Assembly (NCBI GenBank): GCA_015233365.1
Contig: JADFXU010000008.1
Coordinates: 1 to 64,000, forward strand
DNA length: 64,000 nucleotides
Origin: Nitrospirota bacterium
GTDB lineage: Bacteria > Nitrospirota > Thermodesulfovibrionia > Thermodesulfovibrionales > Dissulfurispiraceae
Direction: 5' to 3'
A model generated the notes under the pieces. That model saw only the letters and a program-made list of their open reading frames with translations. It did no database searches and was not told the DNA's origin. The position numbers were made by a program, and so were the translations under genes. Below, in pieces: positions 1-64,000 of the stretch (position 1 is its first letter; each line of letters starts with the position of its first letter).

Positions 1-15
1 CTTGCTCCTTTTTAA
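1..15 (-). promoter_or_regulatory. Ribosome binding site of a minus-strand gene left of the window
   Basis: Read on the minus strand the first bases give TTAAAAAGGAGCAAG, with an AAGGAG core at 5-10. A minus-strand gene probably starts within a few bases to the left of position 1. The AT-rich stretch 16-152 would then hold its promoter; no gene is visible there. Confidence 0.4.
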
Positions 16-152
16 AAGTTGGATTTTAAACTATGTCTTGAAACTTAATTGCAAAACATAATCGAAAATATAACATTCTAAAATTACAATTATCAAGTAA
101 CATATGAATTATAAAATATACGTATATTGAAAAACAAAATTGATGACGGTAG

Positions 153-551
153 TTAGTGTCTTTTTTTCCTGGAAAGATAAATAATACATTCCTCGCAGAG
201 CTTGCCTGACTCCTTATTGCATATTGTCTTGTTAAGCTCCCAACACGGTTTGGATTTATTTACATGGGCAGTGCACCGGGTTCTTTGCTCTTCACGGCAT
301 GCCGTGATTTCCCAGCATGGAGCATAGCCAAGCAGTTTTTTTATCCCTTCTATGCTTATTTTCTTGATATGTATCAAGTCCCTGACACAGGTGAGCCATT
401 TGATGTCGTTATCTGAATAGTGACGTCTCTTATTACGCCTAGCGGGTTTAATAAGGCCGTGTTTTTCATAAAGTCTCAATGTCTGCTCCGTGGTGCCTAT
501 CAACTCTGCAGCGATGCCTATCGGATAAAGCGGCCTGTTTTCGTCAATCAT
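153..551 (-). CDS. MerR-family regulator with cysteine-rich C-terminal 'two-CW'-like domain
   Basis: 132 aa. Residues about 9-75 form a MerR winged HTH (the stretch with TTEQTLRLYEKHGLI is the diagnostic recognition helix and turn). The C-terminal part is unusual for MerR: cysteines 79, 85, 93, 103, 111, 119 and 122 lie in a repeated layout, PCWE then C six residues on, and PCWE again then C, ending CEEC. This resembles the 'two-CW' cysteine motif found attached to signalling proteins in anaerobes and probably binds a metal or an iron-sulfur cluster (inference). Its ATG overlaps the stop of the DUF134 gene (bases 548-551), so the two are co-transcribed and translationally coupled. The effector is unknown; redox or metal sensing is the simplest reading. 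Confidence 0.85.
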   Translation of the reverse strand: MIDENRPLYPIGIAAELIGTTEQTLRLYEKHGLIKPARRNKRRHYSDNDIKWLTCVRDLIHIKKISIEGIKKLLGYAPCWEITACREEQRTRCTAHVNKSKPCWELNKTICNKESGKLCEECIIYLSRKKRH

Positions 552-835
552 TTATTTGTCCTGGCATCTATCTTCAGTGCCTTGCCCATAATAAGAGCTT
601 CGGCCACCTTTTTCCGTCCCTGTTTGAGAATCCTTCCAAAGGTGGCCCGTGATACTTGCATCTCGGCAGCAGCCTTTTCGTGATAAAGTCCTTCATAGTC
701 TGCAAGCCTGATAGCTTCGAGTTCATCGGAACTCAGGATAACGTCCTCCAGGTCGACAAGAGGAATTCCTCTCGGCTTGAAGTAGTAAGCATCTATCTTG
801 CATTTTATATGTCTGCACTTCCTGGGCCTTGACAT
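548..835 (-). CDS. DUF134 family putative DNA-binding protein
   Basis: 95 aa, full length for DUF134. The N-terminus MSRPRKCRHI and the central helix-turn-helix with LSSDELEAIRLADYEGLY and AAAEMQVSRATFGRIL are family signatures; the second resembles a sigma-factor region 4 HTH. DUF134 proteins are commonly encoded beside NifX/NifB-type FeMo-cofactor-like proteins, and here such a gene lies divergently at 945. It is the first gene of a two-gene operon with the MerR gene downstream (4-base overlap). A role as regulator of the neighbouring cofactor-binding protein is inferred from position only. Confidence 0.85.
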   Translation of the reverse strand: MSRPRKCRHIKCKIDAYYFKPRGIPLVDLEDVILSSDELEAIRLADYEGLYHEKAAAEMQVSRATFGRILKQGRKKVAEALIMGKALKIDARTNK

Positions 836-877
836 GGTTTATTATAAGTAGGCCAAATACAAAAGGCAAAAAGCCTG

Positions 878-907
878 TTGACTCCCTGCCACCGACGGGA
901 TTATAAT
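878..907 (+). promoter_or_regulatory. Sigma-70-type promoter of the NifX-like gene
   Basis: TTGACT at 878-883 and TATAAT at 902-907 are separated by 18 bases. A GGAGGT ribosome binding site follows at 932-937. The promoter lies in the divergent gap between the DUF134 gene and the NifX-like gene. Confidence 0.65.
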
Positions 908-944
908 GGTCATATGCTCAAAAGAAATTTTGGAGGTGTGCGCG

Positions 945-1325
945 ATGAGACTTTGTTTTCCGGTGCTGGAGAATAATGGGATGAATAGTGAGGTTTACGG
1001 CCATTTCGGCTCGGCTCCCCTTTTTATTATTGTTGACACGGAGAAGAGCGATGTAATTTCAATAATCAATAAAAATCAGATCCATGAGCACGGGGCATGC
1101 AATCCTGTTATGGCGTTAAACGGGGAGACCGTAGATGGAATTATTGTAGGCGGCATTGGCCGGGGCGCCCTGATGAAACTTAATCAGAACGGAATAAGAG
1201 TATTCCGGGCGGAGAAACCAGGTGTGAAGGACAATGTAGAACTCTTTAACAAAAATGAACTTCCGCAGTTTACAATGCAGTTCACATGCGCCGGACATGA
1301 CGGCGGGTCAGGCTGCAGTCATTAA
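945..1325 (+). CDS. NifX/NifB-domain dinitrogenase iron-molybdenum cofactor family protein
   Basis: 126 aa. The protein is a single Nitro_FeMo-Co domain: it starts MRLCFPVLENNGMNSEVYGHF, keeps the HEHGACNPV segment, and ends in a short Cys/His/Gly tail (CAGHDGGSGCSH) often seen in stand-alone members. Such small proteins bind iron-sulfur or molybdenum-iron clusters, but most stand-alone copies have no tested function, and no nif genes are present here. I chose the ATG at 945 because GGAGGT lies 7 bases upstream; an in-frame ATG at 906 overlaps the -10 box of the promoter and is unlikely. Divergent from the DUF134-MerR pair, which may regulate it. Confidence 0.85.
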   Translation: MRLCFPVLENNGMNSEVYGHFGSAPLFIIVDTEKSDVISIINKNQIHEHGACNPVMALNGETVDGIIVGGIGRGALMKLNQNGIRVFRAEKPGVKDNVELFNKNELPQFTMQFTCAGHDGGSGCSH

Positions 1326-1385
1326 CAAAAGTAGAATCTGATTAAAAAGAACTGCTAAACTTATTCATTGAAAACCTTTTGGGAC

Positions 1386-2384
1386 ATGAATTCGTTCATT
1401 TCCTCGTACTGGGGAATGTATGCCGTTCAAATGCTGCTTCATTCAGTGATTGCATCTGTGCTTATTGACTGCGCATTTGTTGCCTGGGATTTGAGATCGC
1501 CTCGTGTTAAGCAGCGGTTCCGCTTTATGGTTATTTTTTTGCCGGTTGTCTCTTTCCCCATGTTTCAGTTGTTATTTCCCGGCAGAGGCGACGTTTATTT
1601 CAGGCTCGGGAGTCTGCTGGACAGCAATAGATGGCTGTTCCTCGAAGTGTGGGGCGGGGTACCGGTATTAAAGGTGTTGCTTGTAATACCTGCGATCACT
1701 GCCGCTGTCTTTGTCCTCCAGGAACTGGTTCCGATAGTCATCAGCCAACTGGAGCAAATGCGCGAGGCGGGTGAAACAGTTGATGACGAGGTGGATGGTC
1801 CCATGGCCCGGAAAGTTGCAGGGGCCATGGCAGGACTGCCGTTTAATGAGAACTGTGTTGAGATTTTTGATGATGAAGATCTTGTTCTCTTCAGCAATAC
1901 GGGTTTCAATCCGAGGATTTATGTTTCTACCGGGTTGATAAAATCATTCAGCACAGATCACTTGCAGGCGGCATTTGCACACGAGATCGGCCATATCCAG
2001 AGGAGCAGAAAGCCGACCCTTATCCTTGCATATCTTATCCGGACGCTTATGTTTTACAATCCGGTAGCCATGGTTGAATTCAGAAAGCTGGCCCAGGAAG
2101 AGGAAAAGGTTTGTGACGATATTGCAATTGCCCTGACCGGGAAGCCTGAAGCTGTGGTTGAAGCGGTAAACATGCTCAGGCCTGCGCCTGAAGAATTCAT
2201 CCCGGCCAAACATCGCCGGAGCTTTAGAGAGATTGTGTCGGCATTTGAACAATACAGCCTCGACGTACTTCTGAAAAGCAGGGTCCAACGAATTGGGCAA
2301 AGCCTGCGGAGTGAACCTGATTGGGGGGTCCCGTATTTCATTACCATGACACTGATAATCGGTATAAACTACTATGTTGTGTAA
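1386..2384 (+). CDS. M56 family (BlaR1-like) membrane metallopeptidase
   Basis: About 332 aa. Three hydrophobic segments in the first 130 residues (around 10-30, 45-62 and 95-120) are followed by a cytoplasmic zinc-protease domain with the HEIGH motif (FAHEIGHIQRS) and the family's EEEKVCDDIAIALTG segment; a last hydrophobic stretch ends the chain. This is the sensor/protease half of BlaR1/MecR1-type systems, without a penicillin-binding sensor domain. No BlaI/MecI repressor is adjacent, so the substrate is unknown. The start is uncertain: TTG at 1368 is in frame 18 bases upstream and neither has a clear ribosome site. It precedes the next gene by 11 bases. Confidence 0.8.
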   Translation: MNSFISSYWGMYAVQMLLHSVIASVLIDCAFVAWDLRSPRVKQRFRFMVIFLPVVSFPMFQLLFPGRGDVYFRLGSLLDSNRWLFLEVWGGVPVLKVLLVIPAITAAVFVLQELVPIVISQLEQMREAGETVDDEVDGPMARKVAGAMAGLPFNENCVEIFDDEDLVLFSNTGFNPRIYVSTGLIKSFSTDHLQAAFAHEIGHIQRSRKPTLILAYLIRTLMFYNPVAMVEFRKLAQEEEKVCDDIAIALTGKPEAVVEAVNMLRPAPEEFIPAKHRRSFREIVSAFEQYSLDVLLKSRVQRIGQSLRSEPDWGVPYFITMTLIIGINYYVV

Positions 2385-2395
2385 AGGACTGCAAT

Positions 2396-2926
2396 ATGGG
2401 TAAAAAAATCCGCAGTCTGCTTTATATGATGATAATGGCCGGGGGTGTTGTTGTACTTTTAACTGCTGTAAACCGTCTGCCCTCCTCGATACAGAAAGGT
2501 TTTGCACGGCAATACGATTCTGTCGAGGAGGCAAAGCGATCGCTTGGTTTCGATAACATCTTTGTCCCGAGATATTTTCCCGAAGGCATATCCTGGCCGC
2601 CTTCCTTTATTTTCGGCCAGAAGGAACCTTATAGGGCGGTTGTGCTCGAATTCAGGGAAGCAAAAGCCGGAGGGACGGTGTTGATTGTCATCCAGACATC
2701 CCGGCGGGGCAGCGAATCGCAGCTTCAGAGGACAAGGTTGTCAGAACTGAAAGAAGATACCCCATATCGCCTTAAAGGAAGGATTGCCCGCCTCCAGGTC
2801 GGCACGTGTGATAAAGGGATTCCCTGCAGCAGGATATCGTGGCAGGACAGGGACCTTTACTTCACGGTCCTCTTTATGTCCTCTCCTTTCGAACTGATCA
2901 GAATAGCAGAAAGCATGATCCAATAG
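2396..2926 (+). CDS. Membrane-anchored hypothetical protein, partner of the M56 peptidase
   Basis: 176 aa, not recognised. One N-terminal membrane segment (about residues 6-24) is followed by a soluble, presumably periplasmic domain of about 150 residues with the features SVEEAKRSLGF and VPRYFPEGI. This start is reminiscent of small lipoprotein or DUF4367-type domains that follow an SVEEA... predicted segment, but I cannot assign a family with confidence. It lies 11 bases after the peptidase gene and is surely co-transcribed, so it may be the substrate or ligand-binding partner of the protease (inference). Confidence 0.65.
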   Translation: MGKKIRSLLYMMIMAGGVVVLLTAVNRLPSSIQKGFARQYDSVEEAKRSLGFDNIFVPRYFPEGISWPPSFIFGQKEPYRAVVLEFREAKAGGTVLIVIQTSRRGSESQLQRTRLSELKEDTPYRLKGRIARLQVGTCDKGIPCSRISWQDRDLYFTVLFMSSPFELIRIAESMIQ

Positions 2927-2928
2927 AC

Positions 2929-3036
2929 GGTCTCGTAAAAAGTCCATATGCTCTACCCCAAAAAGTTTATCAACTTTTCGGGGGCCCCGTTCCGCGACTC
3001 ACGCGCCTTGCCTATGAACTTTTTACGAAACCGTCC
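2929..3036. repeat. Dispersed imperfect inverted repeat with internal hairpin
   Basis: Outer arms: the stretch ending AAAAAGTCCATA (about 2929-2950) pairs with TATGAACTTTTTACGAAA and CCGTC (3013-3035) with two mismatches. Inside, CCCCAAAAAGTTTATCAACTTTTCGGGG (2956-2983) in pieces is itself a hairpin. Fragments recur in this window: TTTTTACGAAACCGTC at 18005-18020 and a 29-base inner segment at 7233-7261. It looks like a non-coding MITE- or REP-like element and may also end transcription of the upstream pair. Confidence 0.65.
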
Positions 3037-3049
3037 GTTTTTAGCTTAG

Positions 3050-3100
3050 TAGGATAAGTTTCCTATTTAAGTAGGTATATTTTCCTATGAAACTAGGAAA
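3050..3100. promoter_or_regulatory. Candidate operator: five alternating half-sites at exact 11-bp spacing
   Basis: TAGGA (3050), TCCTA (3061), TAGGT (3072), TCCTA (3083) and TAGGA (3094) alternate in orientation with start points exactly 11 bases apart, giving two copies of a 22-bp unit plus a half. TTTCCTA/TAGGAAA at 3081-3100 is a 7-bp palindrome with a 6-base spacer. The array sits 73 bases upstream of the first gene of the redox operon. A dimeric regulator binding on one face of the helix is inferred; the NarL-type regulator at 11160 is a candidate. Confidence 0.5.
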
Positions 3101-3172
3101 GACCCCCGATTTTCATTCCCCTTTCAGATTGTTATCATAAACTTAAGAAAACCAAAAAAGGAGGACTGGACA

Positions 3173-3556
3173 ATGATTACACACAGTCAGCAGTTGGACA
3201 AAGAGGGGATGGCATTCGTCACCAGCAGCGACGGACTTCGGGAAAAGTCTGATCAGCCCGCCGGGAAAAAGGGTTTGATGTCCGGACGGACGGCACTTAT
3301 TGTCCTCGGCATTTTTGGATTCGTGCTCTCGTTTGCATTCCCTTACGGAATGGGCTTGCTGGTCTTTGCCTGGGTAATTGCGCTTACAGGGGCACTCTGT
3401 GCAGTGGGAATAGCGTGCTTCAGCCTGTTAAAGGACCTGTTCGGCAGGACCGCTGCATTCGGTTATGCGCCTACCACGGCATACATGGCCGGTACAAAGA
3501 CAAAGAAGAGGACGAAAAAGGAATCCGCGGTCGAGGACAAGAAGGAGAAACAATAA
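3173..3556 (+). CDS. Unrecognised small membrane protein 1 of the redox operon
   Basis: 127 aa. About 40 polar N-terminal residues are followed by two close hydrophobic segments (roughly 42-62 and 66-92, rich in Gly/Ala/Phe) and a strongly basic C-terminal tail with TKTKKRTKKE and DKKEKQ. A strong ribosome site (GGAGGA) precedes the ATG. It is the first gene of the operon that encodes the cytochrome/NrfD complex. I know no family for it. The topology with both charged ends on the same side suggests an assembly or anchoring subunit with a cytoplasmic lysine-rich tail (inference). Confidence 0.75.
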   Translation: MITHSQQLDKEGMAFVTSSDGLREKSDQPAGKKGLMSGRTALIVLGIFGFVLSFAFPYGMGLLVFAWVIALTGALCAVGIACFSLLKDLFGRTAAFGYAPTTAYMAGTKTKKRTKKESAVEDKKEKQ

Positions 3557-3601
3557 AAGTGTACCGTGAAACACGCCGGAGATCCGGAAAGAGGTGCGGA
3601 A

Positions 3602-3979
3602 ATGGTCATGTATAAAGGTGGAACGCTTGTGGGAAAGGGATTGTACTGGAGCCCCATTGACGGCAGGCGAGTCGATGTGCAGGAGGATCGCAGGCTTCCG
3701 GGTGATGAAAACGCTCATTATCTGAGGATATCACCGTTAGGCCTGATTGCTATCGCTCCTCTCTTCGGAATGATGTATGTGGTTTTTCTGCCGCTCTTTG
3801 GGATAGGCGTATTCTGTATTTCATGGGTGGTCCCGGTTATCTTCACCCTGGCTTCAGCTGCTTCAACCGGTATCCGGGTTTGCAGCAGATTCGACGGCAG
3901 AAACGCATTTTTTAATTCTACTCCAGCGGGACCATCAAAGAAGAAATCTGGCGCTACCTTGGGTAGCCGTAAACAATAA
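3602..3979 (+). CDS. Unrecognised small membrane protein 2 of the redox operon
   Basis: 125 aa from the ATG at 3602, which has GAGG about 8 bases upstream; a GTG at 3566 is in frame but has no clear ribosome site. About 40 polar residues (with SPIDGRRVDVQEDRRLPGD) precede two hydrophobic segments (about 42-62 and 64-85). The C-terminus is basic (GPSKKKSG, SRKQ). The layout of soluble head, membrane hairpin and lysine-rich tail matches the genes on either side although the sequences differ. It belongs to the redox operon by spacing and strand. Function unknown. Confidence 0.7.
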   Translation: MVMYKGGTLVGKGLYWSPIDGRRVDVQEDRRLPGDENAHYLRISPLGLIAIAPLFGMMYVVFLPLFGIGVFCISWVVPVIFTLASAASTGIRVCSRFDGRNAFFNSTPAGPSKKKSGATLGSRKQ

Positions 3980-3994
3980 GCCGGGAGGCATTGT

Positions 3995-4366
3995 ATGCAT
4001 ACGCTTTTCGATTTTATCACTAATGTAAATGCGGCACAGTATGGGTTTTCGCTTTTTTCCATCCTGGGCTTTATCGTCTTTTATCACATACTGAAGCCGA
4101 AGCCTTTCAAGGGATTGCTGGAATCGGCGGCCGATGAAGCCAGATTTATCAGGACCCAGGACAGAGGGTATATCTTGCAAATCGTCAGAAACATTGCAAT
4201 GGCTCCGGTATACTTGATGATTTATCTCGTGTCTCTGCCCCTTCTCTTTATCCTGGGTGCGGTCGCGCCGCGGGCAACGGTGATGTCGGGAGAATGGAGT
4301 CCTGTACGCGCCTATTTTATGGGTAGCCGGAAATCCAGGAAGTCCAGGGGGAGCAAGAAGGGATGA
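3995..4366 (+). CDS. Unrecognised small membrane protein 3 of the redox operon
   Basis: 123 aa. A hydrophobic segment at about 17-33 is followed by a soluble loop (with DEARFIRTQDRGYI), a second hydrophobic stretch at about 68-92 and a very basic C-terminus (GSRKSRKSRGSKKG). GGGAGG lies 10 bases before the ATG. The stop overlaps the ATG of the next gene, a five-haem cytochrome (ATGA, 4363-4366), so translation is coupled and a shared complex is likely. No family recognised. Confidence 0.72.
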   Translation: MHTLFDFITNVNAAQYGFSLFSILGFIVFYHILKPKPFKGLLESAADEARFIRTQDRGYILQIVRNIAMAPVYLMIYLVSLPLLFILGAVAPRATVMSGEWSPVRAYFMGSRKSRKSRGSKKG

Positions 4367-4821
4367 AAAAGCATATCGAAAAAGCCCCGTCGCTGCTTGC
4401 CTGCGTTGTCCTTGGTTTGGTTGCGGTCGCAGCGGGGTCGCCGTCATGGGGCGACGTGAAGAAGATACCTGATGTCATCATCCTCAAAGATATCCAGAAC
4501 AGGTACGGACCTGTCACTTTCGACCATAAGAAGCACACAACTCTGGCGGAAAATTGCGGAATATGCCACCACACTCATGCAAAAAAGACGTATGAGACAT
4601 GCGGCGATTGCCACACTCAGGCCGCTAAAATTTTAAAAGCGGCGGCGAACGGTATGCTTATGCCATGCAGCGGCTGTCATGGAGAGTATTCACCTGAGAC
4701 GCCGGGAATGCCCGATCTCAAGGTCGCTCTTCACAAGAAATGCTTCACGTGCCACGTGGGCATGGGAGACTTAGGTGAATCACCCATGGGCTGCGTTAAT
4801 ACATGCCATACCAGGAAATGA
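4363..4821 (+). CDS. Periplasmic class III-like multihaem cytochrome c (five haem motifs)
   Basis: 152 aa. An N-terminal signal peptide (hydrophobic core LLACVVLGLVAVAAGS) directs export. Haem motifs in order: CGICH, CGDCH, CSGCH, CFTCH and, at the end, CVNTCH, a CX3CH variant. The phrase VTFDHKKHTTL before the first motif is the distal-histidine segment typical of cytochrome c3/c7-type proteins, which are electron shuttles or the haem subunit of membrane complexes such as DsrJ or Tmc. The gene overlaps the preceding small membrane protein and lies 28 bases before the Fe-S protein. Likely role: periplasmic electron entry or exit point of the complex. Confidence 0.88.
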   Translation: MKKHIEKAPSLLACVVLGLVAVAAGSPSWGDVKKIPDVIILKDIQNRYGPVTFDHKKHTTLAENCGICHHTHAKKTYETCGDCHTQAAKILKAAANGMLMPCSGCHGEYSPETPGMPDLKVALHKKCFTCHVGMGDLGESPMGCVNTCHTRK

Positions 4822-4849
4822 GCATATGAAAAAGAAGGAGGTCATATTT

Positions 4850-5827
4850 ATGTCAGACAGTAAGAGGCCCGAGCCGCCGGAAGGCCCCATGTGTCTCACC
4901 AGGCGGAGCTTTCTTTCCATATCAGTGTTGGCAGGGGCCGCCGCCCTTGGTACACCCGCTATTGCCCGTTCCGCCCAGGGCCAGGGCTCCCCTGAGTTCA
5001 AGGGTTGGCCGAAAAGTTATGGAATGCTGACGGATTTCACCGCATGCGTAGGGTGCAGGAGCTGTGAAAAGGCATGCAATGAAGCCAACCGGATGCCGGC
5101 ACCTGAAAAGCCGTTTGATGACGCGTCGGTATTCGAAGAGAGCCGTTGGCCTTCCGCCACTGCCTATACCGTTGTTAACCGCTACAAAAATTCCGCGGAC
5201 TCTTCCAGGCCCCTGTTCCGGAAGATTCAGTGCAACCATTGTCTGGAGCCGGCATGCGCCACCGCATGCCCTATACATGCTTACACAAAAACCCCGGAAG
5301 GGGCTGTTATATACAATAAAGACTTATGTTTCGGCTGCAGGTACTGTGTTGTTGCGTGCCCATTTAACATTCCGGCCTATGATTATAGCAGCCCCCTCGA
5401 TGCAAAGATTGTAAAATGCATTTTATGTTTCGGGAGGATTAAAGAAGGTAAAATACCGGCCTGCGCCGAGGCCTGCCCTGCAGGGGCCCTCACTTTCGGC
5501 AGGAGGGCGGATCTGCTTAAATTGGCGAGAAAAAGAATAATAGACAGCCCTGAAAAATACATAGATCATATTTATGGTGAGCGCGAAGTTGGGGGCACTT
5601 CCTGGCTCTATCTTTCAGGTGTGCCGTTTGAACAGCTGGGTTTTCCAACTAACCTTCCGGAAAAGCCCCTGATCGAGCTTTCCAAGGGTTATTTATCCAC
5701 TGTTCCGGTGATCTTCACTACGTTTCCGGCGATCTTCGGCATGGTATATGCCGTGATGCGCCATAACGAGCGGGCGGCAGGCAAAGAAGAACGGTCGAAG
5801 CAGCATAAGGAGGTGGATCATGAGTAA
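4850..5827 (+). CDS. TAT-exported 4Fe-4S ferredoxin subunit (HybA/DsrO/HmcB type)
   Basis: 325 aa from the ATG at 4850, which has GGAGG 8 bases upstream. A twin-arginine signal (LTRRSFLSISVLAGAAALG) marks export in folded form. Four cysteine sets carry four [4Fe-4S] clusters: CVGCRSCEKAC, CNHCLEPACATAC, CFGCRYCVVAC and the wider CILC...CAEAC. A C-terminal hydrophobic stretch (VPVIFTTFPAIFGMVYAVM) would tether it to the membrane beside the NrfD-type subunit, as in HybA. It is the electron wire between the periplasmic cytochromes and the quinol module. The gene ends inside the start of the next (8-base overlap). Confidence 0.92.
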   Translation: MSDSKRPEPPEGPMCLTRRSFLSISVLAGAAALGTPAIARSAQGQGSPEFKGWPKSYGMLTDFTACVGCRSCEKACNEANRMPAPEKPFDDASVFEESRWPSATAYTVVNRYKNSADSSRPLFRKIQCNHCLEPACATACPIHAYTKTPEGAVIYNKDLCFGCRYCVVACPFNIPAYDYSSPLDAKIVKCILCFGRIKEGKIPACAEACPAGALTFGRRADLLKLARKRIIDSPEKYIDHIYGEREVGGTSWLYLSGVPFEQLGFPTNLPEKPLIELSKGYLSTVPVIFTTFPAIFGMVYAVMRHNERAAGKEERSKQHKEVDHE

Positions 5828-7076
5828 CAGCATTCAGGACGCATCGCAAACTTCCTCCACTTCCGGCGAATTTCGGGTCTGGTTCATGAACAAGCTGTTT
5901 ATGGGTATGAGCGTTGAGGACTATGCCCGGTCCCTTGCGACCCCTTTCAACCTCGCGAGCCTGCTTATACTTATGGTCTCGGTGCCGGTTTTTTTCATGC
6001 GGTACACACGGGGACTTGCATCTGTAATTGACGGAACGAATGCATACCCGTGGGGAATCCTGCTGAGCTGGGGAATCTTTGCGAGTGAGCCAATGTATGC
6101 AGCAGGATTCGTAGTGGCTGCGGCATATTACCTGTTTGGAATGAAATCCTACCGGCCATTTGTTCGTATTGCCGTACTGGGGGGCATGTTAGGGTATATT
6201 TTTGCCGCCTCTTATCTTCTTATTGACCTGGGACGGCCGTGGCGTATTTATTACCCCATGCTCATCAACTTCGGAACATCTTCAATCCTTTTCATAGTGG
6301 CATGGCATGTCTCTCTTTACATTACGGTGCAGCTTTTAGAGTTCTCTCCCGCCCTTCTGGAGTGGCTGGAAGCCAGGAGACTGCACAAGTGGGCGGTTTC
6401 CGGGACCGTGGGTCTTATTATCGGCGGCGTCATCCTCTCGACCGTGCACCAGTCGGCATTGGGCGCATTGTATCTCCTGACCCCCGGCAAGGTCCATCCT
6501 TTGTGGTACTCTGGACAACTTCCCCTGCTGTTCTTCAGTTCGGCTGTTTATACCGCAATGTCCTTTGCGCTGCTGCTTGTCTTTGTCGCCGTGCGCTATT
6601 TCAAAGGCGGGTGCGACGCGGAGTTCCTCAACGGCGCTACCGCGCTGACTCTGGGATTGGGCAAAGGAGCAGCTCTGGCGATGTATGTTTATTTCGCACT
6701 CAAGATCCTTGCCCTCGCACAGGACAACCGGTGGGGACTACTGTTTACTCCATACGGATACTGGTATCTCGTGGAGTTGCTTGGTTTTGTGGCAATACCT
6801 ATGGTAATTTTCACAATCGGAGTCAAGCTCGAAAAGACCGGGCTGGTCCGGTTCGCGGCGCTGTATGCTGTAGCCGGGACAGTGCTCAACAGGGTCAACG
6901 TCAATATAATAACTTTCAATTGGTACCTGCCCGATCATCTTCACCACATAATTCCTCCATGGACGGAGATCACGATGGTTCTGGCAATGGTTACGATACA
7001 GGTGCTTGTTTTCAGATGGATAATGAACAGGTTCCCGGTTACTCGTGAACTGCCCGAATACAAAGGCACACACTGA
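5820..7076 (+). CDS. NrfD/HybB/PsrC-type integral membrane quinol-interacting subunit
   Basis: 418 aa with about ten hydrophobic segments, the length and topology of the long HybB/HmcC-type branch. Recognisable family features are the NAYPWGILLSWGIF segment and the DLGRPWR motif after the fourth helix, which line the quinol site and the proposed proton path. GGAGG lies directly upstream of the ATG at 5820. With the Fe-S protein before it and the 13-haem cytochrome after it the set matches Hmc/Nhc/Ohc complexes, which pass electrons between the menaquinone pool and periplasmic cytochromes. Direction of flow cannot be told from sequence. Confidence 0.92.
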   Translation: MSNSIQDASQTSSTSGEFRVWFMNKLFMGMSVEDYARSLATPFNLASLLILMVSVPVFFMRYTRGLASVIDGTNAYPWGILLSWGIFASEPMYAAGFVVAAAYYLFGMKSYRPFVRIAVLGGMLGYIFAASYLLIDLGRPWRIYYPMLINFGTSSILFIVAWHVSLYITVQLLEFSPALLEWLEARRLHKWAVSGTVGLIIGGVILSTVHQSALGALYLLTPGKVHPLWYSGQLPLLFFSSAVYTAMSFALLLVFVAVRYFKGGCDAEFLNGATALTLGLGKGAALAMYVYFALKILALAQDNRWGLLFTPYGYWYLVELLGFVAIPMVIFTIGVKLEKTGLVRFAALYAVAGTVLNRVNVNIITFNWYLPDHLHHIIPPWTEITMVLAMVTIQVLVFRWIMNRFPVTRELPEYKGTH

Positions 7077-7110
7077 AAAGGACAGGCTATGGGCAAATGG
7101 CTGCAGGCAA

Positions 7111-8631
7111 ATGGAAACGGTAATCAATAACAAGTCAGGCCGGATGGGAGTTGCTGCGTATATCGTATGTACTGCTCTCCTTGTCTGTTTTGCGCTTCCG
7201 GGTCAGCCTTCTTTTGCCGCCTCGGAGCAGGGTCCCCGGAAAGTTGATAAACTTTTTGGGGCGGAAGGTAATGCAGACGAGGACGAAAGGAATCAGTGCC
7301 TTAAGTGCCACGGTGAAAAAGGGTCGATAAAGAAATTCCCTGACGGAGATTTCATTTCGACTTATGTTGATCCCCAGGCTTTTACTTCGTCGGTACACAG
7401 ATCTCTCCGGTGCACCGCGTGCCATAAGGAGTTCTCTCTACAGCACCATCCGGAGCGGTCATTCAGGAACAAGCTTCAGTACCGGATAAAGGAGTCTCAT
7501 GTCTGCAGGGACTGCCATAAAGAAGGGACCATCAAGTCAGTGGCAGTCCATGAGTCCCTGTTCAGGAAAGAAAGGGCGGGAGAGGCAGTCGTCTGCACCA
7601 ATTGCCACAGCGCTCATGCCGTCACCCCTGCCGTGGGCGGCAACGCATCGACCGGGGAGGAGAAGTATTGCCTCCGTTGCCACTCCCGGGAAACAAAGAT
7701 GGATTTCAACGACAAGGAGTGTATCTCATTGCGCGTGAACATAGCCGAACTCCGGAATTCACCTCATAAGAACATGGGCTGTTCGGATTGCCACTTCGGC
7801 TTTTCCCAGGAGAACCATCCGCAGAGAAGGTTCAGGTACGAACGGGAATACAGGATTTCATCCGCAGAGATGTGCAGGAAGTGCCATTTCGACAAGTATT
7901 CGAAGGTCTCTGAAAGCATCCACTATAATATGCTTAGCACAGGGAGGCTGGACGCTCCTACATGCATTGATTGCCACGGAGGGCACGCTGTTTCATCCCT
8001 CGGCGACAACAGGGCCCTGGCTGTGATGAAATGCAGGAAGTGCCATGGTGAAGTTTACGATACTTACGCTAAGAGCGTTCACGGCAAGGCACTGTTGAAC
8101 GCGAACAATAAAGACGTACCGATCTGTATCGACTGCCATTCGTCTCACAGTATAAAGAACCCCTCCTCATCGGCTTTCCATGATTACATACCGGAAATGT
8201 GCGGCAAGTGTCATTCGAACCCGACCCTCATGGGGAAATACGGCCTGTCCACGGATGTGGTAAAGACCTATCTCTCGGATTTCCACGGCATGACCCTCGG
8301 CCTCCAGCGTAAGGAGGCCTCGAAGGGATACCGGCCTGATCCGCCTATGGCTGTATGCACGGATTGCCACGGTACGCACGAGATAGCCGGTGTTCTAGGG
8401 GCGGACGTGCAGGTTTTGAAGGACAAGTTGCTGAAGAGGTGCCAGAAATGCCACAGCAACGCGACCTCAAACTTCCCGGATGCGTGGCTTTCCCATTATA
8501 AACCGAGTCTCAGGGTGGCGCCTCTGGTTTTTATAGCGGAACAGTTTTATAAGATCATAATGCCGCTAATGGTGGTGGGGCTGCTGTTCCAGGTACTGCT
8601 GCAGATCTGGCGATACCTGGCGAACAGGTAG
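7111..8631 (+). CDS. Membrane-anchored 13-haem cytochrome c
   Basis: 506 aa from the ATG at 7111. A signal peptide (about residues 12-37) is followed by thirteen CXXCH motifs: CLKCH, CTACH, CRDCH, CTNCH, CLRCH, CSDCH, CRKCH, CIDCH, CRKCH, CIDCH, CGKCH, CTDCH and CQKCH. One C-terminal hydrophobic segment (about residues 475-500, with IIMPLMVVGLLFQVLLQI) anchors it. This is the haem-rich subunit of an Hmc-type complex. Just after the signal peptide, bases 7233-7261 match 27 of 29 bases of the dispersed repeat at 2956-2984, so codons for GPRKVDKLFG seem to be repeat-derived. An alternative start at 7144 would shorten the leader. The gene follows NrfD after 34 bases. Confidence 0.9.
   Translation: METVINNKSGRMGVAAYIVCTALLVCFALPGQPSFAASEQGPRKVDKLFGAEGNADEDERNQCLKCHGEKGSIKKFPDGDFISTYVDPQAFTSSVHRSLRCTACHKEFSLQHHPERSFRNKLQYRIKESHVCRDCHKEGTIKSVAVHESLFRKERAGEAVVCTNCHSAHAVTPAVGGNASTGEEKYCLRCHSRETKMDFNDKECISLRVNIAELRNSPHKNMGCSDCHFGFSQENHPQRRFRYEREYRISSAEMCRKCHFDKYSKVSESIHYNMLSTGRLDAPTCIDCHGGHAVSSLGDNRALAVMKCRKCHGEVYDTYAKSVHGKALLNANNKDVPICIDCHSSHSIKNPSSSAFHDYIPEMCGKCHSNPTLMGKYGLSTDVVKTYLSDFHGMTLGLQRKEASKGYRPDPPMAVCTDCHGTHEIAGVLGADVQVLKDKLLKRCQKCHSNATSNFPDAWLSHYKPSLRVAPLVFIAEQFYKIIMPLMVVGLLFQVLLQIWRYLANR
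7233..7261 (+). repeat. Dispersed-repeat fragment inside the cytochrome gene
   Basis: These 29 bases match the reverse complement of 2956-2984 at 27 positions, including the run AAAGTTGATAAACTTTTTGG. The segment is palindromic in the source element. It lies in frame just downstream of the signal-peptide region, where sequence constraint is low. Confidence 0.6.
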
Positions 8632-8642
8632 GAGAGGATACC

Positions 8643-9293
8643 ATGGAGTCGGGTAATTTATCAGCCGGCGAAGAAAGATTCAGAAAGTTCAGCGTGTACC
8701 GGATCGTCGAGCACCTGGCGTTGATTGCCTGTTTTACGGTCCTGGCAATGACAGGGCTCCCGCAGAAGTTTTACTCCCTTGGTATTTCGCAGTTGATCAT
8801 TACTTCGCTCGGGGGTATCGATAGCGTAAGGTCCATTCACCATGTCGCTGCCGCGATTTTTACGGTGCTGGCCTTGCAGCACATAATCACGGCATTTATC
8901 GGTGTTGTTTTCCTGCAGTGGGAGCCATCAATGCTTATCGCTGTGAAAGATATCCATGATGCGCTGCATAATGTCAAATATTGTCTGGGGATGGCCGGCC
9001 GGCCGGCGATGAGCGGCAGGTATAACTACAAGGAAAAATTTGTCTATTGGTTCATCCTCCTCGGTGGCGTACAGATGATTGCCACCGGGTTCATCCTCTG
9101 GTTCCCGGTTATAGCTGCGAATTATCTTCCGGGACAATTCATACCGGTCTCAAAGGTCATCCACACTAATGACGCTATGCTGATTTTCCTTCTGACAGCC
9201 ATATGGCATATATATGATTCCATATTCAACCCGGAGGTATTTCCGCTTGATAAAAGCATATTTACCGGAATGAAGAAAACAACCCGGACCTGA
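8643..9293 (+). CDS. Cytochrome b subunit (formate dehydrogenase gamma/b561 type)
   Basis: 216 aa with four hydrophobic segments (about 23-43, 63-87, 130-158 and 172-192). Histidines in RIVEHLALIACF, SIHHVAAAIF, the LQHII turn, the HTND segment and TAIWHIYDS are placed to ligate two haems b, as in FdhI/HydC-type subunits. GGAG precedes the ATG, and the gene starts 11 bases after the 13-haem cytochrome. It completes the membrane complex by linking haem b and the quinone pool. It is the last structural gene of the operon; the sensor kinase follows after 56 bases. Confidence 0.87.
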   Translation: MESGNLSAGEERFRKFSVYRIVEHLALIACFTVLAMTGLPQKFYSLGISQLIITSLGGIDSVRSIHHVAAAIFTVLALQHIITAFIGVVFLQWEPSMLIAVKDIHDALHNVKYCLGMAGRPAMSGRYNYKEKFVYWFILLGGVQMIATGFILWFPVIAANYLPGQFIPVSKVIHTNDAMLIFLLTAIWHIYDSIFNPEVFPLDKSIFTGMKKTTRT

Positions 9294-9349
9294 TACTCAA
9301 CTTAAGGCGCGTTGACCGGCATAGTCTTTTTGGGCTATGTTAATTATAG

Positions 9350-11167
9350 ATGCAAAAAAAGATAATTATTGCCATAATTTTTTATGTTATCGTCATAATG
9401 GTCACGCTCGGCATAATCAGCGACCTTGCAGTCAATGAAAGTATCAAAAGCTCACTGCAGAACAGGCTTGCCCTTGCCAGAACCATAGCCAACAATGTCG
9501 ATTTCTTTCTGCAGCGCAATCTGGGCAAGCTTGAGGATGTGTCCAACTCAGGCAAAATTAATCTAAGGGACAGTGACATGCGGTCAAAGGAAAGGATACT
9601 CGAAACCATTTACAGGTATTCGCTTTTTACCGACGGCGTATTTCTCCTTGATGAGCACGGCAATGAAGTGATGACCTATCCGCCGCGCTTTGGGTATTTT
9701 TCGAATCTCACCTACATCAACGATGTGAACCGGGTGCTTCGGGATGGACGACCGGTAATCTCCAACGTCTATACAGTCGAACCCATCAAAAAGAAAGTGA
9801 TATTCATAATGGCGCCGCTGAAGGACGGCGAAGGGAAGATCAGCGGCGTTGTAGGCGGCATACTCGGCCCGGCGGACCATTTTGTCAATATGCTTCTGAA
9901 GAGCGGTAAGGTGGGAAGCAACAGTTATATAGAACTGATCGACTCCAATGAAATTGTGCTTGCTTCGGATAATCCTTCGCGCCTGTTCCAGCACCACGAC
10001 CATGAAGGTATGTTGGGCAGGATGATATTGGAAGGCAGGGATGGAATCCTGGAATGCAGGCATGGTTTTTCTCATCCTGATGCCGAGAAGAAACCGGTTG
10101 ACCGTCTTGCCTTTGTTCCCCTGAGCACAGCCAAATGGGGTGTAATAGTCGGGCAGGACGAGAGAGATATCTTTGGCCCTGCTATCGGTCTCAAGCGAAT
10201 GTTCTTCGTGCTTGTGTTCATATTCATCGGCACGTCTCTTGTTTTTTCGATCGGCATAAGCATGAGCATAGTCAAGCCGCTCAGATCGTTGATGTCCTCC
10301 ACAAACAAGATAGCTTCAGGCGATCTTTTAACGCCGGTGGGGAAACTTGGCGGTGATGAGATTCTGATGCTCAGCAAAAGCATCGATGACATGAGGAAAA
10401 AACTCGCAGAATCAGTTGAGAGCATAAAGAACCAGAATATAGAACTGGAAGACCGGGTAGCGGAGAGGACCGGACAGATAAGGGAAAGCAGGAGGCAGGT
10501 CAAGCACCTGCTGAAAAAGGTCATTTCGTCCCAGGAAGAAGAGCGGACAAGAATAGCCCGGGGCATTCATGATACCATACTTCAGGACTTGTCGGCCTTT
10601 TTGATAAAACTGGACATATGCAGATTGCAGCCTGATCGGGTTACAATAGGAAAAATAGACGAAATGAGGAACATTGTGATCGAAACCATGGATAATGTCC
10701 ATAGTGTCATCAAGGACCTGAGGCCTTCTATTCTTGACGATTTTGGAATAGATGCGTCCATTACCTGGCTGATGAAAAATCATCTTGCGGAAAAGGGCAT
10801 TAATTTTTACTTTGATGTGGATTTTCCGGACGAAAGAAGGCTGTCTCCGGAGGTTGAAATTACATTGTTCAGGATACTTCAGGAGGCCATTATCAACATA
10901 AAACGCCATGCAAATGCAGAAAATGTTTTTGTTTCCCTCGAAGTTGGAGACGCTTTTATAGAAATTTCCGTTGAGGATGACGGCTGCGGCTTCGATGTTG
11001 ATAAATTAATGGGTCATCCCGTCGAAGGAGGCAGGGGATTGGGGATAATCGGGATGAAGGAAAGGGCGTCGCTATTGGGAGGAAACTTGTTTGTTTATAC
11101 GAAGCCTGGATGGGGAACAAGAATATGCATGCAGATTCCGCTGAATGGCACGGTGGAAGATGTCTAA
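9350..11167 (+). CDS. NarL-family sensor histidine kinase with periplasmic Cache-type sensor
   Basis: 605 aa. Order: membrane segment (about 4-27), periplasmic dCache-like sensor (to about 280), second membrane segment (about 283-305), HAMP, a short coiled coil, a HisKA_3 domain with the phospho-accepting His407 in ERTRIARGIHDTIL, and a HATPase domain with EDDGCGFD and the GRGLGIIGMKER G-box. This is the layout of sensors that pair with NarL/FixJ regulators, and such a regulator follows with an 8-base overlap. Placed directly behind the redox operon, the pair probably reports an electron donor, acceptor or small organic acid and tunes that operon (inference from position). Confidence 0.92.
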   Translation: MQKKIIIAIIFYVIVIMVTLGIISDLAVNESIKSSLQNRLALARTIANNVDFFLQRNLGKLEDVSNSGKINLRDSDMRSKERILETIYRYSLFTDGVFLLDEHGNEVMTYPPRFGYFSNLTYINDVNRVLRDGRPVISNVYTVEPIKKKVIFIMAPLKDGEGKISGVVGGILGPADHFVNMLLKSGKVGSNSYIELIDSNEIVLASDNPSRLFQHHDHEGMLGRMILEGRDGILECRHGFSHPDAEKKPVDRLAFVPLSTAKWGVIVGQDERDIFGPAIGLKRMFFVLVFIFIGTSLVFSIGISMSIVKPLRSLMSSTNKIASGDLLTPVGKLGGDEILMLSKSIDDMRKKLAESVESIKNQNIELEDRVAERTGQIRESRRQVKHLLKKVISSQEEERTRIARGIHDTILQDLSAFLIKLDICRLQPDRVTIGKIDEMRNIVIETMDNVHSVIKDLRPSILDDFGIDASITWLMKNHLAEKGINFYFDVDFPDERRLSPEVEITLFRILQEAIINIKRHANAENVFVSLEVGDAFIEISVEDDGCGFDVDKLMGHPVEGGRGLGIIGMKERASLLGGNLFVYTKPGWGTRICMQIPLNGTVEDV

Positions 11168-11819
11168 GATACGCGTATTGATCGCTGATGACCACGCGCT
11201 TGTCAGGGAGGGGATAGTCGCATTTCTGAAGTTCTGCGATGACATTGAGGTTGTCGGCGAGGCGTCCGACGGTATCGAAGTGGTTGAACGGGCTATTAAA
11301 CTGAGACCCGAAATCGTTCTGATGGACATAGGTATGCCCAGGCTTGGCGGCCTTGAGGCCACAGTAGAACTTAAAAAAACAGACCCGGACATAAAGATCA
11401 TAGTACTTACCCAATATGATGACAAGGAGTATATCTCCCGTTTTCTGAAGGCAGGCGTTTCCGGGTATATACTTAAGAAGGCGGTGGGCAGCGAACTGGT
11501 CAATGCCATTCGCGCGGTGCACAGAGGGGAGTTTTATCTGTTTTCTTCCATAGCTTCGGAAGTTGTGGCCGGTTATCTTGACAAGCGCAAGTCGCCTGCT
11601 GAAGACGAGTCGTACGAAAAGCTGACCGACAGGGAACATCAGGTGCTCAAGCTGATAGCAGACGGGTGCAGCCACAAGGAGATAGCACGCTGCCTCAATA
11701 TCAGCGTAAAGACAGTGGCATCTCACCAGACAAACATCTCCGAAAAACTTGGCATCCATTCCCGCACGGCACTTGTCAAATTTGCTATTCAGAAAGGGAT
11801 AATAAAACTTGAAAAGTGA
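11160..11819 (+). CDS. NarL/FixJ-family response regulator
   Basis: 219 aa from the ATG at 11160. The receiver domain has the acidic pair in LIADDHALVREGI, the phospho-accepting Asp56 (LMDIGMP) and the conserved Lys in LKKAV. The C-terminal LuxR-type HTH (LTDREHQVLKLIADGCSHKEI...SVKTVASHQTNI) is intact. It is the partner of the sensor kinase whose 3' end it overlaps. NarL-type dimers commonly bind short half-sites near one helical turn apart, which makes the array at 3050-3098 a reasonable target (inference). Confidence 0.93.
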   Translation: MSKIRVLIADDHALVREGIVAFLKFCDDIEVVGEASDGIEVVERAIKLRPEIVLMDIGMPRLGGLEATVELKKTDPDIKIIVLTQYDDKEYISRFLKAGVSGYILKKAVGSELVNAIRAVHRGEFYLFSSIASEVVAGYLDKRKSPAEDESYEKLTDREHQVLKLIADGCSHKEIARCLNISVKTVASHQTNISEKLGIHSRTALVKFAIQKGIIKLEK

Positions 11820-11824
11820 AAAAG

Positions 11825-12235
11825 ATGGAGGGAAATGTGGCACACCGGATCAGCTTAAAAATCTATTATGAAGATACCGATGCCGGAGGGGTGGTATACT
11901 ATGGTAATTTCCTTCGCTATCTTGAGAGGGCGCGTACCGAGTTTCTTCTGGACTATGGGATCAATGTCGCGGAATGGCATAACAGGGGGCTTTTTTTTGT
12001 AGTGACTCATGTCGATATCCATTATAAAAAACCTGCGAGATTGGGCGAGACAATAGATATTACAACTGAAGTGGCGGAAATGAAAAATGCTTCGATTCTG
12101 TTAAAGAACCTCGTTTCCAGAGACGGCGTTATATTAGTCGAGGCCTTTGTGAGCTTTGCCTGCATTGACAGGGATGGCAGACCGAAAAGACTGCCCGAGG
12201 AGTTGAAGGGGCTAAGTACTTCAATTCATAAATAG
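11825..12235 (+). CDS. ybgC: YbgC/FadM-family acyl-CoA thioesterase (hot-dog fold)
   Basis: About 136 aa. The catalytic signature YYEDTDAGGVVYYGNFLRYL, with the active Asp in DTDAGG, marks the YbgC/4-hydroxybenzoyl-CoA thioesterase group; HYKKPARLGETI and the later VSFACIDR strand complete the hot-dog fold. Members hydrolyse short-chain acyl-CoA or acyl-ACP and often accompany Tol-Pal genes, which are not here. The start is uncertain: GTG 11816, ATG 11825 and GTG 11837 (GGAGGG 4 bases upstream) are all in frame. It overlaps or abuts the response-regulator gene and is probably co-transcribed. Confidence 0.85.
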   Translation: MEGNVAHRISLKIYYEDTDAGGVVYYGNFLRYLERARTEFLLDYGINVAEWHNRGLFFVVTHVDIHYKKPARLGETIDITTEVAEMKNASILLKNLVSRDGVILVEAFVSFACIDRDGRPKRLPEELKGLSTSIHK

Positions 12236-12317
12236 CTTGCGTCCGGTCACTCAGGTTTGGGTCAGTGGTTAGTTGTGTTCTACAAAATTGTTCAGATGTT
12301 GTATATTAAGAGTGTTT

Positions 12318-13208
12318 ATGAAGGTATTAGTCGCTGATACATCTGCCTCAACCAGGAAAGAGCTTGGCCCGATCCTCGAGAACGAAGGGTATCTGTGCTG
12401 CTTCACGAAACGCGGCAGTGATATCATCGAGTGTGTTTACCGCGAGTCTCCCGATGTTGTTTTTCTCCCTACGAATTCCCATTATCAGCAGAGCCTTAAG
12501 ATATTGGTAAAGCTCAAATCTGCGCCATCTACTCGTGACATTCCCGTAATACTTATCGCTGCAAACAGAGCACGCAAGACGCTGGCAAAGGGGTTTCAGT
12601 TGGGTGCATACGATTATATTTCCCCGCCTTACTTCAAAGAAGAGGTGCTGGCGCGGATCCGCAATATCATTCACATCAGGAACAAGACAAAAGAACTTGA
12701 GTTTATGATGGACCGGGACTATCTGACCGGACTCTATAACCGGAACTATTTCATGGCCAGACTGATCGAGGAGTTGTCATGGTCTATGAGCTACAAGGAG
12801 CCTCTCTCACTCATGATGCTCGACATAGACTTTTTCAAGAAAGTCAATGACACTTACGGCCACCGCTGTGGAGATGAAGTTTTGAGAAAAATTGCGGATT
12901 GTCTGTCGTCCACTGCACGGAGAGAGGACATTGTAGGCAGATATGGGGGGGAAGAATTCATTATTCTGATGTCAAACGCCTCTCTTGATGACGCTCTTGT
13001 GCTTGGAGAGAAACTGCGTAAAGCGGTAATGAGTGAGAAGTTTTCTCTTGAGTTGCCCAATATGTTTTCCGTCACCATCAGTATAGGAATAACTACTTTC
13101 ACCGATATAAACGAGCAGTCTACCGATGTGCTTATAGGGCAGGCTGACAAAGCACTTTACGCGGCAAAAGAAGGTGGAAGAAACAGGATCTGCGTTTACG
13201 GAAAATAG
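12318..13208 (+). CDS. Diguanylate cyclase with degenerate receiver domain
   Basis: 296 aa. Residues 1-118 fold like a CheY receiver (MKVLVADTSAS start, AYDYISPPYFKEE end), but the phospho-acceptor position after the third strand reads DVVFLPTN, with Pro51 where Asp is expected, and the N-terminal acidic pair is reduced to one Asp. The GGDEF domain is intact: DYLTGLYNR, DIDFFKKVND, GGEEF at 210-214, and an RXXD inhibitory I-site (RRED, 201-204). It should make cyclic di-GMP with product inhibition, while control by phosphorylation looks lost. It stands alone, 82 bases after the thioesterase gene. Confidence 0.9.
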   Translation: MKVLVADTSASTRKELGPILENEGYLCCFTKRGSDIIECVYRESPDVVFLPTNSHYQQSLKILVKLKSAPSTRDIPVILIAANRARKTLAKGFQLGAYDYISPPYFKEEVLARIRNIIHIRNKTKELEFMMDRDYLTGLYNRNYFMARLIEELSWSMSYKEPLSLMMLDIDFFKKVNDTYGHRCGDEVLRKIADCLSSTARREDIVGRYGGEEFIILMSNASLDDALVLGEKLRKAVMSEKFSLELPNMFSVTISIGITTFTDINEQSTDVLIGQADKALYAAKEGGRNRICVYGK

Positions 13209-13246
13209 GCGCCCCCCTTCTCCTGCCGTGACCATTATCCCCGCTC

Positions 13247-13276
13247 TTGTCAACGTTTCTGATGTGAGTATATAAT
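13247..13276 (+). promoter_or_regulatory. Sigma-70-type promoter of the dehydratase gene
   Basis: TTGTCA at 13247-13252 and TATAAT at 13271-13276 are 18 bases apart, 34 bases before the ATG at 13310. A GGAGG site lies between. Confidence 0.6.
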
Positions 13277-13309
13277 ACATATTCAACATATACGACTCCT
13301 GGAGGTAAC

Positions 13310-14569
13310 ATGACCATTACAGAGAAGATCCTTGCAGTTCATGCCGGGAAAAAGTCAGTTTCAGCCGGCGAATTAATGAATGCGAAGGTTGATCTTGTCC
13401 TTGCTAATGATATCACGGCGCCTATTGCGATAACCGAATTCAAAAAGACAGGGGCGAAGCGTGTCTTTGACAAGGAGCGTATTGCACTTGTGCCTGACCA
13501 TTTTACCCCGCAGAAGGACATTAAGGCAGCGGAACAGTGCAAACTGCTGAGGGAATTTTCAAAAGAACAGGACCTGGACCTGTATTTCGAAGTTGGAAGA
13601 ATGGGCATAGAGCATGCATTCCTTCCTGAACAGGGACTTGTCGGTCCCGGCGATCTGGTGATCGGCGCCGACAGCCACACCTGTACTTACGGGGCGCTTG
13701 GCGCCTTCGCAACCGGGGTCGGCTCTACTGATGTCGCTGCCGCCATGGCAACCGGGGAATGCTGGTTCAAGGTCCCCGAATCCATGAAATTCATATACTA
13801 CGGGAAACTCAACAAATGGGTGAGTGGAAAGGATCTTATTCTGCATACTATTGGGGACATAGGTGTTGACGGGGCATTATACAGGGCCATGGAATTTGAG
13901 GGAGAAGCGATCAGGACTCTTCCCATGTCAGGCAGACTTACTATGTGTAACATGGCGATAGAGGCCGGCGGAAAAAACGGCATCATTGTCCCCGATGCGA
14001 TAACCGAGGAGTACGTGAAGGGAAGGGCAAGGCGGCCATATACCTTCTATAAGACTGACACGGATGCGCGTTATGTGGAAATAAAGGATTACGACTGCTC
14101 CCGCATTCCGCTGACTGTGGCATGTCCGCACCTGCCTTCAAATGCAAAACCTGCGGCAGAACTTTCACATATTACTATCGATCAGGTAGTCGTGGGCTCA
14201 TGCACAAACGGACGGCTCGAGGACTTGAGGGAGGCTGCCCGGATACTGAAGGGCAGAAAGGTCAATCCTAATGTCAGGATGATCATATTCCCGGCTACGC
14301 AACAGATTTACAGGCAGGCGATGAAGGAAGGTCTTTTGGATATCTTCATCGAAGCTGAAGCAGCGGTTTCAACGCCTACCTGCGGGCCATGCCTGGGCGG
14401 GCATATGGGCGTTCTTGCCAAAGGCGAAAGGGCACTGGCAACCACCAACAGGAATTTTGTGGGCAGGATGGGCCACCCTGAGAGCGAAGTGTATCTCTCT
14501 AACCCTGCTGTTGCGGCCGCAACAGCCGTGCTCGGGAAAATAGGCACGCCGGAAGAATTGGGGCTGTAA
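13310..14569 (+). CDS. leuC: 3-isopropylmalate/homoaconitate dehydratase large subunit (LeuC/AksD type)
   Basis: 419 aa, the length of the short archaeal/anaerobe-type LeuC branch. The [4Fe-4S] cluster cysteines lie in VVGSCTNGR and in [11 protein letters not shown]; the early [20 protein letters not shown] motif is the conserved aconitase-family active-site segment. It isomerises 2- to 3-isopropylmalate (leucine) or acts on homologous 2-hydroxy acids. The small subunit LeuD is not adjacent, so the exact substrate cannot be read from context. GGAGG precedes the ATG. Its stop shares a base with the ATG of glgC. Confidence 0.88.
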
Positions 14570-15789
14570 TGGCTCATCCGAAGGTTCTTGCTTTAATTCT
14601 TGCAGGAGGAAAAGGCGAGCGGCTTTTCCCTCTTACCGTTTTCCGCTCCAAGCCGTCGGTCCCGTTCGGAGGCAGGTACCGCATTGCAGACTTTGTGCTC
14701 AGTAATTTTGTTAATTCCCATATTTATTCAATCTATCTTCTTGTCCAGTACAAGTCCCAGTCCCTTATAGAGCATGTCAGGACCAACTGGAATTTCTCCT
14801 CCATAGTAAAGGACCATTTTGTCGCTGTCGTTCCTCCCCAGATGAAGATGGGGCCCGAGTGGTTCCAGGGCACGTCCGATGCGGTCTATCAGAATATTAA
14901 TCTTATCAAGGACCACAATACCGATCTTGTGATCATTTTCGGTGCCGATCATATTTACAGGATGGATATCAGACAGATGATCGACTTCCACCTGAGCAAC
15001 GACGCCTATGTTACTGTGGCTGCCCGTCCTGTGCCGGTCGAACAGGCCCAGGCCTTCGGCGTCATTAAGACGGATACAGAAAAACGCATAACCGGATTCC
15101 AGGAGAAACCCAAAAATCCTGCCCCCATGCCCGATGATCCTTCACGGGCCTACGTGTCGATGGGTAATTATATATTCAGGACGGATGTGCTCGTTGACGT
15201 CCTCGTGAAGGCGCAGCAAAAGAAACAGCATGACTTCGGTGCACATATCATACCTAAGCTCGTGGACACCCGGAAAGTTTTTGCATATGATTTCGCGACC
15301 AACATAATTCCGGGCTCGAAACCTTATGAGGAAAAAGGCTACTGGCGGGATGTGGGAACAATAAGCGCCTATTTCAATGCCCACATGGATTTGCTGAGCG
15401 AAACCCCGCCTTTTGATACTCACAACACTCAATGGGCCATCCACCCTTCGGGGTATGAAGGACCATCGACCAGGATATTCGATGGCCACATAATGAACAG
15501 TCTGATAGCTGAAGGCTCGACCATCAAGCAAGCGAAGATACGAAATTCCATTATCCGGAGCGGTGTTACCATCGAGGAAGGCGCAGACATAGACGAGTGC
15601 ATCATAATGAACAGGGTGACAGTTAGTAAAGGATGCAAACTCCGCAGGGTGATCGTGGATAAACTGAATGTAATCAGGGCCGGCGAACAAATCGGATTCA
15701 ATCAGGACAAGGACCGTTTCAGGTGTCACATCGACCAGTCCTCCGGTATTGCCATCATTCCGCGGGGCGGAAGGATCGCGCATCCCTAA
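14569..15789 (+). CDS. glgC: Glucose-1-phosphate adenylyltransferase
   Basis: 406 aa, normal length. The nucleotidyltransferase signature LILAGGKGERLFPLT is followed by FGGRYRIADFVLSN and the FGADHIYRMD metal site; the C-terminal part has left-handed beta-helix hexapeptides (GSTIKQAKIRNSIIRSGVTI). It makes ADP-glucose for glycogen synthesis and is usually activated by glycolytic intermediates. No other glycogen gene is adjacent. The one-base overlap with the dehydratase gene indicates co-transcription of functionally unrelated genes. Confidence 0.93.
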   Translation: MAHPKVLALILAGGKGERLFPLTVFRSKPSVPFGGRYRIADFVLSNFVNSHIYSIYLLVQYKSQSLIEHVRTNWNFSSIVKDHFVAVVPPQMKMGPEWFQGTSDAVYQNINLIKDHNTDLVIIFGADHIYRMDIRQMIDFHLSNDAYVTVAARPVPVEQAQAFGVIKTDTEKRITGFQEKPKNPAPMPDDPSRAYVSMGNYIFRTDVLVDVLVKAQQKKQHDFGAHIIPKLVDTRKVFAYDFATNIIPGSKPYEEKGYWRDVGTISAYFNAHMDLLSETPPFDTHNTQWAIHPSGYEGPSTRIFDGHIMNSLIAEGSTIKQAKIRNSIIRSGVTIEEGADIDECIIMNRVTVSKGCKLRRVIVDKLNVIRAGEQIGFNQDKDRFRCHIDQSSGIAIIPRGGRIAHP

Positions 15790-15836
15790 AAGAGTCATCG
15801 ACAACACTAGAAACAGATACTTTCGCGAAGGAGTGC

Positions 15837-16703
15837 ATGACCAACCCATGGATACCTCTGGCCCTGGCTTCAGCCTTTTTGCTTGCGACCAGCGATGCAC
15901 TGATAAAGAAAGCGCTTTCCGTTCATTCTGTGTATCTGATTGCCTGGCTCAGGCTCATGTTCTCGCTGCCGCTTCTCGTCGCTTGTCTCTTCTTTATACC
16001 CATCCCTCCGCTCGACAACGTCTTTTACAGAACTGTCCTGACAGCGCTGCCTCTGGAAACCATTACCGTGATACTGTACACGAAGGCATTGAAGACTTCT
16101 CCCATGAGCCTTACACTGCCATTTCTCTCCCTGACCCCCATATTTCTGATCATTGTTCCTTACCTTATTCTCGGTGAGAGGATATCTCTGCCCGGCATGA
16201 TCGGTGTCTTATGCATTGCTGCCGGAGGATATACTCTCAATATCGACAAATTCAGGGAAGGTGTTCTGGGTCCGTTTGCCGCAATAAAGAAAGAAAAAGG
16301 TGCGCTCATGATGATAGCTGTCGCCTTTATTTACAGTTTTACCTCCTCCCTCGGCAAAAAGGCCATCATGCACTCGTCCCCGGTTTTTTGCGGTGTTATT
16401 TATTATATCGGCCTCTTTGTGCTGTTCACTCCCATAGCCCTGTTCAAATCGCGCGGAGAATTTACAAAGGGAGCTGTTAGAGCCGCAATACTTCCAGGCA
16501 TGCTCGATTCTATCATGAACATAACCCATATGACAGCCATGAGCCTGACCAGGGTTGCCTATATGATTTCAGTGAAGCGGCTTAGCCTTCTGATAGGGGG
16601 TTTTTACGGCTATCTTTTCTTTAAGGAGCAGGGGATCAGGAGCCGCATGCTCGGAGCCGCTTTGATGTTCACAGGTTTTGTTGTGATAGTGCTGTATCAT
16701 TAA
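15837..16703 (+). CDS. EamA/DMT-family membrane transporter
   Basis: 288 aa with ten hydrophobic segments in two EamA repeats; LILGERISLPGMIGVLCIAAGG closes the first and FFKEQGIRSRMLGAALMFTGFV closes the second, both typical of the drug/metabolite exporter family. The ATG at 15837 has AAGGAG 6 bases upstream. Substrate unknown. It follows glgC by 47 bases and is probably in the same transcript. Confidence 0.85.
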   Translation: MTNPWIPLALASAFLLATSDALIKKALSVHSVYLIAWLRLMFSLPLLVACLFFIPIPPLDNVFYRTVLTALPLETITVILYTKALKTSPMSLTLPFLSLTPIFLIIVPYLILGERISLPGMIGVLCIAAGGYTLNIDKFREGVLGPFAAIKKEKGALMMIAVAFIYSFTSSLGKKAIMHSSPVFCGVIYYIGLFVLFTPIALFKSRGEFTKGAVRAAILPGMLDSIMNITHMTAMSLTRVAYMISVKRLSLLIGGFYGYLFFKEQGIRSRMLGAALMFTGFVVIVLYH

Positions 16704-16755
16704 ACCTTACCCATGCACTCGTGTCCCGACACCGGAGAAACAGGCCGGGGAGCGC

Positions 16756-16783
16756 TTGACTTTAGGTGCGAATTTGGTACAAT
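16756..16783 (+). promoter_or_regulatory. Sigma-70-type promoter upstream of cfa
   Basis: TTGACT at 16756-16761 and TACAAT at 16778-16783 are 16 bases apart, leaving a leader of about 100 bases before the cfa ATG. Confidence 0.5.
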
Positions 16784-16887
16784 TTCTTTATAAGTGCGGC
16801 GTCGGTCGCAGCTCAAATATTGCTGCGGAGGCTTTTAAATCCGGGTTTTGACGTGAGAAACTGAAATCGATTGTGTAAGCGGAATTT

Positions 16888-18000
16888 ATGGGATCTTCTG
16901 CGTTCAAATGTACCATTGACGAAATCTTTTCCGCCGCATGTATCACAATCAATGGCGCGCATCCTTTCGACATCAGTATCAATGATAAACGGTTTTATAA
17001 CCGGGTCATGAGAGACGGCAGTCTCGGGCTGGGAGAATCATATATGGAAGGCTGGTGGGACTGCGAAAGTCTTGACGAATTCTTCTGTCGACTCATGTCC
17101 TCCAGAGCCGAAGACAAGGTTAAAAATAATTGTATCTTGTTTCTGCGCTCTCTAATCGGGAATGTGAACAGCAAAGTCAGGGCCTTCCAGATCGGGGAAA
17201 GGCATTACGACCTGGGAAACGATCTCTTTCAGAAGATGCTCGACAGAAGGCTGACCTATAGCTGCGGCTACTGGAAAGGCGTGGACAATCTCGACAAGGC
17301 CCAGGAAGCCAAGCTTGACCTCACCTGCAGGAAGCTAGGCCTTCGGCCCGGTGACAGAATTCTCGACATCGGCTGCGGATGGGGAAGTCTAGTAAAATAT
17401 GCGGCTGAAAGATATGGGGTCGAAGCAGTCGGCATAACTGTCTCGAAAGAGCAGGCATTATATGCAAAAGACGTGTGCTCCGGGCTCCCTGTCGAAATAA
17501 GGTTGCAGGACTACCGGGACCTTAATGAAGACTTTGATCATATTGTTTCAGTCGGTATGTTCGAGCATGTCGGACACAAGAACCACCGGGCATATATGGA
17601 AATCGTCCGGAAGTGCCTTCGCGACGGCGGCCTTTTCCTGCTTCATACTATCGGAGAGACCTGCACGAAGATGTACAACGAGCCCTGGATCGACAAATAC
17701 ATCTTTCCCAACTCTCTTATTCCCTCTGCTAAACAGGTCAGCGGAGCCATAGAAAAAATATTTGTAATGGAAGACCTGCACAATTTCGGTGCTTATTACG
17801 ATCCTACGCTTATTTCATGGTTCAATAACTTCAACAGGAACTGGGATTCGTTGAAAAAGCGGTACGGCGACCGTTTTTATCGAATGTGGAAATACTATCT
17901 GCTGAGCAGCGCAGGAACATTCCGCGCGCGCTGCCTGCAGGTCTGGCAGATAGTGCTTTCCAAAGACGGAGTCCTGGGAGGATACAACCCCGTCCGATGA
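16888..18000 (+). CDS. cfa: Cyclopropane-fatty-acyl-phospholipid synthase
   Basis: 370 aa. The N-terminal lipid-binding part has GLGESYMEGWWDC; the SAM-binding motif is ILDIGCGWGSL, and YSCGYW and VGMFEHVGHKN are further Cfa signatures. It adds a methylene group from S-adenosylmethionine across the double bond of membrane unsaturated fatty acids, usually as a stress response. It is transcribed alone, convergent with the deacetylase gene, with a shared hairpin in the 18-base gap. Confidence 0.93.
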   Translation: MGSSAFKCTIDEIFSAACITINGAHPFDISINDKRFYNRVMRDGSLGLGESYMEGWWDCESLDEFFCRLMSSRAEDKVKNNCILFLRSLIGNVNSKVRAFQIGERHYDLGNDLFQKMLDRRLTYSCGYWKGVDNLDKAQEAKLDLTCRKLGLRPGDRILDIGCGWGSLVKYAAERYGVEAVGITVSKEQALYAKDVCSGLPVEIRLQDYRDLNEDFDHIVSVGMFEHVGHKNHRAYMEIVRKCLRDGGLFLLHTIGETCTKMYNEPWIDKYIFPNSLIPSAKQVSGAIEKIFVMEDLHNFGAYYDPTLISWFNNFNRNWDSLKKRYGDRFYRMWKYYLLSSAGTFRARCLQVWQIVLSKDGVLGGYNPVR

Positions 18001-18022
18001 CGGCTTTTTACGAAACCGTCAT
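17997..18022. terminator. Hairpin between convergent genes, made of the dispersed repeat
   Basis: GACGG at 17999-18003 pairs with CCGTC at 18016-18020 around the repeat core TTTTTACGAAA, shared with 3020-3030. It fills the gap between two convergent stop codons and may serve both directions. The stem is short and there is no clean T-run. Confidence 0.35.
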
Positions 18023-18945
18023 TTGAGCATTTCTTCCATTGTTATGCTTACACCATTGCTGAGTGCGGTAATGTTGTAGCCGCCTTCAAGTGAAAAGACA
18101 ACCGGGATATGCTCAGGATCCGGCAGAGATGAGAGTATGCAGGAAACGATAGTTCGAATCCCCTCATCAGTTACGCGCAACCCTGCAAGAGGGTCATTTG
18201 CATGTATATCGTATCCGGCTGAGACAAGGAGTATGTCGGGGCCGAATTCTTTCACCAATCCGGGAAGCACTTCACAGTAAGCAGATTCGTACTCCTTGTC
18301 GCCGTAACCATGGTGCATGGGGACGTTATAGGTAAATCCCTCGCCCTTGCCCTGTCCCCGTTCGGCCTTGCCGCCCGTGCCCGGATAGTGCGGGGATTGA
18401 TGGGTGCTGAAATAAAAAACAGTATCGTCCTCGTAAAAAATGTGCTGCGTTCCATTGCCGTGATGGACATCGAAATCAACAATAAAGACCTTTTTAAAGC
18501 CTGCCTGTTGAGCAGAGCGGGCAGCGATAGCGACATTGTTAAAAATGCAGAAACCCATTGCCCTGTATGCCTCAGCATGATGGCCGGGCGGCCTCACCGC
18601 ACAGAACGCCCGCAGTATCTCTCCCGACTTGCATTTCCGCACCGCATCAATGACGGCGCCTGCGGCAAAGAGGGCCGCTTCAAGGCTGTCCTCCGACATA
18701 TATGTATCGGGATCGAGATGACCTGTTCCAAAGCTCATCACTTTGCTGATATAGTTATCCGTATGGACCAGGGCAATGTCACTGTGTTCAGCTTTTGACG
18801 GGGATATCTGGATAATATTCTTCCAGAAAGGAGCGCTGCCGAGTCTGCCGGTTATTGCTATCAACCGCTCTCTTGACTCCGGATGCCCAAGCGGAGTGGC
18901 ATGTTTCAGGAAAACAGGGCTATAGACGAAGCCGACTTTTCGCAT
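18019..18945 (-). CDS. Histone deacetylase family (class II, AcuC/HdaH-like) deacetylase
   Basis: 308 aa. Zinc-site and catalytic motifs are intact: RPPGHHAEAYRAMGFCIFNN (charge-relay His pair), DFDVHHGNGTQHIFY (zinc ligands), and SAGYDIHANDPLAGL. In bacteria such enzymes remove acetyl groups from lysines or from acetylated amines such as acetylpolyamines; the substrate here is unknown. Monocistronic, convergent with cfa and divergent from the reductase gene at 19043. Confidence 0.92.
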   Translation of the reverse strand: MRKVGFVYSPVFLKHATPLGHPESRERLIAITGRLGSAPFWKNIIQISPSKAEHSDIALVHTDNYISKVMSFGTGHLDPDTYMSEDSLEAALFAAGAVIDAVRKCKSGEILRAFCAVRPPGHHAEAYRAMGFCIFNNVAIAARSAQQAGFKKVFIVDFDVHHGNGTQHIFYEDDTVFYFSTHQSPHYPGTGGKAERGQGKGEGFTYNVPMHHGYGDKEYESAYCEVLPGLVKEFGPDILLVSAGYDIHANDPLAGLRVTDEGIRTIVSCILSSLPDPEHIPVVFSLEGGYNITALSNGVSITMEEMLK

Positions 18946-18974
18946 TTGACAATTATACTATACTTCATTATGAA
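18946..18974 (+). promoter_or_regulatory. Promoter of the AhpF-like reductase gene
   Basis: TTGACA at 18946-18951 and TATGAA at 18969-18974 are 17 bases apart. An AT-rich leader of about 65 bases follows, with GAGGAGA before the GTG start. Confidence 0.45.
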
Positions 18975-19042
18975 TTAGTGAAAGATTCTTGATATAATAA
19001 AAAATTAATACAGTTTCGACAGAAGACGGTTAGAGGAGAACA

Positions 19043-20653
19043 GTGGAAAATCAATCCGAGGCAATACTTCCCGAGGAAACAAAAAAAATCCTCCGGGATA
19101 CGTTCAAGCAGCTGAAAGATCCTGTCGAGGTGGAGGTTTTTCTGAACAAAGAGGCCAGCCAGTTTAACGAGGCGACCACTTTGCTGCTCAAGGGAATCGC
19201 CGAGTTGACTGACAAGGTCAAAGTGCGCTTTTTCACACTGGATAGTGATGAGGCGAAGCGGAAAGAGATCACCCGTTCACCGACTGTTCTTATAAGCCCT
19301 GACAAATTCAAAATCAGCTATGTCGGCTCTCCTGTGGGAGAAGAAGGACGCACGCTGATAATGGCCATTATTCTGGCGTCGAACAACAGCGGCATTATAT
19401 CCGAACAGGCATTGAGGAGGCTTTTGGACTTGAAGGAGCCGAGACATATCCAGGTCTTTGTCTCTCCGTCCTGTCCTTACTGCCCGCAGCACGCACTTGT
19501 TGCCATATCAACCGCTATTGCGTTGCCTGATCTCATTACAGTGGAAGTGATCGAAATGTACGAGAACAGGGACTATGTGGATAAATATCATATAATCACA
19601 GTCCCATTTACTGTCATAAACGGGGTGCCGCTCGGAACAGGTGTCCGTCCGCCCGAGATATTTGTCGAGGAGATTCTTACCCTTTCATCGGCTGAGCTGA
19701 AAGCCGCCTCTTTTTCGGGGGAAGTTGTGGATCTGGACGTAGCAATCATCGGCGGCGGCCCCGGCGGACTTGCCGCCGGTATCTATGCGGGACGGAGCGG
19801 CCTGAAAACCGCCGTAATTGAAAAGGCGACGGTAGGGGGGCAGGTGCTCATAACTCCGGTTGTGGAGAATTACCCTGGTTACAGCCAGATAGCCGGGAAA
19901 AACCTTGTCGATATTATGTACCAGCAGGCATTGCAGTACACATATATTTTTGAAAATGAAGGGGTCATTGATGTCACAAAGGTGAATGAGACATTCGAGC
20001 TGAAAACTGCCGTAAGGATATTCAGGGCAAAGGGCATTATATTTGTAACAGGAGCCGAACATAAGAAACTCGATGCCCCCGGAGAAAAAAACCTGTACGG
20101 CAGGGGTGTGAGTTATTGCGCGACATGCGACGGCTATTTTTTCAAGGATGGCGGGAGGGTAATAGTTGTGGGAGGGGGGAACTCCGCGGCAACCGACGCA
20201 TTATACCTGAACAGTATTGGAGCGCACGTCACGATCGTTCATCGCGGTCCCGCAATGAGGGCTGAAGCCTTTCTCCAAAAGAGCCTGACCGAGAGGAAAA
20301 TCCCTATCCTCTGGGACACTGTGGTCGAAAAAATTTATGGAAAAGACCGCGTGGATGCTGTCCGACTCAAAAACCTCAAGAAGCCGTCTCTCAAAGAAAT
20401 GCGCATTGACGGTGTATTCATTTCAATCGGCTACACCCCGAATAATGAACTTGGAAAGATGCTCAACCTGCCAATGGACAAGGAAGGTTATATCAAGGCC
20501 GACAGCAGCCAGAGGACCTCTGTGCATCTGGTTTATGCGGCAGGCGATGTGACCGGAGGGGTAAAACAAATAGCTACCGCAGTAGGGCAGGGCTCTGTTG
20601 CCGCCATATCGGCCTTTGAAGATTTGTCCAGCCCCTACTGGAAGAAAAAATAG
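19043..20653 (+). CDS. AhpF-like thioredoxin reductase with N-terminal tandem thioredoxin-fold domain
   Basis: 536 aa from a GTG with GAGGAG upstream. Residues 1-220 form two thioredoxin-like folds, the second with the redox pair CPYC (144-147). The rest is a thioredoxin-reductase module: FAD motif AIIGGGPGGLAAG (around 234-246), redox CATC (359-362), and an NAD(P)-binding GGGNSAATDA. This is the plan of AhpF, which passes electrons from NAD(P)H through the N-terminal CXXC to a peroxiredoxin. No ahpC is adjacent, so the partner must lie elsewhere or be a thioredoxin-type protein. Confidence 0.9.
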   Translation: MENQSEAILPEETKKILRDTFKQLKDPVEVEVFLNKEASQFNEATTLLLKGIAELTDKVKVRFFTLDSDEAKRKEITRSPTVLISPDKFKISYVGSPVGEEGRTLIMAIILASNNSGIISEQALRRLLDLKEPRHIQVFVSPSCPYCPQHALVAISTAIALPDLITVEVIEMYENRDYVDKYHIITVPFTVINGVPLGTGVRPPEIFVEEILTLSSAELKAASFSGEVVDLDVAIIGGGPGGLAAGIYAGRSGLKTAVIEKATVGGQVLITPVVENYPGYSQIAGKNLVDIMYQQALQYTYIFENEGVIDVTKVNETFELKTAVRIFRAKGIIFVTGAEHKKLDAPGEKNLYGRGVSYCATCDGYFFKDGGRVIVVGGGNSAATDALYLNSIGAHVTIVHRGPAMRAEAFLQKSLTERKIPILWDTVVEKIYGKDRVDAVRLKNLKKPSLKEMRIDGVFISIGYTPNNELGKMLNLPMDKEGYIKADSSQRTSVHLVYAAGDVTGGVKQIATAVGQGSVAAISAFEDLSSPYWKKK

Positions 20654-20764
20654 AGAAGAGTGTTTTTTCCTCACCATGGCTATTCTTTGTTGTAACCTTG
20701 TTACCTTTTTGACCGACTTAAATAACGTAAAAAGTTATTCTTTCCTCGCAGCTGGAGGGGTAAA

Positions 20765-20968
20765 ATGTCCTGTCAATATTTTAATGAAGACTATGTGGGT
20801 TTTTGCGGCGTAACGGAATTCTCATATATTCCCAGCATAAATGATATGGAGCAACTCTGCTTTAAAAACTTCCTTGACTGTCCGGTCTTTAACGAATTTC
20901 AGGACAGCCATAGTCCGTCCGGAAGGACAACAATATTGTCCGGAGATTGTGTTTCCAGGTGTAAATAG
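20765..20968 (+). CDS. Small cysteine-rich protein, function unknown
   Basis: 67 aa with a well-placed GGAGGGG ribosome site. Cysteines at 3, 14, 32, 39, 62 and 66 and the aromatic context (CQYFNEDYVGFC, then CFKNFLDCP) look like a small metal- or cluster-binding fold rather than random sequence. Similar short proteins of the pattern CxYF...GFC...FC...CP occur in anaerobes but I cannot name a family. It has its own untranslated flanks on both sides. Confidence 0.5.
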   Translation: MSCQYFNEDYVGFCGVTEFSYIPSINDMEQLCFKNFLDCPVFNEFQDSHSPSGRTTILSGDCVSRCK

Positions 20969-21023
20969 ACCCTATTCGGCTTTCTTCCGAAGTCTCGGTT
21001 TTGCCCCGATTTTGCAAACCCCC

Positions 21024-21052
21024 TTGATAAAAAAGAGGTTATCCGCTATATT
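21024..21052 (+). promoter_or_regulatory. Promoter of the NifU-like/peptide-salvage operon
   Basis: TTGATA at 21024-21029 and TATATT at 21047-21052 are 17 bases apart; the first gene starts at 21131 after GGAGGAG. No other promoter of this quality is seen before 30748. Confidence 0.55.
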
Positions 21053-21130
21053 AATAAAAACGCCGCGGGGAGATTTGCGCTGACCTGTATGCGTGCCCGA
21101 AGAAAAGTGCTTTTGGGGCGTGGAGGAGAA

Positions 21131-21355
21131 ATGATTACAAAAGAGAAAGTTGAGGAAGTGCTGGGTAAAATCAGGGTAGGACTGAAATCAGAGGGTGGGG
21201 ATATTGAATTAATTGAAATAAAAGACGATATAGTATATGTCAGGTTAAGGGGAGCATGCGGCACATGTCCAATGTCCTCCCTTACCTTGAAGAACTGGGT
21301 TGAGTCCACAATGAAAAAGGAGATCCCGGAGGTTAAAGCTGTCCAGGCGGTATGA
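21131..21355 (+). CDS. NifU-like C-terminal domain (Nfu-type) iron-sulfur carrier
   Basis: 74 aa, a stand-alone Nfu domain. The cluster-binding CXXC is in RGACGTCPMSSLTLKNWVE; the N-terminal EVLGKIRVGLKSEGGDIEL is also typical. Two such monomers hold one [4Fe-4S] cluster and hand it to apo-proteins. The ATG at 21131 has GGAGGAG just upstream. Its stop overlaps the ATG of the amidase gene by four bases, so it is translationally coupled to genes with no obvious Fe-S need. Confidence 0.9.
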   Translation: MITKEKVEEVLGKIRVGLKSEGGDIELIEIKDDIVYVRLRGACGTCPMSSLTLKNWVESTMKKEIPEVKAVQAV

Positions 21356-22698
21356 TTCATTCAGGCTATAAAGGGCATGGGGGCTTGTGCACGGGTGCCG
21401 GAGTCAAACTCTGGAACCACGCCGGTCTTTGTGTTCTCTTTATCTTTTTTTCCTCTTTTTTAGCTCTGCTTTCCCATGCTGCCGACAACCCGGTCGAAGT
21501 CAAGGGGCTCAGATACCATGTAACTTCGGAATACTTACGGGTTGTTATTGATCTTTCCGGTTCCCTGGACATTCCAAAGGCCACCAGACTCTCCGGCCCT
21601 GAACGGCTGTTTCTGGATCTCAAAAATGCAAAACTTCCAAAAGAGTTGCAGAAGAATTACCCCGTAAATGATCCATTGATAAAGTCCGTCAGGCTTGGCC
21701 AGTTTGATGCGAGCACAGTGAGAATTGTTTTTGATCTCGCCACGCCGGGGTACGACTATAAGATATTCAATCTTGAAGACCCGAGCCGGCTCATCATAGA
21801 TATTTTCTCCAAGTCGTCCGATAAAAAAAATCAGGAGCCGGGGAACATTGAAAAACCCGCGGAACCTTCCGGTCCGGTGCCGAACAGAGAGGCGAGCTTA
21901 ATACAAAGGAAAATAGTTATCGATGCTGGCCACGGCGGCCATGACTCAGGCGCGGTCGGGCCGACAGGACTTCGCGAGAAGGATGTGGTCCTGGATATCG
22001 CTCTCAGGATGAGGAGCATAATAAACAGCCAATACCCCATATACAAGGTGATACTTACCCGCGACAGCGATGTATTTGTCCCGCTGCCCGAGCGGGCAAA
22101 GATCGCCAATAAAAACGATGCGGATTTTTTCCTGTCTGTTCACGCCAATGCGAGTCCTAACAGGAAGGCAAGGGGCATTGAGACTTATCTGCTTAACTGG
22201 ACAAACGACGAAGAGGCGTTAAGGGTTGCTGCGCGGGAAAACGCCATATCAGTAAAACGGATGAAGCAGGTGCAGAGCGAACTCGGCGTTATCCTCGCCT
22301 CGCTGGACAGGGACAGGAAGCGGGACGGATCGCTCAATCTTGCCGGAAATATCCAGCGCTCTCTCATAGGGGAAATAAAACCCCAGTATCCCAAAGTCGC
22401 CGATCTCGGCGTCAAGCAGGCGTTATTTTACGTTCTCGTTGACGCACAGATGCCTTCAGCACTTGCAGAAGTGTCCTTTATAAGCAATCCGGAAGAAGAA
22501 AAACTGCTGTCTGACGGAGCTTACAGGCAGAAGATTGCGGCTTCGCTTGTGGATGGAATAAATGCTTATTTTTCTTCAGTGCCCCAGCGGCGGGTGGTGT
22601 CCAATGGCATGGCCCGGAATACAGACTATGGAAGCTATGATGCCGATGCGGGGGTGTCCGGGGTCAACAAAATAAAATACATCAGGAATTCCAGGTAG
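21352..22698 (+). CDS. amiC: N-acetylmuramoyl-L-alanine amidase with AMIN domain (AmiC type)
   Basis: 448 aa. A signal anchor (about residues 24-43) precedes an AMIN domain (about 50-145, binds peptidoglycan or septal sites) and an Amidase_3 catalytic domain (about 185-410) with zinc motifs VIDAGHGGHDSGA, the Glu in GLREKDVVLD, SVHANA, and the catalytic EVSFISN. It cuts the bond between muramic acid and the stem peptide in the periplasm, releasing stem peptides. ATG overlaps the preceding stop. A natural source of substrate for the peptidase and permease genes downstream. Confidence 0.92.
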   Translation: MIHSGYKGHGGLCTGAGVKLWNHAGLCVLFIFFSSFLALLSHAADNPVEVKGLRYHVTSEYLRVVIDLSGSLDIPKATRLSGPERLFLDLKNAKLPKELQKNYPVNDPLIKSVRLGQFDASTVRIVFDLATPGYDYKIFNLEDPSRLIIDIFSKSSDKKNQEPGNIEKPAEPSGPVPNREASLIQRKIVIDAGHGGHDSGAVGPTGLREKDVVLDIALRMRSIINSQYPIYKVILTRDSDVFVPLPERAKIANKNDADFFLSVHANASPNRKARGIETYLLNWTNDEEALRVAARENAISVKRMKQVQSELGVILASLDRDRKRDGSLNLAGNIQRSLIGEIKPQYPKVADLGVKQALFYVLVDAQMPSALAEVSFISNPEEEKLLSDGAYRQKIAASLVDGINAYFSSVPQRRVVSNGMARNTDYGSYDADAGVSGVNKIKYIRNSR

Positions 22699-22702
22699 AT
22701 CA

Positions 22703-23323
22703 TTGTCTGCAGGCATTAATCTCTTGCTTTACACCTTTTTGGCCGTTCTCGTATTTATTTCAGGCAGCATTCAGTTGCACATGATAATAACTGCAAGTAT
22801 CGTGTTCTCTCTTTTCTCCCTTCCGTTCAAAAGGGTCAGGAGCGGCATTGTCCCAATATCACTTTTCCTGGGTTTTACATTTTTCAGTAATTTGTTTTAC
22901 CAGTCGGGCAGGGTTATTGCGGTGGCGGGGCCGCTTACAGTCACCGAAGAGGGACTCAGAATCGCGGCTGTTCGCGCGGCAAGAGTTTTCGATATGGTAT
23001 ACGCTGCTAAAATACTGACGCACATTACGCCACTTGAGGAAATGATCTGTTCACTGAGGAAATTGTTTCAGCCTCTAGGACGGTTCGGCCTTCCAGTACA
23101 TGATTTTTTCTCCATTATGACGCTCACTCTGCAGTGCTTTCCCGTACTGAAGCAAAAGCTCTACGCAAAGTACAGTGAGGCAAAAATGCAGGCTGGACCA
23201 AATTCCGTATCAACTGTGAAGATGATGGCATCTTTTATGGTCCCGCTTTTCGTTGAAAGCATGGCTGACCCGGAAAAATTCTTCATGAGCGGTGCGGCGG
23301 ACAACGAGACGGAGGGAAAATGA
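22703..23323 (+). CDS. EcfT/CbiQ-like energy-coupling transmembrane protein
   Basis: 206 aa from a TTG. Four to five hydrophobic segments and the EcfT-type cytoplasmic coupling helices: AAVRAARVFDMVYAAKIL and EEMICSLRKLFQPL resemble the A-R-G-bearing coupling motifs, partly degenerate. EcfT links a substrate-binding S component to paired ATPases in ECF vitamin/metal importers. Neither an S component nor EcfA ATPases are nearby, so it either uses subunits encoded elsewhere or has changed role. Starts 4 bases after the amidase stop, and its stop overlaps the next ATG. Confidence 0.7.
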   Translation: MSAGINLLLYTFLAVLVFISGSIQLHMIITASIVFSLFSLPFKRVRSGIVPISLFLGFTFFSNLFYQSGRVIAVAGPLTVTEEGLRIAAVRAARVFDMVYAAKILTHITPLEEMICSLRKLFQPLGRFGLPVHDFFSIMTLTLQCFPVLKQKLYAKYSEAKMQAGPNSVSTVKMMASFMVPLFVESMADPEKFFMSGAADNETEGK

Positions 23324-24885
23324 TCCGGTACTTTATTGAAAACGGCACGGTGCTCGAAGGCAGCGGTGAGGCGCCGCGCGAGATTAATATCGGTATTGAC
23401 AACGACAGAATAGTCTATACTGGCAGTGAAAGAATTGATGCTGAAAGGGCCATCGATGCGCGCGGATTTGTTGTTGCCCCCGGGTTTATCGACACGCATG
23501 CGCATTCGGAGTTCACGGTCCTTGCGGATGGAAGGGCTGAAGGAAAGGTTTGCCAGGGTGTTACAACAGAGATAAACGGCAACTGCGGTCTCTCTGCCGC
23601 CCCCCTCTACGGCGAAGCGTTGGCGCGCAGAGAGGCTGATATGGAGGAGTTGAGCATAACGGAGCGGTGGTCGACCTTCGGCGAGTTTTTCGCACTTCTG
23701 GAAAAAAAAGGCATTGCAATAAATTTTGCTACGCTCTGCGGTCACGGAAATATAAGGGCCTCGGTGATCGGGTACAGGGATTCAGCTGCAGGCAGCGGTG
23801 ACCTGACGGGTATGAAGGGGCTTTTATCGGATGCTGTTTCAGCGGGAGCGAAAGGCTTGTCCACAGGGCTTATCTATCCCCCCGGCATTTATTCGGACAC
23901 GTCCGAGCTGACTGCCCTGGCAAGCATCCTTGGAAGTCGCCACGGTATTTATGCCTCTCACATGAGGAGCGAGGGCGATGCCCTTATCGAGTCCATTATG
24001 GAAATGCTGGAGATAGGCAGGGGTGCAGGCGTGCCTGTCCATATTTCTCACCTTAAGACTGCCGGGGAACGGAACTGGTGGAAGATAGATGACGCGATAC
24101 GGCTGGTTGAAACGGCGAAGAGCGAAGGCGTGGTAGTAACATGCGACCGCTACCCTTATGTAGCTGCCGGCACTGACCTTGATACAGTGCTGCCTTCATG
24201 GGTATATGAAGGCGGAGTGGAAGAGGAACTGGCGCGGCTCAGGGACCCGCAAACTGCTGGTCGCATCAAGTCCGAAATCGGCCTTAAAGACGACAATTAC
24301 TGGAAAGGGGTTTATGTCTCCTCGACGGTAAATCCTGAAAACAGGTGGATGGAGGGAGAAAACATCTTTGATATCGCCTCGAAGATGGGACGAAGTATTA
24401 TGGACGCGCTGCTGGAATTGCTCATTCATGAACGGGCGAGGACCGGTGCGATCTTTTTTTCGATGAGCGAAGATAATCTCAGGAGATTTTTGTCTCTCCC
24501 ATACCTTATGATAGGCTCTGACAGTTCTGTCCGGTCTTTTTCAGGACCGACATGTTACGGCAAGCCTCATCCCAGGGGGTTCGGCAGTTTTCCGAGATTT
24601 ATCGGTAAATATGTCCGGGATGAACGTCTTGTGGGACTGCCGGATGCAATAAGGAGAATGACCTCTCTCCCTGCAGCCACTTTTGGTCTTACTGACAGGG
24701 GCGTTATCAGGGAAGGGGCGTATGCCGATATCGTTATTTTCGATTATGCGCGCATTATAGATACGGCGACATTCAGGGAGCCTTTCAGCAGACCCAAGGG
24801 CATCGAGTACGTTTTTGTGAACGGGCATCTTGCAATGGATGCCGGGACTCTCACAGGGACTCTTTCAGGCAGGGTGCTTCTGTGA
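23320..24885 (+). CDS. N-acyl-D-amino-acid deacylase (D-aminoacylase)
   Basis: 521 aa, amidohydrolase fold. Signatures: APGFIDTHAHSEF (metal His pair), TTEINGNCGLSAAP, YASHMRSEGD, and a late SDSSVR metal Asp. Members remove N-acyl groups from D-amino acids or cleave D-amino-acid dipeptides. Its place beside a murein amidase and peptide permeases suggests action on D-residue peptides from the cell wall (inference). Overlaps neighbours at both ends by ATGA and GTGA junctions. Confidence 0.9.
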   Translation: MIRYFIENGTVLEGSGEAPREINIGIDNDRIVYTGSERIDAERAIDARGFVVAPGFIDTHAHSEFTVLADGRAEGKVCQGVTTEINGNCGLSAAPLYGEALARREADMEELSITERWSTFGEFFALLEKKGIAINFATLCGHGNIRASVIGYRDSAAGSGDLTGMKGLLSDAVSAGAKGLSTGLIYPPGIYSDTSELTALASILGSRHGIYASHMRSEGDALIESIMEMLEIGRGAGVPVHISHLKTAGERNWWKIDDAIRLVETAKSEGVVVTCDRYPYVAAGTDLDTVLPSWVYEGGVEEELARLRDPQTAGRIKSEIGLKDDNYWKGVYVSSTVNPENRWMEGENIFDIASKMGRSIMDALLELLIHERARTGAIFFSMSEDNLRRFLSLPYLMIGSDSSVRSFSGPTCYGKPHPRGFGSFPRFIGKYVRDERLVGLPDAIRRMTSLPAATFGLTDRGVIREGAYADIVIFDYARIIDTATFREPFSRPKGIEYVFVNGHLAMDAGTLTGTLSGRVLL

Positions 24886-25565
24886 GGCCTCTTATAGGTA
24901 TAACGGCTGATAGTGAGCAATTTGTTTTCAGGTTGAAGCGGGACTACATTTCTGCGGTTACAAGTGCTGGAGGTATTCCGCTGGTACTTGTGCCGGTTCC
25001 CGATGGTATTTCCCGTATTGCGGACGTCATAGACGGTCTCCTGATCTCCGGAGGAGACGATCTCTTGCCAGAATACTGCAATGAGGCTATCGGGGACCGG
25101 GCTGAAATGAAATTTGTTGAGAAGGAAAGGACCGATTTTGAGATCACACTGTTAGGTGAAGTAAAAAAGAGGGTAAAACCTGTTCTGGGCATATGCTATG
25201 GTATGCAGCTTATTAATGTTGCGTTCGGGGGGACCATATACCAGGACATAAACTGTGAGAAGCGAGCGGCACTTGACCATAAGAATGGTTGTCACATCAT
25301 AACAGCTGCCGGCTCCTTTATTGAATCAATCGGCCTGTTGCCTCAGAAATTCGAGATAAATTCCCACCATCATCAGGCCGTAAAGTTGTTGGGCAAAGGA
25401 CTCGAGATTTTTGCGGAAGCGGACGACGGCATAGTGGAGGGCATCTGCCATACGGATTATCCATTTCTGGTAGGTATTCAATGGCACCCTGAAAGGGGAT
25501 ATGATAGACTATCGTTAAATATCTTTGCGAAGTTTATGGAAAAGGCGACGGAAAGTGAGAACTAA
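24882..25565 (+). CDS. Class I glutamine amidotransferase-like peptidase (C26, PuuD-like gamma-glutamyl hydrolase)
   Basis: 227 aa from a GTG overlapping the previous stop. The nucleophile Cys is in GICYGMQLINVAFGG and the catalytic His and Glu in GIQWHPERGYD; ISGGDDLLPEYC is the oxyanion region. The family hydrolyses gamma-glutamyl bonds. Stem peptides contain a gamma-D-glutamyl linkage, so a role in breaking muropeptides fits the operon (inference), but gamma-glutamyl-GABA or similar substrates are equally possible. Confidence 0.9.
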   Translation: MRPLIGITADSEQFVFRLKRDYISAVTSAGGIPLVLVPVPDGISRIADVIDGLLISGGDDLLPEYCNEAIGDRAEMKFVEKERTDFEITLLGEVKKRVKPVLGICYGMQLINVAFGGTIYQDINCEKRAALDHKNGCHIITAAGSFIESIGLLPQKFEINSHHHQAVKLLGKGLEIFAEADDGIVEGICHTDYPFLVGIQWHPERGYDRLSLNIFAKFMEKATESEN

Positions 25566-26610
25566 CAGGTTCTACTTCATTGTAATGCTTGCCATCGTTG
25601 CGGGGCTTGGATACCTGACGTTCGAAATAATACGCCCGTTCATTGCGCCTCTGACATGGGGGATAGTAATGTCCATAGTTTTCTATCCTTTATACAGCTT
25701 TATAAGTAAGTACGTGAAATGGAAGGGACTGGCTTCTCTAATTGTCCTTTTTGTCATTGTGGGAATTCTTATCGGGCCTTTTTCATATTTTTCCTATTTG
25801 CTGGTAAACGAGGTGCACGATGTTACGAGACGCATGGGTACAGGAAATATGCAGTCGCTGCAGGACATCTTACAACATCCGACAGTTAGATATCTGGTGG
25901 CCAAGGCATTGGAAGTCTTTAATCTTCCCTTTTCCGAAGCTGATATAGAACAAAGCCTTGTTAATAGCGTATCAGGCATGGCAAAGGAATTGCTTGGCAA
26001 GATCCCTATCGGCCTCGGCAGCGTTTTCACTTTTTTTATAGATTTCATTCTTATGGCATTTGCCACTTTTTTTATGCTCAGGGACGGCGCTGCATTTCTC
26101 GAAAGGAGCAGGGATTATATGCCTTTTTCGGAGAAACAAAAAGAAAGGCTTGTCAGGCAGGTCAGGGACATTGTGATCTCGACTGTTTACGGCGGAGTGG
26201 TTGTCGCGATTGTGCAGGGCATAATAGGCGGTATCGCCTATGCCGGCCTGGGGATCAGGTCGCCGGTATTATGGGGGATTAGCACTGCCATTGCATCATT
26301 TATTCCTATGCTGGGTACGTTTACGATATGGGGCGTCATAGCGTTATATCTGTTTATACAGGTGTCTGTTTTCAAGGGCATCATAATGACGCTGATCGGA
26401 ATCTTTGCAATGACAGTTCTGGACAGTGTACTGAGGCCTGTCCTGATCGGCAACAGAACGAGCATGCCCGCTGTCTTTATCTTTTTCAGTGTCCTGGGTG
26501 GTATCGGGCTTTTTGGCGTGGTTGGACTTGTCATGGGACCGCTGGCAGTGGCGCTTTTTCTTTCGGTACTGGAAATTTTCAGAAATTTCGAAGGGAGTCC
26601 GGGTGCGTGA
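25555..26610 (+). CDS. AI-2E/PerM-family membrane permease
   Basis: About 351 aa from a GTG at 25555 inside the end of the previous gene; an ATG at 25525 is in frame but overlaps more. Eight hydrophobic segments, with TFEIIRPFIAPLTWGIVMSI near the start and the conserved PMLGTFTIWG and VLRPVLIGNR motifs in the C-terminal half. Family members export autoinducer-2 or act as Na+/H+ antiporters; most are untested. It is the fifth membrane-related gene of the operon; its stop overlaps the GTG of the binding protein. Confidence 0.88.
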   Translation: MRTNRFYFIVMLAIVAGLGYLTFEIIRPFIAPLTWGIVMSIVFYPLYSFISKYVKWKGLASLIVLFVIVGILIGPFSYFSYLLVNEVHDVTRRMGTGNMQSLQDILQHPTVRYLVAKALEVFNLPFSEADIEQSLVNSVSGMAKELLGKIPIGLGSVFTFFIDFILMAFATFFMLRDGAAFLERSRDYMPFSEKQKERLVRQVRDIVISTVYGGVVVAIVQGIIGGIAYAGLGIRSPVLWGISTAIASFIPMLGTFTIWGVIALYLFIQVSVFKGIIMTLIGIFAMTVLDSVLRPVLIGNRTSMPAVFIFFSVLGGIGLFGVVGLVMGPLAVALFLSVLEIFRNFEGSPGA

Positions 26611-28187
26611 CTCCGAAAAAAAGCCCTAGTCAGGAGATTTCCAGGCTTGCTTTGTGGTTTGTTTTATTTTCTATAATAACGTTTCTGTCCGGATGCACTT
26701 CGTCAAACCGCATCAGCGGCTTTTTCTATTACCGCCTGAATTCCACTCCCTCAACTGTAGATCCCGCTTTGATCGCAGACGTGTCGGGTGCTTCGGTCGC
26801 GGCAAAACTTTTCAACGGTCTTGTCAGACTCGATGACAATCTCTCTGTAGCGCCGGATATTGCCGAGCGATGGAAAATATCAGGAGACGGGCTCAGGTAT
26901 GTCTTTTTTCTCAGGCGCGATGTGCAGTTCTCCAATGGCCGGGGGGTGAGGGCGCGGGACTTCAAGGCTTCATTTGAGAGAGTGCTGAATTCCGGGACAA
27001 GGTCCCCTAACGTTTGGGTCTTTGACAAGGTTGAGGGAGCGCAGGCTTATCGTGAAGGGCGGGCCGGAGATGTTGCGGGATTCCGGGTCATTGATGATTA
27101 TACGTTCGAGATAAAACTGAAAAGGCCCTTTTCTCCATTTCTCAGCATGCTGACTACAACGCCTGCTTATGTCGTGGCCGTTGATGGGTCACTTTGTCTG
27201 GGGACGGGACCCTTTAACCTTGCATCATGGATGCCCGGCAGGGAACTGGTGCTGGAGAGAAAGGACCATTACTTTGACGGCAGAGCGAAAGTCAGGGGCA
27301 TTGTTTACAGAATAATACCCGAGGATTTGACTGCGATCACCGAGTTCGAAGTCGGCAATCTGGATGTTATCTCGCTTCCTGCCACTGCGTATTCCAGGTT
27401 CAGGAACGATAAAAAATGGAGCAGCCTGATCATTTCAATGAGAGGACTCAATACCTATTACCTTGGCATGAACACATCGAAACCTCCTTTTGATGATCCT
27501 CAAATAAGGAAGGCTGTTGCTTCAGCCGTTGACACAAAAAAAATCCTGCGGACGTTTTATGAGAACAGGGGGAGACCGGCTGCAGGGCCTGTTCCCGATC
27601 TTCTGAGGTCATGGAAACTCGATAACGTGCGTGATAACGGCGGGTATGATCCGCAAAAGGCAAGAGAGATCATAAAAAACTCAGGTGTATCCGGAATGCG
27701 CGTGCACCTTTATATAACAGCGGACCAGGATGTGGTGGATCTCGCTGAAATTATTCAGTCGTATCTTTCCGATGCAGGGATTGAAGTGGTGCTCAGGCAG
27801 CTTGAGTGGAGCGCCTTTAAGGAGGCAGTAAACAGGGGTGAGCCGGAACTGTTCTGGCTTAGCTGGTGGGCTGATTACCCGGACCCCGAGAATTTTCTCT
27901 TTCCCCTGTTCCATTCCTCCAACAGCGGTCCTGCTGGAAACAGGACGCGGTACTGCAACAAAACCGTAGATGCGCTGATCGAGCAGGGACAATTTTCTAT
28001 CAACAAAAACGACAGGAAAACATTTTACAAACAGGCGGAGGAATTGATAATAAAAGATGCTCCTGCTGTCTTTTTCTGGCACAGAACGGATTTCATGGTA
28101 AAACAGCCGTGGGTGAAGGGATATAAGGTTTTCCCTATATACACTATGGACAAAGGAATGGAAATCGAGGGGAGGGATTCGCTATGA
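26607..28187 (+). CDS. Peptide ABC transporter substrate-binding lipoprotein (SBP_bac_5, DppA/OppA type)
   Basis: 526 aa from a GTG with AAGGGAG upstream. A lipobox (LSGCTSS, Cys about residue 30) anchors it to the membrane. Family 5 signatures: NSTPSTVDPALIADVSG, ARDFKASFERVLN, and SWWADYPDPENFLFPLF near the C-terminus. It binds di- or oligopeptides in the periplasm for the DppB/DppC permeases 0.8 kb downstream. Its stop overlaps the next start by four bases. Confidence 0.93.
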   Translation: MTPKKSPSQEISRLALWFVLFSIITFLSGCTSSNRISGFFYYRLNSTPSTVDPALIADVSGASVAAKLFNGLVRLDDNLSVAPDIAERWKISGDGLRYVFFLRRDVQFSNGRGVRARDFKASFERVLNSGTRSPNVWVFDKVEGAQAYREGRAGDVAGFRVIDDYTFEIKLKRPFSPFLSMLTTTPAYVVAVDGSLCLGTGPFNLASWMPGRELVLERKDHYFDGRAKVRGIVYRIIPEDLTAITEFEVGNLDVISLPATAYSRFRNDKKWSSLIISMRGLNTYYLGMNTSKPPFDDPQIRKAVASAVDTKKILRTFYENRGRPAAGPVPDLLRSWKLDNVRDNGGYDPQKAREIIKNSGVSGMRVHLYITADQDVVDLAEIIQSYLSDAGIEVVLRQLEWSAFKEAVNRGEPELFWLSWWADYPDPENFLFPLFHSSNSGPAGNRTRYCNKTVDALIEQGQFSINKNDRKTFYKQAEELIIKDAPAVFFWHRTDFMVKQPWVKGYKVFPIYTMDKGMEIEGRDSL

Positions 28188-29029
28188 AAAACAAATTGAA
28201 AGTCGGCGGTTTCGAGTTGTTCTGGCTGGATGGAGGACTCTGCCGGTTTGACGGCGGGACAATATTCGGCCCTGTACCCAAGGTCCTCTGGGAAAAGAAA
28301 GTTCCCAGCGATCAGGACAATTATGTCCCTCTCTCGGCGAGGCCTATTCTCGTCAAGACGCCGGATGCGCTGGTAGTAATCGAATCGGGACTGGGAAACA
28401 AACTTACGGATAAGCAAAAAAAAGTTTTCAGGATACGTGAGGAATGGCGCATCCCCGAGGATTTAAATACGCTCGGAATAGACAGGGGGGACGTGGATTT
28501 TGTGATATTGACACATTATGACTGGGACCATTCCGCCGGTGTGGTCATGCATGACGGTGGAGAATTGGCCCTCACTTTCCCCAACGCAAGGCATATACTG
28601 CAAAAGACAGAATGGGAAGATGTTATCAATCCCAACATCAGGGCGGCAAATACGTACTGGCCTGTAAACATTGAAACTCTGCAAAAGAGCGGGAAGCTGG
28701 AACTTGTCGATGGTGAAGCTGAAATAGCAAACGGAATAAGTGTATCGCTGACAGGAGGCCACACCAGGGGACATCAGATTATTGTCATGAGATCGGGCAA
28801 AGAAGAGGCCATGCATCTTGGAGACCTCCTTGCCACACATGTCCATTTCAATCCGCTCTGGCTTATCGGTTATGACAATTTTCCTCTGGATTCGATCACG
28901 ATGAAGACCCGGTATGAAAAAATAGGCGTAAGCGTGGGAGCATGGTTCACGTTCTATCATGACCCCGCTTATCTGGCGTGCAAGTTCGATGAAAAAGGGA
29001 ATACTGTGGATAGCCTGAAGCCGGTATGA
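28184..29029 (+). CDS. Metallo-beta-lactamase-fold hydrolase (lactonase-like)
   Basis: 281 aa. Metal ligands: THYDWDHSAG (HXXXDH), GGHTRGH, and the bridging Asp in HLGDLLATHVHF. The layout matches the N-acyl-homoserine-lactonase/quorum-quenching branch of MBL hydrolases, but this branch also includes many intracellular hydrolases of unknown substrate. No signal peptide is seen, so it should act in the cytoplasm. Inserted between the binding protein and the first permease with 4-base overlaps on both sides, which ties it to the imported substrate. Confidence 0.87.
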   Translation: MKNKLKVGGFELFWLDGGLCRFDGGTIFGPVPKVLWEKKVPSDQDNYVPLSARPILVKTPDALVVIESGLGNKLTDKQKKVFRIREEWRIPEDLNTLGIDRGDVDFVILTHYDWDHSAGVVMHDGGELALTFPNARHILQKTEWEDVINPNIRAANTYWPVNIETLQKSGKLELVDGEAEIANGISVSLTGGHTRGHQIIVMRSGKEEAMHLGDLLATHVHFNPLWLIGYDNFPLDSITMKTRYEKIGVSVGAWFTFYHDPAYLACKFDEKGNTVDSLKPV

Positions 29030-29958
29030 CCAGTTATATTATTAAGAGACTTGTTCTATTGATCCCGCTTTTGCTGGGTATCACACTGGTTTCATTTGTT
29101 CTTCTGAAGTCCCTGCCCGGCGATATAGCGTTGAGCCTTGTGGGAGAGCGTGCCAGTCAGGAAACCATAGACAGCATCAGAAAGGAGATCGGCGCTGATA
29201 AGGATGCGCTGCACCAGTATGCCGGGTATCTCAAGATGCTTGCACGTGGAGACCTCGGAAGGTCCTACTACACCGGCAGAGATGTGTTGTCTGATATCGC
29301 CCGGAAATTCCCCAATACCATGAAACTGGCCTTTGCTGCGATGGCGATATCGGTCCCCCTTGGTATTATGGCTGGTTTTGCAGCGGCATACAGGAAAGGC
29401 GGGCCAGTCGGAAAAATGATTGATGCGCTGTCACTTGCAGGTCTCAGTGTCCCTGTTTTCTGGAGCGCTATCATGATTATGGTTGTGTTCAGTCTCCGGC
29501 TGAAGATGTTTCCCCCTTCAGGCACCGGGAACATCCGCTTTCTAGTGCTCCCTGCATGCGCGCTATCGATACCGGCAGCAGCGACATTGGTGAGAGTGAC
29601 AAGGACCGTTGTTGCAGAAGTGCTCGCCATGCCTTTTATCAGGACAGCCACGGCCAAAGGATTGCCGCCGGCCAGGATAAAAATGCAGCATGTCCTGAGG
29701 AATGCAATAATTCCCATCATAACGATAATCGGACTCGATTTCGGAAGCTATCTCAATGGCGCCGTGGTTACTGAAACTATATTCGGGTGGGACGGCATAG
29801 GCAGATTCACCATGGAAGGGATTATGAAGAGGGACTATCCTGTGATAATGGGATGCATTATTGCCGGCACGGTGGTTTTTGTCATGGTCAATCTCCTGGT
29901 GGATGTGCTATATCATTACCTTGATCCGAGGATACGCCTTCATGCAAACGATAAGTAA
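29026..29958 (+). CDS. Peptide ABC transporter permease (DppB type)
   Basis: 310 aa, six hydrophobic segments. N-terminal SYIIKRLVLLIPLLLGITLVSF is the DppB start; the EAA loop that contacts the ATPase is ATAKGLPPARIKMQHVLRNAI. It forms the channel with DppC. Overlaps the MBL gene by four bases and the dppC gene by 17. Confidence 0.93.
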   Translation: MTSYIIKRLVLLIPLLLGITLVSFVLLKSLPGDIALSLVGERASQETIDSIRKEIGADKDALHQYAGYLKMLARGDLGRSYYTGRDVLSDIARKFPNTMKLAFAAMAISVPLGIMAGFAAAYRKGGPVGKMIDALSLAGLSVPVFWSAIMIMVVFSLRLKMFPPSGTGNIRFLVLPACALSIPAAATLVRVTRTVVAEVLAMPFIRTATAKGLPPARIKMQHVLRNAIIPIITIIGLDFGSYLNGAVVTETIFGWDGIGRFTMEGIMKRDYPVIMGCIIAGTVVFVMVNLLVDVLYHYLDPRIRLHANDK

Positions 29959-30748
29959 GTGGACAATGCTTCCGTTGCTGTTTGTTGTCGCACTTTTTAT
30001 AATATCGGTATTCTTTCCGCTGCTGCCCTTTCAGGATCCTGACAGGATAGATCTTGATTCTATAAGCAAATCACCGTGTATGGAGCACCCCTTTGGGACA
30101 GACAGCAAAGGCAGGGATATTTTTGCACGGGTCATCTCCGGCGGCAAGATATCCATCGGCGTTGCTATTACCGGTGCTCTTATTTCAGCTGTTATCGGGT
30201 TTGCGGCAGGCCTGGCTGCGGGTTATTTCGGCGGCACTTTTGACACTGTGGTCATGTCGATAGTGGATCTTGTCCTCTCTTTTCCGTCGCTCCTTCTAGC
30301 CGTAGCGATATCGGTCGTCCTGCCCCCGGGAATTTACACGGTCACAATCGCTTTGGCAGCAGTTGGCTGGACCTCCTTTGCGCGGCTGATAAGGGGACGG
30401 ATAATGACACTGAAAGATATGGCATTTGTAGATGCCGCCCGGGCCGTGGGATGCAGCGATACGAGAATTCTGTTTTTGCACCTCGCGCCGCATTGTGTTC
30501 CGCTCGCATTCGTGTTAATGGGCATAAAGCTCGGAGGCTTTCTGATTACGGAGGCCACGCTGAGTTTTCTGGGCCTTGGCGCCCAGCCGCCGACAGCAAC
30601 CTGGGGGTCGATGATCAGCGCAAACAGGACTTACGTTCTCAATGCGCCATGGATGGTATTGTATCCGGGGATTGCACTTTCATTAACGGCTTTATGCTTT
30701 AATCTGCTTGGAGAGACTTTGAAAAAACGTTACAGTGTTGAGCCTTGA
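29942..30748 (+). CDS. Peptide ABC transporter permease (DppC type)
   Basis: 268 aa from the ATG at 29942. HPFGTDSKGRDIFARVISGG and the EAA loop DAARAVGCSDTRILFLHLAP are family signatures; six hydrophobic segments. This is the last gene of the operon; no DppD/DppF ATPase follows, and the next gene (dksA-like) is convergent 8 bases on. The transporter must borrow an ATPase from elsewhere. Confidence 0.93.
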   Translation: MQTISKWTMLPLLFVVALFIISVFFPLLPFQDPDRIDLDSISKSPCMEHPFGTDSKGRDIFARVISGGKISIGVAITGALISAVIGFAAGLAAGYFGGTFDTVVMSIVDLVLSFPSLLLAVAISVVLPPGIYTVTIALAAVGWTSFARLIRGRIMTLKDMAFVDAARAVGCSDTRILFLHLAPHCVPLAFVLMGIKLGGFLITEATLSFLGLGAQPPTATWGSMISANRTYVLNAPWMVLYPGIALSLTALCFNLLGETLKKRYSVEP

Positions 30749-30756
30749 GTCTGCGA

Positions 30757-31152
30757 CTATCTTTCCCTGAGCTTTTCTTCTTCTTCCTGCTCTGTTTTGC
30801 ATTCGATGCACATGGTTGTTACAGGCCTTGCCTCAAGCCGCTTGATATTGATCTCCTCCCCGCATACATCACAAATGCCATATGTACCGTTATCTATCTT
30901 TTCTATCGCTTCGTCTATTTTCTTCAGGAGTTTCCTTTCCCTGCCTTTGAGTTTGAGCATAAAGTTCCTGTCAATTTCAGCCGATGCCTGATCGCCCAAT
31001 TCAGGGAATAAGGTCTCGTCAGGCAATGCATTAAGTGCAATGCCTGCGCCTGAAATAAGCTCTTCACGCTGCCGGTTAAGCTTCTTCCGTATTTCCTGAA
31101 GCTTCTTTTCACGGAGAGAGATATCTTTGGGTGTTTTTACCTTGTCTTTCAT
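30757..31152 (-). CDS. DksA/TraR-family zinc-finger protein
   Basis: 131 aa from the ATG at 31152. A coiled coil (about 12-80) carries the acidic tip region, and the C-terminal zinc finger reads CDVCGEEI...CIEC (C4 type). FELGDQASAEIDRNF-like spacing and GTYGICDVC match DksA-type proteins that bind the RNA polymerase secondary channel and modulate the stringent response. Convergent with dppC. Its promoter must lie in 31153-31210; ATTATA at 31175-31180 is a possible minus-strand -10. Confidence 0.9.
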   Translation of the reverse strand: MKDKVKTPKDISLREKKLQEIRKKLNRQREELISGAGIALNALPDETLFPELGDQASAEIDRNFMLKLKGRERKLLKKIDEAIEKIDNGTYGICDVCGEEINIKRLEARPVTTMCIECKTEQEEEEKLRER

Positions 31153-31463
31153 GCTGTATCCTCTTGATCTAAAGATTATAGACTTTAAAAATATCTTATA
31201 AGAATACCAGAAAAATCGACATGCAGTCAAACGTCCGGACTGGTCACTGGTACTTGCCGCAGATCAAAAACCGCTTGACAACCTGTGCGAATCATATCAG
31301 CTTTATATAATAAACGTTGCCGTTGCCGGTTTTTTAATAAGCAATCATTTGAAAATACTTGACAATTAGGCGATATAGTAATATAAAATTAATAAGTCTG
31401 GTCCTTATCATGGTGAGGACAACGTCCGTTTCGGTACTGAACTGAGAAATGTGAGGAAAGAAA
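31153..31463. other. Divergent regulatory region between dksA-like and ihfA
   Basis: No gene. The right half holds the ihfA promoter; the left half holds a possible minus-strand -10 at 31175-31180. The middle (31230-31340) shows no structure that I can name. Confidence 0.5.
31359..31387 (+). promoter_or_regulatory. Promoter of ihfA
   Basis: TTGACA at 31359-31364 and TATAAA at 31382-31387 with a 17-base spacer, a near-consensus promoter. The ATG follows at 31464 after GAGGAAAG. Confidence 0.7.
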
Positions 31464-31754
31464 ATGACAAAAGCTGATATTGTAAATTTTGTGTTTGACA
31501 AGGTTGGACTTCCCAGAAACGAGGCGCAGAATATAGTCGAAACAGTTTTCGATTCCATCAAGCAGACGCTGATAGCAGGGGAATCCATCAAGATTTCGGG
31601 ATTCGGCACTTTTAACGTTCGCAAGAAGAACTCGCGCATAGGGAGAAACCCTAAGACAAAGGAAGAGGTGGAGATAACCCCGCGCAAGGTCGTGACTTTC
31701 AAATCGAGTGACCAGCTTAAAGAAGCCGTTGAAAAACAACGGCCGGGGGCTTAG
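31464..31754 (+). CDS. ihfA: Integration host factor alpha-type DNA-bending protein
   Basis: 96 aa, HU/IHF fold. MTKADIVNFVFDKVGLPRNEA at the start and the DNA-contacting arm GFGTFNVRKKNSRIGRNPKTKEEV with the IHF-alpha-type NPKT turn are plain. The location directly before a MerR gene and a tRNA-Pro recalls the ihfA-MerR-tRNA(Pro) order known from Gammaproteobacteria and Desulfobacterota. It bends DNA in transcription, recombination and replication. Confidence 0.9.
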   Translation: MTKADIVNFVFDKVGLPRNEAQNIVETVFDSIKQTLIAGESIKISGFGTFNVRKKNSRIGRNPKTKEEVEITPRKVVTFKSSDQLKEAVEKQRPGA

Positions 31755-31793
31755 GCAGGAACGTTGCTGAAAAAAGAGCACGGTGAGCTGATA

Positions 31794-32198
31794 ATGCAAG
31801 ATGCGTATGAGCAGCCCCATTTGCTCAGGCTTTTTCCGGAGAAACTCTTTTATAAAATTGGAGAGGTCAGCAGGCTTGTGGGAGTTGAATCGTATGTTCT
31901 CAGGTACTGGGAGACAGAGTTTCCTTTTCTTAGTCCAAGGAAGAGCAAGTCAGGGCAAAGGATATATGCAAAGAATGATGTCGATCTTCTGAAGAAGATT
32001 AAATATCTTTTGTATGAAGAAAAGTATACCATTGACGGTGTAAGGCGCAAGCTCGGAAGTTATACAGGACAGCCGGACAAGGAAGTTTGCCAGGCAGATG
32101 CTGAAGCCGATACCGGAACTGCTGCAAGTGCCGAAAACATTCTCACCATGGTAAAATTGAGACTAAAAGAAATACTTAATGATCATTTCGGGGCTTAG
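31794..32198 (+). CDS. MerR-family regulator of the ihfA neighbourhood
   Basis: 134 aa from the ATG at 31794 (GGTGAG upstream). MerR HTH: FYKIGEVSRLVGVESYVLRYWETEFPFLSP, with the RYWE turn of the HspR/CarA-like group, and KYLLYEEKYTIDGVRRKL as the connecting helix. No metal-binding cysteines in the C-terminus apart from one. This is the widely conserved MerR protein encoded after ihfA; its ligand is unknown. Starts 40 bases after ihfA. Confidence 0.88.
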   Translation: MQDAYEQPHLLRLFPEKLFYKIGEVSRLVGVESYVLRYWETEFPFLSPRKSKSGQRIYAKNDVDLLKKIKYLLYEEKYTIDGVRRKLGSYTGQPDKEVCQADAEADTGTAASAENILTMVKLRLKEILNDHFGA

Positions 32199-32285
32199 CG
32201 CGGCCTTATCCTTTTATCCCTTTTCTATCACGTTGAAAAGTTTGGCATTGACGGCAAGTCTAAAAATCTTTTAGAATTTAAGCTT

Positions 32286-32360
32286 CGGGGCGTAGCGCAG
32301 CCTGGATAGCGCACTCGCTTGGGGTGCGAGAGGTCGGCCGTTCGAATCGGCTCGCCCCGA
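32286..32360 (+). tRNA. tRNA-Pro (anticodon GGG)
   Basis: 75 nt. Acceptor stem CGGGGCG/CGCCCCG with discriminator A; D arm GCGC...GCGC; anticodon stem CTCGC/GCGAG around the loop TTGGGGT, anticodon GGG; T arm GGCCG TTCGAAT CGGCT. CCA is not encoded. A T-run follows at once. Mobile-element debris starts within 600 bases downstream, so this tRNA may have been an integration site. Confidence 0.95.
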
Positions 32361-32498
32361 TGTTTTTTCCTTTATTTTTCAATAGTTACTGAAGGCTGTT
32401 TTTACCCGCTCCACCTTCACTCCACCCTCTCGTCAAAAGAAAGCCCACGCCAAGGTGCTTTCATTCTGTTATAATTTCTTCATAAAGGAGGTGGAAAG

Positions 32499-32723
32499 AT
32501 GAACTCATATAAGTTTTCAGTGATAGTCGAAAAAGGCAAAGATGGCTATTTTGCCTTCTGCCCCGAACTTCAGGGTTGCTACACGCAGGGCGATACTTAC
32601 GAAGACGTCCTGGAAAATATCAGAGATGTTATTCACCTTCATATAGAAGACAGAATTGAAAGCGGTGAAGAAATTCCGCAGGCAGATTCAGTAAGCCTCA
32701 CCTTGATGGAAATAGCAGTATGA
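32499..32723 (+). CDS. hicB: HicB-family antitoxin
   Basis: 74 aa. The HicB partial RNase-H-like fold is visible: YKFSVIVEKGKDGYFAFCPELQGCYTQGDTYEDVLENI. There is no C-terminal DNA-binding domain, so this is the short form. AAAGGAGG lies 7 bases before the ATG and TATAAT is at 32470-32475. It precedes hicA with a 4-base overlap. It neutralises the downstream toxin. Confidence 0.88.
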   Translation: MNSYKFSVIVEKGKDGYFAFCPELQGCYTQGDTYEDVLENIRDVIHLHIEDRIESGEEIPQADSVSLTLMEIAV

Positions 32724-32947
32724 GTGAAAAACTGCCGAGAGTGACTGCCGTCGTAGTGATTACGGCTTTGGAAAGGGCAGGCTTTTATCTTTCGCGCCAG
32801 AGTGGCAGCCATAAAATATATAAAAATAAAGAAGGCAGGCGGGCAACTGTTCCTTATCATTCCGGGAAAGTGCTCCATCCAAAAGTTTTGGCGAGCATTC
32901 TCAGAGATGCTGATTTGACAGTGGAAAAATTCAAGGAACTTTTGTAA
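32720..32947 (+). CDS. hicA: HicA-family mRNA interferase toxin
   Basis: 75 aa, dsRBD-like HicA fold. The catalytic His31 lies in RQSGSHKIYKN, and VPYHSGKVLHPKVLASILRDADLT is the C-terminal family signature. It cleaves mRNA when not bound by HicB. Gene order is antitoxin first, with ATGA coupling. The module sits between tRNA-Pro and an integrase remnant, a typical island setting. Confidence 0.9.
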   Translation: MSEKLPRVTAVVVITALERAGFYLSRQSGSHKIYKNKEGRRATVPYHSGKVLHPKVLASILRDADLTVEKFKELL

Positions 32948-32983
32948 TTACTCTTCATGGGAATGATGTTATGGGCTGCCTGC

Positions 32984-33208
32984 TTATCCCGCCGGATTCT
33001 TTCTTTCAATGATGTAGTGTTTTTCAACTGTGGCAGGATTATCGCCGAGTTGACGCCCGATTTCCCGTAGGGCTTTTTTCTTTGCTTCCGCCATCATTCT
33101 GGTTGCTTTGGAATGTCTTGATGCCTGCTGTAATGTAATATGACGCTGGCCCGCATCTCTACAGGCTTTTGTCCATACCTTATACCACCTTGACGCAGGA
33201 GGCAGAAA
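32984..33208 (-). pseudogene. C-terminal remnant of a tyrosine recombinase/phage integrase
   Basis: An open minus-strand frame without a start encodes about 74 residues that match the end of a tyrosine recombinase: RWYKVWTKACRDAG, then ASRHSKAT (box II Arg; the box's His is replaced by Gln), then LGDNPATVEKHY with the nucleophilic Tyr in place but the LGH His changed to Asp. The upstream part is lost at 33209, exactly where the Y1 transposase element begins. Inactive remnant; no matching 5' part is seen on the far side of the element. Confidence 0.6.
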
Positions 33209-33209
33209 A

Positions 33210-34147
33210 GGGGTCAGGTCTTGAAAAATAAGTTCTTATGCGATATGATATTGCATTGTGGCAAGACCGTTAAGAATAGAGTACCCCGGCGCAGTTTACC
33301 ACGTCACAGCGCGCGGCAATGCGAGGAAACACATATTTAAGGCACAGGGGGACAGGGAGACATTGCTTGCAGTGCTTTCCTCGACAGTTAAGCGCTATAA
33401 CTGGCTATGCCACGCATACTGCCTTATGGACAACCATTATCATTTGCTCATAGAGACGCCCGATAGCAACCTGTCAAAAGGCATGCGTCAATTGAACGGA
33501 GTTTATACGCAGGCATTCAACCGCCGACACAACCAGTGTGGGCATATATTTCAGGGCAGATACAAAGCAATAGTAGTGGACAAAGAGAGCCATCTTGCTG
33601 AGCTTTGCCGGTATGTTGTGTTAAACCCTGTCAGAGCAAAAATAGTGTCCAGGCCGGGTGACTGGCAATGGAGCAGTTATAACATAACAGCGGGTCTAAA
33701 AAAAGCACCTGATTTTCTGAGTGTTGATTGGTTGCTTGGATTTTTCGGAAGTGACAGAGTGAAGGCTTCAGAAAGGTTTCAAAATTTTGTATTGTCCGGG
33801 ATAGGGTCCGAGAGCCCGTGGCAAAGGCTAAAGGGCCAGGTACTGCTTGGTGATGAAGGATTTGTTGAAAACCTAAAGGACGCATTGTCTTCAAAGACGA
33901 TTATTAAGGAGATACCAAGAATTCAACGACATGTGCATAGGCCGCTGTTGCAGGAGCTTTTAAAAGAAAAAGAAATTATCGACAAGCAGAAACGCAACCA
34001 GGCGATGCGGGATGCGCATATACAGCATGGCTATTTGCTAAAAGAGATTGCTGACGCTCTGGGCATTCACTATACCACTGTGAGCAAAGTAATTAATGGG
34101 AGAGAATGAGAGCGAGAAATAGAACTAACTTTTCAAGACCTGACCCC
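33210..34147 (+). mobile_element. Y1 transposase element with 26-bp terminal inverted repeats
   Basis: GGGGTCAGGTCTTGAAAA plus eight bases (33210-33235) is inversely repeated at 34122-34147 with 24 of 26 matches. One transposase gene lies inside. No target-site duplication is visible, as expected for HUH/Y1 elements. The insertion point coincides with the break in the integrase remnant. Confidence 0.8.
33258..34109 (+). CDS. REP-associated tyrosine transposase (RAYT, Y1 HUH family)
   Basis: 283 aa from a GTG. The N-terminal MARPLRIEYPGAVYHVTARGN and the HUH motif MDNHYHLLIETP (His60, His62) mark the TnpA-REP group; the probable catalytic Tyr83 is in LNGVYTQAFN, and CGHIFQGRYKA follows. The C-terminal HGYLLKEIADALGIHYTTVSKVI is an added helix-turn-helix. 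It should cut and join single-stranded DNA at the flanking GGGGTCAGG ends. Intact reading frame. Confidence 0.93.
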   Translation: MARPLRIEYPGAVYHVTARGNARKHIFKAQGDRETLLAVLSSTVKRYNWLCHAYCLMDNHYHLLIETPDSNLSKGMRQLNGVYTQAFNRRHNQCGHIFQGRYKAIVVDKESHLAELCRYVVLNPVRAKIVSRPGDWQWSSYNITAGLKKAPDFLSVDWLLGFFGSDRVKASERFQNFVLSGIGSESPWQRLKGQVLLGDEGFVENLKDALSSKTIIKEIPRIQRHVHRPLLQELLKEKEIIDKQKRNQAMRDAHIQHGYLLKEIADALGIHYTTVSKVINGRE

Positions 34148-34213
34148 TCGCAGCAAACCTTTACCGTTCCACTGCTCCCCAAACCCCTATGACTGCGGAT
34201 ATTTGTGATATTT

Positions 34214-36226
34214 TTAATCTTTGGTAAAAGTGATGAGGACCTCGTCACTTTCTACAGCTTTGCCGACAGTTGCAGTTACTTTTTCTACGACCCCGTCGCA
34301 GGGGGATGAAACACCACATTCCATCTTCATGGATTCGATGACCACCAGGTCCTGGCCTTGGTAGACACGATCGCCTTTCTTGACCAGGATACTGACTACC
34401 ATACCGGGAAGGGGTGAGAGAAGCACATTTTCGTTAGCATCTTTTTTCTCCTTTGGCATGTACTTGGCCAGTTCCCACTCCCTGGGAGAGTATATTTCAA
34501 AAATATGGGAGTTGCCGCAATAAGCGGTCCATATGAAATTCTGCCGGGACTGAAGGATGAAGTATTGATCCAGGCCGTTTATCGACAGTTTCAATCTTCG
34601 CCTGTAGAATTCAAAAAATGGCGTAACGACAGTATATTCAGTGCCGTTTACCTTGAAACTCCAGTCTGAGGATGTGAGCTGTCCATGTAATTCAATTTCA
34701 AAGATATCTTTATTGCCTTTGACGATATAACGGTGCCACTGATCCGGCTTGTGAGACAGCCCAACTTTTGAAGCCATGGGTTTTAACGATTTGCGGACCA
34801 GATTCATGCGGTTATGATAAACGATGGTCGAGGCAATGACCATGGCTTCAAGCTGCTCCAGCGGCGGGTCGATTTTGGCCTTTCCGTCCTCAAAGTGTTC
34901 ATCAATGAATCCGGTCGAAAGCTCGCCTTTGATAAAGGCAGGGTGGTTGAGAATGGAGTTTGCAAAATTCAAATTGGTAGTCACACCCTCTACGTGGTAT
35001 CGATTCAGGGCATTGATCAGGGTGGTTCGGGCGATTTCCCGTGTCTCACCCCAGCTAATCACCTTGGAGAGAAGCGAATCATAATACACGCTTATGAAAC
35101 TGCCGGCCTCAACACCGCTGTCAAGCCTGATATTACTGCCCCTGAGATTTGAGTAACGGGTAAGCAGTCCGGTAGACGGCAGAAAATTGCGAGCAGAATC
35201 CTCAGCGCAGATCCTGGCCTCTATGGACCAGCCCTTGATCGAGACATCCTCTTGCGAAATCGGCAGGCGTTCGCCTGCCGCAACCCTGAGCTGCAGTTCT
35301 ACGAGGTCAAGGGAAGTAACCATCTCGGTAACCGGATGCTCCACCTGAAGCCGAGTATTCATTTCCATGAAGAAAAAGTTTCTATGACTATCCATGATGA
35401 ATTCAACGGTTCCTGCATTGGAATAACCTGCCTCCCGGGCCAGGGCACAGGCCATTTCGCCCATACGGGACCTGAGTTCCGCATCAACCGCCAGGGAGGG
35501 CGACTCTTCGATCACCTTCTGATAGCGCCGCTGGATTGAGCATTCCCGCTCTCCGAGAGAGACGACGTTTCCATACTGGTCGGCAATGATCTGGATCTCA
35601 ATATGGCGGGGATTGCTGACAAACCTTTCCAGAAAGATCCTGTTGTCGCCGAATGCCTTGCGGGTCTCTTCCTGTGCCGACTGAAGGGCGGATTCAAGTT
35701 CATGAGGCGAGGCAACCATGCGCATACCCCGGCCGCCGCCTCCGGCAGCAGGCTTGAGCAGAATGGGATAGCCGATTATTGCAGCAAGCGCCCTGATTTC
35801 TTCAAGGTCAACAATAGGCAGGTTGTGACCAATCACCACAGGCACACCTGCTTTCATCGCGATATTCTTTGCCGAAATCTTATCTCCAAGGGAAGCGATC
35901 ACCTCCGATGAAGGCCCGATAAAAGTTAACCCCGCCTTGACCACGGCTGCAGCAAATTTTGAATTCTCCGAAAGAAACCCATAACCCGGATGAATAGCCT
36001 GGCAACCTTGCTCCACCGCAGCCTTGATTATTTTCTCATACGCGAGATATGAGGAAGGAGAGGGCGAAGGCCCGATATGAACAGCCTCGTCAGCCTCACG
36101 GACATGGAGTGAACGCGCATCAATATCCGAGTAGACTGCAACCGTCTTGATATTCAGCTTCCTGCAGGTCCCGATTATACGGATCGCAATCTCACCCCGG
36201 TTGGCTATAAGGATTTTTTCAAACAT
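34214..36226 (-). CDS. Acyl-CoA carboxylase alpha subunit: biotin carboxylase plus biotin carrier (PccA type)
   Basis: 670 aa. Biotin carboxylase (1-450): KILIANRGEIAIRI, ATP-grasp loop AAGGGGRGMR, EMNTRLQVEHPVTE. A linker (BT-like) domain precedes the C-terminal biotinyl domain, with biotin on the Lys of ESMKMECG and LSPLPGMVVSI before it. Length and single-chain plan match propionyl-/acetyl-CoA carboxylase alpha. GGAGA precedes the ATG. The beta subunit gene lies 57 bases upstream in the same transcript; together they carboxylate a short acyl-CoA. Confidence 0.94.
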   Translation of the reverse strand: MFEKILIANRGEIAIRIIGTCRKLNIKTVAVYSDIDARSLHVREADEAVHIGPSPSPSSYLAYEKIIKAAVEQGCQAIHPGYGFLSENSKFAAAVVKAGLTFIGPSSEVIASLGDKISAKNIAMKAGVPVVIGHNLPIVDLEEIRALAAIIGYPILLKPAAGGGGRGMRMVASPHELESALQSAQEETRKAFGDNRIFLERFVSNPRHIEIQIIADQYGNVVSLGERECSIQRRYQKVIEESPSLAVDAELRSRMGEMACALAREAGYSNAGTVEFIMDSHRNFFFMEMNTRLQVEHPVTEMVTSLDLVELQLRVAAGERLPISQEDVSIKGWSIEARICAEDSARNFLPSTGLLTRYSNLRGSNIRLDSGVEAGSFISVYYDSLLSKVISWGETREIARTTLINALNRYHVEGVTTNLNFANSILNHPAFIKGELSTGFIDEHFEDGKAKIDPPLEQLEAMVIASTIVYHNRMNLVRKSLKPMASKVGLSHKPDQWHRYIVKGNKDIFEIELHGQLTSSDWSFKVNGTEYTVVTPFFEFYRRRLKLSINGLDQYFILQSRQNFIWTAYCGNSHIFEIYSPREWELAKYMPKEKKDANENVLLSPLPGMVVSILVKKGDRVYQGQDLVVIESMKMECGVSSPCDGVVEKVTATVGKAVESDEVLITFTKD

Positions 36227-36283
36227 AGTGTCTCCTAAAATGAAATATCCCTATTCTGTTCAGAAAGTATCGCAACACTTGAC

Positions 36284-37843
36284 TCACAAGGGAATATTCC
36301 CGTGTCTTCTCTGCGGACGAATTGTCCGTTTATTTTCCAGAAACTGGAGGCTTCGGATCAGGCGGTGCCTTGTATCACGCGGATTGATGACATCGTCGAT
36401 GAACCCTCTTTTGGCAGCCAAGAACGGATTGGCATACGTCTGCCTGTATTCCTCAGTTTTCCGGACGAGCATCTCCTCCGGGTTGCCTGCCTCTTCAATC
36501 TCCTTGCGGTAAATAATCTGTGCTGCGCCTTTGGGGCCGAGCACGGCGATTTCCGCGGCAGGCCAGGCCAAGTTCATATCGGAGCCGATGTGCTTGGAAT
36601 TCATGACCACGTATGCTCCGCCGTATGCTTTCCGGATTATGACCGTTATCCGCGGCACCGTCGCTTCTGCAAAAGCATACAGCAGTTTTGCCCCGTGCCG
36701 GATGATTCCGCCATGCTCCTGCTCCGGTCCGGGCATGAACCCGGGGACGTCCTCCAGGCAGACGAGCGGGATATTGAAGGCATCACAGAAACGGACAAAG
36801 CGGGCGGCTTTTTCCGAAGACTGGACATCAAGGACTCCGGCAAGCACCGCAGGCTGGTTGGCGATAAGACCGATGGTCTGTCCGCCGAGACGACCGAAGC
36901 CCACAATAATATTCCTGGCAAAATGCGAGTGAATCTCGAGAAATTCCGCTCCGTCCAGAATACTGGAGATGAGAATCTTCATGTCATATGTCTGGTTTGG
37001 GTTGGCAGGAACCAGATAATCCAGGGCCGGGTCCGTTCGTTCAGCCGGGTCACTCAGATCAAGAATCGGCGCCTGCTGTCGATTGTTTGAGGGCAGATAA
37101 CTGATCAACTTCCTCACCTCCCGCAGGCAGAGAATATCATTGGGAAAAGCGAAATGGGCCACACCGCTTTTTTTGCTGTGCACCATTGCCCCGCCCAGTT
37201 CTTCTGAGGTGATATCCTGGTGCGTAACGGTCTTGACCACATTGGGTCCCGTCACAAACATGTATGAGGTATTTTCAACCATGAAGGTAAAATCTGTTAT
37301 GGCCGGGCTGTAGACAGCCCCGCCGGCGCAGGGGCCCATTATGCATGATATCTGCGGCACCACCCCGCTTGCCTGGACATTGCGGTAGAAAATCTCTCCA
37401 TACGCTGCCAGCGATTCAACCCCTTCCTGGATACGCGCTCCGCCGGAATCGTTCAGGCCGATGATGGGCGCGCCGACCCGCACGGCATGGTCCATTACCT
37501 TGCAGATCTTCTGGGCATGGGCCTCACCGAGCGCCCCGCCCATGATGGTGAAATCCTGGCTGAATATGAAGACCTCTCTGCCGTCAATGGTGCCGTGCCC
37601 GGTAATCACCCCGTCTCCCGGAAACTCTCTGATCCCGGTATTCTGGCCGGCTCTGCCGGTCATCAGCAGATCAAATTCTTCAAATGAACCCTCATCAAGG
37701 AGCAATTCGATGCGCTCCCGTGCAGTGAGTTTCCCCCTGCGGTGCTGGGACTCGATTCTCTCGGCTCCTCCACCGAGAAAGGCTTCCTCTTTCATGGATT
37801 CAAGTTTCGTCAGATTATCCTGTTTTGGCCGCTGCACGATCAC
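36284..37843 (-). CDS. Acyl-CoA carboxylase beta (carboxyltransferase) subunit, PccB type
   Basis: 519 aa from a GTG with GAGGGG upstream. Signatures: [36 protein letters not shown] and [12 protein letters not shown] (acyl-CoA oxyanion hole), [20 protein letters not shown] (biotin site), ending in the family's [15 protein letters not shown]. Propionyl-CoA carboxylase is the likeliest activity, acetyl-CoA the alternative. Followed after 57 bases by the alpha subunit. A second member of the same family, 516 aa, lies at 41709 in the propionate cassette. Confidence 0.93.
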
Positions 37844-37922
37844 ACCCCCTCGGAAATGTCCTGTTTACAAAACTCGGTGAGCACACCGGACATTCTCCTG
37901 TGAGCCTCTGCTCACTTCATGT

Positions 37923-39437
37923 TTATTTTTCCCAAGGTTTCAAGGCCGCTGCCTGCCTTCCAGCAATCCTGCCAAATATCATACACTCAGCTATATTGCC
38001 TGCTCCCTGATAGATCAATCCCCACATGGAGCCAAGCTCTCCCGAACTGTATAGTCGTGGGATAGCCTGCCCGAAAGGATCGACAATCTGCGCATTCGTA
38101 TTTCGCCTCGGTCCACCCTGTGTATTGAGTAAGCAGGGGTAAAGCTGAACTGCGTAGAAAGGCGCCTTGTCAATAGGCGCTGACCAGAGAGGGGTCTGCA
38201 AATCATTGTATGCCGGATTAGATTCCGGCATGGAACGCATCTGGCGTCCATATACGGTATCACCCTTGCCTGACTTAATGTCTTCATTCCACTTTGACAA
38301 AGTTGCATCGAGGTTCGCAGGATCAATGCCGATCTTTCCTGCGAGTTCAACAGGTGTCCCGGCCTTGACGATCCAGCCCTTGTCGATCTCAGCACTGTTG
38401 TCTTTACTCCACTTATAAAACTTCTGTGCTGTATACCCAACACCGGCCCAAGCACTAACAGGACCTTTAAGGCGATTGGTCTCATCAAAGATCAGATAGC
38501 ATGGGATCCTCGGATATTCAAGGGAATGATCGTCAAAATAGTCCACTGCAAGGAGCCCTGCATGCAATTCTATTGATCTTTCATTGACAAAGCGTTTGCC
38601 GTGTTTGTCGACATATATGAAACCGGGAGTGCCTATTACCAGTGGGAATGCACCTTCATAATCAGGAACCTTTATGCCTAGCGGACATGAAGCCCCGTTC
38701 ATGTGCCACAATCCGGCCCCTACAGCCGAAGCCATACGGACGCCGTCGCCTGTGTTGCCCGGGTTGCCGAGGGCATAAATCGGGTAGCCCTTAAGGAAGT
38801 TCTGGAGCGCTTTCTCGTCATATTCGTACCCGCCGGTGGTCAGGATAACAGCTTTTCTGGCGAGGACATTAAATTCTTTTCCATTGGACTCTGCTACGAC
38901 ACCAATGATCTCCCCGTCGCAGTTCTGAACCAGTCTTTTTGCCGGTGTATTTAACATAACTGGAATTTTCCTTTTTTGCTCCACTGCATACATGAAGATG
39001 TCCCAGAGGTTCTTGGCGCTGCCGGTAGGACCCTTACCAGTGCCCTTCGCGCCGTATTTGACTATGGATTTTGCGCCAGGCACGTTCGGGTATCCGGCAT
39101 GTCCATATGCCATTACTTCAGTGCCTTCCTTAAGGCCCTTAAGCCAGTCGACGTTCTTTATCGATTCTTCTGCATACACCCTGACCAGATCCTCGTCCAT
39201 TTCGGACCTGGAAAGCTGAAAGAGCCCTTTAATATATGTGATAGCCTCGTTCACATCTGTGGGGCAGATAAACCCACCTGTGGAAACGCGCGTGTTTCCG
39301 CCGCTCTCCGGCATTTTCTCGATTATAAGCACACTCGCCTTGTTGTCGTAGGCGGTTATGGCTGCTGAAGCGCCGGCAGCGCCATATCCAACACAGACAA
39401 CGTCAACCTCTTTGTGCCATTTATTTGGTATTGTCAT
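37923..39437 (-). CDS. FAD-dependent oxidoreductase (fumarate reductase/ketosteroid dehydrogenase flavoprotein type)
   Basis: 504 aa. FAD motif VVCVGYGAAGASAAITA at the N-terminus; ESGGNTRVSTGGF and VILTTGGYEYDE are FAD_binding_2 signatures; RLYSSGELGSMWGLIYQGAGN at the C-terminus contacts FAD. No signal peptide or haem domain, so it is a soluble cytoplasmic flavoprotein. Members reduce or oxidise C-C double bonds in fumarate, urocanate or steroid-like substrates; I cannot choose. It is encoded upstream of the carboxylase pair on the same strand with an 80-base gap. Confidence 0.85.
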   Translation of the reverse strand: MTIPNKWHKEVDVVCVGYGAAGASAAITAYDNKASVLIIEKMPESGGNTRVSTGGFICPTDVNEAITYIKGLFQLSRSEMDEDLVRVYAEESIKNVDWLKGLKEGTEVMAYGHAGYPNVPGAKSIVKYGAKGTGKGPTGSAKNLWDIFMYAVEQKRKIPVMLNTPAKRLVQNCDGEIIGVVAESNGKEFNVLARKAVILTTGGYEYDEKALQNFLKGYPIYALGNPGNTGDGVRMASAVGAGLWHMNGASCPLGIKVPDYEGAFPLVIGTPGFIYVDKHGKRFVNERSIELHAGLLAVDYFDDHSLEYPRIPCYLIFDETNRLKGPVSAWAGVGYTAQKFYKWSKDNSAEIDKGWIVKAGTPVELAGKIGIDPANLDATLSKWNEDIKSGKGDTVYGRQMRSMPESNPAYNDLQTPLWSAPIDKAPFYAVQLYPCLLNTQGGPRRNTNAQIVDPFGQAIPRLYSSGELGSMWGLIYQGAGNIAECMIFGRIAGRQAAALKPWEK

Positions 39438-39542
39438 TTTCCAGCTGCATTCCCCAAGTGTAGCATTCTATCCTCGTTTTTTTAGCATATCTGATGGAAC
39501 ATAATCAACCTTATGCGTTTCCTTTTTTCCGGGGGTCTTTTT

Positions 39543-39752
39543 TTAAGCATCTATAAGGCTGAAGGACAACGCTCGGCTGCAGGCCTGCCCTATGCGTGCT
39601 GTTCCGTATTTATCTGAAAGCCGCATAAGCTTCTGCGCCTGCCTCAGTTTTCTCCATGGGAAGTCCCCGGAAAGCAGTTGCTCCATGCCGATGTAGTAAT
39701 CGCAGTTTCTCATGGCGTAGGCTGTTTTGTGTTTCGGATAATCTTCGTGCAA
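39543..39752 (-). pseudogene. C-terminal remnant of an IS21-type transposase (IstA-like)
   Basis: A 69-codon open frame starting at a non-ATG codon. LRQAQKLMRLSDKYGTARIGQACSRAL resembles the last conserved helix region of IstA transposases (L...YG.ERLE.AC.RAL). No catalytic domain or partner istB is present. The reading frame fades into AT- and T-rich sequence on the left. Probably a relic of an insertion event in this island. Confidence 0.45.
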
Positions 39753-39824
39753 TGGAAATACTCAGAGTTTTTTTGCTACAATTCTATTTTATACGGTTCG
39801 TTGCAAGGGGGCGGTGAATATCGG

Positions 39825-40100
39825 ATGAAGGCACAGGCGCATCTTTATGTATCGGGAAGAGTGCAGGGTGTGAGCTGCCGGTGGTTTGTCTTTGATGTCG
39901 CGCACACATTGAATCTGTCCGGATGGGTAAGGAACCTCCACGACACCAGGGTTGAGTCTGTTTTTGAGGGAAACCATGAAGTAATTGAAAAGGCCATGCT
40001 GAAATGCAGGCAGGGACCGCCTGCCGCAAGGGTTGCCGATATAGACTTGACGAGGGAAAATGGAATTGAGAGTCTCGCGGATTTCGAGATAAGGCACTGA
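39825..40100 (+). CDS. acyP: Acylphosphatase
   Basis: 91 aa. The phosphate loop SGRVQGVSCRWFV holds the catalytic Arg, and GWVRNL holds the catalytic Asn. Ser-Cys replaces the usual Phe-Tyr or Phe-Phe between Val and Arg, a rare loop variant that does not touch the catalytic pair. It hydrolyses acyl phosphates such as 1,3-bisphosphoglycerate and carbamoyl phosphate. GGTGA precedes the ATG; biotin synthase starts 10 bases after its stop. Confidence 0.88.
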   Translation: MKAQAHLYVSGRVQGVSCRWFVFDVAHTLNLSGWVRNLHDTRVESVFEGNHEVIEKAMLKCRQGPPAARVADIDLTRENGIESLADFEIRH

Positions 40101-40110
40101 CAATAGCTCT

Positions 40111-41079
40111 ATGATTGAAGCCCTGAGAGATAAGGTGATTGCCGGGGGTACTATTACTCCTTCAGAAGCCCTCTGGATCACTGGGCTTAGTAATGCTGAT
40201 ATTATCGGTCTTTTTGCTGCTGCAAGCACTATACGGCAGCGCTTCAGGGGCGACATCATCGATTTGTGCGCTATCGTCAATGCTAAATCAGGCGCGTGTT
40301 CCGAGGACTGCTCGTATTGCGCCCAGTCATCGAAGGTCAGCACAGGTGTCGCGGTTTATCCCCTATTGGAGGAAAGCAAGATCATCGAAAAGGCGCTGGA
40401 GGCAAAGAACGCCGGGGTAAGGAGGTTCTGCATTGTCACGAGCGGCAGAAAGGTCAGCAATGACAAACTAAGCAAAATGGGCAGTATGGTCCGGGAAGTA
40501 AAGCGCACCGGCCTCTTGCCGTGTGCAACTCTGGGGCTTCTTAATAAAGAGGAACTAACGTATCTCAGGGAATGCGGCCTTGTGCGGTATCATCATAATC
40601 TTGAAACATCGGAAAGTTTTTTCCCCGAAATTTGCAGCACCCATACATACCATGACAAGCTGAAAACTATCGAGGCGGCGCTGTCCGCAGGACTTTCCGT
40701 ATGCTCAGGAGGCATTTTCGGCATTGGAGAGACATGGCAGGACAGAGTGGACATGGCATTCGCTCTAAGGGCGCTTGATGTCGACTCTGTGCCTATCAAT
40801 TTTCTTATACCCGTCAAAGGTACTCCGCTGGGTGAGCATGCGGAACTTCCTCCGCTGGAGGCTCTGAAAATTATCAGCCTTTACCGTTTCATTCTGCCCG
40901 GCAAACAGATACGTGTATGCGGCGGCAGGGTGCAGGCACTCGATGAGTTCAACTGTATGGTATTTATGGCAGGCGCCGATGCTGTCCTTACAGGAAATTA
41001 TCTGACCACGACAGGAAGGACTTTTGGCGATGATCTGGAGCTGATCAGGCAGAACGGGCTGAAGCCCTCCGGCCCGTAG
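40111..41079 (+). CDS. bioB: Biotin synthase
   Basis: 322 aa radical SAM enzyme. The [4Fe-4S]-SAM cysteines are in GACSEDCSYCAQSS; the [2Fe-2S] cysteines and Arg lie in RRFCIVTSGR, LPCATLG and the C-terminal CGGRVQ region; YHHNLETSESFFPEICSTH is a BioB signature. It inserts sulfur into dethiobiotin. The location between two biotin-dependent carboxylase loci suggests it supports their biotinylation. No other bio gene is nearby. Preceded closely by acylphosphatase. Confidence 0.93.
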   Translation: MIEALRDKVIAGGTITPSEALWITGLSNADIIGLFAAASTIRQRFRGDIIDLCAIVNAKSGACSEDCSYCAQSSKVSTGVAVYPLLEESKIIEKALEAKNAGVRRFCIVTSGRKVSNDKLSKMGSMVREVKRTGLLPCATLGLLNKEELTYLRECGLVRYHHNLETSESFFPEICSTHTYHDKLKTIEAALSAGLSVCSGGIFGIGETWQDRVDMAFALRALDVDSVPINFLIPVKGTPLGEHAELPPLEALKIISLYRFILPGKQIRVCGGRVQALDEFNCMVFMAGADAVLTGNYLTTTGRTFGDDLELIRQNGLKPSGP

Positions 41080-41151
41080 CTGCGCCGGTCCGACACGTTG
41101 TGGGTCAGCATTCACGGCCACAGGAAGCAGGAGATTGATGATGCGATCAGG

Positions 41152-41295
41152 GCGCAGCATTACGGTTTCCTCTTTGGGTGTCAGCGTGCGCAGCACTCTC
41201 TGTATTTGTTCTGAAGTCTCTATATGCTCGGCGTCTGAATAAGGCGACGGGCTTGTTTTATCACTCTGGATGAGTATTTCCGATTTCTCCAGCCA
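41152..41295 (-). pseudogene. Remnant of a sigma-70 factor (regions 3-4 boundary)
   Basis: An open minus-strand frame reads EKSEILIQSDKTSPSPYSDA, then EHIETSEQIQRVLRTLTPKEETVML, which matches the stretch ahead of region 4 in RpoD/RpoS-type factors (D.SPSP.D...SEQI..VL.TLTPREE.VL). The match stops just where the DNA-binding helix should begin, and the other side runs into stops. A relic left by rearrangement next to bioB. Confidence 0.5.
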
Positions 41296-41401
41296 GCACT
41301 TTTTCGATTTGCATAAGTTCCATTTCTCGTGCTATCTTACTGATCAGAAAATACGATAGCTTCTATATGGTGATTATCCATCCACTCCTGAGTAAAGTAT
41401 A

Positions 41402-41584
41402 TTATAATGCAATTAATTGCATGCAAAACATGTGATAATATGCAGTATATTGCATACACAACAGTTCAAATATTGAAGACTCTGATAAGGGAATTCATTG
41501 TACCGATCAATGAGGACGTTATGTTTACTGATTTTCAAGGTCTATTATTGCTAAATATTGGAAGATGGTACAATTCTTGATAGT
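41402..41584 (+). repeat. Left copy of 183-bp direct repeat flanking the propionate cassette
   Basis: Matches 52716-52898 over its whole 183 bases with about 12 mismatches by eye and no gaps, in the same orientation. It begins TTATAATGCAATTAATTGCA, which contains a perfect 14-bp palindrome, and ends with GGTACAATTCTTGATAGT. No ORF. AT-rich; may include a promoter for 41709. Confidence 0.85.
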
Positions 41585-41708
41585 AAAGTGCATGAGATTC
41601 TGCGTTTTTTGTTTTGAAGCCGGCCTAAATTCGGGACAACAGTGGGCACCTTAAACGAATGACAGCCCATAAAAAGACCCTTAGTTATATTTCTTTCAAG
41701 GAGAGACT

Positions 41709-43259
41709 ATGAAGACCGATGACCAACTGGAACATCTGAGAAAACTCAGGGAAGAAGCCCTTTTGGGCGGTGGTCGAAAAAGAATCGATAAACAGCATGA
41801 AAAAGGCCTTTTGACCGCCAGGGAGCGTATTGATCTGCTTTTAGACAAGGGCTCTTTCGAGGAATTCGATATGTTCAAGACCCATAGATGCAGGGATTTC
41901 GGCATGGATAAGCAGGTCTTCCTGGGAGACGGTGTAGTAACCGGGCATGGCACTATCGATGGCCGTATTGTCTATGTTTTTGCCCAGGATTTTACCGTGC
42001 TCGGTGGCTCCCTGTCAGAAACCTATGCGGAAAAAATCTGTAAGATAATGGATCTTGCCATGAAAAACGGCGCTCCGGTGGTCGGATTGAATGATTCCGG
42101 AGGGGCGCGTATTCAGGAAGGAATTGAGAGTCTCGCCGGCTATTCGGAGATATTCCAACGCAATGTCATGGCCTCGGGGGTAGTGCCCCAGATCTCGGCG
42201 ATTTTTGGTCCCTGTGCCGGTGGAGCCGTATATTCGCCGGCCCTCACCGATTTTGTCATCATGGTCCAGAAGAAATCGTATATGTTTCTCACCGGCCCGA
42301 AAGTCGTCAAGTCACTGACTCATGAAGATGTCAGCGAAGAAACTTTAGGCGGGGCAGCGATGCATGCCAGTCGCAGCGGAGTTGTTGATCATCCTGCCGG
42401 GTCAGAAGCCGATGCAATCGCCTATGTTCGCCGACTGCTTTCGTTTCTGCCCCAGAATAATATGGAAAATCCTCCCCTTGTGCCCTGCACCGATCCGCCT
42501 GATCGGGAGATTGCCGCACTCAACCAGATTATTCCTGAAAATCGCAATGCTGCCTACGATATGAAAGATATTATCCTTCAAACAGTAGATAACAATGATT
42601 TTTTTGAGGTTAAGGAAAACTTCGCACCGAATCTCTTAGTCGGGTTTGCCAGGTATAACGGGATGAGTGTCGGTATAGTTGCCAACCAGCCGGCCTATCT
42701 CTCCGGTGTCCTCGATATCGACTCCTCAATAAAGGGTGCTCGTTTTGTCAGGTTCTGCGATTGTTTCAATATTCCGGTTGTTACCTTTGTCGACGTTCCC
42801 GGCTTCTTGCCGGGAACCGCTCAGGAGTTTGGCGGAGTGATACGTAACGGTGCTAAAATTCTCTATGCCTTTGCCGAGGCGACTATTCCCAAGGTAACGG
42901 TGATTACAAGAAAAGCGTATGGCGGAGCCTATTGCGTCATGTCCTCCAAACATTTACGCGGGGATTTTAACTATGCCTGGCCCACCGCTGAAATTGCAGT
43001 GATGGGGGCAAGAGGTGCTGCCGGAGTTTTGTATGGCAAGGAGGCCCAAAAAGCCCCGGATCCAAGCGCATTTTTGGCAGAAAAGGTGAAGGAGTACCGG
43101 GATGCTGTTGCCAATCCCTACGTAGCAGCCGAACGCGGTTACATCGATGATATTATCGAGCCGTCGAAAACCAGGGCAAGAATAATCAAGTCACTGGGGC
43201 TGCTCCAGAATAAGCGCGATACAAATCCGATGAAAAAGCACGGTAATATACCACTATAG
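41709..43259 (+). CDS. Methylmalonyl-CoA carboxyltransferase 12S-type / decarboxylase alpha subunit
   Basis: 516 aa of the same fold as the beta subunit at 36284. [54 protein letters not shown] and [19 protein letters not shown] are the carboxyl-CoA and biotin sites. With a pyruvate carboxyltransferase/biotin-carrier gene downstream and no biotin carboxylase in this cassette, the best fit is the 12S subunit of methylmalonyl-CoA:pyruvate transcarboxylase, as in Propionibacterium and propionate-metabolising Desulfobulbus-type bacteria (inference). GGAG precedes the ATG; it starts 125 bases after the repeat. Confidence 0.9.
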
Positions 43260-43297
43260 CAGTCGCAAATACGTCTGAGTATCATAAGGAGATCCAC

Positions 43298-43582
43298 ATG
43301 ACAGTGAAGATTTTTATTAAACGAAAGGTGCGGGATAATAATGCCGTTGAACTGACACTCCTCCTTAAAAAGTTGCGGGCTCTCACCCTCAGTCAACCCG
43401 GCTATATCTCAGGAGAAACCTTAAAAAGAATAGACAATAAAGATGAGTGCATGGTGATTGGTACCTGGCGTTCCCTGGAAGACTGGAACAATTGGGTAAA
43501 CAATCCGCAACGTATCGAAGTTCAGTCGGAGATAGATAGACTGCTTGGCGAGGAAACAGAATACGCCATATACAGCTACTGA
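43298..43582 (+). CDS. Antibiotic biosynthesis monooxygenase-domain (ABM) protein
   Basis: 94 aa, a single ABM ferredoxin-like fold: VKIFIKRKVRDNN, LTLSQPGYISGETL, and CMVIGTWRSLEDWNNWVNNPQR are the typical strands and loop. Members range from cofactor-free monooxygenases to haem-degrading or purely structural dimers. No reaction can be assigned. It lies 38 bases after the 12S-like gene with a ribosome site (AAGGAGA) and appears to be part of the operon. Confidence 0.8.
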   Translation: MTVKIFIKRKVRDNNAVELTLLLKKLRALTLSQPGYISGETLKRIDNKDECMVIGTWRSLEDWNNWVNNPQRIEVQSEIDRLLGEETEYAIYSY

Positions 43583-43680
43583 TGGTGGTCTTGAAGACAA
43601 TCACTCGGTATTATCATGCTGCCCATGGTGCTGTTTCCGGATACCGGGCTGTGTAGTTAATACAAAATATGGGGGATGTG

Positions 43681-43887
43681 ATGGCAGGTCAAAGAAAGAA
43701 AATGGCTGCCGCCCTGGCTGCCGTGAGTCTCTATCTGCAACAGGAGGAAGCTATGGCGGCGCAAGAGCAGCAAGCGCCTCTCAAGAAACCTCAGGGTTTC
43801 GAGTTCAGCCAGTGGGGACAGAGTGGGCGGCAGGAGATGATGGCCATGCGGAAATTAATCCAGATGAGGGCGTTTACGCGCTTTTAA
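43681..43887 (+). CDS. Small accessory protein of the carboxyltransferase operon
   Basis: 68 aa from the ATG at 43681 (GGGGGA upstream; ATG 43669 is an alternative). An N-terminal helix KKMAAALAAVSLYLQQEEA is followed by a Gln/Ala-rich linker and a conserved-looking end, FEFSQWGQSGRQEMMAMRKLIQMRAF. Short proteins of this plan (helix with ...AV..YLQQEE, then W...GRQ..M..R.L.QLR.F) are encoded between carboxylase subunits in several propionate-metabolising anaerobes and recall the small gamma/delta subunits of decarboxylases. Probably an assembly or linker subunit (inference). Confidence 0.6.
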   Translation: MAGQRKKMAAALAAVSLYLQQEEAMAAQEQQAPLKKPQGFEFSQWGQSGRQEMMAMRKLIQMRAFTRF

Positions 43888-43929
43888 TAGCATCAACTGT
43901 TAATGATGAAGAAGGAGGAAACACATACA

Positions 43930-45909
43930 ATGAGCGATCAAGCAATGAACGATCAAGTGAAGATGACCCCGATGAACTATTCCGCAGACCGGCCAAAGGC
44001 AAAGAATCCTGTTAAGATTATGGATCTGTCCCTGCGTGATGGCCATCAGTCCCTTTTCGCTACCCGTGGGCGTACAGAGGATATGATTCCGGTAGCTGAA
44101 CTGATGGATGAGGTCGGGTTCTGGGCGATTGAAACTTGGGGTGGAGCCACCTTCGATACCATGCACCGGTTTCTCAACGAAGATCCCTGGGAACGTTTGC
44201 GTACCTTGAAGCGCTATATTAAAAAGACCCCTTTCTCTATGCTGCTGCGGGCGCAGAACCTGGTCGGTTATCGAAATTACGCCGACGACCTGGCCTTTGC
44301 TTTTGTTGAGCGCGCGGCCGAAAACGGTATGGATATTTTCAGGACTTTCGATGCCTTAAACGATTATCGCAATTTCGAGACGGTGGTCAAACAGATAAAA
44401 AAGAGCGGCAAACATTTTCAAGGCTGCATCTGTTACACCCTCACCGAGCCGCGGCTTGGCGGAGAAGTCTACAATCTTGAATATTATACTGATAGAGCAA
44501 AATCCCTTGAGTCGATGGGGGCGGATTCCGTCTGTATCAAGGATATGGCTGGGCTGTTGGCTCCCTATGATGCCTATCCACTCATTAAGGCCCTGAAAAA
44601 AGAGGTCAAAGTACCCATTCATCTGCACAGCCATTTTACCTCAGGCATGTCGCCAATGTCGCACCTCAAGGCCATTGAAGCAGGAGTGGACATTATCGAT
44701 ACTTGCATGACGCCATATGCTTACCGGACTTCGCATGCTGCTGTTGAGCCTTTGGTTATGGCCCTTTTGGGGACAAATCGCGATACCGGCTTCGATATTA
44801 AAAAATTAGCTAAAATTAATGAGATACTTGAAAAAGAGGTGATGCCTAAATATAAGCACCTCCTCGATGACTCGAAGGTTTCGATTATCGATATCAATGT
44901 CTTGCTGCATCAGACTCCGGGCGGGATGTTGTCGAACCTGGTCAATCAATTACGGGAAATGGATGCCCTGGATAAAATTGATGAGGTGTACAAGGAATTG
45001 CCGCGAGTGCGCAAAGACCTGGGCCAGGTCCCCCTTGTTACCCCGACCAGCCAGATAGTCGGTGTGCAGACCGTCAACAATGTTCTGCATGACACTCCCG
45101 GCGAACGTTACAAGATGATCACCGGGCAGGTGAAGGACCTCTGCTTCGGCTTGTACGGCAAGACCGCTGTGCCTATTAATCCTGAAGTGCAAGAAAAGGC
45201 CCTGAAAGGCTACCCCCGTGGAGAAAAGCCGATCACCTGTCGTCCGGCAGAAGTTCTCGAGCCGGAACTGGCCAAGGCGAAAGCCGAGATCGGTGATTTG
45301 GCAGCAGATATAGATGACATCATCACTTATGCCCTGTTTCCAATCACCGGTAAGAAATTTCTTGAGTGGAAGTATGGCAAAGCAGAGGCTCCAGCCAGTG
45401 TGAAGCCGATCACCATTGAGGATGTTAAGAAAAAAGATGAACTTGTGAAAAAGGCCTTGACTGGCAAACTCGTTGAGGTGAAACAGGTTGACAAACCGCA
45501 GAAGTCACAGGCAGTCAGAACCTTCAACGTTTTTGTTGATGAGGAATTTTTTGCAGTCGAGGTTGATCCTGTAGGCAACACACATCTTGTGTCGGTTCCC
45601 CAACCGGTCGCCGCTGCTGCACCGGCTCCGGTCGCTGCTGCTCCTATGAAGGCCCCGGCTCCTGCACCTGCCCCGGAACCTGCGCACCAGGGAGACGGAA
45701 CAGTCCTTCTTGCGCCGATGCCCGGGATGATCATCAAGTATATGGTAAAAACCGGAGATGCTGTAAAGAAAGGTGATACTATTGTTGTCCTTGAAGCTAT
45801 GAAGATGGAAAACAACCTTACCGCCCCCTGTGATGGGAAGGTTCAAGGTATCAAGTTTGCCAGTGGCGACACGGTTGCAAAAGGCGCCGTTCTCTGTGTT
45901 ATCGGATAA
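43930..45909 (+). CDS. Pyruvate/oxaloacetate carboxyltransferase with C-terminal biotin carrier (5S + 1.3S fusion)
   Basis: About 659 aa. The PYC_OADA TIM barrel has MDLSLRDGHQSLFATRGRT, the metal-site HLHSHFTSG and the catalytic Lys in CIKDMAGL. A conserved carboxylase domain follows, then an Ala/Pro-rich hinge (about 560-590) and a biotinyl domain with LLAPMPGMII and biotin Lys in LEAMKMENNL. It moves CO2 between biotin and pyruvate/oxaloacetate; with the 12S-like subunit this makes a transcarboxylase. Oxaloacetate decarboxylase alpha is the alternative, but no OadB sodium pump is present. ATG 43930 chosen; AAGGAGG lies 11 bases upstream. Confidence 0.92.
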   Translation: MSDQAMNDQVKMTPMNYSADRPKAKNPVKIMDLSLRDGHQSLFATRGRTEDMIPVAELMDEVGFWAIETWGGATFDTMHRFLNEDPWERLRTLKRYIKKTPFSMLLRAQNLVGYRNYADDLAFAFVERAAENGMDIFRTFDALNDYRNFETVVKQIKKSGKHFQGCICYTLTEPRLGGEVYNLEYYTDRAKSLESMGADSVCIKDMAGLLAPYDAYPLIKALKKEVKVPIHLHSHFTSGMSPMSHLKAIEAGVDIIDTCMTPYAYRTSHAAVEPLVMALLGTNRDTGFDIKKLAKINEILEKEVMPKYKHLLDDSKVSIIDINVLLHQTPGGMLSNLVNQLREMDALDKIDEVYKELPRVRKDLGQVPLVTPTSQIVGVQTVNNVLHDTPGERYKMITGQVKDLCFGLYGKTAVPINPEVQEKALKGYPRGEKPITCRPAEVLEPELAKAKAEIGDLAADIDDIITYALFPITGKKFLEWKYGKAEAPASVKPITIEDVKKKDELVKKALTGKLVEVKQVDKPQKSQAVRTFNVFVDEEFFAVEVDPVGNTHLVSVPQPVAAAAPAPVAAAPMKAPAPAPAPEPAHQGDGTVLLAPMPGMIIKYMVKTGDAVKKGDTIVVLEAMKMENNLTAPCDGKVQGIKFASGDTVAKGAVLCVIG

Positions 45910-45913
45910 ATCT

Positions 45914-45957
45914 GTAAGGGGCGCCGGCTCTTTTCTTTGAAGAGTCATGTGCCCCGA
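45914..45957 (+). terminator. Possible hairpin after the carboxyltransferase gene
   Basis: GGGGC at about 45919-45923 pairs with GCCCC at 45951-45955 and GCTCTT with AAGAGT inside, separated by small bulges. No long T-run follows, so termination is uncertain. Confidence 0.3.
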
Positions 45958-46019
45958 CTTTAATCCTTGGTGTAAGTGGTTGTAAAACAGGGCCTGTTTT
46001 TGAACCTGGGTGAGGTTCT

Positions 46020-46529
46020 ATGCTAATAAGAGAGTTGAACGGAAATACCCCGAAGTTTGGTAAGGATTGTTTTATGGCCGAGACTGCCGTCATTGTTGGT
46101 GACGTGGTGATGGGAGATCAGTGCAGTATCTGGTACAATGCAGTGATTCGGGGTGATGTTCACTTTATTCGGATGGGTAACAAAGTAAACATTCAGGATG
46201 GAGCTGTGGTGCATTGTACCTATCAGAAATCGCCTGCCACTATTGGTAATAACGTCTCCGTTGGACACAATGCCATCGTTCATGGCTGCACTATTCACGA
46301 TAATGTTCTTGTGGGAATGGGGGCGATTGTTATGGATGATTGCGTGGTTGAAAGCAATTCAATCGTAGCTGCCGGTGCCGTAGTTACCGAAGGTACACGG
46401 GTAGAGGCGGGAACGATTTATGCCGGTGTGCCGGCGAGAAAGCTAAAAGATATCAGTCAAGAACTGATTTCTGGTGAAATTGAAAGAATAGCGAACAACT
46501 ATATTAAATACTCCGGCTGGTACAAATAG
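46020..46529 (+). CDS. Gamma-class carbonic anhydrase/YrdA-like hexapeptide protein
   Basis: 169 aa left-handed beta-helix: hexapeptide repeats such as VIVGDVVMGDQCSIWYNAVI, and the three zinc His in VVHCTYQKS, VGHNAIVHGC and neighbouring turn, with the RGDVHFI motif of the family. It may hydrate CO2 near the biotin enzymes that consume or release bicarbonate (inference); many YrdA/CaiE-like members lack measurable activity. It closes the plus-strand half of the cassette and is convergent with meaB (24-base gap). Confidence 0.88.
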   Translation: MLIRELNGNTPKFGKDCFMAETAVIVGDVVMGDQCSIWYNAVIRGDVHFIRMGNKVNIQDGAVVHCTYQKSPATIGNNVSVGHNAIVHGCTIHDNVLVGMGAIVMDDCVVESNSIVAAGAVVTEGTRVEAGTIYAGVPARKLKDISQELISGEIERIANNYIKYSGWYK

Positions 46530-46553
46530 CATTTTCTACCCTGCACCCTTCCT

Positions 46554-47543
46554 TTATCTCCCGTTTCGGGTATACAAAAAGGCAAGAAGGCTATCGGCGG
46601 CTGCAGTCGGCGAAGTCTTGTTTTCTTCCACGTTTCTTCTTAACGTTGGCAAGGCCTCGCGGACATGGGGGCTGGTGTAGAACCAGTGTCGTAATCCTTC
46701 ATCAATAAGGAAGGCCATCCAGTCGAGGGCTTGGGTTTTTCTTTTTTCCGCCATTTCGCCGCTGACAGTCAATTTGTCGCGATGGTCCAGGATAGTCTCC
46801 CAGATTTTATCAATTCCTTTCCCTTCCACGGCGCTGCAGGTAAGAACCGGGGGACACCAATTCGGGCTGTTGGCCATGCGCATGTGCAAAGCCGTCTGAT
46901 ACTCCTTCTGAGCTATCTCAGCCCGCAACAGATTGTCGCCGTCGGCTTTATTGATGACAATGGCGTCAGCCACTTCAAGCACGCCCTTTTTCATTCCTTG
47001 AAGTTCGTCTCCCGCTCCGGCAATCATCAGCACCAGAAAAAAATCGACCATGGAGGCGACGGTGGTCTCCGATTGACCGACGCCAACCGTTTCGATTATC
47101 ACAACATCATAGCCAGCGGCTTCGCAGACGAGCATGGTTTCCCGGGTTTTTCTGCCGACACCGCCGAGAGTTCCACCTGATGGGGACGGGCGAATAAAGG
47201 CGTTTGGGTCAACCGCCAGTCGTTCCATGCGAGTTTTGTCACCCAGAATACTGCCGCCGCTGCGGCTGCTGCTTGGGTCGATGGCAAGGACGGCAACCCG
47301 GTGTCCAAGACCTGTGAGCATCGTCCCAAACCTTTCGATATATGTACTCTTTCCCGCACCGGGAACGCCGGTTATGCCAATGCGAATGCCGCGGCCAGTA
47401 TAAGGAAGGAGTCTGTCAACTATGGTTTGGGCAAGTTGTTGATGGTTCGGATGAGTGCTTTCGATAAGGGTGATGGTCCTGGCGAGTGTCAGACGATCAC
47501 GATTAAGAACTCCTGTCACATAGTGCTGGGGGTCATTTAACAT
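46554..47543 (-). CDS. meaB: Methylmalonyl-CoA mutase chaperone GTPase (MeaB/ArgK)
   Basis: 329 aa G3E GTPase. Walker A GITGVPGAGKSTYIE, the metal Asp in AIDPSSSRSGGSILGDKTRM, IETVGVGQSE, and the NKAD base-recognition motif are present. It loads adenosylcobalamin into the mutase and protects it from inactivation. Lies downstream of the mutase gene on the same strand, separated by a 143-base gap with a strong hairpin. Confidence 0.94.
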   Translation of the reverse strand: MLNDPQHYVTGVLNRDRLTLARTITLIESTHPNHQQLAQTIVDRLLPYTGRGIRIGITGVPGAGKSTYIERFGTMLTGLGHRVAVLAIDPSSSRSGGSILGDKTRMERLAVDPNAFIRPSPSGGTLGGVGRKTRETMLVCEAAGYDVVIIETVGVGQSETTVASMVDFFLVLMIAGAGDELQGMKKGVLEVADAIVINKADGDNLLRAEIAQKEYQTALHMRMANSPNWCPPVLTCSAVEGKGIDKIWETILDHRDKLTVSGEMAEKRKTQALDWMAFLIDEGLRHWFYTSPHVREALPTLRRNVEENKTSPTAAADSLLAFLYTRNGR

Positions 47544-47628
47544 TGAACATGGATCCTGGTTGGTAAGCCATTGTCTTCTATTCTAATGGGCTTCTCGCAA
47601 AAAAGCCACAGAAAGAAAGGAGCGAAAA

Positions 47629-47675
47629 CCCATGGCAGGCTTTGCGGCAAGAAAGGCCGCCAAGCCTGCCATGGG
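47629..47675 (-). terminator. Strong stem-loop between the mutase gene and meaB
   Basis: CCCATGGCAGGCTT (47629-47642) and AAGCCTGCCATGGG (47662-47675) form a perfect 14-bp stem, extended inside by GCGGC/GCCGC around a 7-base loop. On the minus strand a TTTT run follows at once. This is a good intrinsic terminator, or a processing or attenuation site that lowers meaB relative to the mutase. Confidence 0.7.
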
Positions 47676-47686
47676 AAGTACAGATT

Positions 47687-49828
47687 TTATTGAAGATATT
47701 TTTCTTCCAGCAAGGCAAGAGTTTTATCGGCAGATTCGGGGATCGGTGTGCCTGGCCCAAAAATAGCCTTTACTCCGGCTTTATAGAGGAAATCATAATC
47801 CCCGGGAGGGATAATACCCCCGGCAACAACGAGAATTTCGCCACCGCCGATTTTTTTCAGTTCTTCAATCAGGGCAGGAATGAGCGACTTGTGCCCGGCC
47901 GCAAGACTTGAGGCGCCAACAAGATGGACGTCGTTTTCAATAGCCATTTTCGCCGCCTCCTCAGGGGTCTGGAACATCGGGCTGATGTCAACATCGAAGC
48001 CGAGGTCGGCATAGGCGCTGGCAACAACCTTGAAGCCGCGATCATGACCGTCCTGACCCATCTTGGTAACCAGTAGGCGTGGGCGTCGGCCCTGTTTTTC
48101 AAGGAACACATTTGTTCGTTGTTTTATCGCCGTGACAGCATTGTTGTCACCTGTGTATTCCGACGAGTAGGCGCCGGAGATACAACGGGTGGTGGCGACG
48201 AAGCGGCCAAACACCGATTCCATGGCAGTAGAAATTTCACCCACAGTGGCCCTTGCCCGAACCGCAGGTAGTGCTGCCTCCAGCAAGTTGCCGCCGTTTT
48301 TCGCGGCGTTGGTCAGATCTGCCAGTGCCCTTTCGACTGCCACGTTGTCGCGGCTGGCCTTGATTTCTTTGATGCGGGCAATCTGTTCATCGCGAACGGT
48401 AGCTGGTACTTCCCGGACTTCGAAATCAATTTTCTCGTTGGCAAGCTTGTATTTGTTGACTCCGACTATCACATCAAGGCCTTGATCGATTCGGGCCTGT
48501 TTTCTTGCCGCCGATTCCTCGATACGCATTTTTGGCATACCGCTTTCGATGGCCTTGGCCATTCCACCCAGTTCATTGATTTCATCGATTATTTTTTGAG
48601 ATTCATTGATGATGCTGTTGGTCAGTGATTCGAGATAGTATGAACCGCCCAAGGGATCAATGACATGACAGATCTGCGATTCTTCCTGGATGATGATCTG
48701 GGTGTTGCGGGCAATGCGGGCGGAGAAATCAGTTGGCAGACCGATAGCTTCATCAAAGGAATTGGTATGCAGGGACTGGGTACCGCCAAGTGCAGCGGTC
48801 ATGGCTTCCAGAGTGGTACGAATGATGTTGTTGTGCGGATCCTGCTCGGTGAGACTCCACCCCGACGTCTGGCAGTGGGTACGGAGCATGGAGGATTTGG
48901 CATTTTTTGGGTTAAACTGGCTCATTAACCGATACCAGAGGAATCTGGCGGCTCGCAGCATGGCAATATCCATGAAGAAATTCATGCCGATGCCGAAAAA
49001 GAAAGAAAGCCTTGGGGCAAAGGTGTCAACGTCCATACCGCTCTTCAATGCCGCTTTCACATATTCGACACCATCAGCTAAGGTAAAGGCTGTCTGCAGC
49101 ACGCTATTGGCGCCTGCTTCCATCATATGGTAGCCGCTGATGCTGATGGTATTGTATTTGGGCATCTCCCTGGAACAATAGGCCATGATATCGGAGATAA
49201 CACGCATCGATGGGGTGGGAGGGTAGATGTAGGTGTTTCGGGTAAGATACTCTTTGAGGATGTCGTTCTGTATAGTGCCTTCCAGCTTGTCGTGGGCAAC
49301 ACCCTGTTCTTCGGCGGCGACAATGTACCCGGCAAGTATCGGAATAACCGCCCCATTCATGGTCATCGATACCGACATCTGGTCAAGAGGAATGCCGTTG
49401 AAAAGAATTTTCATATCTTCAACGGAATCTATGGCAACACCCGCCTTGCCGATATCGCCGGCAACCCGCGGATGGTCGGAATCATAACCCCTGTGGGTAG
49501 CCAAATCGAAGGCGACCGACAGACCTTTTTGCCCGGCGGCCAGAGCCTTATGGTAAAAGGCATTCGATTCTTTGGCGGTTGAGAAACCGGCATACTGACG
49601 AATGGTCCACGGTCGCCCGGTATACATGGTGGCCATGGGGCCTCGGACATACGGAGCCATCCCGGGGAGGGTGTTAGCTGATTCCATGCCCTCCAGATCT
49701 TCGGCGGTATAAAGAGGTTTGACTTTAATACCTTCCGGGGTCATCCAGGAAAGTGTCTCTACGGATTTGCCCTTCATCTGCTTTTCAGCAATTTCTGTCC
49801 ATTTTGGTAGTTGTGGGTGTTGTGCCAT
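47687..49828 (-). CDS. mcm: Methylmalonyl-CoA mutase, single-chain
   Basis: 713 aa, the size of the catalytic alpha chain (homodimeric or ScpA-type). The substrate barrel has [21 protein letters not shown] and [10 protein letters not shown]; the C-terminal cobalamin domain has the base-off His motif DGHDRG (with KMGQ before it) and [12 protein letters not shown]. It interconverts succinyl-CoA and (R)-methylmalonyl-CoA using adenosylcobalamin. Full length, no frameshift. First gene before the terminator; the epimerase gene is 60 bases upstream. Confidence 0.95.
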
Positions 49829-49888
49829 TTGTTACTCCTTGTCTAACGGGATTTCCTGCCTGTGAAGCGGATGAGTGCAGAGGGTGTG

Positions 49889-50290
49889 TCAACGCTCACA
49901 GAGTTCAACCAGGACACCTCCGGTGGCCTTTGGGTGCAGGAAGGCAATCTTGGCGCCACCCGCACCAATTCGCGGTTGCTGGTCGATGAGTTGAATACCG
50001 TTTTCCTTAAGTTCTTTTAAGGCCTCTTCGATATTTGCTACTCGAAAAGCGACATGCTGAAACCCAGTGCCTTTCTTTTCAATGAATTTTGCCACCGGCC
50101 CATCGGGTGAGGTTGACTCAAGAAGTTCCACTTCACTGTCACCGACTGGAAAAAACGCTGTGGTCACTTTTTGGGTTTCTACCGTTTCAGAGCCTTCGAA
50201 CCTCAGTCCGAGAACGCCGGACCAAAAATTTTTTCCGTCATCAATACTGTTGACAGCTATTCCCAGATGGTCAATTTTAAGTATTTCCAT
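49889..50290 (-). CDS. mce: Methylmalonyl-CoA epimerase
   Basis: 133 aa vicinal-oxygen-chelate fold. EILKIDHLGIAVNSIDDG (metal His), the ELLESTSPDGPVAKFIEKKG loop, FQHVAFRV (metal His) and GAKIAFLHPKATGGVLVELCE (metal Glu) are the family's metal-binding segments. It exchanges (R)- and (S)-methylmalonyl-CoA, which links the mutase to the (S)-specific transcarboxylase. ATG 50290 has GGGAGA upstream; the frame extends further 5' without support. Confidence 0.93.
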   Translation of the reverse strand: MEILKIDHLGIAVNSIDDGKNFWSGVLGLRFEGSETVETQKVTTAFFPVGDSEVELLESTSPDGPVAKFIEKKGTGFQHVAFRVANIEEALKELKENGIQLIDQQPRIGAGGAKIAFLHPKATGGVLVELCER

Positions 50291-50379
50291 TGTGTGTCTC
50301 CCTGAGTCAGAGTCTCGTGCTATCTTACTTCCATGCTTAAAAAGCAAATTTTTATCAGTAAATAATCACTTTCTTAACA

Positions 50380-51249
50380 TCAAAAAACACCAGCACAGAA
50401 ATCGCCGAACCTGCCGAGATTATCACATACATGAATTCCCGCTTCCTTCATGACCGCAATCTTTGACTGGGCAGTACCGGTCTTGCCGCTCACTATCGCC
50501 CCCGCGTGTCCCATGCGTCTGCCCGGGGGAGCGCTTAATCCCGCAACAAACCCGACTACGGGCTTACTGACTTTTTCGGCGATATAGGCAGCAGCCTCTT
50601 CCTCTGCAGTGCCGCCGATTTCACCCACAAGTACGATCCCCTTTGTCTCCGGATCTTCTTCAAAGGCCTTGAGACAATCGATAAAGTTTGTTCCGTTTAC
50701 CGGGTCGCCTCCGATGCCGAGGCAGGTTGTCTGGCCGATTCCTTTCGTAGTCAATTGATGCACAACCTCATAGGTCAAGGTGCCGGAGCGCGACACAACG
50801 CCGATGGGCCCGCCGGGCTTGTGGATGAAGGCGGGCATGATACCGATCTTGCACTGACCTGGCGTTATTATCCCGGGACAGTTCGGCCCGATAAGTCTGA
50901 CTTGTTTCCCATTCAGATAATTCTTGATCCGCATCATGTCGAGCACCGGAATGCCTTCGGTAATGGCGACAATAATATCGACATCACCGTCGATCGCCTC
51001 CATGATGGCCTTTGCGGCAAAGGCCGGAGGCACAAAAATCATGCTGCAGTTCGCACCGGTTTCACGCACAGCCTCCTTGACAGAATTAAATACCGGCACA
51101 TCGTCCATGTTCTGTCCGCCTTTCCCGGGGGTCACACCGGCCACGACCCGCGTACCGTATTCAATACACTGCCGGGCATGGAACTGGCCTTCTCTGCCGG
51201 TAATCCCCTGGACAAGCAGTCTTGTTTCCTTATCTACAAATATTGCCAT
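50380..51249 (-). CDS. sucD: Succinate-CoA ligase alpha subunit
   Basis: 289 aa. The CoA-binding Rossmann part has [30 protein letters not shown] and the phospho-His segment [18 protein letters not shown] are diagnostic. With SucC it interconverts succinyl-CoA and succinate with NTP formation. In this cassette it would close the propionate-succinate route and conserve energy. Starts 33 bases after the sucC stop. Confidence 0.95.
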
Positions 51250-51282
51250 GATTTTCTATCCTTCCTTCCAAAAAACTATCAT

Positions 51283-52446
51283 TCAATTCCTGGCGATCTC
51301 TGCAATTTTTCCGGCTGCATCGTTCAGGTCCGCTGCTGTAATGAGCTGCAGACCTGAAGCCGCAAGAATTTCCCTGCCCTTTTCCACATTGGTCCCCTGC
51401 AGCCGGATCACAACAGGCACCTTTATTCCCGTTTTCCTGGCCGCCTGGACAACCCCTTCGGCCAGGACATCGCACCGGAGAATCCCGCCGAAAATATTGA
51501 TCAGGACCGCCTTGACATTGCTATCGCTTAAAATGATGCGGAAACCGTTTTCAACCATTCCCGCATCGGCCCCGCCGCCCACGTCAAGGAAATTCGCAGG
51601 CTCCGCGCCGGCGCTCTTGATGAGGTCCATGGTCGCCATGGCGAGTCCCGCGCCGTTGACCATATTGCCGACATTGCCATTCAGGTTGATGTAATTAAGG
51701 TTGTATTTCGAGGCCTCCACTTCCAGGGGGTCTTCTTCATCAATGTCTCTGAACTTCAGAATATCCTTTTGCCGGAACAGGGCGTTATCATCGATCTCCA
51801 CTTTTGCATCCAAAGCAACAAATGTCTCCTGAGCAGTAATCACCAGCGGATTGATCTCGAGCAGTGAACAGTCGGCTTCGATAAAAAGTCTGTACAGGTT
51901 TTCAACCAGCGTGGAAAACTTTTCGGCAAGCGAATCGGGCAGATTGAGACCGGCTCCGATTTCTCTACAATGACCGGGCTCGATTCCAGTGAGAGGATTA
52001 ATCAACACCTTGATTATCTTTTCAGGGGACTTCGCGGCAACCTCTTCGATATCCATTCCCCCTGCCCGGCTTGCAATGATCATGATCTTTGCCGTGGACC
52101 GGTCCGGGATGATCGAAAAATAAAGCTCCTGAGCAATATCAAGCCCTTGCTCCACCAGGACTTTTCGGACCTTCTTTCCCTGCGGTCCTGTCTGGGGAGT
52201 CACCAGTGGCCTGCCCAATATGGCCGCTGCCGCGCTTTGCACCTCCTGAAGATTCCGGGCAAGTTTAACGCCGCCTCCCTTGCCGCGACCACCCGCATGA
52301 ATTTGTGCCTTGACTACAACGGGAAAACCGCCAAGCCTTCCAGCCATAGCACAGGCATCCTCAGGGCTTGTAGCAACATACCCCTCAGGCACAGGAATAT
52401 GATGATTCCGAAATAATTCCTTGGCCTGATATTCATGTATCTTCAT
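51283..52446 (-). CDS. sucC: Succinate-CoA ligase beta subunit
   Basis: 387 aa. The ATP-grasp fold begins MKIHEYQAKELFRNHHIPVPEGY; HAGGRGKGGGVKLA is the nucleotide-binding loop, and LEINPLVI, NFLDVGGGA and NIFGGILRCD are the remaining signatures. The ATG has GGAGGG just upstream. It is the first gene of the minus-strand half of the cassette (sucC-sucD-mce-mcm-meaB); its promoter should lie in 52447-52715. Confidence 0.95.
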   Translation of the reverse strand: MKIHEYQAKELFRNHHIPVPEGYVATSPEDACAMAGRLGGFPVVVKAQIHAGGRGKGGGVKLARNLQEVQSAAAAILGRPLVTPQTGPQGKKVRKVLVEQGLDIAQELYFSIIPDRSTAKIMIIASRAGGMDIEEVAAKSPEKIIKVLINPLTGIEPGHCREIGAGLNLPDSLAEKFSTLVENLYRLFIEADCSLLEINPLVITAQETFVALDAKVEIDDNALFRQKDILKFRDIDEEDPLEVEASKYNLNYINLNGNVGNMVNGAGLAMATMDLIKSAGAEPANFLDVGGGADAGMVENGFRIILSDSNVKAVLINIFGGILRCDVLAEGVVQAARKTGIKVPVVIRLQGTNVEKGREILAASGLQLITAADLNDAAGKIAEIARN

Positions 52447-52662
52447 TAACCCTCCTTCTTATCTAAAATTTTCGTTGACCTGCTTGCCTCATTAGAAGAC
52501 GTTCGGCCTTCTATCAAGACAAACAATTTTTAAATGTAATCCTTGCAAAAAAAAGGCCAATTGAATATTAACAGAAATACCCTGAAACGGCAATAACTAC
52601 TATTCGTGTCTAACGCCATTGTAAACGCAAGCGAAAACATAAGATGAGCCTATCCAGAGTCT

Positions 52663-52680
52663 GTGTAAAAATTTTTACAC
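52663..52680. promoter_or_regulatory. Perfect 18-bp palindrome upstream of sucC
   Basis: GTGTAAAAATTTTTACAC is its own reverse complement. It could be an operator for sucC or the abutted ends of lost insertion sequences, since GTGTAAAAA is a common IS256-type terminus. Confidence 0.4.
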
Positions 52681-52715
52681 CAGGGAACCAAAGGTAAAAT
52701 GATAAAAATGCAATG

Positions 52716-52898
52716 TTATAATGCAATTAATTGCATGCAAGACATGTGATTAATTGCATTATATTGCATACACAACAGTTCAAATATTGAAGACTCTCAT
52801 AAGGGAATTCATTGTACCGATCAATCAAGACGTTGTGTTTACCGATTTTTAAGGTCTATTATTACTAAATATTGGAAGATGGTACAATTCTTGATAGT
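52716..52898 (+). repeat. Right copy of 183-bp direct repeat
   Basis: Same orientation and length as 41402-41584, about 93 percent identical. It ends 188 bases before the radical SAM gene and begins about 270 bases before the sucC start on the other strand. Confidence 0.85.
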
Positions 52899-53085
52899 GT
52901 TTAAGATGAATTCCGCAAATATGAATCAGGGTATGGTAAAATCTTGCCTTTATGACTTGTGTTTTGATAACATCCAAACTGTCTGAAAGACTTATTGTTA
53001 AATAGAAAATGCCCTTTAATTCTGGGAGTCATTAACAATTCTCTGATGATATAGGTCTTTAAGGGCGATAGATTGAAGAGTGGAG

Positions 53086-54123
53086 ATGAAAAAGGAATTC
53101 CTTATCGGTCCGCCGACATTGAGTCGTGTCTTCACATCTGAAGACAGATCCCGCTGTATTCGCGACGGGGGACTTCTTGGTGTCGCCCTTCGTCTTCCAT
53201 GTCAATGTAATCTTAAGTGTCGCTACTGTTATTCCAGTAAAACCAGTGCCGGCATTAGCATCGAATCGATTCTGTCGTTTTGTTCTCAGGCAAGAGATCT
53301 GGGCGCCAGGACATGCTCTATAGTAGGTGATGGGGAACCCCTCCTTTTCCCGCAGTTGAACGAGCTGATCTCCAGCCTTCGTCTGATGAAGATGGATGTA
53401 ATTCTCTATTCAAATCTCATCGGATTGTCCGAGTCAACCATCGACTTCCTTATCGACCATGAAATTACCCTCGTCTTCAAGCAAAACAGCCTGGACGAAG
53501 AGAAACAGGACTGGCTCTGTGGCGTGAAGGGCACTTATAAAAAAATGAACCACTGGATTAACATGCTGATGAAAAAAGGCTACGGTTCCACGCTGAAGGA
53601 CCGGTTGTCTGTGCACACGATAGTGTGCAGGCAAAATCTGGATGAAATTCCGGCGATGTGGAAGAAGTGGAGGAGCGATGGGGTACTTCCACAGGTGCAG
53701 CAGCTCAGTTATTTCCGCCCGGAAGAGGAATATCTGGCCCTGGCCGTCCCGCCCGGAGATGTAGGTGAACTCTTTGATGAGCTAAGAAAAGTCGATAATA
53801 CTTTTGGCTACGACTGGACCCCGAGGCCCCCTATTGCGCCTTATGGTTGTTCAGTGCATTTCACGAGTTGCGCGTTGAGAACCAATGGCGATGTCTCAAT
53901 CTGCGGCTATACGGACAAAATTATCGGAAATGTGCTTGAACAGCCGCTCAGTGAAATCATAGGTTCTGCTGAAGTTAAGAAGATGCGGGGGCGTACCCCG
54001 CCTGCCACTTCAAAGTGCTTTTCATGTGCCCTTCATGCAAAACATGGTTGTTACGGCTGTATCGCAGACACTGTATGCAGGGGCAAAAGTTATTTTGATG
54101 AATATGATCAATGCTGGTTATGA
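53086..54123 (+). CDS. Radical SAM protein with SPASM-like C-terminal cysteines
   Basis: 345 aa from ATG 53086 (GTG 53080 possible; GAGTGGAG upstream). The radical SAM cluster is CNLKCRYC within LRLPCQCNLKCRYCYSS; GDGEPLLFP is the GGE-like SAM contact. The C-terminal third has a SPASM-like set: CALRTNGDVSICGYTD, then KCFSC, GCYGC and a final Cys. Such enzymes modify peptides or proteins, or serve as anaerobic maturases. The target is unknown. The nitroreductase gene follows by 43 bases. Confidence 0.85.
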   Translation: MKKEFLIGPPTLSRVFTSEDRSRCIRDGGLLGVALRLPCQCNLKCRYCYSSKTSAGISIESILSFCSQARDLGARTCSIVGDGEPLLFPQLNELISSLRLMKMDVILYSNLIGLSESTIDFLIDHEITLVFKQNSLDEEKQDWLCGVKGTYKKMNHWINMLMKKGYGSTLKDRLSVHTIVCRQNLDEIPAMWKKWRSDGVLPQVQQLSYFRPEEEYLALAVPPGDVGELFDELRKVDNTFGYDWTPRPPIAPYGCSVHFTSCALRTNGDVSICGYTDKIIGNVLEQPLSEIIGSAEVKKMRGRTPPATSKCFSCALHAKHGCYGCIADTVCRGKSYFDEYDQCWL

Positions 54124-54166
54124 AGGTTTTCAATAACGAAATGTGGGAATATTCAGGTCTGTCGAC

Positions 54167-54775
54167 ATGTTAAACACAAAAGAAGCAATAGAAAAACGAA
54201 GGAGCATTCGTAAATATAAGCCGGATTTTATACCAGACGAGAATATAAGAGAATTGCTTGATTCCGCTCGACTGGCACCTTCAGGATGTAATGCGCAGCC
54301 ATGGCGATTTAAAATCGTAAAAGAAGCGGGTGTTAAGGCAAGGTTGGCTGAGGCGGCATACAACCAGAGTTTTATCGCCGATGCCCCTGTTGTAATTGTT
54401 TGTTGTGCTGATATCCAGGGTTATATCGACGGCACCGTTTCCGGCGTACAGGACCTTGGAAAAGTCGGAGCTGTTAAGGATGGGATGGTCACAGTTCTTC
54501 AGCGTAGGGCCGATAATTTAAAAACAATGGATCGCAGTGAACTGGTTCCAATAATTGCCGTAAATGTGGCGATTGCAATTGAACATATTGTATTGAGAGC
54601 CCTGGATTTTGGACTTGGCAGTTGCTGGGTTCGTTTGTTTTATGAACAGAAGGTAAAAGATTTATTTGAATGGCGTGATAATATATACGTAGTTGCACTT
54701 CTTCCCATTGGTTATCCGGCAGAAATGCCTAAAGCTCGAAAGAGATTGGAACTTAATGAAATCTTGATCGATTGA
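54167..54775 (+). CDS. Nitroreductase-family FMN oxidoreductase
   Basis: About 202 aa from ATG 54167, without a strong ribosome site. EKRRSIRKYK is the FMN-phosphate segment, LLDSARLAPSGCNAQPW the flavin loop, and LGSCWVRLFYE the C-terminal FMN contact. It reduces nitro groups, enones or quinones with NAD(P)H, or dehydrogenates azolines in peptide pathways. Context with the radical SAM gene is noted but does not fix the role. Confidence 0.88.
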   Translation: MLNTKEAIEKRRSIRKYKPDFIPDENIRELLDSARLAPSGCNAQPWRFKIVKEAGVKARLAEAAYNQSFIADAPVVIVCCADIQGYIDGTVSGVQDLGKVGAVKDGMVTVLQRRADNLKTMDRSELVPIIAVNVAIAIEHIVLRALDFGLGSCWVRLFYEQKVKDLFEWRDNIYVVALLPIGYPAEMPKARKRLELNEILID

Positions 54776-55118
54776 ACCTGTTATTATCATCGAACGTGCA
54801 TGCTCCGGATTGCCGAGGATGCCGAGCTGACCATCGTTTTTTTATCTTTTGCAAAAATGGTGCAGGCCTGACAATCTAACCCGGATTTCGCCATTACGGA
54901 AAATCAGTTGCAGTTGGCCAATACCGTCCACTCTCCTTAAGGGACGGATAATGAAAAAAGATAATAGATTGGAAAACATGACTGCAGAAGAACTGAAGCT
55001 TGAGCTTGAACGCCTTAGGGCCAAAACATGGAAACGAGAAAAGAATGCCTTACGGCGAGACCTGACTTGTGCAAAAAAATGATGATCAGCTAAAATTATG
55101 CCGGGAGGAATATTGGTT
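54776..55118. other. Mostly non-coding gap
   Basis: Between the nitroreductase and the TauE-type exporter. One possible 43-codon gene (54951-55082) is described separately; otherwise no promoter or repeat was recognised. Confidence 0.4.
54951..55082 (+). CDS. Possible very small basic coiled-coil protein
   Basis: 43 aa. GGGA lies 6 bases before the ATG. The sequence MKKDNRLENMTAEELKLELE continues as a charged amphipathic helix ending in a basic tail. It may be real or chance; no family recognised. Confidence 0.3.
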   Translation: MKKDNRLENMTAEELKLELERLRAKTWKREKNALRRDLTCAKK

Positions 55119-55880
55119 ATGAGTGTGTTGCATTTATTGATTGTGGGATTGGCGGCGGTTGCAGGAGGCGTGGTGAATGCTCTGGCCGGTGGTGGAACTC
55201 TAATTACATTCCCCATGCTTACGGCTATAGGCATTCCAGTTGTTGCCGCCAACATAACCAATACTGTGGCTCTTTGTCCCGGCTATCTTGGCGCAACCTT
55301 TGCACAAATGAAGGACCTGCGTGGACAATCTCTCCGTTTGTGGCTTCTTCTGCCGGTCGGCGTGCTTGGAGGGATAGGCGGAGGAATTTTACTCCTTCAC
55401 ACGGACGACCAAATCTTCAGGAAAATTGTGCCCTATCTGATCATTTTGGCAGTGGTTCTCATGGCCGCCCAGGATAAAGTGCGGGCGTGGCTCGTTCGGA
55501 ACACAGGCAAGTCGGGAAAGGTTACATTACACGATGCATGGTCGATATTTCCGATTATTCCTGCCGCTATTTATGGGGGCTACTTCGGGGCCGGCGTAAG
55601 CGTTATAGTCATTGCAGCGCTCGGAGTTGTCATAGAAGACTCGCTTATACGCCTGAATGCCCTCAAACAGGCGCTCGCGTTCAGCATTAACATTGCGGCC
55701 GCAACCTTCTTTTTATTCTCCGGACATATAGTATGGTCAGCGGCGCTTGTTATGGCTGTAGGGGCACTCGCAGGCGGGGCATTAGGCGGCCGGCTGGCCG
55801 GGCGGATCAGCCCGCATATGCTGCGCCGCATTGTTATCATAATAGGTTCTGTAGTAGCCATGATTTATTTGATTCGTTAA
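55119..55880 (+). CDS. TauE/SafE-family sulfite/organosulfonate exporter
   Basis: 253 aa from ATG 55119 (GGGAGGAA 8 bases upstream). About eight hydrophobic segments; GGVVNALAGGGTLITFPML and GGYFGAGVSVIVIAALG are the two inverted TauE repeats, each with the family's G-rich turn. Likely moves sulfite, sulfoacetate or a similar anion; in anaerobes such genes are often unlinked to a pathway, as here. Confidence 0.9.
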   Translation: MSVLHLLIVGLAAVAGGVVNALAGGGTLITFPMLTAIGIPVVAANITNTVALCPGYLGATFAQMKDLRGQSLRLWLLLPVGVLGGIGGGILLLHTDDQIFRKIVPYLIILAVVLMAAQDKVRAWLVRNTGKSGKVTLHDAWSIFPIIPAAIYGGYFGAGVSVIVIAALGVVIEDSLIRLNALKQALAFSINIAAATFFLFSGHIVWSAALVMAVGALAGGALGGRLAGRISPHMLRRIVIIIGSVVAMIYLIR

Positions 55881-56008
55881 GAAAACCGGTTAAATGTGTC
55901 AAATACGATTTGCCGTATACTGACCGTAACATGCAGTCTCAAAAAAGCTCCATGTCGCCGGGGCAGCGGTTATTGATATGTCCCTTCTTTTCGTGGTAAT
56001 CTGCCGTT

Positions 56009-58483
56009 ATGCTGAAAAAGCCGATTCCTTTAAGAGCTTTAACTCTGAAAACTAAAATCACCGCACTGGTGCTGCTGCTGTTTTTGTGCAGCATCTGGGT
56101 GCTGACATTCTTCATCTCACGGCGACTGGAACATGAAATGACTGTCCAGATAGAAGCACAGCAGTTCTCAATCGCATCGTACGTCGCCGATAGTATTGAA
56201 AACCAGGTTAAGCTGCGTATCAATGCGCTGACGACAATTGCCGACAGAATCACCCCGGAACTTATAGCCAACCACGGCAAACTAAGAGAGTTCCTGCGTG
56301 ACAAGCCTTTGTTGTTAACCATGTTTCAAACTGGGTTTGTGGTGATTTCAAGGGAAGGCGCAGGAATTGCTGATTACCCTGTATTGCCGGGGCGTGCAGG
56401 CGGATCAGTTTTAGATCGGGAATATTTCAAAGAGGTGGTTGCCAGTGGAAAGCCGGCGGTGGGCAAGCCGGCGATAGGTCGATTTTCGAGAAAACCTGTA
56501 ATCGGTTTTGCCGTACCTATTCTGGACCGGTCAGGCCGGCTCATGGGTGTACTGGCAGGATTTACTCTGTTGTCCGACCCGACACTATTGGGAACACTTG
56601 AAAGTTCTCCCTATAAAAATTTTTCTGACAGGCTTTTGGTGGGGTCCCGAAAATATCACATGTACATCACCGGAAGCGATCCTACAAGGCTCCTGGAACC
56701 AAGACCGGCACTCGGATTTAATCCCTTGGTGGATCGAATAGAGGCCGGCTTTGAGGGGTCGGGAATCACCGTCAATTCAAGGGGAGTCAGAATCCTTGTA
56801 TCCGGTAAACAGATTCCGACGCCCGGCTGGTTTATCCGGGTGGGTCTGCCGACAGAGATGGCATTTGCACCGATTCGTTCAATGAAGCGATGGGCATATT
56901 CTGTAGCCTTGGGTCTATCATTTTTAAGTTCATTGCTTGTATGGCTTGTAATCAGACAAGCAATGCGCCCACTCTATGCTGCAAGCAGTCTCATAAAGGA
57001 TATTACGGAGGAACGGTTGCCGCCACAAGATATACCTGTTACCCGTTATGATGAAGTTGGTCAGCTGATTACGAGTTTCAATGTGCACCTTAATTTCCGC
57101 AAGCAGGTGGAGGAATCACAGCGTTTAGAACGTGACGCCCTGAAAAGGATTTTGAATAACATGCCGGATGGTATATATATAGTCAATCAACAGTATGACA
57201 TCGAATACATTAACCCTGTAATTGAAAGAGAGTTCGGCAATATTAAGGGGAGAAAGTGCTATCAATATTTTCATGACAGGACAGAGGTGTGCCCGTGGTG
57301 CAAGAATCCGGAGGTCTTTGCGGGGGAATCAGTCAGGTGGGAATGGAATTATTTCAAGACAGGCCGGACTTATGATCTTTTTGACACGCCTTTAATAAAT
57401 ACCGATGGGAGCATTTCTAAACTTCAGATGTCTCATGACATCACCGAGCGCAAGAATGCGGAAGAGGCGCTGCGTGTAAGCGAAGCGAAGTTCAAGGCAA
57501 TGGTGGAAACATTACCACTGGCCATATACTTGAATGCCGGAATAGAACAGATAGGGGAATACTTGAACCCCATGTTCATTAAATTATTTGGTTATACCCT
57601 GGAGGAAATTCCAAGCGCTTCGCAATGGTGGCCGCTGGCCTATCCGGATGAAACCTATCGCAGACAAATCTCGGTGGAATGGACGACACGGGTCACGCGT
57701 GCGATTGAGACCCAAACGCCCATTGAGCCAATGGAAGTCGTGGTTACCTGCAAGGATGGCTCGAAGAAAAATATCTTGTGGGGTTACATTACCATGGGAG
57801 ACACGAACTATGCTTACGGCCTCGATCTGAGCGAACTCAAGAAAGCGGAAGGCCTGCTAAAGCAATCTCTGAAAGAAAAGGAAGCACTTCTGAGGGAAAT
57901 CCATCACAGGGTAAAGAACAACATGGCGGTCGTGTCAGGCCTCCTTTCTTTGCAGGCAAAAACAATAGAGGATGTTAAAGTGAGGTCTATCTTCGAGGAA
58001 AGCCAGCAGAGGGTCAGGTCCATGGCCCTTGTTCATGAAAAGCTCTACCAGACAAAGGACTTGTCATCCGTTAATTTTGAAGACTACATCAAATCAATAA
58101 TTTCAGAGATAATCGGCCTGTACCGGATAGATACCGGCGTAATCACTATGGAAATCAACGTTGAGGACATTGAACTTGATCTGGAAGCAGCAGTACCGTG
58201 CGGCCTGATAATCAACGAACTCCTCACAAATGCCCTGAAATACGCTTTTCCTGACAACAGGAGCGGGGTATTAAGCGTGCATTTTACAAAGACTGAGGAC
58301 ACCTACACACTGTCAATCAAAGACAACGGAGTGGGTCTGCCGGAAGGTTTTGATTATAAAGAGGCAAGCACCCTGGGCCTCCGGCTTGTCAAAGTTTTAA
58401 CAGGACAGCTCAGGGGTGCCTTCGAGATCAAATCTGATAAAGGAACGGAAGCAGTCGTCACTTTTAAAACAAAGAGAAACTAA
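56009..58483 (+). CDS. Sensor histidine kinase: Cache, HAMP, two PAS, HWE/HisKA_2
   Basis: 824 aa. Membrane segment about 17-37; periplasmic dCache-like sensor to about 290; second membrane segment about 296-318; HAMP (VIRQAMRPLYAASSLIKDI...); PAS 1 (about 375-490) with KCYQYFHDRTEVCPWCK, a four-cysteine insert seen in redox- or metal-sensing PAS domains; PAS 2 (about 500-620); HisKA_2 with the phospho-His in LREIHHRVKNNMAV; HATPase with INELLTNALKYAFP and DNGVGLPEG. No response regulator is adjacent, so it is an orphan; the partner is unknown. Confidence 0.92.
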   Translation: MLKKPIPLRALTLKTKITALVLLLFLCSIWVLTFFISRRLEHEMTVQIEAQQFSIASYVADSIENQVKLRINALTTIADRITPELIANHGKLREFLRDKPLLLTMFQTGFVVISREGAGIADYPVLPGRAGGSVLDREYFKEVVASGKPAVGKPAIGRFSRKPVIGFAVPILDRSGRLMGVLAGFTLLSDPTLLGTLESSPYKNFSDRLLVGSRKYHMYITGSDPTRLLEPRPALGFNPLVDRIEAGFEGSGITVNSRGVRILVSGKQIPTPGWFIRVGLPTEMAFAPIRSMKRWAYSVALGLSFLSSLLVWLVIRQAMRPLYAASSLIKDITEERLPPQDIPVTRYDEVGQLITSFNVHLNFRKQVEESQRLERDALKRILNNMPDGIYIVNQQYDIEYINPVIEREFGNIKGRKCYQYFHDRTEVCPWCKNPEVFAGESVRWEWNYFKTGRTYDLFDTPLINTDGSISKLQMSHDITERKNAEEALRVSEAKFKAMVETLPLAIYLNAGIEQIGEYLNPMFIKLFGYTLEEIPSASQWWPLAYPDETYRRQISVEWTTRVTRAIETQTPIEPMEVVVTCKDGSKKNILWGYITMGDTNYAYGLDLSELKKAEGLLKQSLKEKEALLREIHHRVKNNMAVVSGLLSLQAKTIEDVKVRSIFEESQQRVRSMALVHEKLYQTKDLSSVNFEDYIKSIISEIIGLYRIDTGVITMEINVEDIELDLEAAVPCGLIINELLTNALKYAFPDNRSGVLSVHFTKTEDTYTLSIKDNGVGLPEGFDYKEASTLGLRLVKVLTGQLRGAFEIKSDKGTEAVVTFKTKRN

Positions 58484-58590
58484 CTAGAGTAACGCACGCT
58501 GGTGGTCCTGGGAGAACAAAAAAGCAATAACAAACAATTGCGATAAACATCATTGACTTATTCAGATGGGGCGTGGTATAAAAAATCAGG

Positions 58591-58872
58591 ATGAACGATA
58601 TTGCGAAGATACAAGACACATCTGTCGTAGCTCCGGAGACACCGAAGCTTTCGAATAAGAAAGCTGATAATGCCTTCAGTGACGTCCTGAATAATGTATT
58701 GTCCGATGCCGCTGATATTCAGGCTAAAACTGTCAAATCCATTGGACAGGTTTCAAATCTGGGCGTCGAAAATATTAAAGTGGAAATGGCCAGGGCCGGA
58801 GATGCCATGCAGAGGATGCAACAGGCACGGGAGAAGTTGCTAAGTGCATATAAATCAATCGATCACACGTAA
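58591..58872 (+). CDS. Small helical protein resembling flagellar FliE
   Basis: 93 aa. FSDVLNNVLSDAADIQAKTVKS followed by EMARAGDAMQRMQQAREKLLSAYKSI resembles the FliE pattern (F...L...I..VN..Q, then V..A..KA...L....QVRNKLV.AYQEI). FliE sits at the base of the flagellar rod, normally encoded with FlgB/FlgC, which are absent here. It may be an orphan rod-type or secretion-associated helper, or only share a helical pattern. Moderate support for a real gene by position and composition. Confidence 0.6.
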   Translation: MNDIAKIQDTSVVAPETPKLSNKKADNAFSDVLNNVLSDAADIQAKTVKSIGQVSNLGVENIKVEMARAGDAMQRMQQAREKLLSAYKSIDHT

Positions 58873-58949
58873 GAAGCGGAACAAAATAATTAATTAGACA
58901 ATTTGTCAATTCTGATTTTCCCAATCCTCCAATTCACCCATTTTTCGGG

Positions 58950-60329
58950 TTACATGAATTCTTTCAGATGTTTGATCAGTTCGCTCACGACTGTCTGTGC
59001 GCTGCCGTAAAGCATTCGTGTATTGTCGCCGTAAAAAAGCGGGTTGTCTATACCGGAATAGCCGGTACCCTTGCCGCGCTTAATGACTATTACATTTTGC
59101 GCATGATCAGCGTTCAGAATCGGCATACCGTATATGGGGCTCGATTTGTCAGTGCGGGCCGCAGGGTTTACAACGTCATTGGCCCCGATCACGACTGCCG
59201 CATCGGTCCCGGAAAATTCCTCATTGATCTCCTCAAGGTCAAAAATCTTCTCGTAGGGCACGTTAGCTTCAGCCAGAAGTACATTCATATGCCCTGGCAT
59301 GCGCCCCGCTACGGGATGGATGGCGAATTTGAACTCTACTCCGGCCTGCTCCAGGATGTCGGTCAATTCCTTGACTTTACCCTGGGCCCGGCCCACAGCC
59401 ATTCCGTAACCGGGGATGATTATCACCTTTCTTGCATAGCGCAGGATTGAGGCCGCATCCAGTGCGGATATCTCCTTCAGTGTGCCTGTTACGAGCGCTG
59501 TACCGGGCATGACCTCGCCTGTAATCGGCTTGAACAGGATATTGAGTATCGGTCTGTTCATTGCCCTGGCCATAAGGCGGGTGAGGAGAGAGCCTGCGGA
59601 GCCCACTACAATACCGGCAATTATCAGGGCAGGGTTGTTCAGTGCGTAGCCTTCGAAACCCACTGCCAGGCCTGTAAAGGCATTGAACAGCGAGATCACT
59701 ACAGGCATGTCGGCTCCGCCGATGGGAATAGTGACGATCACACCAAGCAAAAGCGCAAGCGTGAAGAACGCGATAATACTCATGTTGGCGCCGGATACGA
59801 CTGCATAGATTCCGGACGCAATCGTAAGCGTAGCAAGAATAATGTTCACCGCATTTTGTCCCGGCAGGCGCGCGGCCTTTCGCAAGATGCCCTGCAACTT
59901 CGCAAAGGCGATGCAGGAGCCCGAGAATGATATGGTTCCGATCAGTGCCCCCAGGGCCGACAACGTTATCGCTATGGCACTGTGCGCTGTGCCCCGGGAA
60001 AGCTGAATTGCAGCAATCGCCGCTGCGGAGCCGCCCCCCATACCGTTGAAGAGTGCTACCATCTGGGGCATATCGGTCATCCTGACCACCTTGCCGGCCC
60101 ACCATGAAATGCTGCTGCCAATGGTCAGGGCGAGTAAGATCAGGGCATAATTGCGCATACCCGGCCAGGCAAAGGTAACTGCTGTTGCAAGCACCATTCC
60201 CGCTCCTGCCCAGATAATGCCGCGCCGCGCAGTCACAGGTGATGACATGCTTTTCAACCCCAGAATAAACAAAAGGGCCACAATAAAATAGCAGGAATCA
60301 ATAATCAAATGGAAACTTGTTGTTGTCAT
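58950..60329 (-). CDS. pntB: NAD(P) transhydrogenase beta subunit
   Basis: 459 aa. About nine membrane segments (1-270) with the proton-channel region are followed by the NADP-binding dIII domain: VIIIPGYGMAVGRAQGKVKEL, HPVAGRMPGHMNVLLAEANVPY, and GANDVVNPAA are diagnostic. It couples hydride transfer from NADH to NADP+ with proton entry. Last gene of the pntA1-A2-B operon; its ATG overlaps the stop of the small alpha-2 gene. Confidence 0.95.
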   Translation of the reverse strand: MTTTSFHLIIDSCYFIVALLFILGLKSMSSPVTARRGIIWAGAGMVLATAVTFAWPGMRNYALILLALTIGSSISWWAGKVVRMTDMPQMVALFNGMGGGSAAAIAAIQLSRGTAHSAIAITLSALGALIGTISFSGSCIAFAKLQGILRKAARLPGQNAVNIILATLTIASGIYAVVSGANMSIIAFFTLALLLGVIVTIPIGGADMPVVISLFNAFTGLAVGFEGYALNNPALIIAGIVVGSAGSLLTRLMARAMNRPILNILFKPITGEVMPGTALVTGTLKEISALDAASILRYARKVIIIPGYGMAVGRAQGKVKELTDILEQAGVEFKFAIHPVAGRMPGHMNVLLAEANVPYEKIFDLEEINEEFSGTDAAVVIGANDVVNPAARTDKSSPIYGMPILNADHAQNVIVIKRGKGTGYSGIDNPLFYGDNTRMLYGSAQTVVSELIKHLKEFM

Positions 60330-60625
60330 CTTTTCGTAGTGTCTTGTTTCCTTTCGCTCCTGAACATGGATAACATGCGCTCTGTGACCGCATAGCCGCC
60401 GGCGGCATTGGCTGCCCCGAGCAGAACAGCCAGAAAACCTATCGCCTGCTCAAAAGGCGTTTGAGCTTCTCCCAGCACAACCATTGCCCCCACCAGCACT
60501 ACACCGTGCACGAAATTCGAGCCTGACATAAGGGGCGTGTGCAGTATTACAGGCACCCTTGATATCACTTCATAGCCGGTGAATGCAGCCAGCATAAATA
60601 TATAAAGTGCAACAAATCCTTCCAT
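60326..60625 (-). CDS. pntAB: NAD(P) transhydrogenase alpha-2 (membrane part of alpha)
   Basis: 99 aa from ATG 60625. Three to four membrane segments, with GSNFVHGVVLVGAMVVLGEA; the chain matches the dII part of PntA. Separate genes for the NAD-binding and membrane parts of alpha (three-subunit transhydrogenase) are typical of Alphaproteobacteria and many anaerobes. Starts 4 bases after the alpha-1 stop and overlaps pntB by four. Confidence 0.88.
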   Translation of the reverse strand: MEGFVALYIFMLAAFTGYEVISRVPVILHTPLMSGSNFVHGVVLVGAMVVLGEAQTPFEQAIGFLAVLLGAANAAGGYAVTERMLSMFRSERKQDTTKR

Positions 60626-60629
60626 AGAG

Positions 60630-61754
60630 TTATAGCCCCAAAGCCTTTCGCGCGCTTTCATTGCGCACCTGCCCCTCAAGGGTCAAGGCGCTCCCGTTAA
60701 TAATCTCGTCACTCCAGTCAAGCCGGAGTTCTCCTTCTTTAATATGAGGGGCCAAAAAATTGTACAGGTTTCTGGAATACATTTCCGAAGCGTGGACCGG
60801 CATGCGCGAGGGCAAATTTACCGGCCCCATGATTGTGACACCGCCTGTGATTACGGTTTCCCCTGCCCGGGTTCCGGCGACATTCCCGCCCCCTTCAGCA
60901 GCCATGTCCACGATTAGAGCACCACGTTTCATGCCGGCCACCATGTCTTCACTGACAATCAGGGGGCTTTTTTTGCCGGGCAGGGCCGCAGTGGTTATCA
61001 GCACGTCGACCTGGGAAATCGCCTTCGCCAGCCTTTCCTGCTGGATTTTAATCTCCTCTGCGGTCAGTTCCCTGGCGTACCCGCCTACGCCGCTCGCAGA
61101 CACCCCGGTATCTATGAATCTCGCCCCCACGGACTCGGCTTGCTCTTTGGTTTCATGGCGCACATCGTAAGCTTCAACAATTGCGCCGAGGCGATGGGCG
61201 GTGGCTATAGCCTGCAACCCCGCAACGCCTGCGCCAATCACAAGCACCCTCGCCGGGCGCAGTGTTCCGGCAGCGAAGGTTATCATGGGAAATAATTTCG
61301 GGCAGTTACCGGCGGCTATGATTGTGCAGAGATAACCGGCCACCGTTGCTTGTGAGGAAAGGGCGTCCATGCTCTGGGCCCGGGAGATGCGCGGAATCAA
61401 TTCAAGGGCAAAGCCGGTTATTTTTCTATCACATAATAGTCTTGCACGTTCCTGATTTTCAAAGGGACGCAGGAAACCGATCAGTACAGTGCCTGGGCGC
61501 ATTGCCCGGACCTCGTCAAGAGATGGCGACTGGACCTTCAATATAACCTGGGACCGAGCGTATACCTCTGCGGCATCCGCCGCGATATCCGCCTCCGCGA
61601 ATTCCTCATCGTCAAAATGACTTCCGGCACCGGCGCTGCGCTCTATACAAATATTTGCGCCCAGGGACCTGAACTTTTTGCAAACTGCGGGCACGAGGGC
61701 GACACGATTCTCGCCCATGACGGTTTCCTTCGGAACGCCTATCACAAGAGCCAT
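60630..61754 (-). CDS. pntAA: NAD(P) transhydrogenase alpha-1 (NAD-binding)
   Basis: 374 aa, dI domain related to alanine dehydrogenase. IGVPKETVMGENRVALVP, RAQSMDALSSQATVAGYL (the RQD-like loop), and VLVIGAGVAGLQAIATAHRLGA (NAD Rossmann) are present. It binds NADH in the cytoplasm. First gene of the transhydrogenase operon; GAGGT precedes the ATG. Confidence 0.94.
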   Translation of the reverse strand: MALVIGVPKETVMGENRVALVPAVCKKFRSLGANICIERSAGAGSHFDDEEFAEADIAADAAEVYARSQVILKVQSPSLDEVRAMRPGTVLIGFLRPFENQERARLLCDRKITGFALELIPRISRAQSMDALSSQATVAGYLCTIIAAGNCPKLFPMITFAAGTLRPARVLVIGAGVAGLQAIATAHRLGAIVEAYDVRHETKEQAESVGARFIDTGVSASGVGGYARELTAEEIKIQQERLAKAISQVDVLITTAALPGKKSPLIVSEDMVAGMKRGALIVDMAAEGGGNVAGTRAGETVITGGVTIMGPVNLPSRMPVHASEMYSRNLYNFLAPHIKEGELRLDWSDEIINGSALTLEGQVRNESARKALGL

Positions 61755-61857
61755 GGAACTACCTCATTTCTGGTACGGTGGCTTTCCGAAGGATGGGATT
61801 CAACCATCCTTTTTCTGCAACAGATGGAAGGCCCGATTATTCATGACAGATAATCTC

Positions 61858-62115
61858 CTAATATCTCCCATGTCCTTCATGCATTTCACCAAACTCTATA
61901 CCTTTCTTTACTTGTTCAATAGCATGATTTATAAGTTCAATTGCCTTTTCCCTGTGCCCGCCCTTATTAGGCGCAGCCTTTTCCAACTGCTCTTTTGCTT
62001 CCTTTAAACGTTCGAGTGCGGCCCTCATGTGAGGCTCGTCGGCTGCACAAACGCCGACTGTACCACCGATAATAAGGACTGCAGCAACAACAACTGCCAG
62101 AATCTTTCTTGTCAT
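61858..62115 (-). CDS. Small periplasmic helical protein (SmbP-like)
   Basis: 85 aa. A signal peptide (about 1-25) precedes a short antiparallel helical protein: MRAALERLKEAKEQLEKAAP and GGHREKAIELINHAIEQVKKG. This resembles small metal-binding protein SmbP and its relatives, but histidines are fewer than in SmbP, so metal binding is uncertain. A GGAGG site precedes the ATG. Stands alone between the transhydrogenase operon and a sensor kinase. Confidence 0.7.
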   Translation of the reverse strand: MTRKILAVVVAAVLIIGGTVGVCAADEPHMRAALERLKEAKEQLEKAAPNKGGHREKAIELINHAIEQVKKGIEFGEMHEGHGRY

Positions 62116-62213
62116 TTTAATTCCTCCCTGGTTTCAAAATCAGTAAATTTAAGATTACGCTAACACTCTTCCGGTTCCTGGTTCAAGGTACTTTTCACAT
62201 CGGGCAAGCGGTC

Positions 62214-63752
62214 TTATCCTTTCCATCTTGTTGGAAGCAGTATGGTCAAGGTTGTGCCTTTTCCCTCTTCACTTCCCATCTTTATTTCTCCTAAATGCTC
62301 GGATATTATTTGCTTTACCAGCGGCAGGCCCATACCGAATCCGAAACTCTTGGTGCTGTAAAAAGTATCGAAAATCCTGTCGAGGTCCGCTTTCCTGATG
62401 CCGATTCCGTTATCCGTTATAGTTACGACCGCCTTATCATTATCCAGACGGGATGAAATTGTCACCGTGCCGTTTACCGGAGTCGCTTCGATAGCGTTTC
62501 TTATGACATGGAATAGCGCCACCCGCAAAAGGCTCTTTTCAGCATTGATCTTCAAGGGCTCTTTCGAAAGGTCCACGGCTACATGCACTTCCTTATGGGC
62601 AGCCTCTTTTTCAAGGGTAGGCAAAACACTCCTGATAATCTCGTTGATATCCTCGTACTTGAATACGGATTTCTTGGTCCGGAGCAGGTTTTCGAAATCC
62701 CCCACAATAGTCTGCAATTTTTCGCACTCATCGACTGCTGCGTTAAGATTGCTTATGACATTCACCAACTCCTCTTTCCTGTCAAGCACTCTTTTGCAAA
62801 CGATCCCTATTATTGCAGCAGGGTTTCTTATTTTATCGGCAACGGTCAATGCCATCAAACTCATCGTCCTCTCCGCTACGATTGTTTCCAGTTCCTGGTT
62901 CAGGTCCGTTAATTCAGCATTAATGTCCTCAATCACATGCTTGTCCCTCAGCGCCTTCAGGTGAATATCATACATTTTGATGAAAAAAAGGCTCACAGAA
63001 CCGAGAAGAAAGAAAGCGAATATGTTAAAACTGCCGCTGACCGGTGAAATAGACTGCCACGTATCCGCGTTCCCTGCAGCGATAAGGACGTTCTTTGCAA
63101 TGTGGCCTATACCACGCGAGATCGAAAACAGGACGAAAGCTGAAGAGAGCCATATCATATAATTCCATAAGATGTTTGCTTTGTCTTTTTTGAAAAGTTT
63201 TATAGCGGTAATAAGACTCAGTGCGGAAAGGACCATGAAAACACATGCTCCGCCGATTTCAACGATGAATACCGGCAGCAAGGGCAATATGGCCGATGAC
63301 AAGGTCTCGGCGCTCTCAGCTCTTTTCAGGTGGCCCCTCAAGCCGGCATAGAAAAAAAACATCGCCAAATCAATTAATAAATAGTCATATCTGGCGAAAT
63401 AAAAAAAACAGCCTTTCCCGCTAACTATGATTCTGCTTCTAAAATAGTCCAAACCGATATCGCTTCCGACAATTTGATAAGGAGCCATCTGGTGCTCCGC
63501 TATTTGTCCCGCAAAGACAATGATGTCCCACAAGATAAAGAGCAGTAATGCGATGACGGTCTTTTGCCAGATTTTTTCTTTGTGAAGCTGGTTGTAAATC
63601 ATGGCGCCCAACACGACAACGCATGAAATTAGGAAAAAGATGCGGGCAACTTCATTAACGAACGTTGCAGGATAATCATGGGACACAAAGGCCCATGCGC
63701 TTGAAGGCAGGACAAGAAAAAGGGCCCCTATTGTGAGTTGTATAACAAACAT
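62214..63752 (-). CDS. Membrane sensor protein with histidine-kinase ATPase domain but no phospho-accepting His
   Basis: 512 aa. Seven or so hydrophobic segments (1-260) form a membrane sensor; a coiled coil (about 262-295) leads to a dimerisation helix reading TVADKIRNPAAIIG, where the usual HE of the H-box is Asp306-Lys307. The N-P pair and the rest of the box are kept. The HATPase domain is intact: HVIRNAIEATP, ITDNGIGIRKADLDRIFDTFY, FGFGMGLPLVKQII. Either it signals without autophosphorylation at this site, phosphorylates another residue, or acts as a regulatory pseudokinase. No partner regulator is adjacent. Confidence 0.85.
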   Translation of the reverse strand: MFVIQLTIGALFLVLPSSAWAFVSHDYPATFVNEVARIFFLISCVVVLGAMIYNQLHKEKIWQKTVIALLLFILWDIIVFAGQIAEHQMAPYQIVGSDIGLDYFRSRIIVSGKGCFFYFARYDYLLIDLAMFFFYAGLRGHLKRAESAETLSSAILPLLPVFIVEIGGACVFMVLSALSLITAIKLFKKDKANILWNYMIWLSSAFVLFSISRGIGHIAKNVLIAAGNADTWQSISPVSGSFNIFAFFLLGSVSLFFIKMYDIHLKALRDKHVIEDINAELTDLNQELETIVAERTMSLMALTVADKIRNPAAIIGIVCKRVLDRKEELVNVISNLNAAVDECEKLQTIVGDFENLLRTKKSVFKYEDINEIIRSVLPTLEKEAAHKEVHVAVDLSKEPLKINAEKSLLRVALFHVIRNAIEATPVNGTVTISSRLDNDKAVVTITDNGIGIRKADLDRIFDTFYSTKSFGFGMGLPLVKQIISEHLGEIKMGSEEGKGTTLTILLPTRWKG

Positions 63753-63789
63753 TTCCTGCTCAAATCATAGCATAAAAAGGGAATGTAAG

Positions 63790-63874
63790 ATGTTGAATGT
63801 TGGATGTTGAATTAAGGAAAACTGATAATTTTCTTTTACCATAATTCAACATTTGCAATTCAAAATTCAACATT
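63790..63874. repeat. Inverted TGTTGAAT-type repeat between convergent-read genes
   Basis: TGTTGAATGTTGGATGTTGAAT on the left (63790-63811) is inversely repeated as AATTCAACATTTGCAATTCA and AAATTCAACATT on the right (63843-63874). A dispersed, simple-sequence-like element that probably forms a hairpin downstream of the CDF gene. It reaches into that gene's last codons. Confidence 0.5.
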
Positions 63875-64000
63875 GTCTTTTCCCTTGCATATCCAGTCTG
63901 CTTCGGGCGGGTCGGTTGCAGGCTCTATATGAACGACAATATCAATGATTTCGGGAATCCTGCCCCTGATATTCTCCTCGGCAACATGAGCGATCCGATG
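63860..64000 (-). CDS. C-terminal end of a CDF-family cation efflux protein (partial)
   Basis: 46 codons plus stop; the gene runs off the right end of the window. HRIAHVAEENIRGRIPEIID and IVVHIEPATDPPEA are the cytoplasmic C-terminal domain of cation diffusion facilitators (the VHIEP motif is typical). These export Zn, Fe, Mn or Co. The last codons (about NVEF) lie inside the inverted repeat, so the repeat supplies the current stop. Confidence 0.75.
   Translation of the reverse strand, partial: HRIAHVAEENIRGRIPEIIDIVVHIEPATDPPEADWICKGKDNVEF

Follow-up and report, generated by a model that had tools for sequence, protein, structure and literature searches.

The stretch of DNA analysed here (the window, 64,000 nucleotides from the Nitrospirota contig JADFXU010000008.1) carries an electron-transfer operon with a short array of repeated half-sites ahead of it. 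The operon is tightly packed, and the order of its genes is conserved in relatives. The array, the promoter elements and the genes are listed below; site centres are counted from the predicted transcription start.

3050–3065, + strand, distal inverted pair TAGGA-N6-TCCTA (TAGGATAAGTTTCCTA), a predicted dimer site seen in the sequence, centre about −87.5
3072–3087, + strand, middle inverted pair TAGGT-N6-TCCTA (TAGGTATATTTTCCTA), a predicted dimer site, centre about −65.5; aligned to model R1
3094–3109, + strand, proximal inverted pair TAGGA-N6-CCCGA with a degenerate second half, a predicted dimer site, centre about −43.5
3110–3115, + strand, weak −35-like hexamer TTTTCA from a promoter scan, directly 3' of the proximal site, with a 17-bp spacer to the −10
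3130–3138, + strand, extended −10 element TGtTATCAT, from conservation, its fixed distance to the array and a promoter scan
3145, + strand, predicted transcription start, a conserved A 7 bp past the −10 (A in 28 of 34 sites)
3173–3556, + strand, first operon gene, a small membrane protein (no Pfam or NCBIfam match)
3566–3979, + strand, second small membrane protein of the same type (start codon uncertain)
3995–4366, + strand, third small membrane protein of the same type
4363–4821, + strand, class III-type c cytochrome (PF02085)
4847–5827, + strand, HmcB-like 4Fe-4S protein (PF13247; best NCBIfam match HmcB, under cut-off; start approximate)
5820–7076, + strand, NrfD/HmcC-like membrane subunit (PF03916; HmcC under cut-off)
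7045–8631, + strand, multiheme c cytochrome (PF14522, PF14537; start may be 7108)
8643–9293, + strand, cytochrome b subunit (PF01292)
9350–11167, + strand, sensor histidine kinase (dCache, HAMP, HisKA_3, HATPase)
11145–11819, + strand, NarL/FixJ-family response regulator (PF00072, PF00196), which co-occurs with the array and is its proposed ligand

The small membrane proteins at the head of the operon (3173–4366) are tandem paralogues with the motifs YWN.STGERV, GP..GLLY..FLPFIG and FGWRPSEAYLAGKK. The family as a whole has no match in Pfam or NCBIfam, and it is also seen at the loci L208, L225, L227, L228, L230, L237, L239, L240 and L246. The genes that follow resemble the Hmc complex of sulfate reducers: in NCBIfam, HmcB and HmcC are the best matches of the FeS and NrfD-type subunits, and a multiheme cytochrome is present as well. 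The scores lie below the cut-offs for Hmc membership (399 against 420 bits for HmcB, 370 against 550 bits for HmcC), and unlike the Hmc complex the operon includes small membrane proteins, a cytochrome b and an integral two-component system. Upstream of the array, nearly all relatives have an M56 (BlaR1-like) peptidase (at 1368 in the window) and a second conserved small protein (2390–2923). No BlaI-type repressor gene was seen beside these two genes.

Read directly from the sequence, the array consists of TAGGA (3050–3054), TCCTA (3061–3065), TAGGT (3072–3076), TCCTA (3083–3087) and TAGGA (3094–3098), half-sites that alternate in orientation and start exactly 11 bp apart. The original prediction had described five TAGGA/TCCTA half-sites in steps of 11 bp. 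Positions, alternation and spacing stand, but the third half-site is TAGGT, a single mismatch that leaves the array with 24 of 25 letters, and there are six half-sites rather than five. The sixth, a degenerate CCCGA (3105–3109), extends the series and aligns with the strongly conserved TTCCAATT of relatives, so that the window holds three pairs of dimer size. The claim that such an array is unlikely by chance is borne out by simulation. In 200 first-order Markov windows of 64 kb each, the best five-unit array scored 15–19 of 25, a maximum of 19 against the real 24, and at other spacings (7 to 21 bp) the top score in the real window was 18. The window's own genome (2.18 Mb, about 81% complete) was searched both by pattern and by model. 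A 17-mer put forward with the original prediction was uninformative in the window, where it matched 5 times against 5.9 expected with three mismatches allowed, and at the genome level it had fewer matches than its reversed control. The array model from relatives gave this locus as its sole convincing match in the genome.

In relatives, which were taken from whole-genome searches and a GTDB scan, the array occupies the equivalent gap before this operon, with flanking bases that drift. Comparison of this gap thus finds the half-sites conserved in relatives that keep the operon, as would be expected from the original prediction. At 34 loci the sequences align around the array almost gap-free, in the same position and phase, and conservation reaches up to 2 bits in the array and is about 0 in the flanks. 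The consensus of these loci reads TAGGA-AAAATT-TCC, then AAATAGGAAnTTCTTCCAATTnT, followed by an extended −10 (tgnTAtnnT) and, around the start, a conserved region rich in A. Across relatives the proximal pair is the best conserved (consensus AATAGGAAnTTCTTCCAATT), and the upstream (distal) pair is only partially conserved. The window is slightly atypical in this respect, with strong upstream units and a weak second half-site in the proximal one. The array is real and deeply conserved, and its conservation argues that it is functional.

In the window itself, the pairing of half-sites is ambiguous because they lie 11 bp apart in both directions. The register analysis, which covered 75 distinct sites, found a constant TAGGA-to-TCC distance within the proximal pair (60/60 and 69/69 scorable pairs by two rules), whereas from pair to pair most sites have a gap of 11 or 12 bp, with an occasional 10. 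As the internal distance is fixed and the distance between pairs is slack, the rigid unit is the inward pair TAGGA-N6-TCCTA. The exact 11-bp phasing emphasised in the original prediction therefore holds for the window but not for relatives, which have 10–12 bp between pairs and are rigid only within the TAGGA-N6-TCC pair. From unit to unit, the period is exactly 22 bp in the window and mostly 22–23 bp in relatives. The best reading of the array is as a series of head-to-head dimer sites about 22 bp apart, and the pairs have the features of an inverted-repeat operator of dimer size near a core promoter (16-bp pairs, invariant internal spacing, a proximal pair adjoining the −35). The first two T of the −35-like hexamer are nearly invariant in relatives, the T and A of the −10 are kept in 32/34 of them, and the distance from array to −10 is fixed in 65/74 sites. 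With a start at 3145, the unit centres would fall at about −43.5, −65.5 and −87.5, placing the nearest dimer site against the −35.

Several known systems have comparable sites. In E. coli, NarL sites are 16-bp 7-2-7 inverted repeats, TACCCCTAAAGGGGTA (PMC4549865), and a single NarL site with its centre at −44.5, −66.5 or −77.5 gives activation (PMC9314961). The regulator encoded at 11145 is likewise of the NarL/FixJ family, the array pair TAGGATAAGTTTCCTA can be read as inverted 7-bp half-sites with 2 bp between them (16 bp), and the predicted centres at −43.5 and −65.5 are close to NarL's −44.5 and −66.5. The differences are a half-site of TAGGA rather than TACCC, units stacked every 22–23 bp, and a dCache sensor in place of NarX/NarQ; in the NarL equivalog test the regulator reaches 151.5 bits against a cut-off of 250. 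In Bordetella, three head-to-head dimers of BvgA line one face of the fha promoter with a 22-bp period; the nearest of them abuts the −35, and the primary site is TAAGAAATTTCCTA (PMC7250471). The two cases have in common a NarL-family regulator, a similar half-site and dimer sites that recur about every 22 bp, with the nearest against the −35. BvgA heptads, however, are adjacent (14 bp), whereas 2 bp separate those of the array (16 bp); the array's secondary sites are conserved in sequence, and organism, sensor and target genes are unrelated. A third case is the ACTU motif of the LuxR-type response regulator CrbR in Pseudomonas, an inverted repeat at −52 to −36 that was first found by a cross-species motif search (PMC5715377). 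It also lies immediately before the core promoter, but there is one site per promoter, the sequence is different and the targets are acetate genes. By its letters and spacing, the array combines the internal spacing of NarL with the stacking of BvgA and a BvgA-like half-site, and is neither a NarL site proper nor a BvgA site. The earlier statement that no known motif has this form thus needs qualifying, as the array resembles the NarL 7-2-7 repeat and the 22-bp dimer series of BvgA, although the array itself appears undescribed. The part of the literature on Nitrospirota, Hmc-type operons and NreC-like TAGGG sites that was covered yielded no description of the array, and the main text of a Desulfovibrio response-regulator target map has no mention of hmc and no matching motif.

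The regulator at 11145 has a receiver domain and a GerE/LuxR-type helix-turn-helix, with PF00072 and PF00196 both above cut-off, and the full-length structures of VraR, NarL and DesR match it by sequence; the PDB has ample coverage of this regulator family. In 121 genomes of the order, its orthologue (E ≤1e-60, 43 genomes) and a clear array (E ≤1e-3, 41 genomes) occur together in 40, and 77 genomes have neither, 3 the regulator only and 1 the array only. The Fisher p of 3e-27 for these 121 genomes overstates the evidence, because the genomes are related and relatedness is uncorrected. Two of the three genomes with the regulator only have a degenerate site at the right place, and in the third the contig lacks the operon start; in the genome with the array only, the operon is cut off by the contig end. 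The array is absent from 51 other loci found by protein searches, mainly HmcB/NrfD homologues of other operons. The original prediction had pointed to the NarL-type regulator, and it is indeed the best candidate, being the sole DNA-binding protein detected in the operon and co-occurring with the array across the 121 genomes.

The main reading, to which we give a probability of roughly 85%, is that the phosphorylated NarL-type regulator encoded at 11145 binds the array, which serves the promoter of the electron-transfer operon as its activator site. Very probably it is the operon's own regulator that binds the array, as stacked pairs beside the promoter. Going by its family, the dCache histidine kinase (9350) would sense a signal and phosphorylate the regulator, which in turn would bind the TAGGA-N6-TCCTA units as head-to-head dimers, one monomer per helical turn. 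The geometry is read from the sequence and would let dimers about 22 bp apart stack on one DNA face; cooperativity between them, like binding and activation, would be in keeping with the family. The nearest dimer, at about −43.5 and touching the weak −35, would recruit RNA polymerase to the conserved extended −10. As the operon itself encodes kinase and regulator, positive self-regulation of the circuit is to be expected. Counting against this reading, the window's proximal half-site, CCCGA, is degenerate, and a regulon in the window's own genome finds no support from a second site.

It is also conceivable, though unlikely, that some unlinked factor (another NarL-type or a one-component regulator) binds the array and that the kinase-regulator pair of the operon acts elsewhere. 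The co-occurrence may in part reflect inheritance of the operon, because the regulator shares the operon with the site in most genomes, and NarL-type paralogues are common, with dozens of candidate stretches per genome at first look. Against this, no DNA-binding protein besides the NarL-type regulator was detected in the operon with Pfam and NCBIfam, and the size, symmetry and position of the array suit a dimer of the NarL family. The regulator is single-copy at the orthologue threshold used, and its recognition-helix region (consensus near KTVIAHQTN) is conserved across orthologues. Furthermore, the array stays with the kinase-regulator pair both in shorter operons, from which the FeS and NrfD subunits are missing, and when the pair is encoded on the other strand. 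L078 is an example: there kinase and regulator (12905–15399) run towards the operon from the opposite strand, and the operon promoter still has the array.

That the sites repress, with dimers beside or over the −35 blocking RNA polymerase until phosphorylation changes, is rather improbable. The proximal dimer site does abut the −35, but it does not cover the core promoter, and the −35 is weak, as it is in activated promoters. NarL is a repressor at some promoters (PMC4549865), but the centres near −43.5 and −65.5 match the positions −44.5, −66.5 and −77.5 from which it activates (PMC9314961). There is very little likelihood that the array acts as an RNA or as a site of chromosome architecture instead of an operator. 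Its inverted repeats could form hairpins, but the array is upstream of both the predicted start and the conserved −10, from which its distance is fixed, and so would not be transcribed from this promoter; on this location the RNA reading was set aside.

Next to the array is a dispersed, MITE-like repeat of about 110 bp (2926–3035) with 18-bp inverted ends, GACGGTCTCGTAAAAAGT at 2926–2943 and ACTTTTTACGAAACCGTC at 3018–3035, present in about 30 copies in the 2.18-Mb genome. An origin of the array as a by-product of this repeat, a concern already raised with the original prediction, or by chance was rejected as wildly improbable: the repeat copy does stop only 15 bp upstream of the array, but 10 loci at other copies have no array (scores 13–14 of 25), relatives keep the array at the aligned position where the flanking sequence does not align, and the simulated maximum of 19/25 speaks against chance.

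The activator site proposed here may serve more than one operon. In the genomes of some relatives there are extra sites in trans, ahead of genes for small membrane proteins and multiheme cytochromes; these were left out of the training set of the array model. At about half of the 23 trans loci that were read, the first gene encodes a small membrane protein of the operon's family, which is the most frequent trans target, and several loci have a multiheme cytochrome, its N-terminus formed by the same hydrophobic segment. In the multiheme cytochromes behind the trans sites at L227, L235, L236, L242 and L247, this segment resembles the core of the small membrane proteins, and it looks as if it were a membrane anchor common to both. 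Apart from G100, every genome that these trans loci come from has the regulator orthologue. At L239 and L246, in two genomes, a trans site and its small membrane protein gene are closely followed by genes for PII (glnB-like) and glutamine synthetase. Since the site lies ahead of unlinked small membrane protein and multiheme cytochrome genes in several relatives, it appears to mark a small regulon. No second site was found in the window's own genome (about 81% complete), so the regulon there is without second-site support. In a phylum sample of 198 genomes, clear arrays turn up in the window's order, in a single further genome of its class and in one more distant family.

The regulon is apparently undescribed, but of a known kind, that of NarL-family two-component operators. 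We see about an even chance that the array is the signature of such a two-component regulon in several Nitrospirota lineages, in which the regulator, as a helically phased series of 7-2-7 dimers, controls transmembrane electron-transfer modules together with the small membrane protein family. The array would be a natural case of 7-2-7 spacing and 22-bp dimer stacking joined in one promoter. For the electron-transfer operon of these mostly uncultured Nitrospirota it gives a candidate operator, a promoter geometry and a cognate two-component system, and the motif, which predicts trans targets, also suggests that the small membrane protein family belongs to the same response. If this is true, targets could be predicted from DNA alone in bacteria that are mostly uncultured, and a regulon would be defined in a little-studied phylum.
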